Below, piece after piece: positions 1-64,000 of a DNA stretch of 64,000 bases. Numbering within the stretch: position 1 is the first letter of the stretch; every line of letters starts with the position of its first letter. The stretch lies in NCBI GenBank assembly GCA_012103325.1, contig WLWY01000006.1, forward strand, positions 310,001 through 374,000. Direction: 5' to 3'. Under the pieces are notes generated by a model. The model saw only the letters and a list, made by a program, of their open reading frames with translations, made no database searches and was not told where the DNA came from. This DNA is from Alphaproteobacteria bacterium. GTDB taxonomy: Bacteria; Pseudomonadota; Alphaproteobacteria; UBA8366; GCA-2717185. Both the position numbers and the translations under genes were made by a program.

Positions 1-1824
1 TCCGGCGACCGTTGGGTCATCGATTCAATTCATGAGGCGAAGACCGTTGCCATGGCACGCGCGAAATCCTTGCTGACAAGTAATGAGCATGATGCCGTCA
101 GGGTGACGCGCGAAGCAGGCGGGCGCAGCGAAGAGATCGTATTTCAACAGGAATGCGTCCCCAAGGCCGAAAAACCAATCACCATTTCCTCGATAGACGA
201 CGCCGCCCTCTGCGGGGAACTCGTCGACCTGACTTCCTTCGAAGCGCGTAAAACCGCCGGGCGGGTGCTGCGGAAATATCTGAACGAGTACGGCATAACG
301 GCGCTCGAGGCCTTGCACGACCACCATCACCTCCGAGACCTTCGCCGCACGGAGCGGCTGTTCGATCAGGCGATCCACAAGGTCGCCTCGGTACAGGCCC
401 GCGCCCAGGGCGAGGACGCGCAAACCCGCATTGACTTGCTATACCGCCTGGCGACCCAATTGATCGATCAGACGCGGGACACAAGGGGCACGGAAGGTTT
501 TTTGACTATCGCAAAAGACGACGGATTGACCGCCGCGCTGCGAGCGATCGGCACATCTTTTTCGGAGGACGCACGGCCTTTCTATATCTGCAGCGTGCTC
601 GCATCCTATGTCGGGCAAGCGCGGGATTGGCCGGTAAAGCTCGGTCTTATTATCGATCTTCTCGAAAAACAACCCGACAACGAGGCGCTTAGACATCTTG
701 ATGAAATCTGCGCCGAGATATTGGACGGCTCCACCGCGGTAATGGAAATCCTCGGCCCCCAACGGGATCTGGTAACTGCGTTGCACACGATGGCACGGTT
801 AAGCGCCGGGTCTTATCAAGGCAAGAAACGAGGCGACGCTCTTTTGACCCGCCTCAACAAGTTGGTGTCGCGCTACCCGATGCCAAGAACTTGCGGAATC
901 CTGCTGGAAAGAGTCGCTCGAGAGGTTTCGGGAACGAACCCGCTGACTCGGGAAAACGAGGATGCCGACAAAGCGGCGTTCCCAAAATTGGTGAGAGACT
1001 TGATCTCCTTCGGTGGCCTACGAGGCGGCTCGGCAATCAGCGAAGCCGTCACGCGCCGTGCCCGGATCGTCATGAAAAGCGAGGATCGTGACCTTTCGGC
1101 ACAAGAGGGAATTGTCTGCATCCTCGCGATACTCCCGAATCAAGCGGTCAAGATCGGCTATCTCTTGGATTTGAGCCGGTCTGAGTTTGGGATCAAGCAC
1201 CGGCCGCTTGTACTGGCAACACTTCTGGATATCGTCAAACCAATCGATTCCCTATCCGGTCTACTACCGCCCGGCAGCTCCCACAAAAAACTGGCGCAAG
1301 CTGTTGATGATATGAGGCTTCGTCTCGGCGACGATGCGCTGGGTCAGGAAATTGGCGCCTTGATCGCGAAAAAGCTTGAGAGTCTGATCGAAGAATCGCC
1401 CAGTACGGGCAAAGACAACGGGAGCGGCCTTGAGACCAAAACGCCGGAACCGCCAAAGACGCAAAATGCGAACAATCAAAACAACCGGACCTATCAAGCC
1501 GGCGACATTATTTTTCGAGAGGCCGATCCAGGCGACGAAGCGTACATGATCCTTTCCGGAGAGGTTCAAATCTCTGTCGGTATAGGCACGCATAAAGTAA
1601 TTATCGCGACGCTCGGCCGTGGGGAAATTATTGGGGAAATGGCGTTAGTCGACGATCAACCTCGCATGGCAACAGCCACCGCAGTCACGGACGTAACACT
1701 TTACGTCATTCCACAAGAAGCGTTCAAAAAGCGTCTCTTGTGGCTCTCGGAAGAAGATCGCCTAATTAGTCACGTTATCGAAACACTCGTGAGCAGACTT
1801 CGGGACCAGATGGCCGGCACATAG
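1..1824 (+). CDS. Cyclic nucleotide-binding domain protein (5' end outside window)
   Basis: The reading frame is open from the first base, and the residues before the first ATG (position 52) look like real protein, so the gene probably starts upstream of the window. Counting from that ATG, the protein has a long helical N-terminal region (about 1-440), a polar linker rich in Gln, Asn and Pro, and a C-terminal cyclic nucleotide-binding domain (about 480-575). The phosphate-binding cassette is recognisable as GEMALVDDQPRMATATA, with the Glu and Arg that contact the cyclic phosphate, so cAMP or cGMP binding is plausible. No output domain such as a HTH is visible. The N-terminal part is not recognised. 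It stands alone, with 47 bases to the next gene. Confidence 0.8.
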   Translation, partial: SGDRWVIDSIHEAKTVAMARAKSLLTSNEHDAVRVTREAGGRSEEIVFQQECVPKAEKPITISSIDDAALCGELVDLTSFEARKTAGRVLRKYLNEYGITALEALHDHHHLRDLRRTERLFDQAIHKVASVQARAQGEDAQTRIDLLYRLATQLIDQTRDTRGTEGFLTIAKDDGLTAALRAIGTSFSEDARPFYICSVLASYVGQARDWPVKLGLIIDLLEKQPDNEALRHLDEICAEILDGSTAVMEILGPQRDLVTALHTMARLSAGSYQGKKRGDALLTRLNKLVSRYPMPRTCGILLERVAREVSGTNPLTRENEDADKAAFPKLVRDLISFGGLRGGSAISEAVTRRARIVMKSEDRDLSAQEGIVCILAILPNQAVKIGYLLDLSRSEFGIKHRPLVLATLLDIVKPIDSLSGLLPPGSSHKKLAQAVDDMRLRLGDDALGQEIGALIAKKLESLIEESPSTGKDNGSGLETKTPEPPKTQNANNQNNRTYQAGDIIFREADPGDEAYMILSGEVQISVGIGTHKVIIATLGRGEIIGEMALVDDQPRMATATAVTDVTLYVIPQEAFKKRLLWLSEEDRLISHVIETLVSRLRDQMAGT

Positions 1825-1871
1825 AGCTCTGCCACAACCGAACCAATCAACAATAAGGTGGGAGCAAGAGC

Positions 1872-2633
1872 ATGGATTTGGGATTAGCGGGCAAACGCGC
1901 CATCGTCACCGGAGGCACGCGCGGGATTGGCCGGCGTATCGTCGACCTTCTCGTTGCAGAAGGCTGCGATATCGGATTCTGTGCGCGCGATCAAAAACAG
2001 GTCGACGGCGCCGTTGACGCGCTTTCCAACTCCGGACGGACCGTGATCGGTGGTACGGTTGACGTAACGGACGACGAGGCCTCGCGAAACTGGATCGCCG
2101 AGACGGCGACCGCCTTGGGTGGTTTGGACATTCTCATTCCCAACGCCAGTGCACTGGCCTCGTCGGCAAGTGTCGATGCCTGGCGGTTAGGGCTGGAGGT
2201 CGATGTCTTGGGCACTGTCCGTGCCGTCGAGGCCGCACTGCCGTTCCTGGAGGAATCCGGCGCGGCATCGATCGTGGCGATTTCCAGCACCGCCGCGGTC
2301 AACACGTCCGGCGGTGTCCGCGCCTATAGCGGCGTGAAGGCGGCGCTGATCAGTTATCTCTCAGGACTGAGCACAAACCTCGGTTCCAAAGGCATTCGCG
2401 CAAACACCGTCTCGCCGGGCGCGATTTTCTTCGAGGGCGGCGTCTGGGATGTCCGCAAGCGCGAAGCGCCCGAAGCGTACGCTGCCGCCGTTGCCAGAAA
2501 TCCTATGGGACGGCTTGGCACCCCTGAAGAGGTCGCCAATGCGGTTGTCTTCCTCGCCAGCCCAGCGGCAAGCTATATCAGCGGCACGAACTTGATCGTC
2601 GATGGTGCTGCAACGACGCGTGTACAGTTCTGA
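1872..2633 (+). CDS. SDR family NAD(P)-dependent oxidoreductase
   Basis: This is a classical short-chain dehydrogenase/reductase of 253 residues, the usual length. It has the nucleotide-binding TGGTRGIG at 13-20, an Asn at 91 in place of the NNAG motif, and the catalytic Ser139, Tyr152 and Lys156. The C-terminus carries the usual SYISGTNLIVDGA pattern. An AGGTGGGAG ribosome site lies just before the ATG. Substrate cannot be told from sequence; 3-oxoacyl or sugar/alcohol substrates are common in the family. It is transcribed alone, with a NUDIX gene converging on it. Confidence 0.88.
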   Translation: MDLGLAGKRAIVTGGTRGIGRRIVDLLVAEGCDIGFCARDQKQVDGAVDALSNSGRTVIGGTVDVTDDEASRNWIAETATALGGLDILIPNASALASSASVDAWRLGLEVDVLGTVRAVEAALPFLEESGAASIVAISSTAAVNTSGGVRAYSGVKAALISYLSGLSTNLGSKGIRANTVSPGAIFFEGGVWDVRKREAPEAYAAAVARNPMGRLGTPEEVANAVVFLASPAASYISGTNLIVDGAATTRVQF

Positions 2634-2660
2634 TTAAGTCTAAGAGTCTGGGAACAGGGT

Positions 2661-3095
2661 CTACGCGGCCGACTTGGCAAATTCCTTTTCAAACCGCTCC
2701 AGCAAGACTTTGAGGCCCGGTTCCTGCACTGCCTTGATTGCCTTCTGAACCGACATCCATTGGCGCTTGCGGATAGCTGCCTCAGGGTATTCTTCAAGTA
2801 TGCGGGTAACCTCAAGGGCATAAACGCGGACTCGGCATCGCTCCCCGCCCTTTTCCGGCCGCTTACGATAGTCATAGGAGCCAAGGCACCGCGTTGTCAT
2901 CGTGCCGACAACACCGGCCTCCTCCAACGCTTCCGATTCAGCGGACTCGCATGCCGTCAACCCAGGTTCAAGATGCCCTTTGGGGAGGATCCAACGTCTG
3001 GTCCCCAACGAGGTCACCAAAAGCACCTTGATACCGCGCCGCCGATAGGCAAATGGCAAGGCTGCCGATTGCTGAATAGCCGCGATACCGACCAT
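2661..3095 (-). CDS. NUDIX hydrolase, diphosphoinositol-phosphatase-like
   Basis: The 144-residue protein contains a NUDIX box beginning GHLEPGL and ending EALEEAGV, with the metal-binding EExG intact. Two box positions differ from consensus: the first Glu (after G-x5) is Leu and the Arg of RE is Ser. The Leu change also occurs in a DIPP-like alphaproteobacterial subgroup, as far as I recall. The flanking WILPKGH and GSYDYRKR motifs fit that subgroup. Predicted role is hydrolysis of a nucleoside diphosphate derivative or polyphosphorylated compound in the cytoplasm. It converges with the upstream SDR gene. Confidence 0.82.
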   Translation of the reverse strand: MVGIAAIQQSAALPFAYRRRGIKVLLVTSLGTRRWILPKGHLEPGLTACESAESEALEEAGVVGTMTTRCLGSYDYRKRPEKGGERCRVRVYALEVTRILEEYPEAAIRKRQWMSVQKAIKAVQEPGLKVLLERFEKEFAKSAA

Positions 3096-3327
3096 GCGTC
3101 ATTCAATCTCGGTGCGGCGCAATGGCTTAGTAGATGCCGGAATCCAACCTAACAAATCATGCCCTCCCGCCACAATTTAGCACAGTATTATTGAGTGAAA
3201 TTATCCCCATCTGCCCATATCTAGTAGAATTTTGTCCCGTCGCCACCAACAATGTGGACTATCTGAAGAATCGGATGTACCCAGTCCCCGATTTTCACAT
3301 TTTTGTTCCAGCTTGAGATCCTTTTAG

Positions 3328-4857
3328 ATGACATTCTTTTCCCGTCGGACAGACGCTTCCGCCCCAAGCGGAAAAAAATCGACTATCGATAAAGATCTCA
3401 AGCGGATCGTCCAGCTTGAGAAGGCATCGTCGCGAATCAGCCGACGCAACTTGAACATGGGCTTTGGCCTGCTGTTCCTGCTTTGCGTCTGGATATTTGC
3501 GTTCTTCAAAACCGGCGGCGGCGAAACCTACTCGATTATTACGATCGCGGCGCTGGTCGGCGCCTATATGGCCATGAACATCGGGGCGAACGATGTCGCG
3601 AACAATGTCGGCCCCGCGGTCGGATCGAAAGCGCTCACCCTCGTGGGTGCCCTTATCATCGCCGCTATTTTCGAAGCAGCCGGCGCCCTGATCGCCGGCG
3701 GCGAGGTCATTAGTACGATTTCAAAAAGTATCGTAAGCCCGGATGCCTTTGCGGACAAAACGATCTTCATTTGGGCGATGATGTCGGCGCTGCTTTCCGC
3801 AGCGGTTTGGGTCAATCTGGCGACCTATCTGGGCGCGCCCGTATCGACGACACATTCCATTGTCGGCGGCGTCATTGGCGCAGGAATTTCCGCTGCCGGG
3901 ATCGCCGCGGTCGACTGGGTCGTGATGCTGAAAATCGCGGCAAGCTGGGTCATATCGCCGGTCTTAGGCGGCATTATCGCTGCCGCATTTCTGGCCTTCA
4001 TCAAATTCGCAATTCTGTATCGCGAAGACAAAATCGGCGCGGCGCGTCGCTGGGTCCCGGTTCTCGTCGCCATTATGGCGTCCGCCTTTTCAGTCTATCT
4101 GGTCATGAAGGGTTTGAAGCGCGTCTGGAAGCCCGACCCGCTGATGCTCTCCCTGATCGGCGCTGGCGCATTCGCGGCAGCCTATATAGGTGTTGGAACC
4201 GCCATTTCCCGCGTCGCCGGCTCGCTTGAAAACCGCCGGAAGTCGGTTGGTGCCCTCTTCACCATTCCACTGATTTGTGCCGCTGCATTGCTGTCCTTCG
4301 CCCATGGATCGAACGATGTCGCCAATGCCGTGGGTCCGTTAGCGGCAATCGTCAACGCCGTTACCGAAGGCGAGGTCGCGGCGAAAGTGACACTACCGCT
4401 GTGGGTCCTGGCAATCGGTGCCATTGGAATATCCGTCGGGCTACTGCTGTTCGGGCCTAAAATTATCGAGATCGTCGGGGAAAAGATCACAAAACTCGAC
4501 CGAGTTCGCGCCTTCTGCGTCGCCCTGTCCGCATCGATAACAGTGATTATTGCCTCGACATTGGGTCTGCCGGTCAGCTCGACTCATATTGCTGTCGGCG
4601 CCGTATTCGGCGTCGGGTTTCTGCGCGAGTTCATTACCAACCGCAGAGTCGGACTTGAATCGAATTCCGACTCGGGGGCCCTGCCGGACACACCGATTGC
4701 GTCCGATAAAAACATCAGGCGGTGGGCGAAGGCGCGGAGGCGAAAACTCGTGCGCCGCCGCCATTTGATGACGATTATCGCGGCTTGGGTGATAACCGTG
4801 CCGGCATCGGCACTGGTTGCCACCGCGATCTTCTTTGCGATCGATACATTCCGCTAG
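3328..4857 (+). CDS. Inorganic phosphate transporter, PiT family
   Basis: This 509-residue integral membrane protein carries the two inverted PiT signature repeats, GANDVANNVGP near residue 86 and GSNDVANAVGP near residue 327, typical of low-affinity phosphate:cation symporters. A cytoplasmic N-terminal tail of about 40 residues precedes the first membrane segment, and a basic Arg/Lys-rich loop precedes the last one. Length and motif spacing fit the family. There is no PhoU-like (DUF47) partner beside it, which many PiT genes have. The 232 bases upstream hold no recognisable gene. Confidence 0.93.
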   Translation: MTFFSRRTDASAPSGKKSTIDKDLKRIVQLEKASSRISRRNLNMGFGLLFLLCVWIFAFFKTGGGETYSIITIAALVGAYMAMNIGANDVANNVGPAVGSKALTLVGALIIAAIFEAAGALIAGGEVISTISKSIVSPDAFADKTIFIWAMMSALLSAAVWVNLATYLGAPVSTTHSIVGGVIGAGISAAGIAAVDWVVMLKIAASWVISPVLGGIIAAAFLAFIKFAILYREDKIGAARRWVPVLVAIMASAFSVYLVMKGLKRVWKPDPLMLSLIGAGAFAAAYIGVGTAISRVAGSLENRRKSVGALFTIPLICAAALLSFAHGSNDVANAVGPLAAIVNAVTEGEVAAKVTLPLWVLAIGAIGISVGLLLFGPKIIEIVGEKITKLDRVRAFCVALSASITVIIASTLGLPVSSTHIAVGAVFGVGFLREFITNRRVGLESNSDSGALPDTPIASDKNIRRWAKARRRKLVRRRHLMTIIAAWVITVPASALVATAIFFAIDTFR

Positions 4858-4950
4858 TCCTCACGCAATCATCAATACCAAAGCGCCGCCTTGCCGCACG
4901 GGAGGTCGGGTTGCTACGCTGAGCGCTTATCGAAGGGAGCAGCCAACGGC

Positions 4951-6132
4951 ATGAGCAATCGGACATTAAAAGGCAAAACGGCGATCGCAGGGGTCGGCGA
5001 GACGATCTACTACAAACATGGCCAGTCCCCGGACCCGGAATTCGTCCTGGTCCTGCAAGCCATCCTAAAGGCCTGCGAGGACGCGGGTATCAGCCCGAAG
5101 GAAATCGACGGCTTTGCGTCCTACAGCAACGACCGCAACGAACCGACGCGGCTAGCGGCAGCGCTCGGCATCAACGATCTGCGGTACTCGAATATGAATT
5201 GGGGCGGCGGCGGTGGCGGTGTTGCAGCCGCTATCGGCAATGCCGCAGCGGCCGTCTCGGTCGGATTCGCAGATTTTGTCGTGGCCTTCCGTGGCTTGGC
5301 GCAAGGTCAATTCCAGCGTTTCGGAAGAGCCGCACCCGTTCCCACGGTCAGTGGCGGTCCCGCCTATATGTCCCCTTACGGCGTGATGTCGCCATTGCAG
5401 AAATACGCGATGCGGGCGATGCGTTTCATGCACGAGAATAAGGTTGACCACAGCGTGCTCCGGGCCATCTCCATGGCCTCCTATCATCATGCCCAGAACA
5501 ATCCGCGCGCCGTCATGTATGGCCGGCCGCTGTCGGAAGAGAAATACGACGACTCCCGCTGGATTACGGAGCCTTGCCGGCTCTTCGATTGCTGTCAGGA
5601 GAATGACGGGGCGGCGGCCTGCATTATCGTCTCGGCTGAGAAGGCGAAGGATTTGAAGCAAAAGCCGGCTTACATCCTGGGAGCCGCCCAAGGTTCCGAT
5701 CATCGCTGCGGTGCGCCGGTCATGAATGCCACCAATTTTCCGTCCTCCAGCTTTGCCAGCCTTGCGCCGCGTCTTTATGAAATGGCGGGTGTTACGCCGA
5801 AAGACGTCGATGTGGTGCAGAGCTACGAGAACTTCACCATCGGCGTGATGATGGCGGTGGTCGAGCACGGCTTTTGCGAACCAGAGGAATGCAACGAGTT
5901 CTTCCAGTTGGAAAACTTGATGGCGCCTGGCGGCAGGATGCCGCTCAACACCAGCGGTGGCAATCTGGCCGAGTGCTATATGCACGGTCTCGGCCTGCAG
6001 ATCGAAGCGGTGCGGCAAATCCGCGGCGATTCCGTCAATCAAATACCGGGCGCCGATGTCGCCCTCAACATCGCGGGACCGATGGTCCATCACGTTAGCA
6101 CCGTTATCATGGGATCGGAGGCCACATTATGA
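4951..6132 (+). CDS. Thiolase-like protein lacking the nucleophilic Cys (Ltp2-type)
   Basis: This protein has the thiolase fold of SCP-2/lipid-transfer type (393 residues). The start was placed at 4951, behind AAGGGAGC, rather than at an upstream TTG. Where thiolases have the acylated Cys there is a run of glycines (NWGGGGGGVAAA). The C-terminal motif is NTSGGNLAECYMHGLG followed by EAVRQIRG, as in Ltp2-like proteins. Family knowledge: Ltp2 works with a DUF35 protein as a retro-aldolase on CoA thioesters, and lacks thiolase Cys residues. The next gene, overlapping by 4 bases, encodes exactly such a DUF35 partner. I therefore infer an aldolase-type lyase of CoA thioesters rather than a true thiolase. 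It is the first gene of the operon ending at 10071. Confidence 0.85.
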   Translation: MSNRTLKGKTAIAGVGETIYYKHGQSPDPEFVLVLQAILKACEDAGISPKEIDGFASYSNDRNEPTRLAAALGINDLRYSNMNWGGGGGGVAAAIGNAAAAVSVGFADFVVAFRGLAQGQFQRFGRAAPVPTVSGGPAYMSPYGVMSPLQKYAMRAMRFMHENKVDHSVLRAISMASYHHAQNNPRAVMYGRPLSEEKYDDSRWITEPCRLFDCCQENDGAAACIIVSAEKAKDLKQKPAYILGAAQGSDHRCGAPVMNATNFPSSSFASLAPRLYEMAGVTPKDVDVVQSYENFTIGVMMAVVEHGFCEPEECNEFFQLENLMAPGGRMPLNTSGGNLAECYMHGLGLQIEAVRQIRGDSVNQIPGADVALNIAGPMVHHVSTVIMGSEATL

Positions 6133-6569
6133 GCGAGACTTATTTGCCGGAAGGCATGCCAATTCCGGTACCGATGAACGACGAGCTCGACCGGCCCTAT
6201 TGGCAGGGACTGCAGGACGGCAAACTCCTTATTCAGCGTTGCGGCGATTGCGGCATCTGGCAGTGGGGGCCGGAATGGATCTGCCATGAATGCAATTCCT
6301 TCAACATGGAATGGACCGAAGTCGAAGGCCAAGGCACTATTTATAGCTGGGAACGTGCCTGGCATCCGGTCCATCCGGCACTGAGTGGCCATGGCGCCTA
6401 TATCGTCGTGCTGGTCGAACTGCCGCATGCTGGCAATGTCCGGATGATTGGCAATCTGCTGGGCGATCCCACACAGGATGTGGAAATCGGCGCCAAGGTA
6501 AAAGCGGTTTTCGAAAAGCACGACGGCGACCAACCCTACACGCTGGTGCAGTGGAAAGTCGCGGATTGA
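6129..6569 (+). CDS. DUF35 / OB-fold zinc-ribbon protein, partner of the thiolase-like protein
   Basis: A 146-residue protein with an N-terminal zinc ribbon (Cys38, Cys41, Cys52, Cys55 in RCGDCGIW and WICHEC) followed by an OB-fold. This is the ChsH2-type DUF35 architecture. Its ATG overlaps the stop of the thiolase-like gene (ATGA), which suggests translational coupling and a stable complex. Known DUF35 proteins bind the CoA part of the substrate and are needed for the activity of their thiolase-like partner. It has no catalytic residues of its own that I can identify. Confidence 0.88.
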   Translation: MSETYLPEGMPIPVPMNDELDRPYWQGLQDGKLLIQRCGDCGIWQWGPEWICHECNSFNMEWTEVEGQGTIYSWERAWHPVHPALSGHGAYIVVLVELPHAGNVRMIGNLLGDPTQDVEIGAKVKAVFEKHDGDQPYTLVQWKVAD

Positions 6570-6579
6570 TCGGGAGAGA

Positions 6580-7809
6580 ATGATGTCAGAACAGCTTGAT
6601 TACGAAATTAACGAAGAGAATTTGTGGCGCACGGAAACGCCGGGCCCCGATGGCTGGACCCGCACGGCGCGGCGGGACGACCCGAACAAATATCTGATGA
6701 TCTCCGCAGATACCCACGCCAACGAACCCTTCGATCTTTGGGCGAAACGGATCGACAAAAAATATCTCGACCGTATCCCCCGGTCGGAAACCGACGAGAA
6801 CGGCAAGCAATGGCGGATTACCGAAGGCTACCGCAAAAGCCGCATCTTCGACTTCAAGATGCTCGGCGAAGATGGGGTACGCGGTAAGGCGGGCGCCACC
6901 ATCGAGGGCCGGCTTGCAGACCACGATCATGACGGGATCGACGGGGAGATCATTTTCCCGAACAAGGGACTCGCCATGTGGGCGACGCCGGACCCGGTCT
7001 TTGCCATGGCGCAGTGCAAGATCTGGAACGACTGGGCCTGGGAACAGTACGGGCCGAACAATCACCGGATGTCGCCAATGGCAGCCATCGCGACCGGCGA
7101 TTTCGACGGCTCGATGAAGGAAATCGAGCGCACCGCCAAGCTCGGCTTCAGGGGACTCACTTTGCCCTGCAAGCCAATCTGGGGCGCCCATGACGTCGAC
7201 CATGCCAACTACAATCTACCGGAATTCGACCCGATGTGGGCCTTGATCGAGGAAACCGGGCAACCGATCACCTTCCACGTCTCGACCGGCCGCGACCCGC
7301 GTGCTTCAAAGGGCAATGGCGGAGCAGTGATCAACTATGTCACCCACTCCTTGTCACCGACCATCGAGCCGCTGGCAAACCTCTGCTCGTCTGGTGTCCT
7401 CGAACGCTTTCCGAAGATTCAGTTTGCGCTGATCGAAGCGGGTATCGGCTGGGTACCGTGGGTCCTCGATGCGATGGATGAGGCCTATAAGAAGCACCAC
7501 TTCTGGGTCCGCCCAAAGCTGCAGGGCCTGCCGAGCGACTATTTCCGTACCCATGGTGCAGCGAGCTTTCAGGAAGATCCGGCCGGTCTGGGGCTGGCGG
7601 AAGAGTATAATCTCTGGGACAACTTCATGTGGGCCAACGACTATCCTCACCATGAAGGCACCTGGCCGCATTCAGCTGCCGCCATCGAACGCACCATGCA
7701 GAACATGAATGACGAGCAACGCGCCAAAATCCTCGGGCTCAATGCCAAGCGTATGTTCAAATTCGACCTGCCGGACTATCCAAATGCGCCAAGCGGCAAC
7801 GCAGACTGA
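6580..7809 (+). CDS. Amidohydrolase family (PF04909-type) TIM-barrel hydrolase/decarboxylase
   Basis: The 409-residue protein belongs to the metal-dependent amidohydrolase-2 family, which includes ACMSD-type decarboxylases and hydratases. Visible landmarks are the N-terminal ISADTHANEP (His replaces the usual DxHxH-like pair), a central HVSTG and a C-terminal NDYPHHEGTWP carrying the conserved Asp. Two adjacent ATG codons (6580 and 6583) follow a GGGAGAG ribosome site. It lies 10 bases after the DUF35 gene in the same operon. Related proteins are common next to SCP-2-thiolase/DUF35 pairs in catabolic clusters. The exact substrate is unknown. Confidence 0.85.
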   Translation: MMSEQLDYEINEENLWRTETPGPDGWTRTARRDDPNKYLMISADTHANEPFDLWAKRIDKKYLDRIPRSETDENGKQWRITEGYRKSRIFDFKMLGEDGVRGKAGATIEGRLADHDHDGIDGEIIFPNKGLAMWATPDPVFAMAQCKIWNDWAWEQYGPNNHRMSPMAAIATGDFDGSMKEIERTAKLGFRGLTLPCKPIWGAHDVDHANYNLPEFDPMWALIEETGQPITFHVSTGRDPRASKGNGGAVINYVTHSLSPTIEPLANLCSSGVLERFPKIQFALIEAGIGWVPWVLDAMDEAYKKHHFWVRPKLQGLPSDYFRTHGAASFQEDPAGLGLAEEYNLWDNFMWANDYPHHEGTWPHSAAAIERTMQNMNDEQRAKILGLNAKRMFKFDLPDYPNAPSGNAD

Positions 7810-7824
7810 CCGAAAGGAAACCGA

Positions 7825-8595
7825 ATGGACCTTGGCTTAGCGGGGAAAACCGCGCTCGTCACCGGCGCCTCGAAAGGCATCGGCCTCGCCGTCGCACACG
7901 TCCTCGCGGCGGAGGGATGTTCGCTGCACATCGCATTGCGCACCGAAGCAGACCTAGAAACGGCACGGGATGACATCAACGCCAAATACGGGGCGCAGGT
8001 AACCGTCCATGCCGGTAGCCTGGCCGACAGCGCCACCGCCTGCACGCTGGCGGAGACCTGCAAGAATGTCGATATCCTGGTCAACAATGCAGGCGCGATT
8101 CCGGCCGGCGACATCGAGATGATCGACGAGGCAACCTGGCGCGAGGCCTGGGATCTGAAGGTTTTCGGCTACATCAATATCAGCCGCATCATCTACCCCG
8201 CCATGTGCAAGCGCGGCAACGGGGTCATCGTCAACGTGCTGGGCAACGCCGCCGTCAGGCCCAGCCACAACTATGTCGCCGGGGCGGCGGGCAATTCGAG
8301 TCTGGTCGGTTTCACGAAAGCACTTGGCCGGGAAAGTTACGACCACGGCGTCCGCGTCGTCGGGATCAACCCCGGCCCGATTGAAACCGAACGGCTTGTG
8401 ACGCTGCAAAAGGTGCATGCGAAGAAAACGCTCGGCGATGAATCCCGTTGGCGCGAATTGATGAGCGACGGTCCCGGCGGCCGCGTCGGAACCTCAGAGG
8501 AATGCGCCAACGTGGTCGCCTTCCTCGCCTCCGACAAGGCGAGTTGGGTGAATGGCGTGGTATTCTCCGTCGATGGTGGGGGGAGTTTGCGTTAA
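7825..8595 (+). CDS. Atypical SDR oxidoreductase lacking catalytic Ser and Lys
   Basis: A 256-residue short-chain dehydrogenase fold with TGASKGIG at 13-20 and NNAG at 87-90, so dinucleotide binding looks intact. The catalytic set is changed: the Ser position falls in NVLGNAA (Leu/Gly) and the Tyr150-x3-Lys motif reads Tyr-Val-Ala-Gly-Ala, so Ser and Lys are both absent. The NPGPIETER segment is well conserved. Such a subgroup exists among SDRs, so this is probably not decay. It sits 15 bases after the amidohydrolase gene. Function in the operon is uncertain; oxidoreduction may use another base. Confidence 0.85.
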   Translation: MDLGLAGKTALVTGASKGIGLAVAHVLAAEGCSLHIALRTEADLETARDDINAKYGAQVTVHAGSLADSATACTLAETCKNVDILVNNAGAIPAGDIEMIDEATWREAWDLKVFGYINISRIIYPAMCKRGNGVIVNVLGNAAVRPSHNYVAGAAGNSSLVGFTKALGRESYDHGVRVVGINPGPIETERLVTLQKVHAKKTLGDESRWRELMSDGPGGRVGTSEECANVVAFLASDKASWVNGVVFSVDGGGSLR

Positions 8596-8626
8596 GCTGA
8601 CATCTCCGAATTGAGAAGGTGATGCG

Positions 8627-9481
8627 ATGCCAAAAATCCTATCCGAAGCGGAAGTCGAGCATTTCCATGAGCAAGGCTTCCTTTCGCCCGTGCCCGTCCT
8701 TTCGCAGGACGAAGTCTCGTATTTCAGAGGCTGCCTGGAAAGCTTCGAGGCAAAACATCCAGACGACGTCAAAAAGCTCAAAAGCAAGTCGCATCTGCTT
8801 TGCCCTTGGGTCGAGGAAATCGCGCGGCATCCCGGCATTCTGGACGTCTATGAAGACCTGATTGGACCGAACATCCTCTGCTACAGCATGGCGTTCCGGA
8901 CGAAGAATCCCGACGGCAAAACACACGCGGGCTGGCATCAGGACGGTGCCTATAATCCGATCCAGCCGATCCTGGTGATCGGCGCGCTGGCGTTGGCGGA
9001 CTGCACCGTGTCCCACGGCTGCCTAAAGGTTATTCCCGGTTCGCACACAGCCGGCGTCCAGCCCCACGACGATACGGGCAATCCGGACAGCATCCTGTCC
9101 CGCGGTCAGTACATCACTGCCGATATCGACGAGTCGAAGGCGGTCGATATCGTGCTCAAGGCAGGGGAGATTGGCCTGTTCAACGCGGAAATTATTCACG
9201 GCTCCGGAATCAATGTCTCCGATGAACGCCGTTTGATCCTGCTTGTCGAAATGATGCCGACGCACACGGAAGTCCGCGCCCACCGCGACACCGCCATGCT
9301 GGTGCGCGGCGTCGACACCTACGGCCACGTCGATATCGATCCGTCGCCGAACGTTGAATTCGGCGAAGCGGAACTGGCCGCCTGGCGCAACACGACGAAG
9401 AAGACCGGCAAGAATGTCTTCGCCAACAGCCCGCTCAAACCGACCGAAGTCTATGGCGGCGAGGAGGCGAGCCGGTCATGA
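8627..9481 (+). CDS. Phytanoyl-CoA dioxygenase (PhyH) family protein
   Basis: A 284-residue Fe(II)/2-oxoglutarate-dependent oxygenase of the PhyH family. The iron-binding facial triad is visible as His104 and Asp106 in AGWHQDGAYN and His191 in IIHGSGIN, with Arg201/Arg202 in position to bind 2-oxoglutarate. A good GAAGGTG ribosome site precedes the ATG. It is the fifth gene of the operon and overlaps the cupin gene by 4 bases. Family members hydroxylate acyl-CoAs and small zwitterionic compounds; which applies here is not decided by sequence. Confidence 0.9.
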   Translation: MPKILSEAEVEHFHEQGFLSPVPVLSQDEVSYFRGCLESFEAKHPDDVKKLKSKSHLLCPWVEEIARHPGILDVYEDLIGPNILCYSMAFRTKNPDGKTHAGWHQDGAYNPIQPILVIGALALADCTVSHGCLKVIPGSHTAGVQPHDDTGNPDSILSRGQYITADIDESKAVDIVLKAGEIGLFNAEIIHGSGINVSDERRLILLVEMMPTHTEVRAHRDTAMLVRGVDTYGHVDIDPSPNVEFGEAELAAWRNTTKKTGKNVFANSPLKPTEVYGGEEASRS

Positions 9482-10071
9482 CCAATCGCAGCCCGGAACT
9501 GCAGCACTTCATCGACTCGGTGCAGAACGCCATCCTGGCGAGCGACGGCCTGCCGGAGGAAGCACGCACGGTGGCGGGGCACATATACGGCGCCCTGGCG
9601 GAACGGGAAGGCGATCACAAGCCAAACGAACCGAAACGCCAACCCGTCTGCAATCACCTACCAGCCGCTTACGAGAACGCCCGCAAGGGGCCAGATGCCG
9701 CCATACAACTTGGGGAGGCGTTCGCCGCCATCGAACCGTTGCTGGCTTGGAATCCGAAACCAACGGATGATCCCGTCTTCCGGGCTAATCACGCCAACGC
9801 CGTGATCGTCGGCGTCGACGGCATCGAGCAGCGTTACGACGCGCGCATTGGCGTCAGCCTCGTCGCCCCGGATACGATCTACCCGGACCACAACCACCCG
9901 CCGCAGGAAATCTACGCCGTACTGACGGACGGCGCGTGGCGGCAGAACGATGGTCCCTGGCGGAAGCCAGGCCTTGGCGGCTGGGTCTACAACCCCGCCA
10001 ACATCACCCATGCGATGCGGTCGTATGAAACGCCGCTGCTGGCTGTGTGGAGCTTGTGGGTAAAAGGTTAA
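9478..10071 (+). CDS. Cupin of the DMSP-lyase-like (DddQ/DddK/DddW) type
   Basis: The 197-residue protein has a C-terminal cupin barrel. The metal and catalytic pattern is H138-x-H140-x3-E144-x-Y146, with a last His at 178, that is 38 residues after H140. This matches the His/His/Glu/Tyr/His arrangement and spacing I know from cupin-type DMSP lyases, including the Tyr that acts as base. An extra Tyr lies five residues before H140, also as in DddQ. The N-terminal helical part also fits. DMSP cleavage is not proven: the superfamily includes members of unknown activity, and the operon context (thiolase/DUF35/PhyH) is not that of a standard ddd locus. Confidence 0.72.
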   Translation: MTNRSPELQHFIDSVQNAILASDGLPEEARTVAGHIYGALAEREGDHKPNEPKRQPVCNHLPAAYENARKGPDAAIQLGEAFAAIEPLLAWNPKPTDDPVFRANHANAVIVGVDGIEQRYDARIGVSLVAPDTIYPDHNHPPQEIYAVLTDGAWRQNDGPWRKPGLGGWVYNPANITHAMRSYETPLLAVWSLWVKG

Positions 10072-10088
10072 TGTTGCTCTGCTTTGAC

Positions 10089-11210
10089 TCAGAGAAACTG
10101 CAACAAACTGAATACCCCACTCCCCTGTGCGGTCCCGCCTGGCTGGGCGAACGCTGAAAACGCCTCAGCCAATTTCACCGACGTTTCATGGTTGCTTAAA
10201 ATCGTGTTGTAGTACGCCGGTGTCAGCCCTGCGGCTTCGCGCTCTTCGATACTCAACGAGTTATATTGTGCAATAAGATTCTTGGAGAAGGCCGTTGGGT
10301 CATTCGATGCGTTCGAGCGTTTGAACGCTTCCAGTACGATATTGCTCACACGCGAATTCACTTCGGTTTTGGCTGCATGTATCTCGTTCGTATCGAACTT
10401 GCTGCCGCTATTGAGCACAATGGCGGAGAGTGACCGTCCGCCAAAACGCGACAAATCAATCGAATCCTCTTCACGGCGATTGTCACCGAATCTCCGTGTC
10501 TCTTCTTCGGTCTTGGCGTCTGCATACTGCTTATCGAGAACGGCACGCACATCATTCGTAATGTCTGAAAAATCGCGCTCGTTTACCGTTTCTCCCTTTG
10601 ACGTGCGATCGAGATAATCGGCAACCGGATCATTCGCGATATCATGGGGGGCTTGATCGGGATCGTCGGCCAGGTGTGCAAGCGCTTCCCTAACAGCGGT
10701 CATCCGGTTCTGGACAACGCTTGACGCCTTCTCTTCCGGTCCCGCGGCATCCAGATAGTCGGATGCGAATTGGTATAGCGCCTTAAAATCTCCCGTGATG
10801 CGCTGCACGGCCGCCGGCCCCGCCAGGGCACTGTCAAAACGGCGCTGCAGTTCAAGCACGGCAGCGGCCTGTTGATCCGGCGGGAATTGTTCTCCCGCAT
10901 TTGTCGCGATGGCATAGAGCTCCCGGCGATTAAATTTCGAAAGGTCGACGGCGAGCTTGCCGTTTTCAAGAGGAGAGGTTTTATTGGTGGCCGTAAGAAG
11001 CGCGCTTAGATTGGCTTTGGCATCGGCAATAACGGTTGAAATACTCCTATCGCCGAACGTGGCCACTGCCTCCTGCGAGAGCGTCACATTGATTGCGCTG
11101 CTTGGTCCGTTTGACGCGGCAGGTGTGCTATTGGGCTGCGGGCGCGTATCAGCGTTGGCCAGGTAGCTGGCAAGTTGCGGCGTATATAAATTTGTCGAAA
11201 TGACAGTCAC
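10089..11210 (-). CDS. Hypothetical protein with an internally duplicated domain
   Basis: I do not recognise this family. The start is placed at a GTG (11210) because GAGGAG lies 8 bases upstream; this gives 373 residues. The protein has no signal peptide or membrane segment and a low-complexity N-terminal region rich in Ala, Ser and Asn. It contains two related segments, one around VDLSKFNRRELYAIATNAG and one around IDLSRFGGRSLSAIVLNSG, each followed by a helical stretch, so the protein probably arose by internal duplication. It is transcribed towards the DMSP-lyase-like cupin gene. A cell-surface or flagellar-regulator role is conceivable, but nothing in the sequence shows it. Confidence 0.75.
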   Translation of the reverse strand: MTVISTNLYTPQLASYLANADTRPQPNSTPAASNGPSSAINVTLSQEAVATFGDRSISTVIADAKANLSALLTATNKTSPLENGKLAVDLSKFNRRELYAIATNAGEQFPPDQQAAAVLELQRRFDSALAGPAAVQRITGDFKALYQFASDYLDAAGPEEKASSVVQNRMTAVREALAHLADDPDQAPHDIANDPVADYLDRTSKGETVNERDFSDITNDVRAVLDKQYADAKTEEETRRFGDNRREEDSIDLSRFGGRSLSAIVLNSGSKFDTNEIHAAKTEVNSRVSNIVLEAFKRSNASNDPTAFSKNLIAQYNSLSIEEREAAGLTPAYYNTILSNHETSVKLAEAFSAFAQPGGTAQGSGVFSLLQFL

Positions 11211-11398
11211 GCGACGGCTCCTCGGGAAAGCGATAGTCTTCTTGCCGAGGCAATTTGCGTGCCACTGAAAATTCACGATTTAGTCGAGCGATTGCGCCAG
11301 TTTTTCCCGCCTGGAGGCAGAACGCTTACCCCACGGCAACAAGTGCTCGGCAAGTTTATGCCTTAATAGGCGCGCTCATCCGCTCGAAACGTCCCGAT

Positions 11399-11539
11399 GC
11401 ACAACGCCGGCTCCGGAAACACATGCGATCCGTCCTCGCCCAGCGGCAGGGGCCGCACCCTGTCCACCGCTGCAACGGAAAGCCGTCCGAGACGTTCGGC
11501 GTCGCGCCACACCGTGGCGGTGCAAAAATTTTATATTAA
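11399..11539 (-). pseudogene. DUF952 gene remnant with an internal deletion
   Basis: Read on the minus strand, this stretch joins the first and last parts of the intact DUF952 protein encoded 1.3 kb away (12762-13103). The first part reads LI*NFCTATVWRDAERLGR against LIYKICTAEEWRDAERLGR. The second reads VAAVDRVRPLPLGEDGSHVF against VSAVAEVRSLRLGEDEAHVF. Roughly 67 central residues are missing and a stop replaces the Tyr codon near the N-terminus. No start codon is present. It is a dead partial copy, either from a duplication or a replaced homologue. Confidence 0.75.
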
Positions 11540-11692
11540 CAGCGCTGTCCGGTACCCATTCGTCCTATTCGTGGTCCCCGCCTTCAGGACAACCTAATGG
11601 CGATTGAAGCAGCATGGATTCCCATCTAATTTTCTTCCAACTCCAAGCCGCCGCCCCGCCAAGAGAAGCATTTTTGTTGCGTACCCCAATAG

Positions 11693-11709
11693 TGTCGAAT
11701 TTCTTTACA
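11693..11709. promoter_or_regulatory. Upstream repeat 1 of the PEP-CTERM gene (TGT-N11-ACA)
   Basis: The 17-base sequence TGTCGAATTTCTTTACA recurs 110 bases downstream in nearly the same form. It lies about 215 bases upstream of the predicted transcription start, a usual place for an activator of sigma-54 promoters. Function as an enhancer site is inferred. Confidence 0.5.
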
Positions 11710-11802
11710 CTTTCGAATGCCTTCGCATTTCTCTACAAGACGCTATAAACACACGATAATTCGCTTTAGCGAGTCGATATTGCACCGATCACGTCGAGAA
11801 TG

Positions 11803-11819
11803 TGTCGGAATACTTTACA
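11803..11819. promoter_or_regulatory. Upstream repeat 2 of the PEP-CTERM gene (TGT-N11-ACA)
   Basis: TGTCGGAATACTTTACA agrees with the first copy at 14 of 17 positions (shared form TGTCG-N6-TTTACA). It lies about 105 bases before the predicted transcription start. Two spaced direct copies fit binding of an oligomeric sigma-54 activator. Confidence 0.5.
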
Positions 11820-11881
11820 TGTTTCGCAACAAGCCGCGAAGGCATCCCTTATAAGTCATTGATATAATTTGATAGTTATCC

Positions 11882-11899
11882 ACGGCACGCAAGTTGCGT
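11882..11899 (+). promoter_or_regulatory. Sigma-54 type -24/-12 promoter
   Basis: The sequence GGCACGCAAGTTGC (11884-11897) has the GG and GC elements exactly 10 bases apart and matches the GGCACG-N4-TTGC core of RpoN promoters. Transcription would start near 11909, giving a leader of about 65 bases before the PEP-CTERM gene. In other bacteria, PEP-CTERM genes are controlled by RpoN together with the PrsK/PrsR two-component system. Confidence 0.7.
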
Positions 11900-11974
11900 A
11901 TTCGCCGATAAATAGTGAAGCGCTCCACCGTGCACCGACAATCGGTTGTGGCGGGAAGTAGGGAAGAACATGTC

Positions 11975-12625
11975 ATGAAAAAATTCGCAACGATGATCTC
12001 TGTAATTGTAGTCGGGATCGCCGCTGTCTTGCTAACGACATCTGCGGCACGGGCCGTGCTGGTAAACTACAATCTTGTCGGAACGGTATCCGGTTCTTTG
12101 GATTTCGGCGGCGGCGCACAGGAATTCACCGATGCCGCGCTCACGGTGACAGGTATGACACTGAGCGATGTAGATACCTTTGCGCCCACGGATGGTGGTT
12201 TCTATGCAGCAATGTCGACATACAGTATTGCCGGCATTGGTGATTTCACCACCGATGACTCGACGGGAGAAGCCTACTTTCAATTCGCTAATAATGGCGG
12301 ATTGATCTTTCAGGTTGGGGTAACGGCTGTCGTTCCGGCAGACAATGGCATCGGCCCGTTAATCTTCGACATTAACGGAAACATCGGGCCCGGAGATGCA
12401 GATAATGGCGCCGTCGCCCTCGGCGGACCATTCATTCCAGATGCCACCGGTTTTGCTGATCGAACTTTAACCAATCTGGCAGGTCACACGCTTTTCCTCG
12501 ACGCCGCCAACATTTCGGAATTCAGCGTCTTTGCAAAGGAACTACCGGAACCCGGTACGCTGGTTCTGTTCGGTCTGGGCCTTGTGGGTCTTGGCCTCTC
12601 GGTACGACGTCGCAAGGCTGCGTAG
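11975..12625 (+). CDS. PEP-CTERM sorting domain protein
   Basis: The start is set at ATG 11975, behind GGGAAGA, which gives a clean signal peptide (MKKFATMISVIVVG followed by a hydrophobic core and an ARA cleavage site near residue 27). The C-terminus has the full PEP-CTERM signal: LPEPGTL, a hydrophobic helix and the basic tail RRRKAA. The 216-residue protein is therefore exported, cut by an exosortase and probably placed on the surface or in exopolysaccharide. The middle part is rich in Gly, Asp, Thr and Asn, has no Cys, and is not a recognised domain. A sigma-54-type promoter and two upstream repeats precede it. No exosortase gene is in the window. Confidence 0.93.
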   Translation: MKKFATMISVIVVGIAAVLLTTSAARAVLVNYNLVGTVSGSLDFGGGAQEFTDAALTVTGMTLSDVDTFAPTDGGFYAAMSTYSIAGIGDFTTDDSTGEAYFQFANNGGLIFQVGVTAVVPADNGIGPLIFDINGNIGPGDADNGAVALGGPFIPDATGFADRTLTNLAGHTLFLDAANISEFSVFAKELPEPGTLVLFGLGLVGLGLSVRRRKAA

Positions 12626-12634
12626 TTACGCAGC
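12617..12634 (+). terminator. Hairpin at the end of the PEP-CTERM gene
   Basis: GCTGCGTA and TACGCAGC form a perfect 8-bp stem with a 2-base loop over the stop codon. No strong T-run follows, so an intrinsic terminator is only possible, not established. Confidence 0.35.
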
Positions 12635-12761
12635 GGGTGCTCGATATTCTTTGGTAAAGGGCGGGGTTAGTACTGACTGACCTAAGCAAACAGGGCGAAG
12701 TCTTGCGATGTGAAAAGGGCGCACAGAACATTACCCGTGTTCCATCACCGGGACGAAGGCA

Positions 12762-13103
12762 TTACAGCAAGGTCGGGAACACGTGAGCCTCGTCCTCCCC
12801 CAACCGCAGTGACCGCACTTCCGCCACCGCGCTAACGTCCAGCGGTTCATACAGATGCGGGAACAGGGCACCACCGCGCGACTCTTCCCACTTCAGCGCA
12901 TCTGTCAGCTTCTCGGTATCGACTGTAACCAGCACGAGATCCGACTGCCCCGCGAAGTGTTTGCGTGCTGTTTCCCCGGCCTGTTCGGCGGTGGAGAAGT
13001 GGATGAAGCCGTCGGCCTTATCGACCGCGCTGCCGATAAACCGGCCAAGGCGTTCGGCGTCGCGCCACTCTTCTGCAGTGCATATCTTGTAGATCAAAGT
13101 CAC
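12762..13103 (-). CDS. DUF952 family protein
   Basis: The 113-residue cytoplasmic protein matches the DUF952 pattern: IYKI near the start, WRDAERLG at 13-20, the conserved DGFIHFST at 31-38, and FPHLYEPLD near 81-89. The start is a GTG. DUF952 proteins are sometimes annotated as glutathione-transferase-related, but their reaction is not known. It lies 23 bases before the 5' side of the 13127 gene on the same strand and could share its transcript. A shortened dead copy is at 11399-11539. Confidence 0.88.
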   Translation of the reverse strand: MTLIYKICTAEEWRDAERLGRFIGSAVDKADGFIHFSTAEQAGETARKHFAGQSDLVLVTVDTEKLTDALKWEESRGGALFPHLYEPLDVSAVAEVRSLRLGEDEAHVFPTLL

Positions 13104-13126
13104 AGCGCGACGCTCCTCTTGGCCCG

Positions 13127-13528
13127 TTAATCGTCTCCCTCTTCGGCGCGCATTTCGGCGAACACGTCCTTGGCGATGATCATCGCTTCACGGACCGACG
13201 GTACACCAATATAGCCACCGGTATGCAGCAGCGCTTCGGTCAGTTCGTCTTCGGTCCAGCCCTGGCGGCGCGCCATTTGCAGGTGGAGTTCCAGTTCCGG
13301 CCAGCGCCCGGTCGCCGTATCGGTGATGACACAAATCAGCGCGCGGGTCTTCCTATCGAGGCCAGGCCGCGACCACAACAGGCCGAACACCGCCTCCCTA
13401 GCGTAATCCCCGAACTTCTCCATGATCGGATCGTTGTAGATCGTGGCGGCCATACCGTCGGCCAATTTGTCGCCCATCAGCTCCTGGCGGATTTCACTAC
13501 CCTTTTTGTACGCATCGCTCCGGGACAT
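13127..13528 (-). CDS. Carboxymuconolactone decarboxylase family protein (PcaC-like)
   Basis: The 133-residue all-helical protein has the CMD fold with ELELHLQMAR and the conserved ALLHTGGYIGVPSVREA segment. It lacks the CxxC of AhpD-type peroxidase partners, so it is closer to gamma-carboxymuconolactone decarboxylase (PcaC) than to AhpD. No other protocatechuate-pathway genes are nearby, so a true PcaC role is doubtful. It is transcribed ahead of the DUF952 gene. Confidence 0.88.
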   Translation of the reverse strand: MSRSDAYKKGSEIRQELMGDKLADGMAATIYNDPIMEKFGDYAREAVFGLLWSRPGLDRKTRALICVITDTATGRWPELELHLQMARRQGWTEDELTEALLHTGGYIGVPSVREAMIIAKDVFAEMRAEEGDD

Positions 13529-13691
13529 GTTCTCTGCTCCTATATTGAATAGGGCTTAAGCGTAAACAACGAAAACGCTCGCGCCAAACCGAGCCGCGGA
13601 ATCCGCTTGATCACACCGCTTCATCGCGCGCAAACTTGCCGCTTACGCACGCGCCACGCGGGCACGCCATACAATCTTCGAGGAAGCAACG

Positions 13692-15053
13692 ATGTCGAAC
13701 ACTGCCGAAGCTGCGAATAACGCCGAAGCCGCCCTGATCGAACGGGACATGGCTCATCTGATCCACCCCTTGCACAGCAAGGCCGCACATAGCGGCGGTA
13801 AAGTCTGGGTCGGCGGTGAAGGCGCCTATCTGGTCGACGCCAACGGCGAACGGTATATCGACGGGCTCTCCGGTCTGTGGAACAACACGGCAGGCAACGG
13901 CCGCAAGGAATTGGCTGACGCCGGTGGCAAACAGCTCGCCGAGATGGGCTACGCGTCCGGCTATGCGGGCAGCTCCAATCCCCAAGCGATAGAGTTGGCA
14001 GAGCGGCTGGCCAGGATCACCTATCCAAACATCAACCATTTCTATTTCACATCCGGCGGCGGTGAGTCGACCGACACCAACATCAAGATGGCGCGCTATT
14101 ACTGGAAGCTGAAGGGCAAGCCGGAGAAGACCAAATGCATTTCGCGCATCTGGGGATATCACGGCGTCACCCTGGCGGCGATGAGCGCGACCGGCATCGA
14201 TGCGTATTGGCCGATGTTCGAGCCACGCGTGCCGGGCTTCATCCATATCCCGGGACCCTACCCCTACCTTTACGAAGCGCCGGCCGGCGAGAGCCAGGGC
14301 GTCGCGGCGGCAAATGAACTGGAAAAGGCGATCCTCGAAGCCGGTCCCGAGACGGTGGCGATGTTCATCGCCGAACCGGTCCAGGGTGCAGGCGGCGTCA
14401 TCGTACCGCAGGACGATTATTTCCCGCGCATCCGGGAGATCTGTGACAAATACGAGGTGCTGCTGGTTTCGGACGAGGTCATTACCGGCTTCGGGCGCAC
14501 CGGTACGATGTTCGGTCTGGAGCATTGGGGCGTGAAACCCGACCTGATCCAGTTCGCCAAGGCGATCACCTCCGGCTACTTCCCGCTCGGCGGCATCGGC
14601 GTCAGCGACGAGATCATGAAAACGATGGACGAGAGCGGCAAGCCCTTCATGCACGCCTATACCTACAGCGCGCATCCCGTAGGCTGCGCCATCGCCAACG
14701 CGATGCTCGAAGTCATCGACAAAGAGGACTTCCCCGGCCAGGCCGCGGCCAAAGGCAAGCGCTTGCTGAACGGACTAAAAGACGTCCTTGGTGACCATCC
14801 GAATGTCGGCGACATCCGCGGGCTCGGGCTGATGTGCGGTGTCGAGTACGTCAAAGACCGTTCGACGAAGGAAATGTTCGACGGCGCAGACGGCGTTGGC
14901 GCCAAAATTCACGCACAGACGATGGAACGCGGCATGTTCAGCCGGGTGCGCGGCGACGTCTACTGCCTGGCCCCGCCGATCGTCTCTAGCGAGGACACGA
15001 TCGATCAAATCGTGGAGATCGTGGCGGATTCGACAAAGGCGGTGCTGGGGTAA
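13692..15053 (+). CDS. Class III aminotransferase (omega-amino acid:pyruvate type)
   Basis: A 453-residue PLP-dependent aminotransferase with the class III signature: Asp261 in LLVSDEVITGFGRTG and the PLP Lys290 in FAKAITSGYFPLGG. N-terminal GLWNNTAGNGR fits the group acting on beta-alanine, GABA, taurine or related omega-amines with pyruvate. The window does not contain the matching semialdehyde dehydrogenase. Taurine use would agree with the several TauD-like genes nearby, but this is only a suggestion. It is monocistronic, ending in a large inverted repeat. Confidence 0.9.
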   Translation: MSNTAEAANNAEAALIERDMAHLIHPLHSKAAHSGGKVWVGGEGAYLVDANGERYIDGLSGLWNNTAGNGRKELADAGGKQLAEMGYASGYAGSSNPQAIELAERLARITYPNINHFYFTSGGGESTDTNIKMARYYWKLKGKPEKTKCISRIWGYHGVTLAAMSATGIDAYWPMFEPRVPGFIHIPGPYPYLYEAPAGESQGVAAANELEKAILEAGPETVAMFIAEPVQGAGGVIVPQDDYFPRIREICDKYEVLLVSDEVITGFGRTGTMFGLEHWGVKPDLIQFAKAITSGYFPLGGIGVSDEIMKTMDESGKPFMHAYTYSAHPVGCAIANAMLEVIDKEDFPGQAAAKGKRLLNGLKDVLGDHPNVGDIRGLGLMCGVEYVKDRSTKEMFDGADGVGAKIHAQTMERGMFSRVRGDVYCLAPPIVSSEDTIDQIVEIVADSTKAVLG

Positions 15054-15078
15054 AGCAAGATTTCAGCGTTGCAGTAGT

Positions 15079-15167
15079 CCCCTCACCCCAACCCTCTCCC
15101 CAGGGAGAGGGGGATAAGTCGCGCCCTTTAAGAACCCTCTCCCTGGGGAGAGGGTAGGGTGAGGGGA
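15079..15167. repeat. Intergenic inverted repeat between convergent genes
   Basis: Two long pyrimidine/purine arms, CCCCTCACCCCAACCCTCTC on the left and the matching GGGAGAGGGTAGGGTGAGGGG on the right, each hold a smaller CCCTCTCCC/GGGAGAGGG hairpin. The unit can fold into a long stem. It fills the gap between two convergent genes and may end transcription from both sides. This kind of repeat is widespread in proteobacterial intergenic regions. Confidence 0.75.
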
Positions 15168-15174
15168 GAACTCG

Positions 15175-16317
15175 CTAACGGTTCCGATCCGACAGCGCTT
15201 CAAACAACCCCGCAAGCAATCGCGCCCGGGGCACGAGCGACGACACCAGCAGATGTTCCTGCTTGGTGTGCACTCCGTCGCCGCATACGCCCAACCCATC
15301 CAACGTCGGAATCCCCAACGCACCGGTGAAGTTCCCATCGCTGCCGCCGCCGAACTGGCCAGCCCCCAGTTCCAGCCCGACTTCGCGCGCGACCCGTTGC
15401 GCAACTTCGAAAAGTTCATGTGTCGCCTCGTGCATCTCAAACAAAGGCCGCACGGGGCCGGCTTCAACCTCCAACCGCACTTCAGGATCTGGCGACACTA
15501 ACGATCCCATACACTGTTGAACCTGCTCGAACGCGGGCATTGTCGGCGCGACGCACAGCACTTCCGCATGACATTCCGTCGGAATCACATTGACGAAATT
15601 GCCGCCATTGACGACCCCGACGCGGCAGGTCGTTTCCCGCTCGACATCGCTGAAACTCTCGACCTGCACGATCAGTTGCGCCATGACACTGATCGCGCTG
15701 CGGCCGACGCCCTTGGCGACGCCGGCATGGGCTGGGCGACCGTAGGTGTGTAGTTTATAGCGTAGAAAGGCATGACGGCCGGTAACGAACTTGCCGGGCT
15801 TGCCCGGTTCCGGCACCAGCACATAGCGGCTGGCGCGGGCCTCCGCTTCGATCAGCGCGCGGGTCGAGGGACTGCCGATCTCCTCGTCGGGAATGAACAG
15901 AAAAGTTACGGGCAGGCCAAGTCGACCGCGTGACGCAATGACCTTGCCAATCGCTTGCACCGCCAGATACATCCCACCCTTCATGTCGAGCACACCCGGC
16001 CCAAAGAGCTTGTCGCCATCGCGACGCACCGCGAGCGACTCGGCCAGCGTACCCACCAGATGCACCGTATCGAGATGTCCCAGCACCAAAATGCCCGGCC
16101 CCTCTCCCCAGCCAAACCGAGCCCGCACCGCGTCGCCATAACCATCGGCACCCGGAATGCGCTCGACGGCCGCGCCAAGCCCGGTCATCGTGCTTTCCGC
16201 TAGATCCATCATGCGATTGACGGCCGCGGCATCGAAGCTCGGGCTTTCAACCGCGGCCCATTCGGCGATGCCCGCAGCGATTTCCTCGGCATCGAAAGCG
16301 TCGGCGTAACTGTCCAT
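15175..16317 (-). CDS. M20 family metallopeptidase (glutamate carboxypeptidase-like)
   Basis: A 380-residue zinc peptidase of the M20/CPG2 family. Metal ligands are visible: His81 and Asp83 in LGHLDTVHLVGT, Asp111 in GVLDMKGG, and the general-base Glu145 with Glu146 in PDEEIGSP. There is no signal peptide, so it acts in the cytoplasm, unlike secreted carboxypeptidase G2. Its ATG shares one base with the stop of the ArsR-type regulator upstream (TAATG), so the two are translated together. Likely substrates are N-acyl amino acids or small peptides. Confidence 0.88.
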   Translation of the reverse strand: MDSYADAFDAEEIAAGIAEWAAVESPSFDAAAVNRMMDLAESTMTGLGAAVERIPGADGYGDAVRARFGWGEGPGILVLGHLDTVHLVGTLAESLAVRRDGDKLFGPGVLDMKGGMYLAVQAIGKVIASRGRLGLPVTFLFIPDEEIGSPSTRALIEAEARASRYVLVPEPGKPGKFVTGRHAFLRYKLHTYGRPAHAGVAKGVGRSAISVMAQLIVQVESFSDVERETTCRVGVVNGGNFVNVIPTECHAEVLCVAPTMPAFEQVQQCMGSLVSPDPEVRLEVEAGPVRPLFEMHEATHELFEVAQRVAREVGLELGAGQFGGGSDGNFTGALGIPTLDGLGVCGDGVHTKQEHLLVSSLVPRARLLAGLFEALSDRNR

Positions 16318-17030
16318 TAAGCGATCTCGGAGATACCGAACATCTTACGTAGTGCCAGCGTACCGGCCGGCGTAATTTCCAGTGCTCGGGTACCATTACG
16401 TCGGCGCACAAAACCCTTGTCGAAATAATGCGTGCAGATCGCCGCACCGAGCTTGCCCGCGATATGCGGTCGCCGCTCGCTCCAATCGAGACAGGGCCGG
16501 CACACCGGGCGGGATGACTTACGTTTCGTCACCCGCGAGTCCGATACTTCAATCCCGCGCTTTTGCAGAAACGTGGTGCCACTATCGGTCAGCAGGCCGG
16601 AGTCGCTGTCCAGTTCGACAACGCCTTCCGCAACCAGACTGTCAGCAATCGCCACACCAAGGCGGCCGGCGAAGTGATCGTAACAGGTGCGGGCCCGTTG
16701 CATCGCAGCATCACGCGGCCCCGTCACGAGCTTACGCTTTGGGGCCATCCCATCGGCTGAGGCGATCTGCATAATCCCTTCGAGCATGCGCGCCACTTCG
16801 GGTCGTGCCAGCCGATGATAACGATGCCGCCCTTGCTTCTGTACGGCAATAAGATTGGCCGACGCCAAGCGTGCGAGATGACTGCTTGCCGTCTGCGGCG
16901 TCACGCCGGCGATGCGCGACAGCTCCGTCGCCGTCAGCGCCCGCCCGTCCATCAAGGCACCCAGGATGGCAGCTCGCGCTGGTTCCCAGACAAGCATGCC
17001 GATTTCAGCAATCTGATTGGTACTGACCAT
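16317..17030 (-). CDS. ArsR family transcriptional regulator
   Basis: The 237-residue protein has an N-terminal ArsR-type winged helix (about 10-90: LTATELSRIAGVTPQTASSH is the recognition region) and a C-terminal extension with CRPCLDWSERRPHIAG. The N-terminal sensor Cys pair of arsenic repressors is missing; the C-terminal CRPC is a common feature of this longer subgroup. It is divergent from an MFS transporter and coupled to the M20 peptidase. A perfect 16-bp palindrome between the two start codons is a likely operator. Confidence 0.88.
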   Translation of the reverse strand: MVSTNQIAEIGMLVWEPARAAILGALMDGRALTATELSRIAGVTPQTASSHLARLASANLIAVQKQGRHRYHRLARPEVARMLEGIMQIASADGMAPKRKLVTGPRDAAMQRARTCYDHFAGRLGVAIADSLVAEGVVELDSDSGLLTDSGTTFLQKRGIEVSDSRVTKRKSSRPVCRPCLDWSERRPHIAGKLGAAICTHYFDKGFVRRRNGTRALEITPAGTLALRKMFGISEIA

Positions 17031-17079
17031 TTGGTTTCATCCTCCGTGCCTTAACGTAGCAGATTTTCAGCGCCGACGC

Positions 17080-17095
17080 TTCGATGCGCATCGAA
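17080..17095. promoter_or_regulatory. Perfect 16-bp palindrome, candidate ArsR operator
   Basis: TTCGATGCGCATCGAA is fully self-complementary and lies midway between the divergent ArsR (start 17030) and MFS (start 17148) genes. The position suits a shared operator that controls the transporter and the regulator itself. Confidence 0.6.
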
Positions 17096-17147
17096 ACATG
17101 TCCTGCCGATCTTCCGTACCGTCATACGAAATTTCAGGAGGATCATC

Positions 17148-18566
17148 ATGCAAACGCAACGCGGCTTTTTCGGTTGGCGGGTCGCCTGGGCCGCCTTCGT
17201 TGTGGCGATTTTCGGCTGGGGCGTGGGATTTTATGGCCCACCGGTATTCCTGCACGTGGTGATCGAGCGGACAGGCTGGTCGCTGACCTTGGTTTCGAGC
17301 GCCGTCACGCTTCATTTCCTGATCGGTGTCCTCATTGTCGGCAATTCCACCACGCTCTACCGGCGCTTCGGCGTGCCCCTCGTCACTCTTGCAGGTGCCA
17401 TCTGTCTGACTATCGGGATCGGTGGCTGGGCCCTTGCACGCGAGCCCTATCAATTGTTTACCGCCGCGCTGTTCAGCGGTGCAGGATGGGTCACCATGGG
17501 CGCAATCGCGATGAATGCATTCGTCGCCCCCTGGTTCGACAAGAAACGCCCCGCCGCCCTGTCGCTGGCCTATAACGGGTCGAGCCTCGGCGGCGTCCTT
17601 TTTTCCCCGCTTTGGGTCGTGCTAATCGCGTCGTTTGGCTTTCCGGTCGCCGCGCTGATCATCGGTATTGCGATGATCGCAGTTATCGCCGTCATTTGCC
17701 GCCGCTATCTGGCAACGACGCCCGAGGCAATGGGCTTGTTTCCGGACGGCGAGCAAACGGCGGACACAGGACGCCCCAGCGATACATCCACCCCCACATC
17801 GCTTCGCGGCATCTCGCTGTATCGAGACCGAGCCTTCCTTACCTTGGGCGCTGCGATGGCGTTTGGTCTATTCGCGCAAATCGGTCTGATCGCGCACTTA
17901 TTTTCAGTGCTCGTCACGCCGCTCGGCGCGCAGTTCGCCGGCCTGTTAATGGGTGCGGTGACACTTAGCGCGCTGGTTGGCCGCACTCTGACTGGCCTCT
18001 ACTTGCCACAGAACATGAACCGCCGTTATGCAGCCAGCGCCAGTTACGCGGTTCAGATACTCGGTGCCATTCTGCTGATCGCTTCGGACGGATCCAACAT
18101 TCCACTCTTGGTGACCGGCGTTTTGCTGTTCGGCGCTGGAATCGGAAACGCAACCTCTCTGCCACCGTTGATCGCGCAGCACGAATTTGCAAAGGCGGAC
18201 GTGCAGCGGGTCGTATCTCTAATCGTGGCCGGTGCGCAAACCGCCTATGCGTTCGCTCCCGCAGCCTTCGCGGCTGCCCATGCGCTTATCCCTGCGGCAA
18301 CCGGCATAGCCGTCAACAGCGCAACGCCGTTCTACGTCATAACAGCCCTGTTCCAAGTGCTTGCGATTTCCTGCATGCTGTCCGGCAGGCACCGAAATCG
18401 GATTGATCCGGAAAGGACGAACAATGCGCAGCCTTCTCGTCGCAACGGCTTGCCTTATCTGCCTGTCGTTTGCACCCGCGGTCTCGGCCGGATCCTCGGA
18501 GCTGTCATATCAGGCTGTCGCCCATTTAACAGAAGGGCACCACATCGACGTCACGTCGGAGGATAA
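17148..18566 (+). CDS. MFS transporter with an out-of-place C-terminal tail
   Basis: A major facilitator protein of about 12 membrane helices (residues about 10-410), of the general oxalate/formate-antiporter-like type, in two halves joined by a polar loop near residue 205. A good AGGAGG ribosome site precedes the ATG. After SCMLSGRHRNR near 424 the frame runs on for about 48 residues of Arg-rich sequence that lies in another frame of the next gene, an overlap of 143 bases. This tail is unlikely to be original: a TGA in the +1 frame at about 18403 would end the protein in the expected place. Control by the divergent ArsR regulator is likely. Confidence 0.88.
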   Translation: MQTQRGFFGWRVAWAAFVVAIFGWGVGFYGPPVFLHVVIERTGWSLTLVSSAVTLHFLIGVLIVGNSTTLYRRFGVPLVTLAGAICLTIGIGGWALAREPYQLFTAALFSGAGWVTMGAIAMNAFVAPWFDKKRPAALSLAYNGSSLGGVLFSPLWVVLIASFGFPVAALIIGIAMIAVIAVICRRYLATTPEAMGLFPDGEQTADTGRPSDTSTPTSLRGISLYRDRAFLTLGAAMAFGLFAQIGLIAHLFSVLVTPLGAQFAGLLMGAVTLSALVGRTLTGLYLPQNMNRRYAASASYAVQILGAILLIASDGSNIPLLVTGVLLFGAGIGNATSLPPLIAQHEFAKADVQRVVSLIVAGAQTAYAFAPAAFAAAHALIPAATGIAVNSATPFYVITALFQVLAISCMLSGRHRNRIDPERTNNAQPSRRNGLPYLPVVCTRGLGRILGAVISGCRPFNRRAPHRRHVGG

Positions 18567-18915
18567 ACGCCGGATCGGAATTGCCGCATTCCGAGGACTT
18601 GCGATATTCGCTGGAGGCGAACTGGCAAATTATCACTACCAAGGCAATTACGATTTCCTTGGCGGCAGCGGACCGATCCGCGGCTACGCGATATGGCACT
18701 TTGACGATGGGTCGTTCATTCGCACCACCTATATCGGCAAAGCCTCCCGGTCTGGTGACGGTATCTTGTTTAGCGGCACCCATCAGATCGTCGCCGGCAG
18801 CGGCCGGTTTGCTGGCGTCTCCGGATCCGGCACGTTCGAAGGACGCCGTGTCGACAATCTGGACGACGGCGGAGACACCTACTGGTCTGGTTCCTTATCG
18901 CTCACAACGCCTTGA
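18424..18915 (+). CDS. Small secreted beta-barrel-like protein (allene-oxide-cyclase-like)
   Basis: The start is ATG 18424 with GGAAAGGA upstream, giving 163 residues and a clear signal peptide (MRSLLVATACLICLSFAPAV, cut after SAG or VSA near 22). The mature part has the pattern GSGRFAGVSGSGTFEGR and alternating Gly-rich strands seen in allene-oxide-cyclase-like barrels. It has no Cys in the mature chain. Function is unknown; export to the periplasm is inferred. Its start lies inside the C-terminal extension of the MFS frame. Confidence 0.72.
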   Translation: MRSLLVATACLICLSFAPAVSAGSSELSYQAVAHLTEGHHIDVTSEDKRRIGIAAFRGLAIFAGGELANYHYQGNYDFLGGSGPIRGYAIWHFDDGSFIRTTYIGKASRSGDGILFSGTHQIVAGSGRFAGVSGSGTFEGRRVDNLDDGGDTYWSGSLSLTTP

Positions 18916-18921
18916 TCGTTC

Positions 18922-20127
18922 CTAGCTACTGCCATCCGCCGAATTCTGAGTACCGATCGGCGGGTGCTCGCGAATAGCGTCCTCATTTAGCTCGACGCCC
19001 CAGCCGGGACCTTGGGGCAGTTTGAGGTAGCCATCCTCGATTTCCGGAACGTAAGTGACGATGTCGTCCTTCCACGGCACATCGTCGACATCGATCTCCA
19101 TGATCCGGAAATTGGGCAGCGCCGCACAGAGATGGGCACTCATGATCGTCGAGAGGTGGCCGTAGAAATTATGCGGCGCGCAGTTGATCTCATACGCTTC
19201 CGCCATCGCCGCGATCTTCATGCTTTGCCACGCCCCGTTCCACGGCAGATCGATGATTGCGACATCCATCGAATGATGCTCGAAGAAAGGCCGGAATTCG
19301 CGCAGCCCGTAGAGCGACTCGCAAGACGCAATCGGCGTGCGGTTCGAATTGCGGATATGGCGTAGCGCAGCAGGATCGTACATATCGATCTCGAACCAGG
19401 TCAGTCCCAGATCGTCGAGCGCCCGCGTCATCTGCAAGTAGCCTTCAGTCTTGCAGTTGAAGTTGATGTCGAGATGGATACCCATATCGGGACCGGCGCC
19501 CTCGCGAAACGCCTCGAGTTGATCCCGAAGCCCGTTGATGACGCTTCTTTCGACATTCAGCTCGGGTCCACCCCCGCCTCGCGCAAAGCCAGGCATGTAG
19601 AGTCCCGGGTCACGGTCAAACAGGAAGATATTCGTCTTCAATGCCTTGAACCCGCTCTCCTTCACCCGGCGGCCGAGCGCAACGACATCGTCGAGGGAGC
19701 GCATGCGTGGCAAATCCATCGCGGCGGCGGCGTTGTCGTTCATCAGATAGGTGCCGCAATGCGACCAGTAGAGCTTGAGCCTATCGCGCACCGCGCCGCC
19801 GAGCAGCGCATAGACGGGCACGTCCAACGCCTTACCCTTGATGTCCATCATCGCGTTTTCGATGGCGGCAATGGCCTGCTGATTAATTCCCCCCGGCGCC
19901 TGCCGCGTCATGGCGTAAAGCTGCTGGCTGATCGGCTCATGATCGCGCGGGTCGAGACCTTCGACCGACGCCACCAGCGCCTTGATAACGCCCGTCAGCC
20001 CCTTGCTACCATAGCTCTCGTTATATTCCGCGATGCCAGTCAGGCCCTCGTCGGTCTGCAGCTTCAGGAACGAGAAATTGCGCCAACCAGCACCGCAATG
20101 CAGTGCCTCGCAGCCGGTGATTTTCAT
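18922..20127 (-). CDS. Enolase superfamily enzyme (mandelate racemase/muconate lactonizing type)
   Basis: A 401-residue protein with the MR/MLE architecture: N-terminal capping domain and a TIM barrel. Metal ligands are visible as Asp in HLDINFN, Glu in WFEIDMYD and Glu in ASCESLYG, in the expected order. A His in APHNFYGHLS at the end of strand 7 could be the general base. It is the last gene of a three-gene minus-strand operon after the TauD-like and amidohydrolase genes, behind an AGGAG site. Acid-sugar dehydration or racemisation is the usual role, but the substrate is not known. Confidence 0.9.
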   Translation of the reverse strand: MKITGCEALHCGAGWRNFSFLKLQTDEGLTGIAEYNESYGSKGLTGVIKALVASVEGLDPRDHEPISQQLYAMTRQAPGGINQQAIAAIENAMMDIKGKALDVPVYALLGGAVRDRLKLYWSHCGTYLMNDNAAAAMDLPRMRSLDDVVALGRRVKESGFKALKTNIFLFDRDPGLYMPGFARGGGGPELNVERSVINGLRDQLEAFREGAGPDMGIHLDINFNCKTEGYLQMTRALDDLGLTWFEIDMYDPAALRHIRNSNRTPIASCESLYGLREFRPFFEHHSMDVAIIDLPWNGAWQSMKIAAMAEAYEINCAPHNFYGHLSTIMSAHLCAALPNFRIMEIDVDDVPWKDDIVTYVPEIEDGYLKLPQGPGWGVELNEDAIREHPPIGTQNSADGSS

Positions 20128-20137
20128 GATGCGTCTC

Positions 20138-21238
20138 CTATTTGCGATAAATCGGCGCGTTCAACACCGTGTCGGGGCCGACGATGCCGCCAGGGCGGTC
20201 AACCGTCGCGCGCGCGCCGTGGCGCTCATAGAACGCATCCGGCAACGGCCGGCCGTCTAGCACCTTTAGCCAGACGCGGAGCAGATGGCGCTTTTTGTCC
20301 GGATCATCATGATCTTTATAGCCGCGCCGGGTATGGAAGATGACGTGGTTATTGAGAAACTGCATATCACCGCGGCTAAAGCCCATATCGAAACGCATTT
20401 CCGCGGCCAACGCTTGCGACACGTCCATCGCTTCCTTCTGTGCTGGCGTCATCTCGCCGCATTCCGCGAAACGGTGCGCGGAACCGATATAGGTCGGCTC
20501 GATTGAGGCGCTGAAGTAGCCCTGGTGATAGTTGAAAATTGGAATCTTGTAGTAGGGCGTCATGCCCGGTGGAATTTCGTCCCGACGATCGCGGTGATAG
20601 GGCTCCGCCATGACCCGCACCAGATCGGGGCGACGCTTCAGCAACTCGTTATGTAGCGCGACAGAACTCACGATGCTGCTATCGCCACCGGAAACTGGCG
20701 TCTCCATGCACAGCAATCCGACGATGTCGCAGCAATCGACATGGAACGGTATTTCTTCACGGGAATAGGGACCGCGCTGACTAGGATTCGACCGGCTCTC
20801 CCCCAAATCCGTGACATGGCCGAGAACATGGCCGTGCTTGTTTTGCGAGCAGACACCATCGCTCAAATACCGGCTGATCGCCCAAAAGGCGACCGCCGTG
20901 CCGCGCTTACCAAATTCTTCGACCGGCAATCCGCGGAACAGGATAAAGCCGCGCCCGAACAATAGCATTTCCCGAACGTCTCTGAGTATCTTCGAGAGGC
21001 TGGGTAGCGCGAAATCATTCGCGCCAACCGTCATCAGATCGACATCGTCACGGTCATAAGGTGCTATCGCGTTCCGAATCTCGTCGATTTCAGACGCGCT
21101 GAACCGATACAGCCATTCGTCGCTGCCGGCCATTTCGGCCGCGGTCCAACCTGCAGGGTCGGTTACCGGCTCGAACGGCGTCGCCGCTTCGCGCCGGTCG
21201 TTGTGGGAATCCGCACCATGATCATCCGTGATGGCCAT
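20138..21238 (-). CDS. TauD/TfdA family dioxygenase
   Basis: The start is put at ATG 21238 (MAITDDHG), giving 366 residues; a longer frame upstream lies within the amidohydrolase gene. It is an Fe(II)/2-oxoglutarate oxygenase with HxD in PFHVDCCDIVG, the GGDSSIVSS motif after it, and the distal His in NHVIFHTRRGY followed by RHLLRVWL. The start overlaps the end of the amidohydrolase gene by 17 bases, so the two genes are coupled. Substrate class is unknown. Confidence 0.87.
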   Translation of the reverse strand: MAITDDHGADSHNDRREAATPFEPVTDPAGWTAAEMAGSDEWLYRFSASEIDEIRNAIAPYDRDDVDLMTVGANDFALPSLSKILRDVREMLLFGRGFILFRGLPVEEFGKRGTAVAFWAISRYLSDGVCSQNKHGHVLGHVTDLGESRSNPSQRGPYSREEIPFHVDCCDIVGLLCMETPVSGGDSSIVSSVALHNELLKRRPDLVRVMAEPYHRDRRDEIPPGMTPYYKIPIFNYHQGYFSASIEPTYIGSAHRFAECGEMTPAQKEAMDVSQALAAEMRFDMGFSRGDMQFLNNHVIFHTRRGYKDHDDPDKKRHLLRVWLKVLDGRPLPDAFYERHGARATVDRPGGIVGPDTVLNAPIYRK

Positions 21239-22226
21239 CGCATCCACCGTCCAGTTGGAACAACTTCGCTGCCGTCCCGCCGAGGATAGCACTCGTATCG
21301 ATCTCACCAAACGCTGCGTTGTGCACAATATCGCACGGCTTCATATCGCCGATCGGGAACGGATAGTCGGATCCCATCATCAGCTGGCTTGCGCCCGTCT
21401 TGCCGCGCAGAAATTTCAGCGCATCCGGATCGAGCAGCACTGTGTCGTGATACAGCCGCTTGAAGCCCTCGACCGGGTCGGCAAATTGGCCGGGATGGAT
21501 ATCGGCGTTGTGCTTCAAGCGGCCCAGCATGAAGGCGAGCGCGCCGCCGCCATGCGACAGGACAATCTTCATCCCCGGATATTTCAGGAAATGACCGGAG
21601 AACAGCAGGCGCGCCACTGCCGTCGTCGTATCAAGACCTCGCCCGACCGCGTTGATCATGCCGAAGTCGGCCAGGCGCTGGTCGCCACAGCCGAACATCG
21701 GATGAATATAGAGAACCGCTTCCAGCGCCGAAGCCGCTTCCCAGAACGGATCGAGCATCGGATCGTCGAGATTGCCGGCGCTGCCATGCGGCTGCGTGCC
21801 GATCATGGCACCCTTGTGCCCGGCCTCAATCAAATCCCGCAGCACCTCGGCGGCTCGCGCGCCGTCCTGCAAGGGTACGCTGCCAAGCGGCGCCAGAAAC
21901 GGATTCACCTCCGTCGCCTCCTTGAGGTGCTCGTTCAAGAAACGGCTCCAGGCGACGCCTTCGTCCGGCGGCAACTCATACCCGAACGCGTCGAGCCAAC
22001 CGCCTGCAACCTGCATATCAATCCCGTTATCCGTCATCCAACTCCGGCGCATTTCAGCATCACGAAGTTTCGGATTGACCGGCCGCGTCAGCGGCCCACC
22101 AGCGAAGCCGAGCTTGAAGGTGTCGCCTTCGTGCAGGAGTTCCACGTTGGGAAAGGACGAATGGCCGCTTGCCAGTGCATCGAGCATCTTTTGCGGAACG
22201 AAATGGGCGTGGACATCGACAATCAC
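21222..22226 (-). CDS. Amidohydrolase family (ACMSD-like decarboxylase/hydrolase)
   Basis: A 334-residue TIM-barrel protein of the amidohydrolase-2 family. It has the metal-binding HxH in VDVHAHFVP at the N-terminus, further His in YIHPMFG and LSHGGGALAF, and the conserved Asp in MGSDYPFPIG. This set fits ACMSD-like decarboxylases or related hydrolases of aromatic ring-cleavage products. It is the first gene of the minus-strand operon with the TauD-like and enolase-type genes, and is divergent from an LLM oxidoreductase gene 107 bases away. Confidence 0.88.
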   Translation of the reverse strand: MIVDVHAHFVPQKMLDALASGHSSFPNVELLHEGDTFKLGFAGGPLTRPVNPKLRDAEMRRSWMTDNGIDMQVAGGWLDAFGYELPPDEGVAWSRFLNEHLKEATEVNPFLAPLGSVPLQDGARAAEVLRDLIEAGHKGAMIGTQPHGSAGNLDDPMLDPFWEAASALEAVLYIHPMFGCGDQRLADFGMINAVGRGLDTTTAVARLLFSGHFLKYPGMKIVLSHGGGALAFMLGRLKHNADIHPGQFADPVEGFKRLYHDTVLLDPDALKFLRGKTGASQLMMGSDYPFPIGDMKPCDIVHNAAFGEIDTSAILGGTAAKLFQLDGGCDGHHG

Positions 22227-22333
22227 AGTGCGGGCTCCTCGTGCAGCATTAATGGCGTCAAAACGTTATCGATTGACGCACCGGCGGACAACACGCTTGA
22301 TAAAGGCGCAGATTTAAAACGGAGAAATTCATC

Positions 22334-23161
22334 ATGCATGTCGGCGTTGCCATGTTCGCCACCGATTATTCTATGCCCCCCACCGACCTTGCCGTTGCGC
22401 TGGAAGAGCGTGGTTTCGAATCCTATTGGTTCCCAGAACACAGCCACATCCCACTTTCACGCGACTCCGAGTTCCCGAAGGGCGGTGAGCTGCCGAAGAA
22501 ATATTACGACGTTATGGACCCGTTCGTCGTTATGGGTGCGGCCGCCGCAGTGACGACAAAGCTGAAGGTCGCGACCGGCATATGCCTTGTGCCGCAGAGG
22601 GACACGATCCAAACAGCGAAATCTGTCGCCTCAATCGATCAGGTTTCCAACGGTCGGTTTCTGTTCGGTATCGGCTCGGGCTGGAACGCGGACGAGATGG
22701 AAAATCACGGCACGGCCTTCAATACGCGCAACAAGAAGATGCGTGAGCAGATCGCGGCAATGAAGCAAATCTGGACGGAAACGAAACCGGAGTACCACGG
22801 CGACTTCATCGATTTCGACCCTATGATGACCTGGCCCAAGCCGACCCAAAATCCGCACCCACCGGTCATTGTTGGCGGTGGAATTCCCTACGCCGCAAAG
22901 CGTGCACTGGATTACGGCGACGGCTGGCTACCGCACGCGCACCGGCCAACCTATAAGCTGCTGGACCGGTTGCCTGAATTCCGCGAGATGGAAAAAGCGG
23001 CTGGCCGATCGATCCCTATTTCCGCCTTTGGCGTCGAGCATGACGCGGACGCCTGGCCGGCTTACGAAGACGCCGGAATTGAGCGCATTGTCATCAGCAT
23101 GGAGTCCGAACTGGCCGATGCGGTATTGCCGAAGTTGGACGCGTGGGCAAAGCGGTTATAA
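22334..23161 (+). CDS. LLM class oxidoreductase (F420-dependent type, TIGR03619-like)
   Basis: The 275-residue protein belongs to the bacterial luciferase-like superfamily. Its start (MHVGVAMFATDYS), GSGWNADEMENHG and KPTQNPHPPVIVGG motifs resemble the F420-dependent TIGR03619 subgroup. Alphaproteobacteria do not uniformly make F420, so FMN may be the cofactor instead; this cannot be decided here. A CGGAGA ribosome site precedes the ATG. It begins a plus-strand set with the HCCA-isomerase-like and dihydroxyphthalate-decarboxylase-like genes. Confidence 0.85.
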   Translation: MHVGVAMFATDYSMPPTDLAVALEERGFESYWFPEHSHIPLSRDSEFPKGGELPKKYYDVMDPFVVMGAAAAVTTKLKVATGICLVPQRDTIQTAKSVASIDQVSNGRFLFGIGSGWNADEMENHGTAFNTRNKKMREQIAAMKQIWTETKPEYHGDFIDFDPMMTWPKPTQNPHPPVIVGGGIPYAAKRALDYGDGWLPHAHRPTYKLLDRLPEFREMEKAAGRSIPISAFGVEHDADAWPAYEDAGIERIVISMESELADAVLPKLDAWAKRL

Positions 23162-23198
23162 TCGATCCAAATCGTATTCATAGGGAGAGGCCACCAAC

Positions 23199-23810
23199 AT
23201 GACGACCGTTGAATTCTACTTTGACTACTCCAGCCCCTGGACGTTCTATGCGTTTGACCGCGTTGAGGACTTTTGCGCCCGAAACGATGCCGAATTGATC
23301 TGGAAACCGTTCCTGGTCGGCGGCGTCTTCAACAAGGTCAATCCGAGCGTCTACGCCCGCCGGGAGAATCCCGTACCGCCAAAAGACGCATATTATCAGA
23401 AGGATATGGTCGATTGGGGTCTCTTCCAGGGCATCAAGATGATCAAGCCGAGCATCTTCCCGTTGAACAGCGTAAAGGCGCTGCGGGGCGCGTTCGTCGC
23501 CATCGAAGAAGGTACGATTTCCGCCTATTCACGCGCCTGCTTTGAAGCCTACTGGTGCCATGACAAGGACCTATCGCAGGAAGGCGTATTGCGCGAAATC
23601 GTCTCTTCCGTCGGCATGGATGCGGATAATTTCATGGCGCAGATCGGCGATGACCGGATCAAGAAGAAGCTGTTCGAAACTACGGACGAGATAATCGCGC
23701 GTGGCGGTTTCGGCTCGCCAACCTTCTTCCTGAACAAGACCGACATGTATTTCGGCAACGACCGGCTTGAGTTGATGCAGGCGGCGATCGAACGCGGCAA
23801 GGCCGCCTAG
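23199..23810 (+). CDS. 2-hydroxychromene-2-carboxylate isomerase family (DsbA-like)
   Basis: The 203-residue protein has the kappa-class glutathione transferase/DsbA fold. The N-terminal DYSSPWTFYAF carries the Ser that replaces the CxxC of DsbA, and the C-terminal GGFGSPTFFLN is the cis-Pro loop. Family members isomerise hydroxychromene carboxylates with glutathione in aromatic degradation. It lies 37 bases after the LLM gene, so they are probably cotranscribed. A distant paralogue is at 50723-51352. Confidence 0.9.
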   Translation: MTTVEFYFDYSSPWTFYAFDRVEDFCARNDAELIWKPFLVGGVFNKVNPSVYARRENPVPPKDAYYQKDMVDWGLFQGIKMIKPSIFPLNSVKALRGAFVAIEEGTISAYSRACFEAYWCHDKDLSQEGVLREIVSSVGMDADNFMAQIGDDRIKKKLFETTDEIIARGGFGSPTFFLNKTDMYFGNDRLELMQAAIERGKAA

Positions 23811-23820
23811 CCGATAGGTC

Positions 23821-24810
23821 ATGTCGAAACTGACGATTAGTCTCGCCGGCGTCGACTACGACCGCACGCGGGCGATCTTCGACGGTCGCGTGCAGGTCGA
23901 CGGCTGCGAGATTATCGCGTCGCCAATGACGCCTGAGGAAGCGTTTCACCGCGCGTTCAAGTTCCAAGAGTTCGACGTCACGGAACTGTCGATGTCGAGC
24001 TATATGAGCCAAGTGTCGCGCGACGGCAGCCCCTATATCGGTATCCCCGCCTTCGTGTCGCGGATGTTCCGGCATTCCTCAATCTACATACGCACCGATA
24101 AGGGCATTGATAAACCGCAAGATCTCATAGGCAAGATCGTCGGCGTGCCGGAATATCAGATGACTGCGGCGATGTGGATCCGTGGCATTCTGCAAGATGA
24201 ACATGGCGTCAAGCCAGCCGACATGCGCTGGCGTAGCGGCGGCCTGGAAGAAGCAGGCCGGAAACAAAATGTGTCTCTCCACCTTCCAAGCGATGTCGAA
24301 CTAAAATTTATTTCGCCGGAGGAGACGCTCAACGCACAATTGGACCGGGGCGAACTGGACGCTCTCGTCTCGGCACAGGCACCGTCCTGCTTCGGCACCA
24401 ACGATAAGATCGACCGGCTGTTTCCCCACTACCGTTCGGACGAGGAAGCCTATTTCAGCAGGACCGGGATGTTCCCGATCATGCACCTGGTCGGGATTCG
24501 CCGCAGTATCGTCGATAGACATCCTTGGCTCCCGGTCAACGTCTACCTTGCCTATCTCGAAGCGAAACGGATCTGTTACCGGAACCTGGGACAGGTCGGC
24601 CATTTGCACACGACCCTGCCCTGGCCCGTCGACGAATTCGCCAAGGCGCGCGCGCTCATGGGCGAGGATTATTGGCGCTATGGCGCAACAGAGAACACCG
24701 CCGAAATCGAAGCCATGACCCGCTATTCGTTCGAACAAGGGCTGACGGCACGCAAGCTCGAACCGGATGATTTGTTTGCCGCATCGACCTTTGATTTGCC
24801 AAAGAATTAA
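23821..24810 (+). CDS. 4,5-dihydroxyphthalate decarboxylase-like / solute-binding-fold protein
   Basis: The 329-residue protein has the type 2 periplasmic-binding fold without a signal peptide. Recognisable parts are the SLAGVDYDRTRAIFDG start, ELSMSSYM, and GKIVGVPEYQMTAAMWIRGIL, as in the Pht5 group. True Pht5 enzymes decarboxylate 4,5-dihydroxyphthalate; many relatives in this family have not been tested. It follows the isomerase gene by 10 bases and probably ends the operon. The absence of a signal peptide argues against a transport-binding role. Confidence 0.85.
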   Translation: MSKLTISLAGVDYDRTRAIFDGRVQVDGCEIIASPMTPEEAFHRAFKFQEFDVTELSMSSYMSQVSRDGSPYIGIPAFVSRMFRHSSIYIRTDKGIDKPQDLIGKIVGVPEYQMTAAMWIRGILQDEHGVKPADMRWRSGGLEEAGRKQNVSLHLPSDVELKFISPEETLNAQLDRGELDALVSAQAPSCFGTNDKIDRLFPHYRSDEEAYFSRTGMFPIMHLVGIRRSIVDRHPWLPVNVYLAYLEAKRICYRNLGQVGHLHTTLPWPVDEFAKARALMGEDYWRYGATENTAEIEAMTRYSFEQGLTARKLEPDDLFAASTFDLPKN

Positions 24811-24894
24811 ATCCGTCCCAAAATTGGAATTAATATTGATTAATTGACAATCGCGAATTCTAATACCGCAATCGGTATTGGAAGGGCGTGATCG

Positions 24895-27231
24895 GTGGGC
24901 GAAAGCGTATTCGGGGCCAACGTTCCCAGGCTCGAAGACAGCAAGCTCCTGCGCGGCGAAGGGCGCTTCGTCGACGACATCAAGCTACCCGGCATGTTGG
25001 AAGCCGCGTTCGTCCGTAGCACGCATGCCCATGCTAAAATACGCGGAATCGAAAAGTCGGCAGCGCTTGAAGTCCCGGGCGTTCATGCCGTTCTGACGCT
25101 CGACGATCTTCAGTCGCATTTGCAAACAGACCGTTTGGTCGTCGGTCTTCCGAGCCCCAGCTACCGGCAGGATCGCAACCGGCCGGTCCTGGCTGACGCC
25201 GAAACGGTCCATGTCGGCGAACCGATCGCGGTCGTCGTCGCCAACGACCGCTATAGTGCGGAAGACGCGGCGGCGCTCGTCGATGTCGATTACGATCCGT
25301 TACCAGCTGTCGCGGATGCACGCGCCGCGCTTGCGGAAAATGCCGCGCCAGTACATGACGGCGCACCGCACAATCTGCTCGCCGAATTCGACATGGCCTA
25401 TGGCGATACGGACGCGGTCTTTGCCAAGGCGCCGCATGTGTTCCGCGAGACCTTTCATCAGCATCGCGGCGGCGGGCATTCGATCGAGTGCCGTGGCAAT
25501 GTTGCGTCCTACGAACCGCTCGAGGACCGGCTGACGCTTTGGAGTTCGACGCAGACACCACATACAGCGATGCGCCTGCTCGCCGATATGCTGGGCCGCG
25601 ACGAAGACCGGGTCCGGGTCATCGCACCTGACCTCGGCGGCGGCTTCGGGCCGAAGCTGATCTTCTATCCGGAAGATGTCGTGATCGCTGCCGCAGCACT
25701 GATCCTCCAGCGTCCCGTCAAATGGATCGAGGATCGGCGCGAGCACTTTATTGCGACCACTCAGGAACGCGATCAGTTCTGGGAGACCGAGATCGCGGTC
25801 GATGACGACGCCCGCATCCTCGGTTTGCGCGGATCTCTGATCCACGATCACGGCGCCTATACCGCGCGCGGCGTCAACCTGCCTTACGAGTCCGCAATCA
25901 CCGTCACCCTGCCCTACAATGTCCCCGCCTACCGGATGGATGTGCGTCTGGCCCTGACCAACAAAGTACCGGTCACACCAATCCGCGGCGCGGGGCAACC
26001 GCAAGGCGTCTTCGTCATGGAACGCCTGCTCGACCGAACAGCCCGTGAGCTGGGCCTCGACCGCGCTGAAGTGCGGCGGCGAAACCTGGTCGCTGGCGAT
26101 ACGATGCCACATACCAAGCCGCTGCAAAATCGAGGAGGCGGCGCAGTCGTCCTCGACAGCGGCGACTACCCGAAATGCCAGGCGGACGTTCTAGACCGCG
26201 CCGGCTGGAGTTCCTTCCCGGCGCGTCAGGAAACCGCCCGCGCGGAAGGCCGGTTTCTCGGCATTGGGCTTGCCAATTTCGTCAAAGGTACTGGCCGGGG
26301 GCCTTTCGAATCCGCGACCGTCCGCGTCAGCCAGTCCGGTAAAATTCATGTTTACACCGGTGCAACGGCGATGGGTCAGAGCACCGAGACGATGCTGGCG
26401 CAGATCGTTGCCGCGCAACTCGGCGGCGATATGTCGAACATCGTGGTTACGGCGGGTGATAGTGCGGGCACCCCACTTGGGATTGGAGGCTTCAATAGCC
26501 GACAGGCAGTTACCGCCGGTTCCTCGGCGCATGTCGCTGCGCGCAAGGTGCGGGAAAAAGCATTGCGGATAGCGGCTCACCTGTTGGAAGCGTCGGAAGC
26601 GGATCTGGAAATCGTCGGTCAGGACGTCCGGGTGGCGGGCGTGGCGGACATGAAGGTCAATCTCGGACAGCTCGTTCATGCCGTCGCCGGCACCCCTGGC
26701 TATTCCCTGCCGGGCGGGGTCGAACCGGGCCTAGAGGCGACCGAGAGTGTGGTCATCAACGATCTGACTTACGCCAACGGATCTGCCGTCGTCGAAGTTG
26801 AGGTCGACGCGGAAACCGGACATGTCGATATTCGCAACTTCGTCATTGCACATGACTGCGGCACCGTGATCCATCCCACGATTGTCGATGGCCAAATCAT
26901 CGGCGCCGCCGCACACGGGGTCGGCAATGCGCTGTTCGAATGGATGGGGTTCGACGACCATGGGCAGCCCCTAACGACGACACTGGCGGATTACCTTCTC
27001 GTCACCGCGCCGGAAGTACCGCGCATCGAAGTTATCCACCATGAATCCCCAACGCCCCTGAACCCGTTGGGGGTTAAAGGAGTCGGGGAATGCGGCGTCT
27101 TTCCGGGACCCGCCGCAATCGCCGCCGCGATCGAGGACGCGCTATCGCCATATGGAATCCGAATCAATCGAGCGCCCATCGGCCCCGCCGATATCTTGGC
27201 CTTGATCGAAGCCAGCAAGGCGAAAACGTAA
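24895..27231 (+). CDS. Xanthine dehydrogenase-type molybdenum-binding large subunit (1)
   Basis: A 778-residue CoxL/XdhB-type large subunit, starting with GTG behind GGAAGGGC. It has the N-terminal a/b hammerhead domain, GGGFGPKL near residue 245, PIRGAGQPQG (the AYRGAGR-like loop of form II enzymes), and the catalytic Glu in GVGECG near 732. The MoCo would be molybdopterin-cytosine dinucleotide. Its stop overlaps the start of the XRE regulator by one base. The FAD and [2Fe-2S] partner subunits are not adjacent. Function: hydroxylation of a N-heteroaromatic or aldehyde substrate is likely. Confidence 0.93.
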   Translation: MGESVFGANVPRLEDSKLLRGEGRFVDDIKLPGMLEAAFVRSTHAHAKIRGIEKSAALEVPGVHAVLTLDDLQSHLQTDRLVVGLPSPSYRQDRNRPVLADAETVHVGEPIAVVVANDRYSAEDAAALVDVDYDPLPAVADARAALAENAAPVHDGAPHNLLAEFDMAYGDTDAVFAKAPHVFRETFHQHRGGGHSIECRGNVASYEPLEDRLTLWSSTQTPHTAMRLLADMLGRDEDRVRVIAPDLGGGFGPKLIFYPEDVVIAAAALILQRPVKWIEDRREHFIATTQERDQFWETEIAVDDDARILGLRGSLIHDHGAYTARGVNLPYESAITVTLPYNVPAYRMDVRLALTNKVPVTPIRGAGQPQGVFVMERLLDRTARELGLDRAEVRRRNLVAGDTMPHTKPLQNRGGGAVVLDSGDYPKCQADVLDRAGWSSFPARQETARAEGRFLGIGLANFVKGTGRGPFESATVRVSQSGKIHVYTGATAMGQSTETMLAQIVAAQLGGDMSNIVVTAGDSAGTPLGIGGFNSRQAVTAGSSAHVAARKVREKALRIAAHLLEASEADLEIVGQDVRVAGVADMKVNLGQLVHAVAGTPGYSLPGGVEPGLEATESVVINDLTYANGSAVVEVEVDAETGHVDIRNFVIAHDCGTVIHPTIVDGQIIGAAAHGVGNALFEWMGFDDHGQPLTTTLADYLLVTAPEVPRIEVIHHESPTPLNPLGVKGVGECGVFPGPAAIAAAIEDALSPYGIRINRAPIGPADILALIEASKAKT

Positions 27232-28115
27232 TGGCGATACGGTTCGATGATATTGGCAACCGGCTGCGCGCCTTCCGGCTCGGCTCCGGCCTGAGCGCGG
27301 ATGAAATCGCGAAGCAAATTGGCATCTCGCGCACCGCCCTGTACCGGTTCGAAAAAGGCGAGTTGGCGAAAATCGATACCTTGGAGAAGCTGGCCGAACT
27401 GCTGGACGTGTCGATTCCGACGTTATTGGGTGTTGGTGTCGAATATGTCGCCTCGGCGGTCAGCTATTTCGAGCGCACTCGCCAGATTGAGGAAACTGCA
27501 GAACATATCGTCGTGCTGGCGGGACCTATTTCCTATCTGCTCGCCTCCGATTGTTTCGACGAAACCCTAGCAACCATTCTCCGAGAAAACATTCCCGACG
27601 ACCTGCCGGACCGGGATCAGGCCTTGGAGCAAGCCAGCGACCTCATGGGTGTTCTGACTGCCCGCAAGGCGACCTTCCGGGCCCGTCAGCCCGGTGTACT
27701 TAACCTGCTATCCGCAACGGAAATGGATGGATTTCTGCGCAACGGTCTCGTCGGCCGGCTGGACCTCTCTGAACCGGAACGGGCCGAGCGCCGCCAATTG
27801 GCCATCGCGGAAGCGACGCATCTCGCCGCTTTGATGGAGGAGGAACCCATCGGCGTACAAATCGGCATCGTCCCCGACACGCTGCCGCATACCGGGTTCC
27901 AAATTTTCCGCCAGCCAGACCGGAAAGTACTGACCGTCAGCCCATTTCGGCTCGGCGCGCAGCCCAACGTCCGTGTCGGCGTGGCCATGATCACGTCTGC
28001 CCCGGAAGCCCTGAGCCTGCATGAAAAAATGGTGGCCGACATGTGGCGCCGGGCGCTCAAGGGCGCCGCGGCGGGCAAGTATATGCGGAAGCTTATCGCA
28101 CGACATAAAGGTTAA
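27231..28115 (+). CDS. XRE family transcriptional regulator with C-terminal sensor domain
   Basis: The start at ATG 27231 shares one base with the previous stop (TAATG), which gives 294 residues. Residues about 8-60 form a Cro/CI-type HTH (RLRAFRLGSGLSADEIAK, ISRTALYRFEKGEL). The rest is an all-alpha/beta domain without recognised ligands, with GIQIGI-like and APEALSLHEKM segments. It probably senses the substrate or product of the molybdenum enzymes it sits between and controls their operon. Confidence 0.87.
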   Translation: MAIRFDDIGNRLRAFRLGSGLSADEIAKQIGISRTALYRFEKGELAKIDTLEKLAELLDVSIPTLLGVGVEYVASAVSYFERTRQIEETAEHIVVLAGPISYLLASDCFDETLATILRENIPDDLPDRDQALEQASDLMGVLTARKATFRARQPGVLNLLSATEMDGFLRNGLVGRLDLSEPERAERRQLAIAEATHLAALMEEEPIGVQIGIVPDTLPHTGFQIFRQPDRKVLTVSPFRLGAQPNVRVGVAMITSAPEALSLHEKMVADMWRRALKGAAAGKYMRKLIARHKG

Positions 28116-28182
28116 GCTGGATTTGTCCTATTTTTGGGATTATTATTTATTTTGAGTTAAATTTGAAAAATTTGGACCCCGC

Positions 28183-29061
28183 ATGACCGGAATGGCAAAT
28201 ACCGTTTTTTCGTCCCGAGCCCATATTGTCGGCGGCGACAATACCGCAGATCACGCACCTAAGGCCCCCGTCGAAGAAGCGTTGACAACCGTCCTGGCCA
28301 ACGACTGGATCAATGACGAATACAAGCATCTGGTCGTAACCGCATCGCCCAAGTCCCTGGCAGCCAGGCCCGGACAATTCTTTCATTGGCTCTGCCCCTC
28401 CCCCGACGAAGGTGATTTGTGGCTGCGACGGCCACAAAGCATTTACAGGGTCGACCGGGAGCGGGAGCGGCTTGAATTTCTCTACAAATGCGTCGGCCGG
28501 GGCACCAACGGGGCGGCTACACTGAAGCCGGACGACAAGTTCAACATGGTCGGACCGTTAGGCGTGGGCTTCTCTCTGCAACCTGATTGGAAAGACGTAA
28601 TCGTCCTGGGCCGTGGCGTCGGGCTCGCCACGCTGGCGCCGATTTCGCAAATGATCGCCGAAAACAACGTCAGCGCGACGGTTATCCTGAGCGCCCGCAG
28701 TCCAGAGTTGGCAATGTCGGGCGATCTGTTCGAAAAGGCCGGCGCGGATGTGGTTACGGTTACCGACACGGATGGCACCAGTGCCGTCGAGAATGTCGAA
28801 TCGATCATCGAAGACAGGGTCGCGCATGGGCGGGCAGATGCTTTCTTCACCTGTGGGTCGAATCGGCTATTCATGCTGATGAAGCGTCTCGGCACGAAAC
28901 ACGGCATTCCGGGCCAGGTGGCGATGGAACAGATCATGGCGTGCGGCCTGGGCCCCTGTTACGTCTGCGTGCGCACATTCGTCATCGGCGGCGAAAAAAC
29001 GCTGAAGCGAGTTTGCATCGACGGACCCGTCTTCGACATGCAGGAGGCCATGGGATGGTAG
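28183..29061 (+). CDS. PyrK-like iron-sulfur flavoprotein (dihydroorotate dehydrogenase electron-transfer type)
   Basis: A 292-residue flavodoxin-reductase-like protein. The FAD-binding RPQSIYR is at 83-89, the NAD-binding GRGVGLAT around 143-150, and the C-terminal [2Fe-2S] ligands are Cys254, Cys259, Cys262 and Cys278, spaced as in PyrK and followed by GPVFD. It thus could pass electrons between NAD(H) and its partner. The next gene is a PyrD-like protein that overlaps it by 7 bases. No other pyrimidine-biosynthesis gene is near; the place between two molybdenum hydroxylase subunits suggests a catabolic or redox role. Confidence 0.88.
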   Translation: MTGMANTVFSSRAHIVGGDNTADHAPKAPVEEALTTVLANDWINDEYKHLVVTASPKSLAARPGQFFHWLCPSPDEGDLWLRRPQSIYRVDRERERLEFLYKCVGRGTNGAATLKPDDKFNMVGPLGVGFSLQPDWKDVIVLGRGVGLATLAPISQMIAENNVSATVILSARSPELAMSGDLFEKAGADVVTVTDTDGTSAVENVESIIEDRVAHGRADAFFTCGSNRLFMLMKRLGTKHGIPGQVAMEQIMACGLGPCYVCVRTFVIGGEKTLKRVCIDGPVFDMQEAMGW

Positions 29062-29999
29062 ATCTTTCCGTCAAAATCGGTGATTTCGAGATGGCCAATC
29101 CGGTCATGCCGGCGTCCGGCACCTTCTCGCCGGAGATGGCGCAGGTTATCGATATCAATAGGCTTGGCGCGACCATGACGAAAACCGTCAGCCGCGAGTT
29201 GCGCGACGGCAATCCGCCCCCCCGCGTCGCGGAAGTCGAATGCGGCATGATCAATTGCATAGGACTGCCCGGCAAAGGTATCGACTATTTCCTGACCGAG
29301 CTGATGCCCGAATATCTCCAATTTAGCCCTCCCCTGATCGTCAGCGTCACCTCGACTACGGAAGCCGATTTCGCCGCTATGGCACGCGACGTTACGGTGC
29401 CGGGCGTCAAAGCGCTTGAAATCAATATCTCCTGCCCGACGCGCGATCCGAATGGCGGCAATTTCGCACTTCACGCCGAGCATACGGCTGAGACTGTCCG
29501 CGGTGTCCGAGCGGCGACCGATCTACCGATTTTCGTCAAGCTGTCGCCAAACGCGGGCGACGTTGTCGGGATCGCCCGAGCTGCCGAAGAAGCCGGTGCC
29601 GATGCACTTACCGTCGCCAACACCATCTTATCGATGCGGATCGATACACACAGCTTTAAGCCATCACTCGGTTTCAAGACCGGCGGCATGTCCGGCCCGG
29701 CGGTAAAACCGATCATCATGCGTATGGTCTATCAAATCTCCAAGGCGGTCTCGATTCCGATCATCGGTTGTGGCGGCATCGTGAAGGCCGAAGACGTGGT
29801 GGAATATATGCTGGCCGGCGCCAGCGCCGTACAAATCGGCTACGCGTCGTTCCGTAACCCGACCGCGATGATTTCGATCATCGGGGACCTCGAAGAATGG
29901 TGCGATCGGCGCGGCATCGCCCGCGTTTCCGACCTGACAGGTGCGGTGCAGGACGACATGGAAACCGACACTTATATTGCAGCCGCCGCCGGCATCTGA
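29055..29999 (+). CDS. PyrD-like FMN oxidoreductase (dihydroorotate dehydrogenase family)
   Basis: The start is ATG 29055, with CAGGAGG just upstream, giving 314 residues. It is a TIM-barrel FMN protein with the class 1B arrangement: SGTFSPE at the N-terminus, TKTVSREL and GMINCIGLPGKG, and the base Cys127 in INISCPTRDPNGG. The Cys (not Ser) marks PyrD class 1 and dihydropyrimidine-dehydrogenase relatives. The immediate PyrK partner makes a PyrDK heterocomplex likely. Its true substrate may be a different dihydro-heteroaromatic compound, since the neighbours are molybdenum hydroxylases. Either reading, dihydroorotate or dihydropyrimidine-like substrate, is possible. Confidence 0.87.
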   Translation: MVDLSVKIGDFEMANPVMPASGTFSPEMAQVIDINRLGATMTKTVSRELRDGNPPPRVAEVECGMINCIGLPGKGIDYFLTELMPEYLQFSPPLIVSVTSTTEADFAAMARDVTVPGVKALEINISCPTRDPNGGNFALHAEHTAETVRGVRAATDLPIFVKLSPNAGDVVGIARAAEEAGADALTVANTILSMRIDTHSFKPSLGFKTGGMSGPAVKPIIMRMVYQISKAVSIPIIGCGGIVKAEDVVEYMLAGASAVQIGYASFRNPTAMISIIGDLEEWCDRRGIARVSDLTGAVQDDMETDTYIAAAAGI

Positions 30000-30008
30000 G
30001 CAACAACG

Positions 30009-32378
30009 TTGAGTTCGGAACGACATTCGAATCCAGCAAACCCTTATGTCGGGCAGTCGATCCGCCGTGTCGAAGATCACCGTCTACTGACGGGACACGG
30101 ATGTTACGTCGCGGATATTGCGGTCGAAAGCCAAGCCCATATGGCCGTGGTCCGATCGACCTACCCGCACGCCGATATCGTCGCTATCGAGACAGATGCT
30201 GCGCGCAGGATGCCGGGCGTCCTTGGCGTCTGGACCGGGCAGGACGTCATTGCCGATGGCTTGGGTGCCATTCCCTGGGAACGCTTGCCGCCAACGCCGC
30301 AAGATGCGCCGCACCCGACACCTCCCGTGCCAGGTGACCCGGCAATCGCACAGCCGCAACCAATCCTGGCTAGCTCTCGTGTTCTATATCTCGGCGAACC
30401 CGTCGCCGTCGCCGTCGCTGGGACGTTGGCGCAGGCGAAGGATGCCGCCGAAGCTGTTGTCGTCGACTACGCCGAGCGCCAACCGCTGATGGATGTACGT
30501 AGCGCTGCATCTCCGGGCGCCGACCTGCTTTGGGAACAAGCCCCCGGCAATGTGTGTTTCCGGACCGATCTGGGGGATCCAAAAGCGACGGCGGAAGCCT
30601 TCTCTAAAGCCACGCATGTCACGGCGATCTCCATAGAGAACGAACGCCTCGTCCAAAATCCTATGGAAACGCGCGGCTATGTCGGGCTGCACGACGCGGA
30701 GACGGACTGCTTCACCCTCTATGCGTCGGCAGGGAAACCGCAAAACACCGGACGCGCATTGGCCCGGGACATTTTTCACCTACCGGAAGACCGCGTGCGC
30801 GTCATCACCAAGGACGTGGGCGGCGGTTTCGGGGCGAAGAATCCACTCTATCCGGAACCGGCCTTGGTGCTCTGGGCCGCACGTCAGCTAGGACAGCCAG
30901 TACGCTGGCAAGCCGACCGGAGCGAATGTTTCCTTGCCGACTATCAAGGGCGCGGACAGGCCACGGATGCCGAATGCGCCTTCGACGCGGACGGGCGTAT
31001 CCTCGCATTGCGGGTTCGCGTGCTTGCCGATTTAGGCGCCTATCTTGGGCAACGTGGATCCACTGCCGCGAATATGTGGCGGACCATGGGCACCAGCGTC
31101 TACGATATCCAGACGATCGATTTCGACCTCCGCGGCATCCACACAAACCGCGTGCCAACCTGCCCCTATCGCGGTGCCGGCGCGCCGGAAGCGATTTTCG
31201 TCATCGAGCGGCTGCTTGATACGGCGGCAAGTGAGCTGGGCCTTTCGCCGACCGAACTTCGCCGCCGTAATCTGATACCCGCCAGCGCGATGCCGTACCG
31301 CACACAGGGCATCTCCACCTACGACAGCGGCGACTTCGCCGCCAACATGGATGCTGTGGAAGCGATTGCGGATATTGAAGGCTTTGCAGAGCGAAAAGCG
31401 GAAAGCGCTGCGCGTGGCCTGCGGCGCGGCCTTGGCTACGCCAATCTCGTAGAGGCCTGTGGTGCCGGCATCGCCGACCGCGCCGATATTTCCTGTACGC
31501 CAGACGGGCAAATCACGGTGCGTATCGGCACCATGTCCAACGGGCAATCGCACGAAACAGTCTACGCGCAGATGCTCGCCGACAAGCTCGGTATCGACAT
31601 CGCCCGGATACGCATCGTTCAAGGCGACTCGAACGAGACACCGTGGGGCATGGGCACAGGCGCCAGCCGTTCCATGACGGTCGGTGGCAGCGCCCTTGTC
31701 CATGCCGGCGATGAGTTGATCGAAAACGGTTTGCCGGTCTCGGCGGATCTGCTGGAGGCGGCACCTCAAGATATCGAGTACGAGCATGGGTGCTACCGTA
31801 TCCGAGGTACCGACCGGCTGGTGACCCTGGAAGATGTGGCGGCGCGGGTCATTACCGACGGCGCGCCCGCGGATCGAGGCCTCGAGGCATCCCATTGCTA
31901 CACGCCACAAGACAGCACCTATCCCAGCGGCTGCCACATCGCGGAAGTCGAGGTGGATATCGAAACCGGCGCCGTTGTGCTGCTTCGCTACAGCATGGCG
32001 CATGATGTCGGCCTGGCCCTCAACCCCATGGTCGTCGAAGGGCAACTGACCGGCGGCGTTGCCCAAGGTGTCGGTCAGGCCCTGCTGGAATCGAACATTC
32101 ACGATCCGCAGTCGGGGCAGCTCTTGAGCGGATCCTTCATGGACTGCGGGATGCCGCGGGCGCACGGTTTGCCAAGCTTCGAGACGCGCATCATCGAAAT
32201 CCCCTGCACACATACGCCGACCGGCGCCAAATCTGTCGGAGAAGCGGGCCCAACGGCCGCACCGGCCGCCGTGATCAATGCCATCGTCGATGCGCTAGCA
32301 CCGTTGGGCGTACGCCATATCCCGATGCCGGCAACGCCGGAGACCGTTTACCGCGCGATACAGAGCGCAAAGCGTTAG
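30009..32378 (+). CDS. Xanthine dehydrogenase-type molybdenum-binding large subunit (2)
   Basis: A 789-residue paralogue of the gene at 24895, starting with TTG. It carries GGGFGAKNPLYPEP near residue 271, CPYRGAGAPEA, and the catalytic Glu in SVGEAG near 743. Start is near the PyrD stop (9 bases apart), with no clear ribosome site, so it is probably coupled. It does not have adjacent FAD or [2Fe-2S] subunits either. The stop codon overlaps with that of the convergent CoxG-like gene. Confidence 0.92.
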   Translation: MSSERHSNPANPYVGQSIRRVEDHRLLTGHGCYVADIAVESQAHMAVVRSTYPHADIVAIETDAARRMPGVLGVWTGQDVIADGLGAIPWERLPPTPQDAPHPTPPVPGDPAIAQPQPILASSRVLYLGEPVAVAVAGTLAQAKDAAEAVVVDYAERQPLMDVRSAASPGADLLWEQAPGNVCFRTDLGDPKATAEAFSKATHVTAISIENERLVQNPMETRGYVGLHDAETDCFTLYASAGKPQNTGRALARDIFHLPEDRVRVITKDVGGGFGAKNPLYPEPALVLWAARQLGQPVRWQADRSECFLADYQGRGQATDAECAFDADGRILALRVRVLADLGAYLGQRGSTAANMWRTMGTSVYDIQTIDFDLRGIHTNRVPTCPYRGAGAPEAIFVIERLLDTAASELGLSPTELRRRNLIPASAMPYRTQGISTYDSGDFAANMDAVEAIADIEGFAERKAESAARGLRRGLGYANLVEACGAGIADRADISCTPDGQITVRIGTMSNGQSHETVYAQMLADKLGIDIARIRIVQGDSNETPWGMGTGASRSMTVGGSALVHAGDELIENGLPVSADLLEAAPQDIEYEHGCYRIRGTDRLVTLEDVAARVITDGAPADRGLEASHCYTPQDSTYPSGCHIAEVEVDIETGAVVLLRYSMAHDVGLALNPMVVEGQLTGGVAQGVGQALLESNIHDPQSGQLLSGSFMDCGMPRAHGLPSFETRIIEIPCTHTPTGAKSVGEAGPTAAPAAVINAIVDALAPLGVRHIPMPATPETVYRAIQSAKR

Positions 32379-32962
32379 GGCGTTGCGGCCCGGCCCGTAA
32401 ATAGCCGTACGACCGCATTCCATAGAATCTTGAAGATCAACGAGAGGCCAGAAACAGGTTTGACGGTCTCGATCTCCGGTTTCGTTTCCGAGGCCTCCGA
32501 AGAAGCCGGCGTTTTCGCAAGTTCGGCTTTCAAGTTTGCCGAGAACTGCTCGATGAGTTGCGTGGCAAGATCCTGCACCATGCCCACGCCGCGGCCGTAT
32601 TGTGCCACCGGTCCCGACAGCATCAGATTGGTATGTATCAATACCGTGGACTGGCCTTCCGCTGGCTCGACGCAAAAGTCGACGGCCGCGTTGGCACCGC
32701 CACGCCCCTTGGCATCTTTGCCGTCTGCTTTTACCAGCGCCTTGCGCTCGGCGTCGTTGACGTCCTCGAACCGCGCCTGGCCTTTGAAGGTCAGCGAAAC
32801 CGGGCCAAGCCTGACCGCAACCTCGCCCTTGAACGTTTCCGCATCAACAGATTCGGTCAGCTTCGCGCCGGGCATGCAAGGGGCGATCCGCTCGATGTCA
32901 CGCAGCAGCGCCCATGTCTCATCAGGCGGCAAGGGTACATCAAATGAATTGTCGAACTCCAA
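32375..32962 (-). CDS. CoxG-like SRPBCC protein (CO dehydrogenase subunit G family)
   Basis: The 195-residue protein has the CoxG/SRPBCC pattern (FDVPLPPDETWALLRDIERIA, then CMPGAKL) and a C-terminal hydrophobic helix that may anchor it to the membrane. CoxG proteins are linked to the maturation or membrane attachment of CoxL-type molybdenum hydroxylases. It is on the opposite strand and its stop codon overlaps that of the second large subunit by 4 bases. Its location therefore supports a link to the molybdenum hydroxylase block. Confidence 0.88.
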   Translation of the reverse strand: MEFDNSFDVPLPPDETWALLRDIERIAPCMPGAKLTESVDAETFKGEVAVRLGPVSLTFKGQARFEDVNDAERKALVKADGKDAKGRGGANAAVDFCVEPAEGQSTVLIHTNLMLSGPVAQYGRGVGMVQDLATQLIEQFSANLKAELAKTPASSEASETKPEIETVKPVSGLSLIFKILWNAVVRLFTGRAATP

Positions 32963-32989
32963 GGGGCCTCCTCGCTTACGGCAGAAACA

Positions 32990-33625
32990 TTATGTTGCGG
33001 GCGTTTCTTTTGGTTCGGTCTCAAGCATCGCCGGGCGTTCAGAGAACGCGTCATACCAGCGCGAAAGACGCCCGTGTCCTGGCCTAAAATCTCCAAGCCA
33101 ATCGCGCCAATCCTGGTATCCACAGGCAATACCAACCGTGATTTGTGCGAGATTCAGGGGGCCATCTAATTCTTCGGCGCAGCTCTCAATATGATCGAAG
33201 CATCGCGCAATGCGATCGCGCTGCTTATCGAGAAAACCTTCGGATCGCATGGCTTCGGGCCGCAGCATCTCCGCCCGTATCGCGATCTGCGCTTCCAACA
33301 AACCATCGGCTACCGCATATAGCGACCACATATTCCAACGTGCCGCGCCGTCGGGAATAACGCTTTCTCCCGCCGCGATCTCGTTCAGGTGCTGGCAGAT
33401 CAGCGTCGAATCGCCGAGCGCTGCCCCGCCGTCCGTAATCAGTGTTGGAATTCGCGCAACGGGATTCGCCTCGGCGAGCCCTTCCGTAAATTGGACGGTC
33501 GCGTAGCCCCAATCCAAGGGCCAAACCGTCGGTGCGATCTCGATGCGGTCCCATAATCCAAGTTCCCGCGCGGTCACCACGACCTTGCGCGTAAAGGGCG
33601 ATGCCGGCGTCCAATAGAGCTTCAT
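32990..33625 (-). CDS. Glutathione S-transferase family protein (1)
   Basis: A 211-residue thioredoxin-fold plus helical-domain GST. The N-terminus (MKLYWTPASPFTRKVVV) has the usual active-site Ser, and a cis-Pro loop (VARIPTLITDGG) follows. No Shine-Dalgarno is visible before the ATG at 33625; the sequence upstream is the left inverted repeat of the element at 33631. It lies downstream of a second GST gene on the same strand, separated by that element. Confidence 0.86.
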   Translation of the reverse strand: MKLYWTPASPFTRKVVVTARELGLWDRIEIAPTVWPLDWGYATVQFTEGLAEANPVARIPTLITDGGAALGDSTLICQHLNEIAAGESVIPDGAARWNMWSLYAVADGLLEAQIAIRAEMLRPEAMRSEGFLDKQRDRIARCFDHIESCAEELDGPLNLAQITVGIACGYQDWRDWLGDFRPGHGRLSRWYDAFSERPAMLETEPKETPAT

Positions 33626-33630
33626 GTGTT

Positions 33631-33893
33631 ATACCAAGGAGCGTTGATAATGACCCATAGAGATCGCGCATGCGGTCCGCCGGTTAGGAGGGGCGGCGCA
33701 GTCGATGCGGGGCATTGTCAAGCCGTTCCGACGCCCTCCGACGGGCCGCATACGCGACCCGAAGGGCGGGTTATCCAGGCTTTCGGACAGCGTCGCGCCC
33801 GGCTTCCTATGCCCCGCATCGCCGCACCGCGCGCTCCTTGCCGAAAACCTGGATAACCCGTCTCTATGTGTCATTATCAGCGCTCCTTGGTAT
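33631..33893. mobile_element. 263-bp element with 33-bp terminal inverted repeats (MITE-like)
   Basis: The ends (33631-33663 and 33861-33893) are inverted copies with 31 of 33 bases identical; both start ATACCAAGGAGCG. Inside lie two further inverted pairs: GATGCGGGGCAT (33704) with ATGCCCCGCATC (33809), and a 20-base pair at 33767-33786 and 33841-33860. Each terminal repeat contains AAGGAGCG followed by TGATAATG, that is a ribosome site and ATG leading into the element. The right repeat supplies the stop codon of the GST gene at 33877. No transposase is encoded. A target duplication could not be defined. Confidence 0.7.
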
Positions 33894-34593
33894 TACCCTG
33901 CACCTGCGGCGTCTGCGCCGTCTGATTGAACAGATTCTTGCGTTCCTCGTCGCTCGGCGGTCCAGAACGGCGGAGTTCCTTGCCGACATCGACCCCGCGC
34001 TGCGCGGCAGGCCGTTCCTTGATCACGTTCCGCCAACGCGACACATTGGGAAAATCATCAAGGGACTGACCGAGCGGCTTCGCGATCAGGACCCAAGGCC
34101 AGCTGATCATGTCGACAATGGAATAGTCACCCAGAATAAACTCCTGGTCTTCCAGTCGCCGTTCGAGCACACCCAGACAGCGATTGTACTCGTTACCGTA
34201 ACGGTTCTTGCCATATTCGACGCCGCCATCGGCGTAGTTGACGAAGTGACTCAGTTGCCCCGCCATTGGCCCTTGATTGCCGACCTGCCAGAACAGCCAC
34301 TCCAGGACTTCCTTGCGGGCACGCCAATCATTCGGGATAAATTTGCCCGTCCGTTCTGCCAGATAATAAAGGATCGCCCCGGACTCGAAGACAGCGACCG
34401 GTTCCTCTCCCTCCACATCGTTGTCGACGATCGCTGGCATGCGGTTGTTCGGACTGATTTCGAGGAACTTGGGCTTGAACTGATCGCCCTTGCCGATGTT
34501 CACGGGAATCAGATTATAAGGGAGCTCGCACTCCTCCAGCATGATGGACACTTTCCAGCCGTTCGGGGTCGGCCAGTAGTAGAAATCGAGCAT
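33877..34593 (-). CDS. Glutathione S-transferase, YfcG/YghU-like (2)
   Basis: The start is ATG 34593 behind GGAGGAACG, which gives 238 residues. The N-terminus (YYWPTPNGWKVSIMLEE) and PNNRMPAIVD match the YfcG/YghU-type GSTs, which act as disulfide-bond reductases with glutathione. The last five residues, NTKER, and the stop codon are encoded in the right terminal repeat of the element at 33631, so the original C-terminus may have been changed. A divergent class II aldolase gene starts 135 bases away. Confidence 0.87.
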   Translation of the reverse strand: MLDFYYWPTPNGWKVSIMLEECELPYNLIPVNIGKGDQFKPKFLEISPNNRMPAIVDNDVEGEEPVAVFESGAILYYLAERTGKFIPNDWRARKEVLEWLFWQVGNQGPMAGQLSHFVNYADGGVEYGKNRYGNEYNRCLGVLERRLEDQEFILGDYSIVDMISWPWVLIAKPLGQSLDDFPNVSRWRNVIKERPAAQRGVDVGKELRRSGPPSDEERKNLFNQTAQTPQVQGNTKER

Positions 34594-34728
34594 ATCGTTC
34601 CTCCGCGGTGCGGCGGTATCATAGGGTCGACGGCCCGCGAGGGCCACGTCTCGAATCGACACATCGCACCAGCAAATATAGTCTCGCTTAAATATGTATG
34701 GACAACTTTCCTCAGCGGAGGCTTCATT

Positions 34729-35523
34729 ATGGCGACAGTAGCCAGCATCGCAACGCAATCCACAGCGGCGCCAGCAGGCATGGCGCAGGACGAATGGGCA
34801 GCACGATGCGATCTCGCCGCCGCCTACCGGCTCGCGGCGCTATATGGCTGGACCGACCTCAACAACACGCATTTTTCGCTGCGCGTGCCGGGGACCGAAA
34901 ATCATTTCCTGATCAATCCGTTCGGCATGTTCTTCGATGAGATTACGGCGGCGTCCCTCATCAAGGTCGACGACAAGGGCCATGTGCTGGGCGAAAGCGA
35001 TTACCCCGTGAATCCGGCCGGCTTCGTCATACATGGTGCCGTTCATATGTCATCGCCCGACTTGCATTGCGTCATCCATACACATAGTCGTTTTGGTGCG
35101 GCCGTAGCGATGCAGAAGCAGGGCCTGCTGCCAGTCAGCCAGAAAGCGCTGACCGTGATGGGCTGGGTCGGTTATCACGATTTCGAAGGCCCAGCCGTCG
35201 ATGCCAGCGAACAACCACGCATCGTCAGCGACTTAGGCGACAAACGAATCCTGATCCTGCGCAATCACGGCCTGCTCAGCGTGGGCAATACGGTCGGCGA
35301 AGCATTCGTGTGGATCTACCGCATCGAGACAGCCTGCCGTTTGCAGATCGATGCCCTGTCTGGCGGCAGCGAACTACAATCGCTGTCGGAAGAAACACAG
35401 GAAAAATCGATCCAGATGGGGCTGAAGATGTACGCCAAAGGAGGCTTCATCGAGGTCGGCCGCGAATGGCCCGCCCTGCTGCGCCAGCTCGAACGCGCCG
35501 GGATGGACGACTATGCGCGGTAG
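34729..35523 (+). CDS. Class II aldolase/adducin family protein
   Basis: The start is ATG 34729 with GCGGAGG upstream, giving 264 residues; the longer frame to the left lies over the opposite-strand GST gene. It has the class II aldolase pattern: GWTDLNNTHFSLRVPG near the N-terminus, zinc ligands in VIHTHSRFGAA, and the distal His in RNHGLLSVG. Such proteins cleave phosphorylated sugars or act on hydroxy acids; substrate is not evident. It is a lone gene. Confidence 0.9.
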   Translation: MATVASIATQSTAAPAGMAQDEWAARCDLAAAYRLAALYGWTDLNNTHFSLRVPGTENHFLINPFGMFFDEITAASLIKVDDKGHVLGESDYPVNPAGFVIHGAVHMSSPDLHCVIHTHSRFGAAVAMQKQGLLPVSQKALTVMGWVGYHDFEGPAVDASEQPRIVSDLGDKRILILRNHGLLSVGNTVGEAFVWIYRIETACRLQIDALSGGSELQSLSEETQEKSIQMGLKMYAKGGFIEVGREWPALLRQLERAGMDDYAR

Positions 35524-35532
35524 CGGCGAAAG

Positions 35533-36723
35533 CTATTCTGCCGCTTCGCCCTTTTTGCGTTCCTGGTAGTTGTCGATCTCAGTCTGCACTGCCTTGGCTG
35601 CCTCGCCGACGAAGGCGTCGCGGTTCTCGTGACTATAATCGTAGCTGATGTCGCGTAGCCGGTTAAGGTGCTGGAAATGCGGGAAGACATAGCGCGCGAG
35701 TAGCTCGTAGCTTTCCTTTGTATTTTCCCAGTTGGCCCAGTTGTGGGCAAGCTGCATCAGCGCGCCGAAACCGCCGGCACCTTCCAGTAGCGTTTCGATA
35801 TACGCGATCGCATCGTCCGGCGTGCCGATCAGCGCCATCTTGTTCTCGGTCAGATAGGTATAGGGGTCGTCGATCTCCGCCGGCACAATTGGGAAGGTCG
35901 CGATCTCGCGGAAATACTTTGCCCATTCCTCAAGCCCGAACTGGACGTTCTGCCGCGCCTTTTCCCGCGTTTCCGCCACATGCATAAGCGTGACAAGCCG
36001 CCACTTGTCGCGAGTTACCGTTTGGCCGTTCTCTGCCGCGGCCTCCTCGCACATGCGCCAATTGTTGGCGTGGGCTGCCAACGCGTCATCGCTGGTGCCG
36101 CCAATCGACAACATGCCGATGCCATGCTTGCCCGCCGCCAGGGCACCTGATGGCGAGCGCGCGCAAGCGACCGCCATTTCGACTCGCGGCTGCTGGAAAG
36201 ACGGGATCTGGATGCGAGCATCTTGCAGATGAAACCAGTCGGTCTTCATACTGACCAGTTCGCCATCGAGCAGCCGGACCACGGCGTCGAGTGACTCGTT
36301 CATCATCCGGCGCTGCTCCGCCGGGTCGATGCCCATACGATAGGCATCGCCGGTCAGCGCACCAGGGCCGACACCGAACATGAAGCGACCGCCTGTCATG
36401 TGATCGAGTTGTGTCACTCGTCCGGCTACTGTGAACGGATTGTGATAGGGCAATGACACTACGCCGGTACCGAGTCGGATATGCTTCGTCCGTTCGGCAG
36501 CACCGGCGATGAACATTTCCGGACAGGCTATGATTTCCATACCGCCGGAATGATGCTCGCCGACCCAGGCCTCATGATAGCCAAGCCCGTCGAGATGTTC
36601 GAGCAGCAGCATGTCCCGGCGCATCGCTTGCGTCGGGTTCTCGTTCATGGCATGGAACGGGGCGAGAAATATCCCAAATTTCAGATAGTTATTCGGAATC
36701 AGCGAAAGCGCGGACTGAGTCAT
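35533..36723 (-). CDS. LLM class flavin-dependent monooxygenase (luciferase-like)
   Basis: The 396-residue protein is a luciferase-like TIM-barrel monooxygenase. Landmarks are GIFLAPFHAMNENP near the N-terminus, EAWVGEHHSGG, LGTGVVSLPYHNPF and GGRFMFGVGPGAL. The group includes limonene and nitrilotriacetate-type monooxygenases that work with reduced FMN. No flavin reductase gene is beside it. The C-terminal tail is polar and may be disordered. It converges with the class II aldolase gene. Confidence 0.88.
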   Translation of the reverse strand: MTQSALSLIPNNYLKFGIFLAPFHAMNENPTQAMRRDMLLLEHLDGLGYHEAWVGEHHSGGMEIIACPEMFIAGAAERTKHIRLGTGVVSLPYHNPFTVAGRVTQLDHMTGGRFMFGVGPGALTGDAYRMGIDPAEQRRMMNESLDAVVRLLDGELVSMKTDWFHLQDARIQIPSFQQPRVEMAVACARSPSGALAAGKHGIGMLSIGGTSDDALAAHANNWRMCEEAAAENGQTVTRDKWRLVTLMHVAETREKARQNVQFGLEEWAKYFREIATFPIVPAEIDDPYTYLTENKMALIGTPDDAIAYIETLLEGAGGFGALMQLAHNWANWENTKESYELLARYVFPHFQHLNRLRDISYDYSHENRDAFVGEAAKAVQTEIDNYQERKKGEAAE

Positions 36724-36859
36724 TAGCGTCTGTTCCTCATCGGACTTAGCGGTTACAGCATATTGTGAAGCCTTCGACCTGATGCGGCAACAAACGTCTA
36801 TCGAGGGTCGTTATCAAACTGAATTTGCCTCGATAAGGCGCAGAAAATTCGTCGATGGT

Positions 36860-37318
36860 TCATAGTGGAGGCCTGATAAAGAGCACATCGCCAAGCTGTA
36901 TCTTGAGTTGATGCGGTGCAAGCTTCGAGAGATCCTTGTTGATTTCCGTGGCGATCAACTCTTGAAGAGGCTTGGACATTGCCCCCCGCAGGTCGCCCAA
37001 AAACTGCGGTGGGGCGACGACGACCAAGTGATCGAAGCTGCGTTTCTTCCGTTCCGCCTCGAGCAAACGGCCAATTTCGCGCGCCAGCACGGTCTTGGCA
37101 TACCGTTTCGGATCGGAATGCGGCTCCATGGCATGCCGGCCATCCCCGCCTCGCTCGAACGTTCTTCCGGGACGATCGCTCGCGAGATCGCGGCTTGCCA
37201 GCGCTTCACCAACGAGTTCGTGCGCGTACACCGAAACCAACTCATGGCCTTCCGATAGTTGGAAGAACCGGCCTCGCGCGCCGTCGGCAACAACCACCCA
37301 AACCTTTGGTTTCCGCAT
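36860..37318 (-). CDS. Host attachment protein family (PF10116-type)
   Basis: The start is ATG 37318 behind AAGGAGC, giving 152 residues; the longer frame upstream is not supported. It has the Host_attach pattern: KVWVVVADGARGRFF at the N-terminus, an HAMEPHSDPKR segment, and FDHLVVVAPPQFLGDLR near 100. The family was named for a protein needed by Agrobacterium to attach to plant cells, but it is widespread in bacteria with no such host and the name should not be over-read. It is divergent from the threonine dehydrogenase gene. Confidence 0.88.
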   Translation of the reverse strand: MRKPKVWVVVADGARGRFFQLSEGHELVSVYAHELVGEALASRDLASDRPGRTFERGGDGRHAMEPHSDPKRYAKTVLAREIGRLLEAERKKRSFDHLVVVAPPQFLGDLRGAMSKPLQELIATEINKDLSKLAPHQLKIQLGDVLFIRPPL

Positions 37319-37462
37319 TCGCAATGCTCCTTGAGGATCAGACCGAAACAAAAAGACCACGCGAACCAAACGTGCGCCGTGACACAGATCAACGCCACCG
37401 CGATCCGCGTCGATAGAGTCTCTGGCGATGCTTAGGAGCCGTTCGTCGCGAGGCAAAGCCAG

Positions 37463-38443
37463 ATGCAGAATATTCTCGTCACCGGTGCAAACGGACAAAT
37501 CGGCTCGGAGCTGGTGCCGGCACTGCGCAACCGATATGGCATTGAACGCGTCATTGCTTCTGACATTCGAAGTCCGCCAAACGCCAACAACGATGGCCCG
37601 TTCGAACATCTCGACTGCACCAGCCTGCGCCAAATCCAAGATGTTGTCCGGCAACACAACATCGGCACAATTTATCATCTCGCCGCCTTGCTTTCCGCCG
37701 TTGCAGAGCTGCAGCCACAATCGGCCTGGGATGTGAATATGGGCAGTGTTTATCGCGTCCTCGAAGTCGCGAGGCAGTGCAATTGCGCCCTATTCTTCCC
37801 GAGCTCCATCGGCGCCTTCGGCCCGAGCACGCCGAAGATGCAAACGCCGCAAGACACGATCCAGCGACCCACGACAATGTATGGGGTCACCAAAGTGGCT
37901 GGTGAGTTGTTGTGCGATTACTACGCCACGCGCTTTGGCGTCGATGCACGCGGGTTGCGTTTTCCCGGCCTTATATCCAGCGTTGCGCCGCCCGGCGGTG
38001 GAACGACCGATTACGCTGTCGATATTTTCTATCAAGCAATCCGTTATCGCCACTACACCTGCTATCTGCGTCCCGATACGCGGCTCGACATGATGTATAT
38101 GCCCGATGCGATCCGTGCGATTCTTGAATTGATGGACGCCAGATCCGAAACGCTCATGCATCGGAATTCCTTCAACCTCACCGCTATGAGCATCACGCCT
38201 GCCGATTTAGTAGGAGCGATCCGGGAGCATATTCCGGAATTTGCGATCACCTACGAAATCGATCCCGTACGACAAGCAATCGCGGACTCCTGGCCACAAT
38301 CGATCGACGACAGCGAAGCGCGCGCGCAATGGGGATGGGCGCCATGCTATGACCTTGTCGCTATGACAGCAGATATGCTCGATAAGCTGTCTGAAAAGAT
38401 AATCCCGACGAACCCATCCCAAGGAACGCAAAATGCCCCATGA
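37463..38443 (+). CDS. NAD-dependent epimerase/L-threonine 3-dehydrogenase (SDR type)
   Basis: A 326-residue extended SDR with TGANGQIGSE at 7-16 and YGVTK near 138 as the catalytic Tyr-x3-Lys. The overall pattern (NIGTIYHLAALLSA, GLRFPGLIS, RLDMMYMPD) is that of the epimerase-like L-threonine 3-dehydrogenase. The next gene encodes 2-amino-3-ketobutyrate CoA ligase, overlapping by 11 bases, which fits well. Together they turn threonine into glycine and acetyl-CoA. Confidence 0.88.
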   Translation: MQNILVTGANGQIGSELVPALRNRYGIERVIASDIRSPPNANNDGPFEHLDCTSLRQIQDVVRQHNIGTIYHLAALLSAVAELQPQSAWDVNMGSVYRVLEVARQCNCALFFPSSIGAFGPSTPKMQTPQDTIQRPTTMYGVTKVAGELLCDYYATRFGVDARGLRFPGLISSVAPPGGGTTDYAVDIFYQAIRYRHYTCYLRPDTRLDMMYMPDAIRAILELMDARSETLMHRNSFNLTAMSITPADLVGAIREHIPEFAITYEIDPVRQAIADSWPQSIDDSEARAQWGWAPCYDLVAMTADMLDKLSEKIIPTNPSQGTQNAP

Positions 38444-39659
38444 CCGGATCGAAAAAGCGCTCGCGAAGGAACTGGTGAGCTTGGCCGAAGCGGGCCGTCT
38501 GAAAGGTACGGAAACCGTGTTCGACGGCATTGTCGCACCAAAAGGCGGTAAAGGATCCCGCTACCGAATCGCAGGCGAAGCCGGGCGACCGTTTCTGCGG
38601 ATGAACGCAAACAGCTATCTCGGCATGGCGTATCAGCCGGAAGTCATTGCAGCGGAGGAAGCGGCTGTCCGCACCTATGGCGCGGGGCCGGGCGCGGTAC
38701 GGTTCATCAGCGGCACATGGTCGCCGCATGTTGCGCTCGAGAAACGGCTCGCCGCATTCCATGATCGCGAAGCGTCGATGATTTTCAGCTCGGCCTACGC
38801 CACGATCATGGGCCTGCTACCGCCGCTGATTAACGACCGGACCGCCGTAATCAGCGACGCACTCAATCATAACTGCATCATCAACGCGGTGCGGCTGGCA
38901 CAGCCGAAACAGAAGCGCGTCTATCCCCATCTCGACATGACTGCCCTGGAAACCGAACTTGCAGCTGCGGCGGAGACCTGCGAACGGGCGATTGTCGTGA
39001 CCGACGGCGTATTCAGCATGCGCGGCGATCATGCACCTTTGGGCGAGATTATGGGATTGGCCCGTCGCTACGACGATGATTTCAAGGAAAACGTTCTGGT
39101 GATCGTCGACGACTCGCACGGGATCGGCGCTTTCGGTGCGACCGGACGCGGCACCGAAGAAATCGAGAGCAGTGAGCCTGCCGACTTACTCGTCGGAACG
39201 CTCGGCAAGGCGTTCGGCGTCAACGGGGGCTATGTCACGGGAAACCTGACGATCATGGATTACCTGCGAGAGACGTCGCCCTTCTACATCTATTCCAACC
39301 CCATCACGCCGGGCGAAGCCGCCGCCGCCAAGGCCGCCGTGGATATTCTCGACAGCCCGCAAGGCATCGCCCTACTCGATCATCTCCGCGCCATGATGGC
39401 GCGTTTCAGAAGTGGACTGAGCGATCTCGGCTTTGAAACGGTTCCCGGCGCGCATCCCGTCGTCCCATTGATGGTTCGCGATACGGGCCGGACGGCCGCT
39501 TTGGTCCAACATCTACGCGATCACGATATCTTGGCGACGGGTCTCGGTTATCCGGTCGTCCCCCGTAGCGATGAAGAAATCCGCTTCCAGATTTCCGCTG
39601 ACCACACCGCTGCGGACATCGACGAGGTGCTCGCCGCACTAAAATCGTTCAACGCCTAA
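38433..39659 (+). CDS. kbl: 2-amino-3-ketobutyrate coenzyme A ligase
   Basis: A 408-residue alpha-oxoamine synthase. The PLP Lys259 lies in GTLGKAFGV, Asp226 and His229 in VDDSHGIG, and the ring-stacking His145 in SDALNHNCIIN. The closest relatives are KBL and the 8-amino-7-oxononanoate synthases. Its position after the threonine dehydrogenase supports KBL: CoA-dependent cleavage of 2-amino-3-ketobutyrate to glycine and acetyl-CoA. No biotin genes are nearby. Confidence 0.88.
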   Translation: MPHDRIEKALAKELVSLAEAGRLKGTETVFDGIVAPKGGKGSRYRIAGEAGRPFLRMNANSYLGMAYQPEVIAAEEAAVRTYGAGPGAVRFISGTWSPHVALEKRLAAFHDREASMIFSSAYATIMGLLPPLINDRTAVISDALNHNCIINAVRLAQPKQKRVYPHLDMTALETELAAAAETCERAIVVTDGVFSMRGDHAPLGEIMGLARRYDDDFKENVLVIVDDSHGIGAFGATGRGTEEIESSEPADLLVGTLGKAFGVNGGYVTGNLTIMDYLRETSPFYIYSNPITPGEAAAAKAAVDILDSPQGIALLDHLRAMMARFRSGLSDLGFETVPGAHPVVPLMVRDTGRTAALVQHLRDHDILATGLGYPVVPRSDEEIRFQISADHTAADIDEVLAALKSFNA

Positions 39660-41248
39660 TAGGCTGCAACCTGACCATCGCTTCGCGGATCAGCAGCGCC
39701 TTCCAGAAGACCATTGGCATAGCGAACAAGGGCGCCGGCGTGCCCCATGGCTTCGTCGAACTCACCGATTTCCTCGACATCGTGGCCGGCGGCGCGCAAC
39801 GCCGCGATGACGGCGGGATCGAAACGGTTCTCGATTCTTAGGTTCGTTGCATCGGCACCCCATGTTCGGCCGAGCAACCAGCGCGGCGCGGTCACGGCCT
39901 GTTGCAGATCCTGCCCAAAGAGAACATGCCGGCTGAACAGCATCGCCTGCGTCTGCGGCTGTCCTTCGCCGCCCATCGTGCCGTACGGCATGACGCGCCC
40001 GTCCGACAGTTGCGCAAGCGCCGGCTGAATGGTGTGGAATGGCCGGCGATGCGGCCGCAACGCATTGTGATGCGCCTCGTCGAGACTGAAACTGACGCCA
40101 CGGTTCTGCCAGGTAATACCGGTTTCGTCGAGCACGACCCCGGACCCGAACTCCCAATAGATACTCTGAATAAAACTGACCGTCCGGCCCTCGCCGTCGA
40201 TGGCGCCGAGCCAGACCGTGTCGCCACCCGGTCTGGCTTCCGGCCATGGCAGGGCACGTGCCGGATCGATGTCGGCCGCCATTGCCGCAAATGTCTCATC
40301 ATTTAGATACGATTGGGGATCGACATCCATATAAGCCGGGTCGGTGACATACCGGTCGCGGATACGGAAAGCCTGCTTTGTCGCCTCAACCAACCCGTGG
40401 ACGAATTCGAACCCCTCCGCTTCGGAGACGCCGAGGCGGGAGAAAACGCCCAACAGGATCAGCGACGCCAATCCCTGCGTCGGCGGCGGCAGGTTGAAGA
40501 CCTTGTGGCCGGCAACCTCCGTCATCAAAGGGGCGACCCGAAGTGCCTTGTGCCGTTCCAAATCTCCGAGACGAAGCGGCGTTCCGGCACGTTCCAGATC
40601 GACCGCTATCGCCCGGCCAAGTGTACCGCGATAGAAATCGTCCAGGCCTCGCTGGCCCAACTGGTTGAGTGTCTCAGCAAGCTTCGGTTGACGGAAAAGT
40701 GCGCCTTCGACCAGCGGTTTGCCGTTGTCGAGATAGGTTTCGGCAAACCCCGGAGACGCCTTCATTTCCCCCATCTTGCTGGCCGTATTGTCGGCCTGTG
40801 TCCTCGTTACGGCGATACCGTCCTTGGCCAGAAACGCAGCATCTTCGAGCAGACGGTTAAGCGGCAAGGTCCCGCCCCAATCGTCTGTACTGATATTAAG
40901 CGCTTCCTGCCAGCCGGAAACCGCGCCGCCTACCGTCAGGGCCGCGAGCGGCCCACGTGACGGAATTTCGTTGAAGCCTTGATTCCGATAGAACGCGATA
41001 TCGGCCTGGGCCGCAGCGGCACCACAGGCATCGATGCCAACTACCTCTCGCCCGGGGGTATGGATAAGCCAGAAATTGTCACCGCCGAGGGCATTCATAT
41101 GCGGATAGGCCACCGCGATCGTGCTGGCCGCGGCGACCATCGCCTCCATCGCGTTGCCACCCTCTTCCAGCACGCGAAGCCCGGCTTGCGATGCCAGGTG
41201 ATGAGGCGCGACGATCATGCCGCGGCGAGACCGCGCCGTCCGCAGCAT
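39656..41248 (-). CDS. Gamma-glutamyltransferase family protein (HpxW-like oxamate amidohydrolase candidate)
   Basis: A 530-residue N-terminal nucleophile hydrolase. Thr344 in GGDTVWLGAID is the expected self-cleavage site and nucleophile, and the FGSGVVL and YGTMGGEGQPQTQ motifs follow. There is no signal peptide, so it is cytoplasmic, unlike periplasmic GGTs. Close to the FdrA-like gene (2 bases apart), it resembles HpxW-type oxamate amidohydrolases, which sit with fdrA-type genes in purine catabolism clusters. A general gamma-glutamyl activity is the alternative. Confidence 0.88.
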   Translation of the reverse strand: MLRTARSRRGMIVAPHHLASQAGLRVLEEGGNAMEAMVAAASTIAVAYPHMNALGGDNFWLIHTPGREVVGIDACGAAAAQADIAFYRNQGFNEIPSRGPLAALTVGGAVSGWQEALNISTDDWGGTLPLNRLLEDAAFLAKDGIAVTRTQADNTASKMGEMKASPGFAETYLDNGKPLVEGALFRQPKLAETLNQLGQRGLDDFYRGTLGRAIAVDLERAGTPLRLGDLERHKALRVAPLMTEVAGHKVFNLPPPTQGLASLILLGVFSRLGVSEAEGFEFVHGLVEATKQAFRIRDRYVTDPAYMDVDPQSYLNDETFAAMAADIDPARALPWPEARPGGDTVWLGAIDGEGRTVSFIQSIYWEFGSGVVLDETGITWQNRGVSFSLDEAHHNALRPHRRPFHTIQPALAQLSDGRVMPYGTMGGEGQPQTQAMLFSRHVLFGQDLQQAVTAPRWLLGRTWGADATNLRIENRFDPAVIAALRAAGHDVEEIGEFDEAMGHAGALVRYANGLLEGAADPRSDGQVAAY

Positions 41249-41250
41249 CG

Positions 41251-42735
41251 TCAGGCCACCGGCTCGACACAGGCGAGCGCATATATAGCCGCATCCGCAT
41301 TGGAGGGCGCGACAACGACCCCTGCCGCTTCCAATGTCGCGACCTGCGCCGCACGGCCCTGCGGGTCTTCGTCGGTACCGGTCACCGACGCGACGACAAT
41401 CGGCCGTTCGCCGCCAACGCTCGCTAGCACGCCGGCGAGATGGCCTGCCGGATCTTCGTGGGCGCCGTAACCGATCACGATATCGATCAGAATAGCCCCA
41501 ACCGATGGATCGCTAAGGGTTTCACACAACAAATCGTCTCGCACGCTAGGGTCGATCATCGGGTGAGGTTTACCACGGGTGAATTCATCGTCGCCCAGAT
41601 CGATAAAGGCATGGCCGCGCGAATTTTCACCCAAAGCTGCGACACCTGGTATCGGCGCGTTGGATCCAAGCGGCAGCCTGGCGTCGCGGAATACGATCTG
41701 AGCCTCCGCGCATAGCGTCCCTCCCGAAAAAAGACCGACGGCGCGGCGGCCTTCGGGAACCGATACTGGCAGCGTATCAAAGTTGGGAAAAGCGCGGTCG
41801 CCCAAAGATTGTTCCGCCGCTGCTTTCAGTGTCGCCGCGGCAGCCGCGTTATCCGGCACCGCCACATTCTCCGCCCCGACGAAGCAGACAGTGTAAGGCT
41901 TCGAACTCTTCGCAATCCGCTCAATGACTTGCCGTGCGACATCTGTGGCGGGCGGCTTCGAAATCAAGACGATGTGGCGCGTCCCGCTGCCCCTTTCCAG
42001 AAGATCCATCGCCATCAAGGTCGTGATGCCGCCGACTTCCGCAGAAAGATCGCGCCCGCCGACACCGATGGCGTGGCTTATGCCGCCACCATTTTGTGCA
42101 ATCAGGCAACTTACTTCCTGGATACCCGTGCCGGAGGCGCCGATAATTCCGATGTCGCCGCGCGGAACCACATTGGCAAAAGCCAATGGAACGCCGCCGA
42201 TTATGGCGGTGCCGCAATCCGGCCCCATGACAAGCCTTCCCGCCTCACGCGCTTCCTCTTTGAGCGCGCGTTCCGCGTCGACTGGGACGTTGTCGCTGAA
42301 GATCATCGCGTGGAGACCGTGCCGGACCGCCTTGCGAGCCTCGGCGATCGCGTAGTCGCCGGGCACCGAAATCAGGGCGAAGTTGCTTGCCGGCGCCGAC
42401 TTTACCGCCTGTCGAAGCGTTCTCGGCCGCCAGGACGCCGTTTCGGTCTGCGTCTTGGGCTGGTCGAGTTGCCGAATGGCCTCGGCAATCGCTTCGTCCG
42501 CGGCCGTCTGACTATCGGCACGAACAGCGACAACCAAATCATTTCCCTCCGCACTAGCGCCTTCGGCGTCGAGCACCCCGGCATCCTGCATGATTTGTCG
42601 GTTTGCCGCCGTACCCATCATGAGCGCGGATTCCGCGACACCGGGCATTAAACCAATAGTGCGCGCGACTCGCATCAAGGCCACTGAATCGAGATAGAAG
42701 CCTCGTCGCACTTGGTTGATCATCACCGACGCCAT
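41251..42735 (-). CDS. fdrA: FdrA-like acyl-CoA synthetase family protein
   Basis: A 494-residue protein with the FdrA pattern: VRRGFYLDSVALMRVA near the N-terminus, MGPDCGTAIIGGVPLAFAN, and GASGTGIQEVSCLI. The fold is that of the alpha-subunit of succinyl-CoA synthetase. In Escherichia coli FdrA acts with two further proteins in the oxamate carbamoyltransferase step of allantoin use. These two partners are absent from the window. It begins a two-gene operon with the GGT-like gene. Confidence 0.85.
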   Translation of the reverse strand: MASVMINQVRRGFYLDSVALMRVARTIGLMPGVAESALMMGTAANRQIMQDAGVLDAEGASAEGNDLVVAVRADSQTAADEAIAEAIRQLDQPKTQTETASWRPRTLRQAVKSAPASNFALISVPGDYAIAEARKAVRHGLHAMIFSDNVPVDAERALKEEAREAGRLVMGPDCGTAIIGGVPLAFANVVPRGDIGIIGASGTGIQEVSCLIAQNGGGISHAIGVGGRDLSAEVGGITTLMAMDLLERGSGTRHIVLISKPPATDVARQVIERIAKSSKPYTVCFVGAENVAVPDNAAAAATLKAAAEQSLGDRAFPNFDTLPVSVPEGRRAVGLFSGGTLCAEAQIVFRDARLPLGSNAPIPGVAALGENSRGHAFIDLGDDEFTRGKPHPMIDPSVRDDLLCETLSDPSVGAILIDIVIGYGAHEDPAGHLAGVLASVGGERPIVVASVTGTDEDPQGRAAQVATLEAAGVVVAPSNADAAIYALACVEPVA

Positions 42736-42858
42736 GAAACCCCTTTTCGCCCGTCATAAAACCCAGGCGCAATGTACCCCATCGCCAGCGCTTTGACAGC
42801 GCGGCGGTAAAGCGTTTGAGTAAGAATAGGAAATCACGAAACAACGAGGGCGCAGATC

Positions 42859-43878
42859 ATGGGCACGCACGACGATTGGCTGGCATTGACCGTTGAAGAG
42901 ACCCTGGAACCGGACCTGCCGATTTGCGACCCGCACCATCATCTCTGGGAGTTCAAGACCGAACACACCCAGCCACGCTATCTGCTGGATGAGATCCTCG
43001 AAGATCTCAACAGCGGCCACAACATCGTCTCCACCGTCTTCATCGAATGCGGCGCCATGTTCAAGACGGACGGGCCGGAAGCCATGCGGCCCCTCGGCGA
43101 GACCGAATTCGTCCGCGGGATCGCGGCAATGAGCGCCTCCGGCCTGTATAGCGATTGCCGAGTTGCCAAGGGGATCATTGGCACGACGGACCTGAAGATC
43201 GGCGATGCCGCCGCCGATGTGCTGGACGCACAAATCGAAGCCGGCGGCGGACGCTTCAAAGGTATTCGCCTCGGCATGGCCTGGAACGAACACGACGCCA
43301 TCGGCAATCACCGTACCAATCCGCCGGGCGATCTGGTGCTTCGTGACGAATTTCGCGCCGGCTTCAAGCATTTAGGGCCGCGGAACCTCAGCTACGAGGC
43401 CTGGTGCTATCACCCGCAAATTCCGGACGTCACAAGCCTCGCGCGCGCGTTCCCGGACACGACAATCATTCTTGACCATTTTGGCGGACCAATCGGCATC
43501 GGGCCCTATGCCGGCAAGTCCGATGAGGTCTTTGCCGAATGGCGCAAATCTATTGACGAACTGTCAACTTGTCAAAATGTCATGGCCAAGCTCGGCGGCA
43601 TCAATATGGAGGTGAACGGCTTCGCCTGGCACGAGAAACCAAAACCGCCAACGAGCCAGGAGCTGCTCGACGCCACGCGGCATTATTACGAATACACGAT
43701 CGAGAAATTCGGCGCCGACCGCTGCATGTTCGAATCGAACTTCCCGGTCGACAAGCTGAGTTGCAGCTACAACGTGCTCTATAACTCCTTCAAGCGGCTA
43801 TCCGCAGATTACTCGGCCGACGAAAAGGCCAAGCTGTATCACGACACTGCCACGCGGGTTTACAAACTCAACAGCTAG
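42859..43878 (+). CDS. Amidohydrolase family TIM-barrel metal-dependent hydrolase
   Basis: A 339-residue amidohydrolase-2 family protein. The metal-binding PICDPHHHLWEF is at about 23-34; IILDHFGGP carries another His and FESNFPVDK the C-terminal Asp-loop position, where Asn-Phe-Pro replaces the more usual Asp. Members include lactonases and dicarboxylate hydrolases; substrate cannot be predicted. The gene is divergent from fdrA and converges with the VOC protein gene. Confidence 0.87.
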   Translation: MGTHDDWLALTVEETLEPDLPICDPHHHLWEFKTEHTQPRYLLDEILEDLNSGHNIVSTVFIECGAMFKTDGPEAMRPLGETEFVRGIAAMSASGLYSDCRVAKGIIGTTDLKIGDAAADVLDAQIEAGGGRFKGIRLGMAWNEHDAIGNHRTNPPGDLVLRDEFRAGFKHLGPRNLSYEAWCYHPQIPDVTSLARAFPDTTIILDHFGGPIGIGPYAGKSDEVFAEWRKSIDELSTCQNVMAKLGGINMEVNGFAWHEKPKPPTSQELLDATRHYYEYTIEKFGADRCMFESNFPVDKLSCSYNVLYNSFKRLSADYSADEKAKLYHDTATRVYKLNS

Positions 43879-43884
43879 AGTTCG

Positions 43885-44295
43885 TTACGCCGCGGTAAAG
43901 CGCTGCCCCGAAATCGCGGGATGATAGATTGGCTGAATGACATTACCGGCCGGATCCTTGACGTGGAAGCTGCGCGCACCGTCGGCGTGGTCGCTTGGCT
44001 GATCCAGCACATCGACATCCTTGGACTTGAAGTAGTCGAACCAGTCCTGCAACTCTTCCTTCGTCCGGACGATGAAGCCGTAGTGATCGAAGCAGCCCTT
44101 GCCGTCCGTCGGCTTTTTTGCGCGCGCCAGGGACAAATTGTCGTTGCCGCAGGTCAAGTAGACCAGATTCTCGTTGGCCCGGTTCAGGATCTCCATACCC
44201 ATAATCTCGGTATAGAACTTTTCGCATTCCTCCAGGTTCGGCACGGCAAAGGCGACATGGCGAATGCCGCTGAATGGCGTCGGACGGTCGGTCAT
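43885..44295 (-). CDS. VOC family protein (glyoxalase/dioxygenase fold)
   Basis: The start at ATG 44295 follows GGAGCC and gives 136 residues. The N-terminal IRHVAFAVPNLEECEKFYTE and C-terminal HVKDPAGNVIQPI are the two halves of the vicinal-oxygen-chelate fold, with candidate metal ligands His (about 13) and Glu/Asp. The fold covers glyoxalases, extradiol dioxygenases and resistance proteins, so the reaction is uncertain. It lies opposite to the amidase gene. Confidence 0.86.
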   Translation of the reverse strand: MTDRPTPFSGIRHVAFAVPNLEECEKFYTEIMGMEILNRANENLVYLTCGNDNLSLARAKKPTDGKGCFDHYGFIVRTKEELQDWFDYFKSKDVDVLDQPSDHADGARSFHVKDPAGNVIQPIYHPAISGQRFTAA

Positions 44296-44422
44296 CGGTC
44301 GGCTCCGGTTCGTTTCGGTTCCGTCTACTCTATGAAAAACCCGCGCCACATTGAAGCCCAGTGAATTAGGTGCCAAGATCGACGTCAGGAACAGGCCTGC
44401 GAAACCGGAAGGAGATCAAGCC

Positions 44423-45826
44423 ATGACCGCGCCAGACCGCTACGATCCGAGGGAATTCAAGGCGCTCACCTTTCATGATGCTGTACCCACTTTCCGCGAC
44501 GGCACGGATACGCCACGCTCCTATCTGGAGCGCTGTCTGGAAACCATCGCCGAACGCGAACCGGTGGTGAAGGCCTATGTTTCCCTAGACGAAGATGACG
44601 CTCGCGCTGCCGCCGATGCCAGTTCAGCGCGTTACAAGGACGGTAAGGCGCTTTCCGCCATCGACGGGCTACCGATCAGCATCAAAGATCTGCTTGAGAC
44701 CAAGGACATGCCGACGCAGATGGGCTGCGAGGCTTATACCGGGAACTTCCCAAAGAACGACAACGCGGCGGTTTGGGCGCTGCGCGAAGCAGGCGCGGTG
44801 GTATTCGGCAAAACAGTCACGGCGGAACTTGGTGGGTCACATCCGGGACCAACGACAAACCCGTTCGATCCGACCCGCACGCCCGGCGGCTCGTCTTCCG
44901 GCTCCGCCGCCGCAGTGGCATCACGCATGGTACCCGCGGCGATTGGCACCCAAGTCGGCGGCTCGATCATCCGCCCCGCCGCGTATTGCGGCAATGTCGC
45001 GCTGAAGCCGACGCAAGGCGGCATTAATCGCGGCGAACGGCAAGCCACGAGTATGAGTACCCATGGGCCCCATGCCGGCTGTATCGAGGATATGTGGCAG
45101 GTCGCGATTGAGATTGCCAGCCGCGCCGGCGGCGACCGTGGCGCGCTCGGCCTGTTCGGCCCGGCGACACCGCCCGCCGCCGCGAAGCCCGAACGGCTGA
45201 TCGTTCTGGAAACCGCGGGATGGGCGATCCTCGACGACGACAGCAAGGTGGCCTTTGAAGGTCTGCTGGAAAACCTGCAGCAGTCCGGCGTCACATTGCT
45301 GCGGCGCAGTGACCATCCGCTGGTGGAGAAACTGGAGCAGGCTGTTGTCGACGCGCCCAGCATCACGGGCAACATCACCCCATGGGAGAACCGCTGGGCG
45401 CAGCGCAACCTCGTCAATCAGAAGGGCGAGTTCGTCAGCGATCGCTTGAAGGCGACCCTGGCCAAGGCGGAAGCGATGAGCCCGGACGATTACCGCGCCG
45501 CGATGCTGGCGCGCGATGCAGCACAGCGCTGCCATGCTGCCGTCGGTAATTTGGCCGATGCGATGATCACACTCTCCTGCCCGGGTCCGGCACCACTGTG
45601 GCCGGGCGACACCCAGGGACAACCACTCGCGCCGCGCCCGACCGGCGACGCCATTTTCAACACCCCGAGCTCGATGCTGTTCGCGCCGTGTGTGACGATG
45701 CCGCTCATGAGCGTCGGTGGCATGCCAGTGGGCGCGCAGGTCATGGGACAACAACATCAGGACGCCCGCATGACCGCAATCGCGCGCTGGATCCTCGACA
45801 ATGTCTCGCCTGTCGTCGTGGGATAA
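44423..45826 (+). CDS. Amidase (amidase signature family)
   Basis: Start ATG 44423 follows GAAGGAG and gives 467 residues. The amidase-signature triad is visible: Lys88 in ISIKDLLETKD, Ser157 in TPGGSSSGSAAA and the nucleophile Ser181 in QVGGSIIRPA. The second of these motifs departs from the usual TGGSIR in having Val-Gly-Gly-Ser-Ile-Ile. Family enzymes hydrolyse small amides, such as malonamide or N-carbamoyl compounds. No GatC partner is present, so it is not a GatCAB subunit. It is divergent from the VOC gene. Confidence 0.9.
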   Translation: MTAPDRYDPREFKALTFHDAVPTFRDGTDTPRSYLERCLETIAEREPVVKAYVSLDEDDARAAADASSARYKDGKALSAIDGLPISIKDLLETKDMPTQMGCEAYTGNFPKNDNAAVWALREAGAVVFGKTVTAELGGSHPGPTTNPFDPTRTPGGSSSGSAAAVASRMVPAAIGTQVGGSIIRPAAYCGNVALKPTQGGINRGERQATSMSTHGPHAGCIEDMWQVAIEIASRAGGDRGALGLFGPATPPAAAKPERLIVLETAGWAILDDDSKVAFEGLLENLQQSGVTLLRRSDHPLVEKLEQAVVDAPSITGNITPWENRWAQRNLVNQKGEFVSDRLKATLAKAEAMSPDDYRAAMLARDAAQRCHAAVGNLADAMITLSCPGPAPLWPGDTQGQPLAPRPTGDAIFNTPSSMLFAPCVTMPLMSVGGMPVGAQVMGQQHQDARMTAIARWILDNVSPVVVG

Positions 45827-45838
45827 CGACCGGGAAGA

Positions 45839-46888
45839 TCAGTCAGCGGCGGGAAAGCCCATGATGCGTTCGAAGCGTTCGCGGTAGGCCGGCCACGCTT
45901 CAGTATTGACCAACCGCGGTGGCTTGCCACCCGAGAAGATCGTCCGCCATTGCTCGCCTGCTGCGGTCATCCCCTTCAGTGCGCTTTCCGGCGTGATCGC
46001 CGCGATGTGCGGCGAGGCAAGCACGTTGTCGAATTCCAAGAGCGGATGCCCCAGTGGCGGCGGCTCTTCTATCCAGACGTCCAGCCCTGCCCCCGCCAGT
46101 TCGTTCGCAGTTAGCGCTTTCGCCAGCGCATCCTCGTCATGAATGCCGCCGCGCCCGATCGTCACGAAATAGGCGGTCGGTTTCATGCGGGCGAAGGCCT
46201 CGGTTGAGAACATGCCGCGCGTTTCGTCGTTCAGGCCGCAAGCCACAAGCACGAAATCAGACTGCGCGAGCAATTCGTCGAACGAAACCAGCCGCGCCCC
46301 GCGCCGCGCGCCTTCCTCGGCGGAAATGCGCGGGTGATAGGCGATCGCCTCCATCCCAAAGGCCAGTTTGCACATCTCCGCCACCCGCGCACCGATCTGT
46401 CCAAGACCGACGATGCCCAACGTCTTGCCGAAAATGTCGTTGTTCATGTAATCGCGGCGCACCCAGTTGCGGTCCCGCCGGAGCGCCTGGTTCACCTGTG
46501 CGATCTTCTTGGTCAGACACAGCATCATGCCGACCGCGTGTTCCGCAACGGCTTCGGCGTTCATTCCCGCCTGATTGACGGCCAGCACGCCCGCTTTCGT
46601 ACAATCGTCGACATGAATCGTGTCATAACCGGCACCGCCCGTCGAAATGGCCAGCAAATTCGGGCAGCGCGCGATGAATTCCGCATGACCGCGAAACTCA
46701 TCCCGCACATCGCGCCAGTTGCCGCGGATCTGATACCCATGCGTTTTCTGCAGAGTTTTTTCGATCTCGCCCACCGGCATGGCTTGGTCAAGCCGGGTTA
46801 GAACAATGTCGCCGTCTTGCGTGAGGGTTTGTTCGAACGCTTCGGGGTTGGTCAGGAAATCAAAATAAAAAACGTGCTTTTCCGGCAT
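45839..46888 (-). CDS. D-isomer 2-hydroxyacid dehydrogenase
   Basis: A 349-residue NAD-dependent dehydrogenase with GIVGLGQIGARVAE near 165, the NAD loop and the catalytic Arg (LNDETRG), Glu (DVWIEEPPP) and His (SPHIAAIT). Phosphoglycerate, glycerate or related 2-hydroxyacids are possible substrates; the lack of a C-terminal ACT domain argues against SerA. It is divergent from the universal stress gene. Confidence 0.9.
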   Translation of the reverse strand: MPEKHVFYFDFLTNPEAFEQTLTQDGDIVLTRLDQAMPVGEIEKTLQKTHGYQIRGNWRDVRDEFRGHAEFIARCPNLLAISTGGAGYDTIHVDDCTKAGVLAVNQAGMNAEAVAEHAVGMMLCLTKKIAQVNQALRRDRNWVRRDYMNNDIFGKTLGIVGLGQIGARVAEMCKLAFGMEAIAYHPRISAEEGARRGARLVSFDELLAQSDFVLVACGLNDETRGMFSTEAFARMKPTAYFVTIGRGGIHDEDALAKALTANELAGAGLDVWIEEPPPLGHPLLEFDNVLASPHIAAITPESALKGMTAAGEQWRTIFSGGKPPRLVNTEAWPAYRERFERIMGFPAAD

Positions 46889-47017
46889 CTTGCTTGGCTT
46901 CCTATGAGTTAGCTCGGCAGAATTGTTAGATCAAATTGATCCATGTCGTTGGTGACGATGCCTCTCTCGGCCATATTAGGGGCAAGTTTCGATTTCGCGG
47001 AAGAATGAGAGAGTACG

Positions 47018-47839
47018 ATGGCCCTGAAAAACATTCTCGTACATGTGACGGAAACAAGGCAATCCGAACTTCGATTGGAGACCGCCGTCGCACTTTGCGT
47101 TGCGCATGACGCCCATCTTACCGGGCTCATCGTTCGGGCGATGCCCGTTTTGCCCGCCTACAGCGTCGGCCCGATACCGGACATGGTTCTCGAGCCCTTC
47201 GAAGCGCAACAGGATGCGGCGATCGCGAAAGCCCGCGAAACTTTCGACACCGTGGTAAAACATGCGGGATGGACAGATCGCAGCAGTTGCCTGCAGACCG
47301 AGGGCAACGCAACCGATATCGTCGGCATCCACGCGCGCTACGCCGACCTGACGGTGACGGGCCAGGACATGCCCGACGAGGATCAATGGGAAATCAGCAC
47401 GGTCGATCTTATCTTACGGTCTGGCCGTCCGGTTTTAGTCACGCCGCATGGCACCGAAAACAAACCCATCGGCAAGCGAATCGTCATCGCCTGGAACGCA
47501 AGCCGCGAAGCCGCCCGTGCCGTCGCCGATGCGGTACCGTTGCTTGAAACTGCCGACTCGGTTGAAATATTGACGGTCGCACCGCAATCCCGCGGGGAAG
47601 TGCCGGGTGTGAATATCGCAAAACACCTCGCGCATCATGGCATTGCCGCTGAAGTTAAGCGGTTGGGCGTCTCCGAAACCGATGCTGGCGAAGCGCTCTT
47701 AAACTACATCGAAAATAACAACGCGGATTTGCTCGTGATGGGCGCCTATGGGCATTCTCGTCTTCGCGAGTTCGTGTTCGGCGGCACGACACGGCATGTA
47801 TTGCGAACGATGACGATCCCCGTGCTGATGTCCCACTAA
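47018..47839 (+). CDS. Universal stress protein with two Usp domains
   Basis: The 273-residue protein is a tandem Usp. The second domain has the ATP-binding pattern G-x2-G-x9-G in VMGAYGHSRLREFVFGG; the first domain lacks it. Such proteins help survival under starvation or redox stress in the cytoplasm. It is monocistronic, with the convergent DUF1028 gene ending 2 bases away. Confidence 0.9.
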   Translation: MALKNILVHVTETRQSELRLETAVALCVAHDAHLTGLIVRAMPVLPAYSVGPIPDMVLEPFEAQQDAAIAKARETFDTVVKHAGWTDRSSCLQTEGNATDIVGIHARYADLTVTGQDMPDEDQWEISTVDLILRSGRPVLVTPHGTENKPIGKRIVIAWNASREAARAVADAVPLLETADSVEILTVAPQSRGEVPGVNIAKHLAHHGIAAEVKRLGVSETDAGEALLNYIENNNADLLVMGAYGHSRLREFVFGGTTRHVLRTMTIPVLMSH

Positions 47840-47841
47840 GT

Positions 47842-48585
47842 CTATTCGATACCCCGTTCCTTTTTCCAATCGACGACACGGCCGATTTCTGGATTATCAG
47901 GCCGCTCGCGGTAATAGGGCACCAGCGGATGCAGCTTGTCGAACAGCCGCCATAGTTCCTGCATCGGCGCATCGTGGTCGTCCACGCGCAGATTGACGAT
48001 AGTGTAGCCTTCGTTCTCGTGGACTAAGATCGCAGCGGCACGCTGCCCGTCCGGTTGACCGCCGGCATCGGTGCCGGCACTGATCGCGTTCATGAGACGC
48101 GTCTCAATGTCTTCCGCCTCGAACTCTTCCATCGCACGCCCCATGGCGCCGACGACATCCTCACTGACAACCGCATTGCCCATAACAACCCAGCCATCAC
48201 CGGCGATGTGGCCGGCCCAGCCATTGTTACGAGCACCGGTCCGCACGGCTGTGCGGCCATACCGATCGACGATACCCAGCTGCCGCCATTCGATGTGAGG
48301 GTCGCTGGATTCGAGTTCCGTCATCACCCGCTGCGCCGGATAGCCCAGCTCAAGCAGGCGGATCGCCAGGGGACCCAAGCGGGGATCGGTATAGGCTTGC
48401 GTCCCCACCGCGCCGACATTCGCCATCACCGAAGGAACACGCCCACCGGTGCCGATTTCACCAGTCGTGACCGAGACACCGAGACGTCCCGTACGGGGGC
48501 AGCGCCCAATGGCCGTGAAGGTATGGGTTTCCGTGCCGCGTTCGAAGGTAATGTCCTTGAGGATATCCATCGGCTGCATCTCCAT
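47842..48585 (-). CDS. DUF1028 family protein
   Basis: A protein of up to 247 residues. The DUF1028 motifs are clear: THTFTAIGRCPRTGRLGVSV, GAVGTQAYTDPRLG, ELGYPAQRVM and QLGIVDRYGR. An in-frame ATG at 48570 with GGAG upstream may be the real start (242 residues). DUF1028 proteins are Ntn-hydrolase-like and often sit beside peptidase or amidase genes, but no reaction is established. It follows the ketopantoate-reductase-like gene by 15 bases. Confidence 0.87.
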   Translation of the reverse strand: MEMQPMDILKDITFERGTETHTFTAIGRCPRTGRLGVSVTTGEIGTGGRVPSVMANVGAVGTQAYTDPRLGPLAIRLLELGYPAQRVMTELESSDPHIEWRQLGIVDRYGRTAVRTGARNNGWAGHIAGDGWVVMGNAVVSEDVVGAMGRAMEEFEAEDIETRLMNAISAGTDAGGQPDGQRAAAILVHENEGYTIVNLRVDDHDAPMQELWRLFDKLHPLVPYYRERPDNPEIGRVVDWKKERGIE

Positions 48586-48600
48586 AATTTCCGGTTTCGC

Positions 48601-49608
48601 TCAGCTTGGCAGCGATATCTTTGGCGCGCCGGGCAGTAGTCCGCTCATCTGCGCGCGCAGTCGGACAAGCGCCAACACGGTATCGATCGTCGGGGTTTTA
48701 ACACCTACGAGCTCGGCCAGTTCGGCGGCAGCACCGACAATCGGGTTGATTTCCATTGGCCGGCCCCGTTCGAGGTCTTGCAACATCGACGTCTTGTGGA
48801 AGGCAGCCCCTTTCCGCGTGCCTTCGATGCGGGCATCGATGGACGCATCCGGATCCGAACCCAGCGCCTTGCCGATGGCGATGACCTCGGACATCAACCG
48901 CCGCAGAAGTGCTTCCGAAGCCGGATCTTCGACCAGCGCACCGCTATGCGCCAAGGTCAACGCGCTGGTCGGATTGTACGCCATATTGCCCATCAGTTTG
49001 ATCCAGATATCCTTGCGAATTTCCGGACGCACCAAGGCCTCGATGCCGCACGCGTTGACGACTTCCTGGAATTTCAGGCAACGCTCCGACTCCGAACCGT
49101 CCGGCTCACCGATCAGGTAGCGGAAACTACCGCCGGATTTCACCACGCCGGGCTCGATGACCTCGCTCGCCACATAGGTGATGCAACCGATGGCGCGTTC
49201 CGGTCCAACGCCGGCCCACAACGCGCCATCCGGATCGACCGATTTGACCTGATAATTCTCCCACTGCCCTGGCAGTTTGTAGAAGTACCACCAGGGAATG
49301 CCGTTCATCGCGTTCGCTACGGTGGTATCCGGGCCGAGCAGCGGCCGAATCGCATCGACCATACCCGGCGCCTGATGCGACTTGAGCGAAATAACGACAT
49401 AGTCCTGCGGGCCGAGGGTCGCGGGATCGTCGGTAACATTGGGATGCGTCACGAACTGTCGGTCGCCGGTGATGAGCTTGAGACCGTTCTCGCGCATCGC
49501 CGTCAGGTGCGCCCCGCGTGCGACGAGACTCACATCGACGCCGTTCCGGCTCAAGAGCGCGCCCAAATGGCCGCCGATAGCGCCGGCGCCGACTACAGTG
49601 ATTTTCAT
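48601..49608 (-). CDS. Ketopantoate reductase family protein (1)
   Basis: A 335-residue NADPH-dependent reductase of the ApbA/PanE family. The N-terminal GAGAIGGHLGALLSRNG is the NADPH-binding site; SLKSHQAPG holds the catalytic Lys and the C-terminal helical domain follows. Compared with E. coli PanE it is longer (335 against 303 residues). Two more paralogues lie at 52850 and 53943. No other pantothenate gene is in the window, so a role in a catabolic ketoacid reduction is possible. Confidence 0.88.
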   Translation of the reverse strand: MKITVVGAGAIGGHLGALLSRNGVDVSLVARGAHLTAMRENGLKLITGDRQFVTHPNVTDDPATLGPQDYVVISLKSHQAPGMVDAIRPLLGPDTTVANAMNGIPWWYFYKLPGQWENYQVKSVDPDGALWAGVGPERAIGCITYVASEVIEPGVVKSGGSFRYLIGEPDGSESERCLKFQEVVNACGIEALVRPEIRKDIWIKLMGNMAYNPTSALTLAHSGALVEDPASEALLRRLMSEVIAIGKALGSDPDASIDARIEGTRKGAAFHKTSMLQDLERGRPMEINPIVGAAAELAELVGVKTPTIDTVLALVRLRAQMSGLLPGAPKISLPS

Positions 49609-49690
49609 GAATGTTTCCCTTCGTTCATCTGCCCACGCCTATTAAAGCCTCTCAGGCCGGCTCAGAACAACGGGTTGGCGCAAGCGCCCG

Positions 49691-50506
49691 CTAAACCGTC
49701 TCAACCGTGTCCTTTGCCGCAGACGCGGAAGCGCCGGCGACCTTGCGCAGCGCGTTCATCTCGTTCTGGATGATCCGTTGCAGCATACGACCATCGGTCG
49801 AATGCAGCACGAACCGCGCACCGAGCTTGATCGCCTTGCTCGACGTATCGATGGTCTGCTGATGCACCATGACGGGGATCTTGCGCGCCTCGCACCGCTT
49901 GATGATATCCCCGATCACTCGCAAGTATTTCTTGTTCGAGTAGTCGTCGGGAATACCCAACGAGGTCGACATATCGTTCGGGCCGATGAACACACCATTG
50001 ATACCGCCGACATCGAGAATGGCATCGAGGTTCTTGTAAGCCGGTTCCGACTCGATCCCGATAATGACGAATGATTCCTTACGCCGGTTTTGCAAGTATT
50101 TCTTGGTTGCTGGACTCGGCAGAACGTTGTCTTCCACCGCACGGCGCAGATATTCGCCCTTCAGAGGATGCCATTTCGCGGTCGCGACCACGGCCTGAAC
50201 TTCTTCCACCGTCTCGCAATAGGGCACGAGCACGCCCGCCGTGCCGGCGTCGAGTGCCATCGCGACCCATTCCGACTTCGGGATCGGCACTCGAACGATC
50301 GGCGTTATGTCGGCGCGGCGCAGCATGCCTGCCAGTTGTTGGATCTCGGTCCGGTCTCTAGACCCGTGTTCGGAATCGATAATGGCGTAGTCGAGCGTGC
50401 TGCCAGACAAGACCTGCTCGAACCGGGTCGACGCCATCTGGGACAACATGCAGCCGAAGACATGGCCACCGGATTTTAATGTGCGTCGCAGTTTGGTCGC
50501 GTTCAT
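49691..50506 (-). CDS. HpcH/HpaI aldolase/citrate lyase family protein
   Basis: A 271-residue class II pyruvate aldolase of the HpaI type. Conserved parts are AIIDSEHGSRD, VRVP with the substrate Arg, GIESEPAYKNLDAI with the metal Glu, and GPNDMSTSLGIP with the metal Asp. It should split 4-hydroxy-2-oxo acids into pyruvate and an aldehyde. The next gene in the same direction is a ketopantoate-reductase-like gene 82 bases away; a control region with several inverted repeats lies upstream. Confidence 0.9.
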   Translation of the reverse strand: MNATKLRRTLKSGGHVFGCMLSQMASTRFEQVLSGSTLDYAIIDSEHGSRDRTEIQQLAGMLRRADITPIVRVPIPKSEWVAMALDAGTAGVLVPYCETVEEVQAVVATAKWHPLKGEYLRRAVEDNVLPSPATKKYLQNRRKESFVIIGIESEPAYKNLDAILDVGGINGVFIGPNDMSTSLGIPDDYSNKKYLRVIGDIIKRCEARKIPVMVHQQTIDTSSKAIKLGARFVLHSTDGRMLQRIIQNEMNALRKVAGASASAAKDTVETV

Positions 50507-50535
50507 TAGATTTCTCTCCCTCGTATCCTGATCGG

Positions 50536-50652
50536 GAAATTCAATTTTTTGAATTTCGCGTGAATCAGCACACCAATTATTACTTTCTAGTGTGATTCAG
50601 ATCCTGAACTTCGTCGCATCAAATGCGACAAACTTAAGAATCATCACACTAG
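50536..50652. promoter_or_regulatory. Repeat-rich control region between divergent genes
   Basis: The region contains GAAATTCAA-TTTT-TTGAATTTC (50536-50557) and GTCGCAT-CAA-ATGCGAC (50613-50629), both perfect hairpins or operators. It also holds three copies of a half-site related to CTAGTGTGATTC: 50587-50599, the inverted copy at 50638-50652 and a third inverted form at 50561-50573. The density of symmetric sites suggests one or more repressors acting on the divergent aldolase and isomerase genes. Confidence 0.5.
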
Positions 50653-50722
50653 TTTCAGCCACCGTGATAGCGCCCCAGCGCGGCACATGCAAAAATCAAT
50701 TCGAAACATAAGGAGAAATCCC

Positions 50723-51352
50723 ATGGCCGAGATCGAGTATTTCTATTCTTCCCATTCGGGGTATGCCTATATCGGATCGACCCGGTTCATGAAGATCGTC
50801 CGCGCGGCAGGACAAAGCATCACGCACAGACCGATGGATTTGCGCAAGGTCGTGGCCACAACCGGCCCCGGCCCAACCAACAGTCTGACGCCCCAACGAA
50901 GTGCCTATTTCTCCGGCCGGGAAATCCAGCGCTGGGCGGAAGCGCGCGGTGCAGGAATTCTGCTTGGCAGGCCCGCCCACCATGATAACGGTATCGCTTT
51001 GTCGAATGGCATGCTGATCGCGGGCCTCCAACAGGGCGTCAATATCGATGCTCTCGCGCACGGCATGCTGGAAGGGCATTGGCGCGACGACGCAGATCTC
51101 GACGACCGTGACACACTCATGAGAATGGGCGACGCTGCGGGTGTGGATTCCGCCTCCTTGCTCGACGCCGCGCTATCGCCGGAAATCCAGGCGATCTACG
51201 ACGCGAATACACAGGAGGCGATTGAGCGTTCCGTCTTCGGCTCGCCAACCTATTTCGTCGATGGCGACATGTTCTACGGTCAGGACCATTTAGAGCTAGT
51301 CGAGCGAGCGATCGCAAAGCCGTTCTCCGGGACGTGGCCGCCGGTTGGTTGA
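50723..51352 (+). CDS. 2-hydroxychromene-2-carboxylate isomerase family (DsbA-like, second copy)
   Basis: The start ATG 50723 is preceded by AAGGAG; the protein has 209 residues. It has the DsbA-like fold with EYFYSSHSGYAYIGS at the N-terminus (Ser instead of CxxC) and FGSPTYFVDGDMFYGQD near the cis-Pro loop. The kappa-GST group contains HCCA isomerases and related isomerases or oxidoreductases. It is followed after 28 bases by a lactonase gene, probably in the same transcript. Confidence 0.88.
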   Translation: MAEIEYFYSSHSGYAYIGSTRFMKIVRAAGQSITHRPMDLRKVVATTGPGPTNSLTPQRSAYFSGREIQRWAEARGAGILLGRPAHHDNGIALSNGMLIAGLQQGVNIDALAHGMLEGHWRDDADLDDRDTLMRMGDAAGVDSASLLDAALSPEIQAIYDANTQEAIERSVFGSPTYFVDGDMFYGQDHLELVERAIAKPFSGTWPPVG

Positions 51353-51380
51353 AGCTAGTACTGGTATGTAGGGGGAACGA

Positions 51381-52403
51381 ATGGCGAGCTACCACGTCTA
51401 TATCAGCGTCTCCGGCGACGACCGGATTGCGCGCTTCACGATGAACGCGGAAACCGGCCGGTTAAAGCCGGGTGAAGACATTGCGTTGTCCGGCCGACCC
51501 GCCTACACCGCAGTCGATCCGACGCGCCGCTTCATGTATGTCGCGCGAAAGGGATCACTGAAGATCAGCAGCTTCGCGATCGACCCCGCTACCGGCGACC
51601 TCTCCGAAATTGGTACGATCCCAATCGGCGCCGACCCCGCCTATCTGTCGACAGACAAGACGGGCCGGTTCCTGTTCTCAGCGTCCTATTTCGATGGGAT
51701 CACAGCCGTACACCGCATAGGCGACGACGGCGCGGTCCTTGAAGATCCAATCGAATGGCGCGCGACGGGCATGCGGGCCCATTGCATCGAGTCCGACCCG
51801 TCGAACCGGTTCGTCTTCGTGCCCCATATCCATCGCGAAGACGCGCCGAACACAACCTTTCAGTTCCGGTTCGACGAAACGACGGGGACGCTTACGCCCA
51901 ACATGCCAGACCGATGTGACCCACCAGGGCCGGACGGTCCGCGGCATTTCTGTTTCCATCCAGACAAACCCATCGTCTATGTCTCGAACGAGCAAGGCTG
52001 CAGCGTCGGCGCCTATGCGCTCGACCCGGAGGCCGGGACCCTTTCACACATCCGAACCGTAAGCACGCTGCCGGACGGCTGGTCGGGTGAAAACAAATGC
52101 TCGCAGATCCGCATGACACCGTGCGGTCGGTTCCTCTACGCACCAAATCGGGGCCATGACAGCATTGCAGAATTCGCGGTTAATCCGGATGGAGCCTTGC
52201 GGTGGCTCGGTTACATCCCGGCGGAAAAAATCCCGCGCGTGTTCCAGATCGATCCTGCGGGACGCTTCCTGCTCTCCGCCGGACACGAGTCCGGCCGCCT
52301 TGGGGTTTTCCGCATTGATGGCGAGACAGGGCGATTGGAGCGGCGTTCGACGCACCCGCTCGGTAGCCTGCCGATGTGGATCACGATCCTGCCGATAACG
52401 TAA
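51381..52403 (+). CDS. Lactonase family beta-propeller (6-phosphogluconolactonase-like fold)
   Basis: A 340-residue seven-bladed beta-propeller lactonase (PF10282-type). Repeats of the type PAYTAVDPTRRFMYV, GADPAYLSTDKTGRFLFSAS and GPRHFCFHPDKPIVYVSNE are seen along the chain. There is no signal peptide, so it is cytoplasmic. Relatives include carboxy-cis,cis-muconate cyclase and 6-phosphogluconolactonase. The substrate is open, but a lactone formed in aromatic or sugar-acid catabolism is likely. Confidence 0.9.
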   Translation: MASYHVYISVSGDDRIARFTMNAETGRLKPGEDIALSGRPAYTAVDPTRRFMYVARKGSLKISSFAIDPATGDLSEIGTIPIGADPAYLSTDKTGRFLFSASYFDGITAVHRIGDDGAVLEDPIEWRATGMRAHCIESDPSNRFVFVPHIHREDAPNTTFQFRFDETTGTLTPNMPDRCDPPGPDGPRHFCFHPDKPIVYVSNEQGCSVGAYALDPEAGTLSHIRTVSTLPDGWSGENKCSQIRMTPCGRFLYAPNRGHDSIAEFAVNPDGALRWLGYIPAEKIPRVFQIDPAGRFLLSAGHESGRLGVFRIDGETGRLERRSTHPLGSLPMWITILPIT

Positions 52404-52423
52404 ACAATCGGAACAACACCGTG

Positions 52424-52831
52424 ATGTTCGACACAAAGATCGCCATAGTCGTCCGAGACGACCTCGCCACGTGGCAGAAGCTGAACGTTACCGCCTTCCT
52501 GACCAGTGGAATTGTCGGGGCGCACGAAAACCTGTTGGGTGACGATTACGAGGATGCGGCAGGAAACATCTATAACCCACTCGCCATTCAGCCGATGATC
52601 GTGCTTAGCACCGACGCGCAGCGCATGCAGACAATCTACAACCGCGCGATGGACCGTGGCGCACGCCTATCGCTTTACATCGACGACATGTTCGAAACAG
52701 GACACGATGCTGCAAACCGAGCCGCCGTGAAGAACCGCCTACCCGAGGATATGCACATCGCAGGTCTTGCCCTACAGGAGGAACGGAAGCTGGTAGATAA
52801 GATCACTAAAGGCGCGAAGCTGCATAGCTAG
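52424..52831 (+). CDS. DUF2000 family protein
   Basis: The start is ATG 52424 (135 residues); a longer frame from 52376 runs into the lactonase gene. It has the DUF2000 pattern: FDTKIAIVVRDDLATWQKLN at the start, FLTSGIVG, and QPMIVLST, with a ferredoxin-like fold expected. Its function is unknown; some family members are linked to peptidyl-tRNA-hydrolase-like folds. It lies 20 bases after the lactonase gene and is probably cotranscribed. Confidence 0.85.
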   Translation: MFDTKIAIVVRDDLATWQKLNVTAFLTSGIVGAHENLLGDDYEDAAGNIYNPLAIQPMIVLSTDAQRMQTIYNRAMDRGARLSLYIDDMFETGHDAANRAAVKNRLPEDMHIAGLALQEERKLVDKITKGAKLHS

Positions 52832-52849
52832 CCCAGGTGAATAAGATTC

Positions 52850-53902
52850 TTATATACCCGCCAGCAGACTCGGACTCGCATCGGCCTCGCCGCGTTCGAC
52901 CTTCTTGACGGCGGCAATCAGGACTTCGTTGGCCGGGGTCGCGATGCCGGTCTCCTTGCCCTTCTGTACCACCAGACCGTTCATATAATCGATCTCGGTA
53001 CGGCGGCCTTTCATCATATCCTGCCCCATCGACGGACGTGCGTTCGGATTGCCTTTGCCCGCGGTGGTGATGTAGTTGTCCTCGACGATCTTACGCGCTT
53101 CGCTATCGCCGTCCGCGGCCGCGACATAGACGTCGCTCTCTAGCCCGCCCAGCTTTTCCAGCTTGAAGCCAGACGCCCTACCGACGCGGATGCATTCCGA
53201 GATCAGTTTCATCTTCACGTCGCGCAGATGCGGGTCGGCTGCGATCGCAGCCCCGCCGAGACCGGTACTCGCGGACACACCGTTGCTGCTGCCGTTGAGG
53301 CACAGCTTGCTCCATCGCTCGCCCCAGATGTTCGTCGTCACCATGGCGCTGTCGGTGTAACCGCACAGCCGCGCGACTTGCCGCGTCCGCTCGGTCTCCT
53401 CACCGTGCACCTCACCCGCACGGAACACCGTATGGGCATTACCGTGCACCGGCACGTTGCGGTTAACATGAGCCGGACCGCGTAGCTCGACCGAAATCTT
53501 CGCCGCAATACAACCGACCACCTTGCCCCAGCCGACGATGCCGGCGATGAATTCCTCGTTCATGCAGTTCTGCAGCGAGACGACGAATCCGTCCGGCGCC
53601 AGATACGGTTTGATAAGATAAGTCGCCATCTCCGTCTCGTAGGACTTCATGCAGACGAAAGCGATGTCGATCGGCCGTCCCTTCGACAAGGCCTGCACGT
53701 CGGAGAAATGCATAGCGTTGACAGGCACGGTGAACTCTTCCGCCTCCGTGACGCCGGTCAGATGCAGCCCATCGCTGCGCATCTTCTCGACATGTTCGGG
53801 CCAGCCATCGATGAAGACGACATCCTCGCCGTTCTTCGCCATGAAGCCTCCGACCTGCGCGCCGACCGCGCCAGCGCCGACGATTGCGATTTTCAAACCC
53901 AT
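52850..53902 (-). CDS. Ketopantoate reductase family protein (2)
   Basis: Start ATG 53902 follows GTGGAGG (350 residues). It has the NADPH loop GAGAVGAQVGGFM, the catalytic Lys region CMKSYETEMATYL, and a C-terminal ApbA domain. It is clearly a tandem copy of the next gene (53943): both have the same length, the sequence DPGFVVSLQN-like region (APDGFVVSLQN) and RPSMGQDM-KGRKTEID-like tails. Gene duplication is likely; substrate unknown. Confidence 0.87.
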   Translation of the reverse strand: MGLKIAIVGAGAVGAQVGGFMAKNGEDVVFIDGWPEHVEKMRSDGLHLTGVTEAEEFTVPVNAMHFSDVQALSKGRPIDIAFVCMKSYETEMATYLIKPYLAPDGFVVSLQNCMNEEFIAGIVGWGKVVGCIAAKISVELRGPAHVNRNVPVHGNAHTVFRAGEVHGEETERTRQVARLCGYTDSAMVTTNIWGERWSKLCLNGSSNGVSASTGLGGAAIAADPHLRDVKMKLISECIRVGRASGFKLEKLGGLESDVYVAAADGDSEARKIVEDNYITTAGKGNPNARPSMGQDMMKGRRTEIDYMNGLVVQKGKETGIATPANEVLIAAVKKVERGEADASPSLLAGI

Positions 53903-53942
53903 CTTTTCCTCCACTTCATTACCCGTTGTCCTGCGATGCTGC

Positions 53943-54995
53943 CTAAAGGTTGGCGACGTTTTCGGGACTGGGTTCGATTTCCCCGCGCTCGCAGCGCTTG
54001 ACCAGATCGACCATGGCCGCGTTCAACGGCGTCGAAATTCCGACTTCGGCCCCCTTCTCGACGACGAATCCGTTCATGGCGTCGATTTCGGTCTTGCGGC
54101 CCTTTAGCATGTCTTGTCCCATCGACGGGCGCGCGCCATCGCTGCGGTTGGCGATTTCGGCGAACAACAGTTCTTCGATCTCCTTCAGCGCCTTCTTGTC
54201 ACCTTCGGCAGCCGCATACCATTGCTCTGCAGTGGTTCCCTTCTTGGTGCCGACAGCGAAGCCCAGCGCTCTGCCAACCCGAAGGGTTTCCGCTGTGAGA
54301 CGGATATTTACCGAACGAGCGCCATCGTCCCGGACCATATCGTTGCCGCCCAGACCTGTGCATGCCGACAGGCCATTATGACTCGAATTGATCACCAGCT
54401 TGGTCCAGCGTTCACCCCATATGTTCTTGGTCACCATGGAGCTGTCCGTGTGTCCAACCAGTTCGGCGACTTCTTCGACCCGGTCCGTCACCCGGCCGTG
54501 CAGTTCGCCGGCCCGAAACACGGTGTAGCTATCGCCGCGGATCGGAACTTGGCGACGGACCAGCGCCGGACCATCCAAACCGCAACTGATGCTGCTCGCA
54601 ATGCAACCAATCACCCGATGCGCCCCAACAACAGCGGCGATCGCTTCCTCGTTGATCGCATTCTGCAAGGAAACAACGAAACCGTCCGGCGCCAGATAGC
54701 CTTCGATCAGAGAGGCCGCAAACTGCGTTTCGTACGACTTCACCGAAATGAAGGCGATGTCGATCGGACCGTCCTTCGGCAGATTCGATACTTCGCAGAT
54801 GTTGATCGCCTTGACCGGAACCTCGTGGCTCTCTGCCTCGGTGGTGCCGCGCAGCGACAGACCGTCCTTGTTCATCTTCTCGACATGATCGGGCCAGGCG
54901 TCGATCAACGTAACGTCGGCGCCGTTGCGGACCATATTCCCGGCGACATAGCCGCCAACCGCACCGCTGCCGACCATCGCAATTCGTTTACCCAA
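53943..54995 (-). CDS. Ketopantoate reductase family protein (3)
   Basis: A 350-residue homologue of the previous gene, with GSGAVGGYVAGNM, ISVKSYETQFAASL, LAPDGFVVSLQNAINEE and SMGQDMLKGRKTEIDAMNG. The pair may act on related 2-oxo-4-hydroxy acids. It is first in this pair of minus-strand genes; the dehydratase gene at 55066 is next upstream, 70 bases away, so all three may be one transcript. Confidence 0.87.
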   Translation of the reverse strand: MGKRIAMVGSGAVGGYVAGNMVRNGADVTLIDAWPDHVEKMNKDGLSLRGTTEAESHEVPVKAINICEVSNLPKDGPIDIAFISVKSYETQFAASLIEGYLAPDGFVVSLQNAINEEAIAAVVGAHRVIGCIASSISCGLDGPALVRRQVPIRGDSYTVFRAGELHGRVTDRVEEVAELVGHTDSSMVTKNIWGERWTKLVINSSHNGLSACTGLGGNDMVRDDGARSVNIRLTAETLRVGRALGFAVGTKKGTTAEQWYAAAEGDKKALKEIEELLFAEIANRSDGARPSMGQDMLKGRKTEIDAMNGFVVEKGAEVGISTPLNAAMVDLVKRCERGEIEPSPENVANL

Positions 54996-55065
54996 GGGTA
55001 TCCCTCCCGTGTCTGCTCGTTATTCGTTGCGGCAAGCTTAGACGCTGGCGCCCATTTCCTCCAAA

Positions 55066-55923
55066 TCAGCCGCGGAACAGTGCGCGCCCGTCACTGATCG
55101 CTTTCGAGCCGTCCGCCGCATAGACTTCATAGCGGGCGCCCCTGTCGGTCGCCGCATGACGCACGGTAATATCCGTGCCCGGAATGACCATCCCCGTAAA
55201 GCGTCCGGTAAAGCGCTCAAGCCGCTCCGGATCCCCGCCGAGTAAATCCGCAACAACCTCCCTCACCGCAAGCGCCCAGGTCGCGGTGCCGTGCAGGATG
55301 ATATCCGGCAGGCCCGCCGCGAGCGCCACTTCCCGCTCGGTATGGATCGGGTTCCAGATATCAGCGCATTCCGTATAGACATGCGGCAGTTCGCGCACGA
55401 TCGGAATAACCGTCTCGGTCCAGTTCCCCGTCACGGGGTCGTCGGACCAGGCCGGCGCTTCCTCAATGACGCGATCTTCGCCCTCGACCTCGACGCCGCG
55501 GCTGATCCCGGTGGTATAGGTGGTGGACACCGGTTCGCCTTCCGCTGTCGTCAGATCGACACGCGTCATGGTCAGGGCGCCCGGTTTGATGCGTCTGATG
55601 GCAACGATTTTACCGGTCACACGCAGCTTATCGCCTGGGCGCATCAAGCGATGGAACTGCGTATCCTGAGCGGCATGAACGCCGCGCCGGCTTTCCTCAG
55701 GCGAGGCACCGAATTCCGGCGTCGTTCGAATATCGCGTGACGCCGGCCATTCCGGGGTGACGACCATCGCCGGCGGCGCCACGATGCCGCCCGGCCGCGC
55801 GTCATCAAAATAGACATCGGCGGTCTCGCCTAACCCGGCAGCGTAGGCCAGGCATTTACGGACATCGATATCGAAGGCGTAAGGCGCGACATCGCAACCG
55901 ACGGCAGCGGAACGGATTGGCAT
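55066..55923 (-). CDS. MaoC-like hot-dog dehydratase (FAS1-like domain)
   Basis: A 285-residue protein with two hot-dog regions: an N-terminal FAS1-like part and a C-terminal MaoC half. The second half carries the hydratase-2 motif DIWNPIHTEREVALAAGLPDI with the catalytic Asp and His. The likely role is reversible hydration of an enoyl-CoA or related unsaturated thioester. It lies upstream of two ketopantoate-reductase-like genes on the same strand. Confidence 0.85.
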   Translation of the reverse strand: MPIRSAAVGCDVAPYAFDIDVRKCLAYAAGLGETADVYFDDARPGGIVAPPAMVVTPEWPASRDIRTTPEFGASPEESRRGVHAAQDTQFHRLMRPGDKLRVTGKIVAIRRIKPGALTMTRVDLTTAEGEPVSTTYTTGISRGVEVEGEDRVIEEAPAWSDDPVTGNWTETVIPIVRELPHVYTECADIWNPIHTEREVALAAGLPDIILHGTATWALAVREVVADLLGGDPERLERFTGRFTGMVIPGTDITVRHAATDRGARYEVYAADGSKAISDGRALFRG

Positions 55924-55986
55924 GAGTTGGTCTCCTCGGAAGATTGTTCCGGTACCTTAAACGGCACCGACAGGCCGGCCAAACCG

Positions 55987-56796
55987 TCAGTCCGCATCAA
56001 CCTTTTGCAGCACGGCGCGAAGGCCGGCGATCTCGTCACGGAGGCCGGCGATTTCACCGCGGAGGATCGCTGTCTCGGACTCGACATGATCTTCGATCTC
56101 TTCGGCTTCTTCCCGGTGCTGGGTTTGCATGGCATCGACGATAACGCCGATGAACAGGTTTATGACCGCAAAGCTGGTTACCAGAATGAACGGAACGAAG
56201 AAGGCCCAGGCAAGTGGAAATTCCTTCATGACTGGGCGTACGATGCCCATCGACCAGCTTTCCAAGGTCATGATCTGGAACAATGAATACATCGAAGCAC
56301 CAACACTGCCGAACCATTCGTCAAACGCAGCGCCGTAAAAATTCGTCGCGAGAACCGCGGACACGTAAAAGATAAGTGCGATCAATCCCACGATCGAAAG
56401 CATGCCGGGCACCGCGGTAATCAACGCCTGAATAACGACCCGCATCTGCGGCACCACGGACATAAGGCGCAGGACACGCAAGACCCGCAGCGCGCGCAAC
56501 ACGGCCAGCGGTCCCGACGCGGGCAACAGGGCGATGCCGACGACGATCAAGTCGAAGATATTCCATCCGTCCTTGAAGAAACCGAGGCCGCGGCCAAACA
56601 TCTTCGCGGCGATTTCCGCCACGAAAACGCAGAGTACAAAGGCATCGAACGCATGAAACAAGTGCTCGCGGCCTTCCATAATGACCGGCGAGGTTTCCAG
56701 GCCCAACGTAATGGCATTCAGGACAATCAGGGTGATGATGAAGAATTGGATCTTGGCGTTTTCGATAAACGCCGTGACCCGGTTTCTAACTGACAT
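55987..56796 (-). CDS. Bacterial voltage-gated sodium channel (NavBac-type)
   Basis: A 269-residue six-helix channel subunit. The S4 voltage sensor has Arg at 101, 104, 107 and 110 (every third residue in VLRALRVLRVLRLMSVV). The selectivity filter is TLESWSM (177-183), the same as in NavAb-type channels, so sodium selectivity is expected. The C-terminal part (228-266) is an acidic-then-heptad coiled coil that would hold the tetramer together. It acts in the inner membrane. Confidence 0.94.
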   Translation of the reverse strand: MSVRNRVTAFIENAKIQFFIITLIVLNAITLGLETSPVIMEGREHLFHAFDAFVLCVFVAEIAAKMFGRGLGFFKDGWNIFDLIVVGIALLPASGPLAVLRALRVLRVLRLMSVVPQMRVVIQALITAVPGMLSIVGLIALIFYVSAVLATNFYGAAFDEWFGSVGASMYSLFQIMTLESWSMGIVRPVMKEFPLAWAFFVPFILVTSFAVINLFIGVIVDAMQTQHREEAEEIEDHVESETAILRGEIAGLRDEIAGLRAVLQKVDAD

Positions 56797-56994
56797 GGTT
56801 GGCGACCCATACGTTCCGACAAAAGCGACGCATGACCGCAGATAAGGTCCGGCAGCCTTCGGGTCAATATGGGACAGAGGGTCAATTACCCAGATTTCCG
56901 GGACTTTTGAGCGATTTAAGGCGGTGCGCTAGCGGCAGATCGCGCGATAGGCAATAATAATTGCCACGAACAACGAACCGACCGGAGCGAAAAT

Positions 56995-57885
56995 ATGGCC
57001 GATATCGCCGCAGCGTCATCCCAAGATCAGACCTACAAACGGATTGCTGTCAAACCGATTGCCGGCGCGTTGGGTGCGGAAATCGAAGGCGTCGATATTG
57101 CGGGCGGCGTCGACCCGGAAGTGTTCGACGAAATCTACCGCGCCTGGCTGGAAAACAATGTGATCTTCTTTCGCGGCCAAAGCATTTCTCCCGCCCAGCA
57201 AATCGAGTTCGCAAAACGGTTCGGCGACATTCATGTCCATCTCTTCAATAAGGCGATGGACGACCATCCCGAAATCACCGAAATCCTCAAGACGCCGGAG
57301 ATGAAGTCGAACGCCGGCGGCCGCTGGCATTCCGATCAGATGTACACACCCGTGCCGGCCAAGGCGACGATGCTGTACAGCCGTGAAATACCCGAAGGCC
57401 GTGGCGACACGATGTTCTCGAACATGTACCTCGCCTACGAAACGCTCTCCGAGGGGATGAAGGCGTCGCTGCAAGGGCTGAAGGCGATCCACAATGGCGA
57501 CAGCCGCAACCACCCCTCCGGCATGACCCGAATGGAGCGGGTCAAAGCGGGATCAATCCATATGCCGCAGATCGATCCAGGCAAAGCCCAAACAATTTCG
57601 TCGCATCCGGTCGTGCGCACCCATCCGGAAACCGGCCGAAAGCTGCTCTATATCGGCGGGCACACGGAACGTTTCGAGGGCTGGGCCGAAGAAGAAAGCA
57701 AGCCGCTGCTGGATTACTTGAAGACACATGCGACCCGGCCCGAGTTCGTTTGCCGCTTCCACTGGACGGAGAACGCGATGGCGATGTGGGACAATCGCTG
57801 CTGTCAGCATTTCGCGATCAACGACTATGACGGCTACCAGCGTCGCATGCACAAAATCATGGTCAAGGGCGACGCACCGTTCTAA
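56995..57885 (+). CDS. TauD/TfdA family dioxygenase
   Basis: A 296-residue Fe(II)/2-oxoglutarate oxygenase. Visible landmarks are KPIAGALGAEIEGVDI at the N-terminus, RWHSDQMYTPVPAKAT with the HxD, and the distal region MWDNRCCQHFAINDY with the last His, followed by YQRRMHKIMV with the Arg. The pattern resembles taurine/alpha-ketoglutarate dioxygenases. It converges tail-to-tail with the LysR gene, with a 4-base overlap, and is separated from the sodium channel by 198 bases. Confidence 0.92.
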   Translation: MADIAAASSQDQTYKRIAVKPIAGALGAEIEGVDIAGGVDPEVFDEIYRAWLENNVIFFRGQSISPAQQIEFAKRFGDIHVHLFNKAMDDHPEITEILKTPEMKSNAGGRWHSDQMYTPVPAKATMLYSREIPEGRGDTMFSNMYLAYETLSEGMKASLQGLKAIHNGDSRNHPSGMTRMERVKAGSIHMPQIDPGKAQTISSHPVVRTHPETGRKLLYIGGHTERFEGWAEEESKPLLDYLKTHATRPEFVCRFHWTENAMAMWDNRCCQHFAINDYDGYQRRMHKIMVKGDAPF

Positions 57886-58811
57886 CCGACAGGATCGATC
57901 GACGACCAGTCGCGTTGGCTGAAGGCCGAGACGAGGTAGTCGATGAAAAGCCGCGTCTTGACCGATAGATAGCGCTTGCTGAGATAGACGGCGTAAATGC
58001 CGAAATCCAAATCTGTCGCCGTCGCAACATAATCGCCCAGCGCCCGTTCGAGCCCGCCACCAAGCAGACCGTCTTTGATCGACCATGCCGGCAGCAATGC
58101 TACTCCGAGACCCTCCAGGGTCGCGATGCGCAATGCTTCGGCGTTATTCGACTGAAAATTTCCCGCCACCTCCATCTCAGTAGATGCGTCCTCTGGTCCG
58201 CGGAACTTCCAGAGCGCCGGTGCCGCGCCGATGCGGTAGATAAGGCAATTGTGGTCCGCGAGTTCTTTGGGCGTCTCCGGACGCGGATGTGCTGCCCAGT
58301 ACCCCGGGCTCGCACAGACGACACGCGGACTGGAAGAAATACGGCGTGCGATCAGAGAGGAGTCCGACTGGTTGCCCGTGCGAATGGCGACGTCGATTCC
58401 ATGTTCCGTCAAGTCCAGGTCGGTGTCGGTGAGCCAGAGATCGATCTCAAGATCCGGATATTGCGCCAGGATGTCGGGAATTAGCGGCGCGACGTGCTGC
58501 GTGCCGAGCGAAATGCGTGACTGGACCCTCAGCCTGCCGCGCGGCCGAACCGTGAGTTCGGAAACTTCCTCGCGCATTTCGTCCAGATCCTGCAGCCATC
58601 GCTCAGCTCGCTGCAGATAGATTTGGCCGGCTTCGGTGAGGGACAACCTGCGGCTCGTCCGGTTCAGCAGGCGTACGCCGAGATCGTCCTCGAGGCTCGA
58701 TATCTGCCGCGATACGCTCGCGGGTGACAAGCCGAATTCCCGGCCCGCGCCGGACAGGCTCCCGATCTGCGCGGCCTGCAGGAACAAACGGATCGCCTTC
58801 ACATTGTCCAT
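57882..58811 (-). CDS. LysR family transcriptional regulator
   Basis: A 309-residue LysR regulator: N-terminal winged helix (residues 1-60: IRLFLQAAQIGSLSGAGREF, SPASVSRQISSLEDDLG) and a C-terminal type 2 periplasmic-binding-like ligand domain with DLWLTDTDLDL and the typical RTGNQSDSSLIARRI. It is divergent from the LLM monooxygenase gene at 58951, which is thus its likely target, and convergent to the TauD gene. Confidence 0.93.
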   Translation of the reverse strand: MDNVKAIRLFLQAAQIGSLSGAGREFGLSPASVSRQISSLEDDLGVRLLNRTSRRLSLTEAGQIYLQRAERWLQDLDEMREEVSELTVRPRGRLRVQSRISLGTQHVAPLIPDILAQYPDLEIDLWLTDTDLDLTEHGIDVAIRTGNQSDSSLIARRISSSPRVVCASPGYWAAHPRPETPKELADHNCLIYRIGAAPALWKFRGPEDASTEMEVAGNFQSNNAEALRIATLEGLGVALLPAWSIKDGLLGGGLERALGDYVATATDLDFGIYAVYLSKRYLSVKTRLFIDYLVSAFSQRDWSSIDPVG

Positions 58812-58874
58812 ACCATCTTTCCGTTTTTCGTAAAGCTGCTACGCAAAAATACAAATTTTCATCATAAACTGTAG

Positions 58875-58888
58875 GGAATACTATCCCA
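58875..58888. promoter_or_regulatory. Imperfect palindrome in the LysR/LLM intergenic region
   Basis: GGGAATACTATCCC has GGGA and TCCC arms around a 6-base centre. It lies between the divergent LysR (start 58811) and LLM (start 58951) genes. It may be a LysR operator, although the T-N11-A pattern is not clear. Confidence 0.3.
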
Positions 58889-58950
58889 ACGATGGCCAAT
58901 GTGACGGATAATTCCCGCATGGGATCCGCAGACGGATAGGACACGACACG

Positions 58951-60189
58951 ATGAAATTCGGCATTTTCTACGAACATCAACTTCCCCGGCCCTGGAACGA
59001 ACAGTCGGAATATCAGCTTCTGCAGGATTCCTTGACGCAGATCGAAATGGCCGACCAACTTGGCTACGACTTTGCGTGGGAAGTGGAGCACCACTTCCTG
59101 GAGGAATATTCCCATTCCTCCGCGCCGGAAGTGTTCCTGGGCGCGGCCAGCCAGCGGACCAAGAATATCCGGCTTGGCCATGGCGTGATCCAACTGCCCA
59201 CCAACCAGCCGCACCGCGTCGCGGAGCGGGTCGCCACCCTGGACCTGCTGTCCGGCGGCCGGGTCGAGCTCGGCATGGGCGAAGGCGCGGGGCCGGCGGA
59301 ACTGCATCCGTTCGGCACGCAAGTCCGCACCAAGCGCGACCGCTGGGAAGAAGCCGTCAAGGCGATCATCCCCATGTTCACGAAAGAAAGCTGGGAATTC
59401 CACGGCGAATATCACGACTTCCCGGCGCGCAACGTGATCCCGAAACCGTTCCAGAAACCGCACCCGCCGCTTTGGGTCGCGTGCTCGAACATCAAGACCA
59501 TTGGCCAGGCCGGCGAATGGGGCATGGGCGCGCTCGGCTTCACCTTCGTCTCGCCGGACGCCGCCACCGCGTGGGTGAACAAGTATTACAATAACCTGCT
59601 GAACCATCCGAACCGGCTGACGGATTATCCGATCAATCCGAATATCGCCATGGTGTCGGGCTTCATGTGCGCCGAAACCGACGAGGAGGCCTACGAAAAA
59701 GCATCCGGCTGGACCTTCTTCATCTTTGCCCTGTCCTATTACGGCCGTAAAGGCGTCGATGCGCCGGGCGAAGGAAATTTGTGGGAGGAATTCCAGGACT
59801 GGCGACACAGCAAGAAGGCGCAGGACGCGTTCAAGGGCGCCCTGATCGGTTCGCCGAAAACGATCCGCGAAAAGCTGCACCAGTTCCAGGACGCCCATGT
59901 CGACCAGGTCATCCTGCTGAACCAAGCCGGTAAGACGTCACACGAAGACATCTGCGGCAGCCTCAAGATGTTCGCTGAGGAAGTCATGCCTGAGTTTCAC
60001 GCTAAGGAAGAAGAACACGCCAAATGGAAGGCGGACGTGCTGGCAGGCCACATCGTCCTAGAGGATTTGGAAACCCAGCCTTACGACATCTTCAGCCACC
60101 AAAACGCCGACATTGTCCGCCTGACCCCGGAAGAACTCAAGGCGCGCATGGCGGAGAAGGACGCCGCGCAGAAAGAAGCATCAGATTAG
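58951..60189 (+). CDS. LLM class flavin-dependent oxidoreductase (luciferase-like)
   Basis: A 412-residue luciferase-like monooxygenase. Characteristic segments are MKFGIFYEHQLPRPWNEQSE, AWEVEHHFLEEYSHSSAPE, LGHGVIQLPTNQPHRVAERV and GGRVELGMGEGAG. It resembles FMN-dependent bacterial monooxygenases of limonene or alkanal type. The last 40 residues are polar and charged. It is probably controlled by the divergent LysR protein. Stop overlaps the first hairpin at 60188. Confidence 0.9.
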   Translation: MKFGIFYEHQLPRPWNEQSEYQLLQDSLTQIEMADQLGYDFAWEVEHHFLEEYSHSSAPEVFLGAASQRTKNIRLGHGVIQLPTNQPHRVAERVATLDLLSGGRVELGMGEGAGPAELHPFGTQVRTKRDRWEEAVKAIIPMFTKESWEFHGEYHDFPARNVIPKPFQKPHPPLWVACSNIKTIGQAGEWGMGALGFTFVSPDAATAWVNKYYNNLLNHPNRLTDYPINPNIAMVSGFMCAETDEEAYEKASGWTFFIFALSYYGRKGVDAPGEGNLWEEFQDWRHSKKAQDAFKGALIGSPKTIREKLHQFQDAHVDQVILLNQAGKTSHEDICGSLKMFAEEVMPEFHAKEEEHAKWKADVLAGHIVLEDLETQPYDIFSHQNADIVRLTPEELKARMAEKDAAQKEASD

Positions 60190-60249
60190 AGCAAATCGGG
60201 GTTTGTTGGAATCGCCTCCGGCAATCCAACAACCGCGTGAATCTGCTCT
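60188..60249. repeat. Long imperfect hairpin after the LLM gene
   Basis: The outer arms AGAGCA and TGCTCT enclose GTTTGTTGGA and TCCAACAAC arms with a loop of about 14 bases. It starts within the stop codon of the LLM gene and could act as a terminator or a folded repeat. Confidence 0.55.
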
Positions 60250-60262
60250 CAACTATTTAGAT

Positions 60263-60324
60263 AGAACGGATTCACAAGCGTATCCGAACCCATGTAATGG
60301 GTTCGTCTAAACTTGATCCGTTCT
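60263..60324. repeat. Nested inverted repeat at the convergent end of the ThDP enzyme gene
   Basis: AGAACGGAT at 60263 pairs with ATCCGTTCT ending at 60324. A perfect inner hairpin, GAACCCAT-GTA-ATGGGTTC, lies between them. The right arm runs into the stop codon of the ThDP gene, so the structure fills the convergent gap with the previous repeat. Confidence 0.6.
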
Positions 60325-62053
60325 AAGGCGCCGCGCAGACAACGTGCAGGAGCGCCTGGCGCTTCTCCACCGTCACCGCATGCACCGCACGGGCCAGCGC
60401 TTCCGGTAACGACGCTGGGTCCTCGACCCTTTCGCCGTAACCGCCGGCGGCCTCACAGGCTTTGTCGAACGCCACCATCGGCTCCAGGCTGGTCAGCGGC
60501 ATGTCGTTCGACCGGACCGCATTACCGTCCGGATACATGTCCCGCACCGCGCGGCGCACCGCACCCCAGGCCGAATTGTCGAGGATGATGTAGAGCACCG
60601 GCAGATCGTAGGCGCGCGCGCAATAATGCGCCGACGGGGGGTTACCAAAATAGTACGACCCATCGCCAATCGCGGCAACCACAAGCTTATCCGGCGCGGC
60701 GAGCTTCGCGCCCAGCGCTGCGCCGAGCCCCCAACCGAGACCGCTAACCGGACTCGCAGCAAAGAAACTGCCCGGCGTCTTCAGCGTTGCATGCGGCAGC
60801 GCCAACCCCATCTCGTTCAACAGAATTGTGTCGTCGTCGATGATCCCGCTGACGCAATGGGCGAGCCACGACGCCTTGATCGGTGCCGCCGTCTCCATTC
60901 CCTCTTCCGCCTTGCGCCAGCGCGCGCGGACTTCCTCCCGCGCCGCGGCGGCCCGTTCGCGCCGCGCCGCGATACGGTCTTCATGGGCCGCGAAACCACG
61001 CTCCATCGCCACGGAAAGGATTGGCAACGAGATCCCGGACTCCGCGGTGATCGCCACGTCGCACGGGTAGCCGCGCATCGGGTAGCGGCTGTACAGCGGA
61101 TCGGTTCCCATATGGATCACCCGTGCATCTGCGGGCGCGCCATCCTTGGCCGGTATCCAAGGCACGTCGCAGTTGAGCACCAGCACGGCGTCCGCCTTTT
61201 CGATATGGGCACCCACGGCATAGTCGAGCAGCATCGGGTGATCGCTCGGCAAGTTCAGATAGCGCGGATAGGCGGAAATAACCGGAAGAGCGAACCTCTC
61301 CGCCAACGCACCCAGATGCCCCATCGCTGCCGGATCGCGGCCCGTATCCGATGTGATGATGAGCGGGTTCTCTGCCGCGAGCAGTATCTCGGCCGCCTGC
61401 GCGATGGCCTCAGCATTCGGATACGGCGTCGCAGCCGTGGCCCGGGCCGGAATCTTCGCTGGCGGCGGCGCGGCGGAGCCCAGCACCTCGCGTGGCAACG
61501 ACAAATAGGATATCCCCTTCGGGATCGATTGCGCCATGTTGAGCGCGCGGTCGATGACCTTGTCTACCTCATCCGGCGCGCGCAACTCGTAGTCCCATTT
61601 CGCGACTTCGCGCACCATGGCCCCCTGGTCGAACATTTCCTGCGCCCAATGGACGTAGACCGTGCGCGCGCCTTCGGAGGCTGACCGGTCTTCCGTAATC
61701 GGCGTGCGGCCGGCCATGAAGATCATCGGAATTTCCAAGCGGCTCGCATTCATCACCGCGCACAGGGCGTTTGCCGTGCCGACGCTAACATGCACCATGA
61801 CTGCCTGCGGTTCGCCAGTGACCATCGTGTAGCCATGCGCCATGGCCACCGCGACGCCTTCATGCGGCACGAGGATCGGCTCGATCATGGCATCGCTGTC
61901 GCTGCCGGCCATCGACTCGACGATCGAGGCGAAATCGGTCCCCGCGTTGGCAAACAGGTAACGCACGCCAGCGTCGCGCAACCGCGTCAGGATCGCATCC
62001 GACGCCGTCCGTTCGGTGGATACTGAAGTCCGATATTCAAGGTCCGTATTCAT
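60323..62053 (-). CDS. Thiamine diphosphate-dependent enzyme (acetolactate synthase/benzoylformate decarboxylase-like)
   Basis: The start is ATG 62053 behind GCGAGGG (576 residues). Three ThDP domains are seen. The N-terminal part has LFANAGTDFASIVE and the cofactor Glu in VPHEGVAVAMAHGY. The C-terminal domain has the ThDP/Mg motif GDGSYYF with the later LDNSAWG. The exact reaction (decarboxylase or carboligase) is not clear. It is divergent from the upp gene, with 68 bases between the starts. Confidence 0.9.
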   Translation of the reverse strand: MNTDLEYRTSVSTERTASDAILTRLRDAGVRYLFANAGTDFASIVESMAGSDSDAMIEPILVPHEGVAVAMAHGYTMVTGEPQAVMVHVSVGTANALCAVMNASRLEIPMIFMAGRTPITEDRSASEGARTVYVHWAQEMFDQGAMVREVAKWDYELRAPDEVDKVIDRALNMAQSIPKGISYLSLPREVLGSAAPPPAKIPARATAATPYPNAEAIAQAAEILLAAENPLIITSDTGRDPAAMGHLGALAERFALPVISAYPRYLNLPSDHPMLLDYAVGAHIEKADAVLVLNCDVPWIPAKDGAPADARVIHMGTDPLYSRYPMRGYPCDVAITAESGISLPILSVAMERGFAAHEDRIAARRERAAAAREEVRARWRKAEEGMETAAPIKASWLAHCVSGIIDDDTILLNEMGLALPHATLKTPGSFFAASPVSGLGWGLGAALGAKLAAPDKLVVAAIGDGSYYFGNPPSAHYCARAYDLPVLYIILDNSAWGAVRRAVRDMYPDGNAVRSNDMPLTSLEPMVAFDKACEAAGGYGERVEDPASLPEALARAVHAVTVEKRQALLHVVCAAP

Positions 62054-62121
62054 CACACCCTCGCCCGCCATCCGTAATCCGCTTAGTGTAGACCTGGAAC
62101 GCTTCAAAACGCGAGATATCG

Positions 62122-62751
62122 ATGGCGAACACACCCACGGTCGTGAACCATCCACTGGTTCAGCACAAACTCAGCTATTTGCGCGCGCGGGAAACGCCGC
62201 CCGCGGAATTCCGGCGGCTCCTGCGCGAGATCGGCCAACTGATGATCTACGAGGTGTTGCGCGACCTGCCTTTGACGACAAAGACAATCGAGACGCCATT
62301 GACGCCCATGCAGGCACCGGTCATCGACGGCAAGAAGTTGGTGCTCGTATCGATCCTGCGTGCCGGCAATGGCCTACTCGACGGCATGCTGGAACTGGTC
62401 CCGCTAGCCCGTGTCGGTCATGTCGGTCTCTACCGCGATCCGGAGAGCCTCGAAGCCGTGGAGTATTACATGAAGCTCCCGCCAGACATCGCCGCGCGGC
62501 AAACCATTGTCGTCGATCCGATGCTGGCGACGGCGAATACGGCAACGGCCGCCGTGACCAAGCTGAAAGACGCCGGTGCGGCCCAGATCAAATTCGCTTG
62601 CGTCCTTGCTGCGCCTGAGGGAGTCGCAAAGTTCTCAAACGCCCATCCGGACGTACCGCTCTACACAGCCGCCATCGACGATCACCTCAACGACCACGGC
62701 TACATCGTGCCGGGATTAGGCGATGCGGGCGACCGGATCTACGGGACCTAA
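62122..62751 (+). CDS. upp: Uracil phosphoribosyltransferase
   Basis: A 209-residue protein that aligns well with [16 protein letters not shown], the [13 protein letters not shown] motif, and the C-terminal uracil-binding [17 protein letters not shown]. The PRPP loop reads [15 protein letters not shown]. The usual form is DPMLATG(G/N)S(A/V), so the first Gly is Ala and the Ser is Thr. Activity is still likely but could be altered. Function: uracil plus PRPP gives UMP in the salvage pathway. It is divergent from the ThDP enzyme gene. Confidence 0.92.
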
Positions 62752-62755
62752 TCGC

Positions 62756-63130
62756 CTAGCGCGGGAAAGTTACGGCTTCGACCTTATTGCCGTCGAGATC
62801 GAAGATAAAAGCACCGAAATAGATCGACATGGACGCTTTGCGTAAGCCGGGATCGCCGGCGTTCCGGCCGCCCTGTTCGAGTGCCGCCGCGTGAAACGCT
62901 TTCACGGCTTCGTTGTCCGCTGCACGCAAGCAGACATGGTTGCCGGTGTCGTCGGTTCCCGGTGTCATGTCGGGCCGGGCGTTGAGCCAAAACTCCGGAT
63001 ACTTTTTGCCGAACCCGACGGTTCGGGCCCGATCCACCAGCCTGGTGAGACCGACCGGCTCCAGGACCTTTTCGTAGAACGCCGCGCTCTCCTCCAGCCG
63101 GCTTACGGGAATAGAAACATGATCGATCAT
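62756..63130 (-). CDS. VOC family protein (glyoxalase/bleomycin-resistance fold)
   Basis: The start is ATG 63130 behind GTGGAG, giving 124 residues. The fold motifs are IDHVSIPVSRLEESAAFYEK at the N-terminus and FIFDLDGNKVEAVTF at the C-terminus, with candidate metal ligands His4 and Glu near 119. This is the single-domain VOC type whose members are often poorly characterised. It ends 4 bases from the convergent upp stop and is 13 bases from the MFS stop upstream. Confidence 0.86.
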   Translation of the reverse strand: MIDHVSIPVSRLEESAAFYEKVLEPVGLTRLVDRARTVGFGKKYPEFWLNARPDMTPGTDDTGNHVCLRAADNEAVKAFHAAALEQGGRNAGDPGLRKASMSIYFGAFIFDLDGNKVEAVTFPR

Positions 63131-63143
63131 GTATTCACTCCAC

Positions 63144-64000
63144 TTAAGCGGTAGCAAGCCTCGCTACGGGCCGTTCAGCAATTGGCCAGTGTAAAGCAGC
63201 CGAAATCAGACCCAAGGCGACGCTCAACCACCACATCGCATCATAGGAGCCTAACAGATCATAGAAATGGCCGGCCAGCCAAGCGCCAAGGAAGCCGCCG
63301 AACTGATGGCCAAGAAAAACCATGCCGAACAGCATCGACATATAGCTGGTGCCGAAGATCGTCGCGACCAGGGCGCTGGTCAACGGCACGGTGCCGAGCC
63401 AGAGGAAACCCATCGCTGCGCCGAAGACGATCACCGAGACCTCCGAGATCGGGAAGATCAGGAACCCCGCGAAAATCAGCGCGCGGCCGATATACATCAA
63501 GCTCAGGAGTTTCTTCTTCGCGAAGCGATCGCCGAGCCAGCCGCAGCCATAACTGCCGACAATGTTGCAGATACCCACCGCTGCCAGCGACGCGGTGGCA
63601 AGCCAGGGCTCGAATCCCTGATCGGCGAGATAGGCCGGCAGATGCACGATGACGAAGGCGAGATGGAAGCCGCAGACGAAGAATCCCGCATTCAACAGCC
63701 AAAAACTGCGATTGCCGCAGGCCTCGTTGAAGGCCTGGCGCATCGTTTGACTGCTGAGGCCCGCCGCCTGAACCGGCTTGCCGGAGACGCCCTTCGCCAG
63801 CGGCACGATTAACAGCGTGCTAGCCGCGAGGATGAGCAGGCTCGCATACCACCCGAAATGATCGATCGTCGCGAACGTATAGGGTAGCGCGACAAGTTGC
63901 CCGATGGAGCCGCACATCGCCACCGCGCCCAGCGCCATGCCGCGCTTCTCCTCCGGCGCGGCGCGGCCGACCGTGCCGAGGATGACAGAGAAACCCGCAC
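63144..64000 (-). CDS. MFS transporter (5' end outside window)
   Basis: The frame is open to the last base of the window, so the gene begins to the right. The visible 285 residues contain the end of the first half (AGFSVILGTVGRAAPEEKRGMALG, a loop typical of MFS), a middle hydrophilic segment and the whole C-terminal six helices. It belongs to the major facilitator superfamily; the pattern is close to nitrate/oxalate-formate-type or monocarboxylate carriers, but cannot be narrowed down. The VOC gene follows after 13 bases, so they may share a transcript. Confidence 0.88.
   Translation of the reverse strand, partial: AGFSVILGTVGRAAPEEKRGMALGAVAMCGSIGQLVALPYTFATIDHFGWYASLLILAASTLLIVPLAKGVSGKPVQAAGLSSQTMRQAFNEACGNRSFWLLNAGFFVCGFHLAFVIVHLPAYLADQGFEPWLATASLAAVGICNIVGSYGCGWLGDRFAKKKLLSLMYIGRALIFAGFLIFPISEVSVIVFGAAMGFLWLGTVPLTSALVATIFGTSYMSMLFGMVFLGHQFGGFLGAWLAGHFYDLLGSYDAMWWLSVALGLISAALHWPIAERPVARLATA

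Follow-up and report, generated by a model that had tools for sequence, protein, structure and literature searches.

A mobile MITE-like element with a two-hairpin core at a GST gene junction, and a possible passage for translation across it

Transposons normally break operons through polarity. Two GST genes in the window, the stretch of 64,000 nucleotides analysed here, are separated by an inverted-repeat element with ribosome-binding motifs facing inward at both ends. The locus thus raises the question whether a mobile element has entered an operon and, as the first-pass annotation of this DNA proposed, keeps the operon readable through it.

The features of the element are collected in the Table. 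The description made from the letters alone holds for its coordinates and anatomy: 33-bp terminal repeats enclose 197 bp, and complementarity reaches 92% over 36 bp (33628-33663 / 33861-33896). The nested inverted pairs were recovered as well, one as hairpin arm A and a second at 33767-33798 / 33829-33860, and so were the 81-codon minus-strand ORF, the identity of both flanking genes as GST (Pfam) and an AAGGAG 8 nt ahead of an inward ATG on either strand. The stop codon of the upstream GST lies inside the right terminal repeat as described, and the ATG of the ORF follows it after 2 nt, not 3. The TAA of this ORF lies 3 nt ahead of the downstream GST start. Folding of the element yielded -171 kcal/mol (z = -12.2; 0/200 shuffles as good). 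With one target duplication included, the insert measures 264 bp, or 88 codons.

Table. Features of the element and its neighbours, in window coordinates.
Feature	Position	Strand	Remarks
MITE-like element, 263 bp	33631..33893	.	ends set by aligning genome copies; three empty sites in congeners
Left target duplication TTA, 3 bp	33629..33631	.	shares base 1 of the element
Right target duplication TTA	33893..33895	.	
Left terminal inverted repeat	33631..33663	+	AAGGAG 33636-33641; inward ATG 33650-33652
Right terminal inverted repeat	33861..33893	-	AAGGAG 33888-33883; TGA 33879-33877; inward ATG 33874-33872
Hairpin arm A, 94 nt	33664..33757	+	motif CGG-NN-AGGAG ... GCGATGC ... CGACGC; unit found class-wide by arm model R1
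Hairpin arm B, 94 nt	33767..33860	-	arm A motif inverted; R1 match at G000:C6:343767-343860, minus strand
81-codon ORF, MTHRD...	33629..33874	-	from right terminal repeat to target duplication (stop TAA); no Pfam match
68-codon ORF	33650..33856	+	opens in left terminal repeat
Upstream GST gene	33877..34593	-	Pfam GST_N/GST_C; final codons and stop (GNTKER*) from right end of element
Downstream GST gene	32990..33625	-	Pfam GST_N_3

The element is mobile and MITE-like, as had been suggested. It is not single-copy: the genome from which the window comes (the own genome; 6.33 Mb, 24 contigs) carries 28 near-full copies at 84-94% identity, besides deletion derivatives, and all aligned copies terminate ATACC...GGTAT. 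The flanks read TNA-TACC...GGTA-TNA, and in 19 of the 28 copies the 3-bp duplication is the same at either end (binomial p ~2e-6 against a 25% chance). When copies from other genomes are pooled with these, an identical TNA duplication is seen in 37/63, and the target leans to CTNAG. The exact terminal repeat is present in at least 103 stretches of alphaproteobacterial genomes, mostly metagenome-assembled, among them Rhodospirillaceae and Kiloniellales; the cultured Pelagibius sp. Alg239-R121 also has a copy. At the GST-GST junction itself, three congeneric genomes (G002, G003, G004) have empty sites; the inverted repeats are missing from them, and the distance between the matched blocks is exactly 264 bp less than that in the window. 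Once the element and one duplication are removed, the window aligns with these sites essentially ungapped over 276 bp, at 77-80% identity. In all three congeners the stop of the upstream GST overlaps the start of the downstream GST (ATGA), and the same ATGA is found in the joined model of the window. Thus, the insertion split a translation-coupled GST pair a few bases ahead of the overlap, and the upstream product, which ends ...GNT* in the joined model, now ends ...GNTKER* within the terminal repeat. In keeping with a MITE, the element is short, lacks a transposase gene between its terminal inverted repeats and duplicates its target, and both dispersed copies and empty sites exist.

Each element is built of a terminal stem and two inverted 94-nt arms. 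Among 52 arms from about 30 loci the mean column identity is only 62%; even so, 34 pairs are kept in 88% of cells. Two-sided changes are seen in 29 of the 34 arm pairs, and covariation is 0.640 compared with 0.219 in shuffled alignments and at most 0.20 when the alignment is slid. Two parts of the arm are conserved: an internal loop, in which AGG.G faces ACG, and GATG...CATC at the apex. Across families, departures to G-T and A-C number 77 vs 10 in the inner arm stems and 15 vs 20 in the outer stem, and the inner-stem G-T excess fits selection on the inner arm as a folded single strand. A one-arm covariance model (R1) gave matches in 39 of 289 alphaproteobacterial genomes. The matches fall into about 30 families and are often +/- pairs about 10 nt apart. 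In a phylum-wide control search with the arm model, 10 of 299 genomes had matches; nine of these are Alphaproteobacteria, with one weak match outside. The terminal repeats vary by lineage, and nearly all those examined end TACC with TNA or CTAG/YTAR. No Rfam family matches the element above its gathering score. The two-arm family, in about one-seventh of the sampled alphaproteobacterial genomes and outside the Rfam models, would fill a gap in annotation, and its spread poses the question of what the arm motif binds.

Two observations were made alongside. Genome G464, of another class, has two weak arm-model matches (E 1e-8 and 1e-6), by transfer or by chance. At six loci (L107, L121, L126, L162, L163, L181) the elements are longer and have an additional nested hairpin in one arm, CCCCCG/GGGGGC-rich around a short AT stretch.

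One explanation of the element is that the inverted arms are its cargo, a structured nucleic acid serving in RNA processing, stability or protein binding, or as a DNA fold for transposition; their paired inversion would give orientation independence, and the reading frames would be incidental. The two-sided changes and the covariation, the invariant internal loop (AGGAG/CGACGC), the G-T excess confined to the inner stems and the conservation of the core class-wide under different ends all argue for it. It is weakened by the lack of a match to a known RNA family and by the minus strand of the window copy, which folds preferentially as a single rod and not as two arms. We regard this explanation as a serious possibility that falls a little short of even. 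It is compatible with a translational role of the element, and both can hold.

The translational role was addressed through the reading frames. In the terminal-repeat family of the window the through frame reads TNA TAC CAA GGA GCG NTG ATA RTG ... TNA. It is open in 29/43 elements on one strand and in 30/43 on the other, with 0-11 in the other phases and about 15% in shuffles. In 25 equal-length elements of 71% mean identity, the TNA-to-TNA phase contains 9 stops on one strand and 7 on the other, vs 51-97 in other phases; permutation within columns expects 15.1 and 11.7 (~1/300 and 9/300). The own copies have no new stops in the 81-codon frame where 3.1 are expected, a result that is weak alone (Poisson p ~0.05) and concerns one of six frames. 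The internal ORFs were rejected as coding, since codon positions are equally variable, the nonsynonymous share is at or above neutral and the peptide is not conserved. A usable start is missing in about 15 of 56 own-genome ends, and 6/28 own copies have frame-shifting length changes. Sister families with other terminal repeats carry no AAGGAG. The claim that the element has its own ribosome sites is thus upheld for the terminal-repeat family of the window and fails for the sister families and for the ends without a start codon. In several families of class 1 and class 2 the frame is closed or the length is not a multiple of three; a family in genome G037 with different ends, also without AAGGAG, has an open frame in the copies of 263 bp. 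Among class-1 elements, indels show no clear preference for lengths divisible by three, and frame upkeep after insertion therefore looks weak.

The placement of the copies was examined as well. The target duplication is an exact stop codon in 8/28 own copies, 11/33 copies in other genomes and 9/16 copies in G037, against a share of 11% for positions of this kind among the window's neutral TNA sites (p 0.01, 6e-4 and 1.5e-5, respectively); stop codons are hit 2.5-5 times over expectation. Among tight co-directional junctions whose element is open on a single strand, nine have that frame in the direction of the genes and two have it opposed (9/11, p 0.03); for elements of intact length it follows the genes in 9/9 informative cases (p 0.002), because both opposed cases carry indels. 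These counts come from small samples of related copies with automatic gene calls, the context of the window copy, which the automatic calls missed, having been assigned by hand. The G037 copies lie mostly between convergent genes.

The reading that we prefer is translational transparency of the window's terminal-repeat family, which, judged from the sequences, stands just on the probable side. As a non-autonomous DNA transposon, the element would enter at TNA and duplicate it, moved in trans by a putative DDE transposase recognising the TACC ends. Because TNA includes TAA and TGA and the duplication regenerates the stop, insertion would often occur on a stop codon with the gene left intact. 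The terminal repeat may then act as a cassette for termination and reinitiation: whichever of the three frames they arrive in, ribosomes could meet a stop close to AAGGAG-N8-RTG, a TAA or TGA duplication supplying the stop in its own frame, and the frame from RTG would stay open and close at the second TNA, right before the downstream start. With the stop, ribosome site and start so arranged and the frame open behind them, we propose that translation of a coupled operon can continue across the insert. That ribosomes use the passage, and that it is selected for, is what we infer. Of the claim that the element keeps the operon readable, then, the stop-free frame, the insertion on stop codons and the orientation in tight junctions speak in favour, and the unconserved peptide and the loss of some starts and frames against; with sister families having no ribosome site, a translational function is plausible but unproven. 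Since a minority of copies have lost the start or frame and some families have no ribosome site, the passage is not needed for mobility. If true, an element selected to pass ribosomes would show clearly how a selfish element can cut its cost at the level of translation.

In a wider form, held more tentatively, a class-wide mobile superfamily may keep the two-hairpin core and swap its terminal repeats, and hence its transposases. One branch would have evolved translational transparency: it lands on stops and regenerates them, and its stop/ribosome-site/start ends open a passage of 88 codons that keeps the frame, on one strand or on both.

Alternatively, the element could be an ordinary MITE with no translational role, tolerated on stop codons through its TNA duplication, its open frames a by-product of GC richness and of a core that is stop-free in one phase. 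The absence of selection on the peptide, the sizeable share of copies without start or frame, the existence of families with no open frame and the stop-codon insertions found in convergent contexts too are consistent with this. Against it stand the deficit of TNA-phase stops relative to a permutation that kept column composition and the sense orientation in all nine informative tight junctions. This alternative is possible but somewhat doubtful.

The matched stem changes could also be products of hairpin-templated repair (quasi-palindrome correction) instead of structural selection. In the own copies, departures from pairing are equally often G-T and A-C (25 vs 21), and 34 switches from one Watson-Crick pair to another are seen vs 3 G-T intermediates, a pattern that fits such correction. 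Selection on the RNA strand was accordingly rejected as a conclusion from the own copies alone, G-T and A-C departures being equal there in helices supported on both strands. Repair does not explain the invariant internal-loop motif, the constant 94-nt arms or the inner-stem G-T bias, and as the whole account it is unlikely. A REP/BIME-like element mobilised by a RAYT (Y1) transposase, as the two adjoining inverted hairpin units might suggest, is highly improbable, since the element has 3-bp target duplications and long terminal repeats, neither of which is known from REP elements.

The 3-bp TNA duplication presumably points to the IS1031 group of the IS5 family, whose derivatives are expected to have it, and the ends relevant to finding an IS5-family mobiliser are TACCAAGG or TACCAAATC. 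No IS5-family transposase gene with the ends of the element was found in the genomes examined. In the own genome (assembly of 24 contigs, 92.5% complete) there was no autonomous element with matching ends and no convergent TNATACCAAGG pair at IS distance, and a search for paired ends in the own genome, G037 and G039 returned MITEs and remnants only. Plasmids, phages and viral contigs gave no match to the element. The two multicopy PF01609 ISs of the own genome were rejected as carriers because their ends differ; DUF4096 (PF13340) transposases were rejected as mobiliser, being absent from the own genome and, in six relatives, without TACCAA ends. G037 contains an 849-bp DUF4096 transposase element (L286, contig C22) with CTAG...CTAG ends of 22 bp, in the end style of class-2 two-arm elements. 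A class-2 end (L324, TAGAGCATGAT) may resemble Bru-RS-type repeats, a lead only.

IS5-family MITEs of the IS1031 type share terminal repeats, the 3-bp TNA duplication, non-autonomy and multiple copies with the element; unlike them, the element has no matching IS found, and its core is kept class-wide while the terminal repeats change. Enterobacteria, Neisseria and Rickettsia are known to harbour small hairpin repeats that contain reading frames (PMC2759123, PMC2229807, PMC2267715). ERIC/RU-1, YPAL/RU-2 and RU-3 are likewise short hairpin mobile repeats with ORFs, fused to genes or co-transcribed (PMC2759123, PMC2229807), but measure 103-168 bp against 263 bp and are set apart by description; ERIC/RU ORFs are discussed as protein fusions, and that of the element as part of a stop-start cassette whose frame runs through the insert at operon junctions. 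The Rickettsia palindromic elements are alphaproteobacterial palindromic repeats with an open frame (PMC2229807, PMC2267715); compared by description, they lie inside proteins, whereas copies of the element lie at the ends of genes and often coincide with the stop codon. Caulobacter CIR (CcrM-associated) is a conserved alphaproteobacterial intergenic repeat with arms, but it is about 110 bp long, carries GANTC and has stops in all frames (PMC2229807). Membership in CIR was rejected, as GANTC is depleted in the element (34 in 74 elements vs 77 expected). The palindromic intergenic Bru-RS of Brucella, also alphaproteobacterial, is shorter (103-105 bp; PMC2267715), and, compared by description, two 94-nt arms are not described for it. 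Correia/NEMIS is a MITE with inverted repeats, TA ends, open frames in some species and effects on adjacent mRNA (PMC2229807); it belongs to Neisseria, measures 107-155 bp and is not known to have the two-arm core. In the literature searched, with subscription journals thinly covered, analogues only were met: neither the two-arm core and its class-wide spread under changing ends nor a stop-start passage with an operon orientation bias was described.

Several minor observations concern remnants and other repeats. Recurrent 33-38 bp remnants, ATACCAAGGAGCGNTGATAGTGACCCTTGGTAT, flanked by TNA, occur at L061, L064, L067, L074 and L076 in the own genome and at L149 and L151 in others; either an identical near-whole-element deletion arose in several genomes or it gets copied there. 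At L118:7623-7669 an element has shrunk to a near-perfect palindrome of 47 bp that consists of its two terminal repeats, and about 90 bp ahead of the window start lies a further end from this element family, truncated (L065; G000:C6:309887-309910). The own genome also has two IS families that look recently active (L193-L204 and L205-L222): the first with 12 copies of 1274 bp and ends CCCACTGTTGTCCGG, mostly inside another repeat (ttgggcttga), and the second with 29 copies, a 329-aa transposase and ends near GGAGACCTCTGCGAA, inserted in CCTCCTTAATCCTCCCC repeats.
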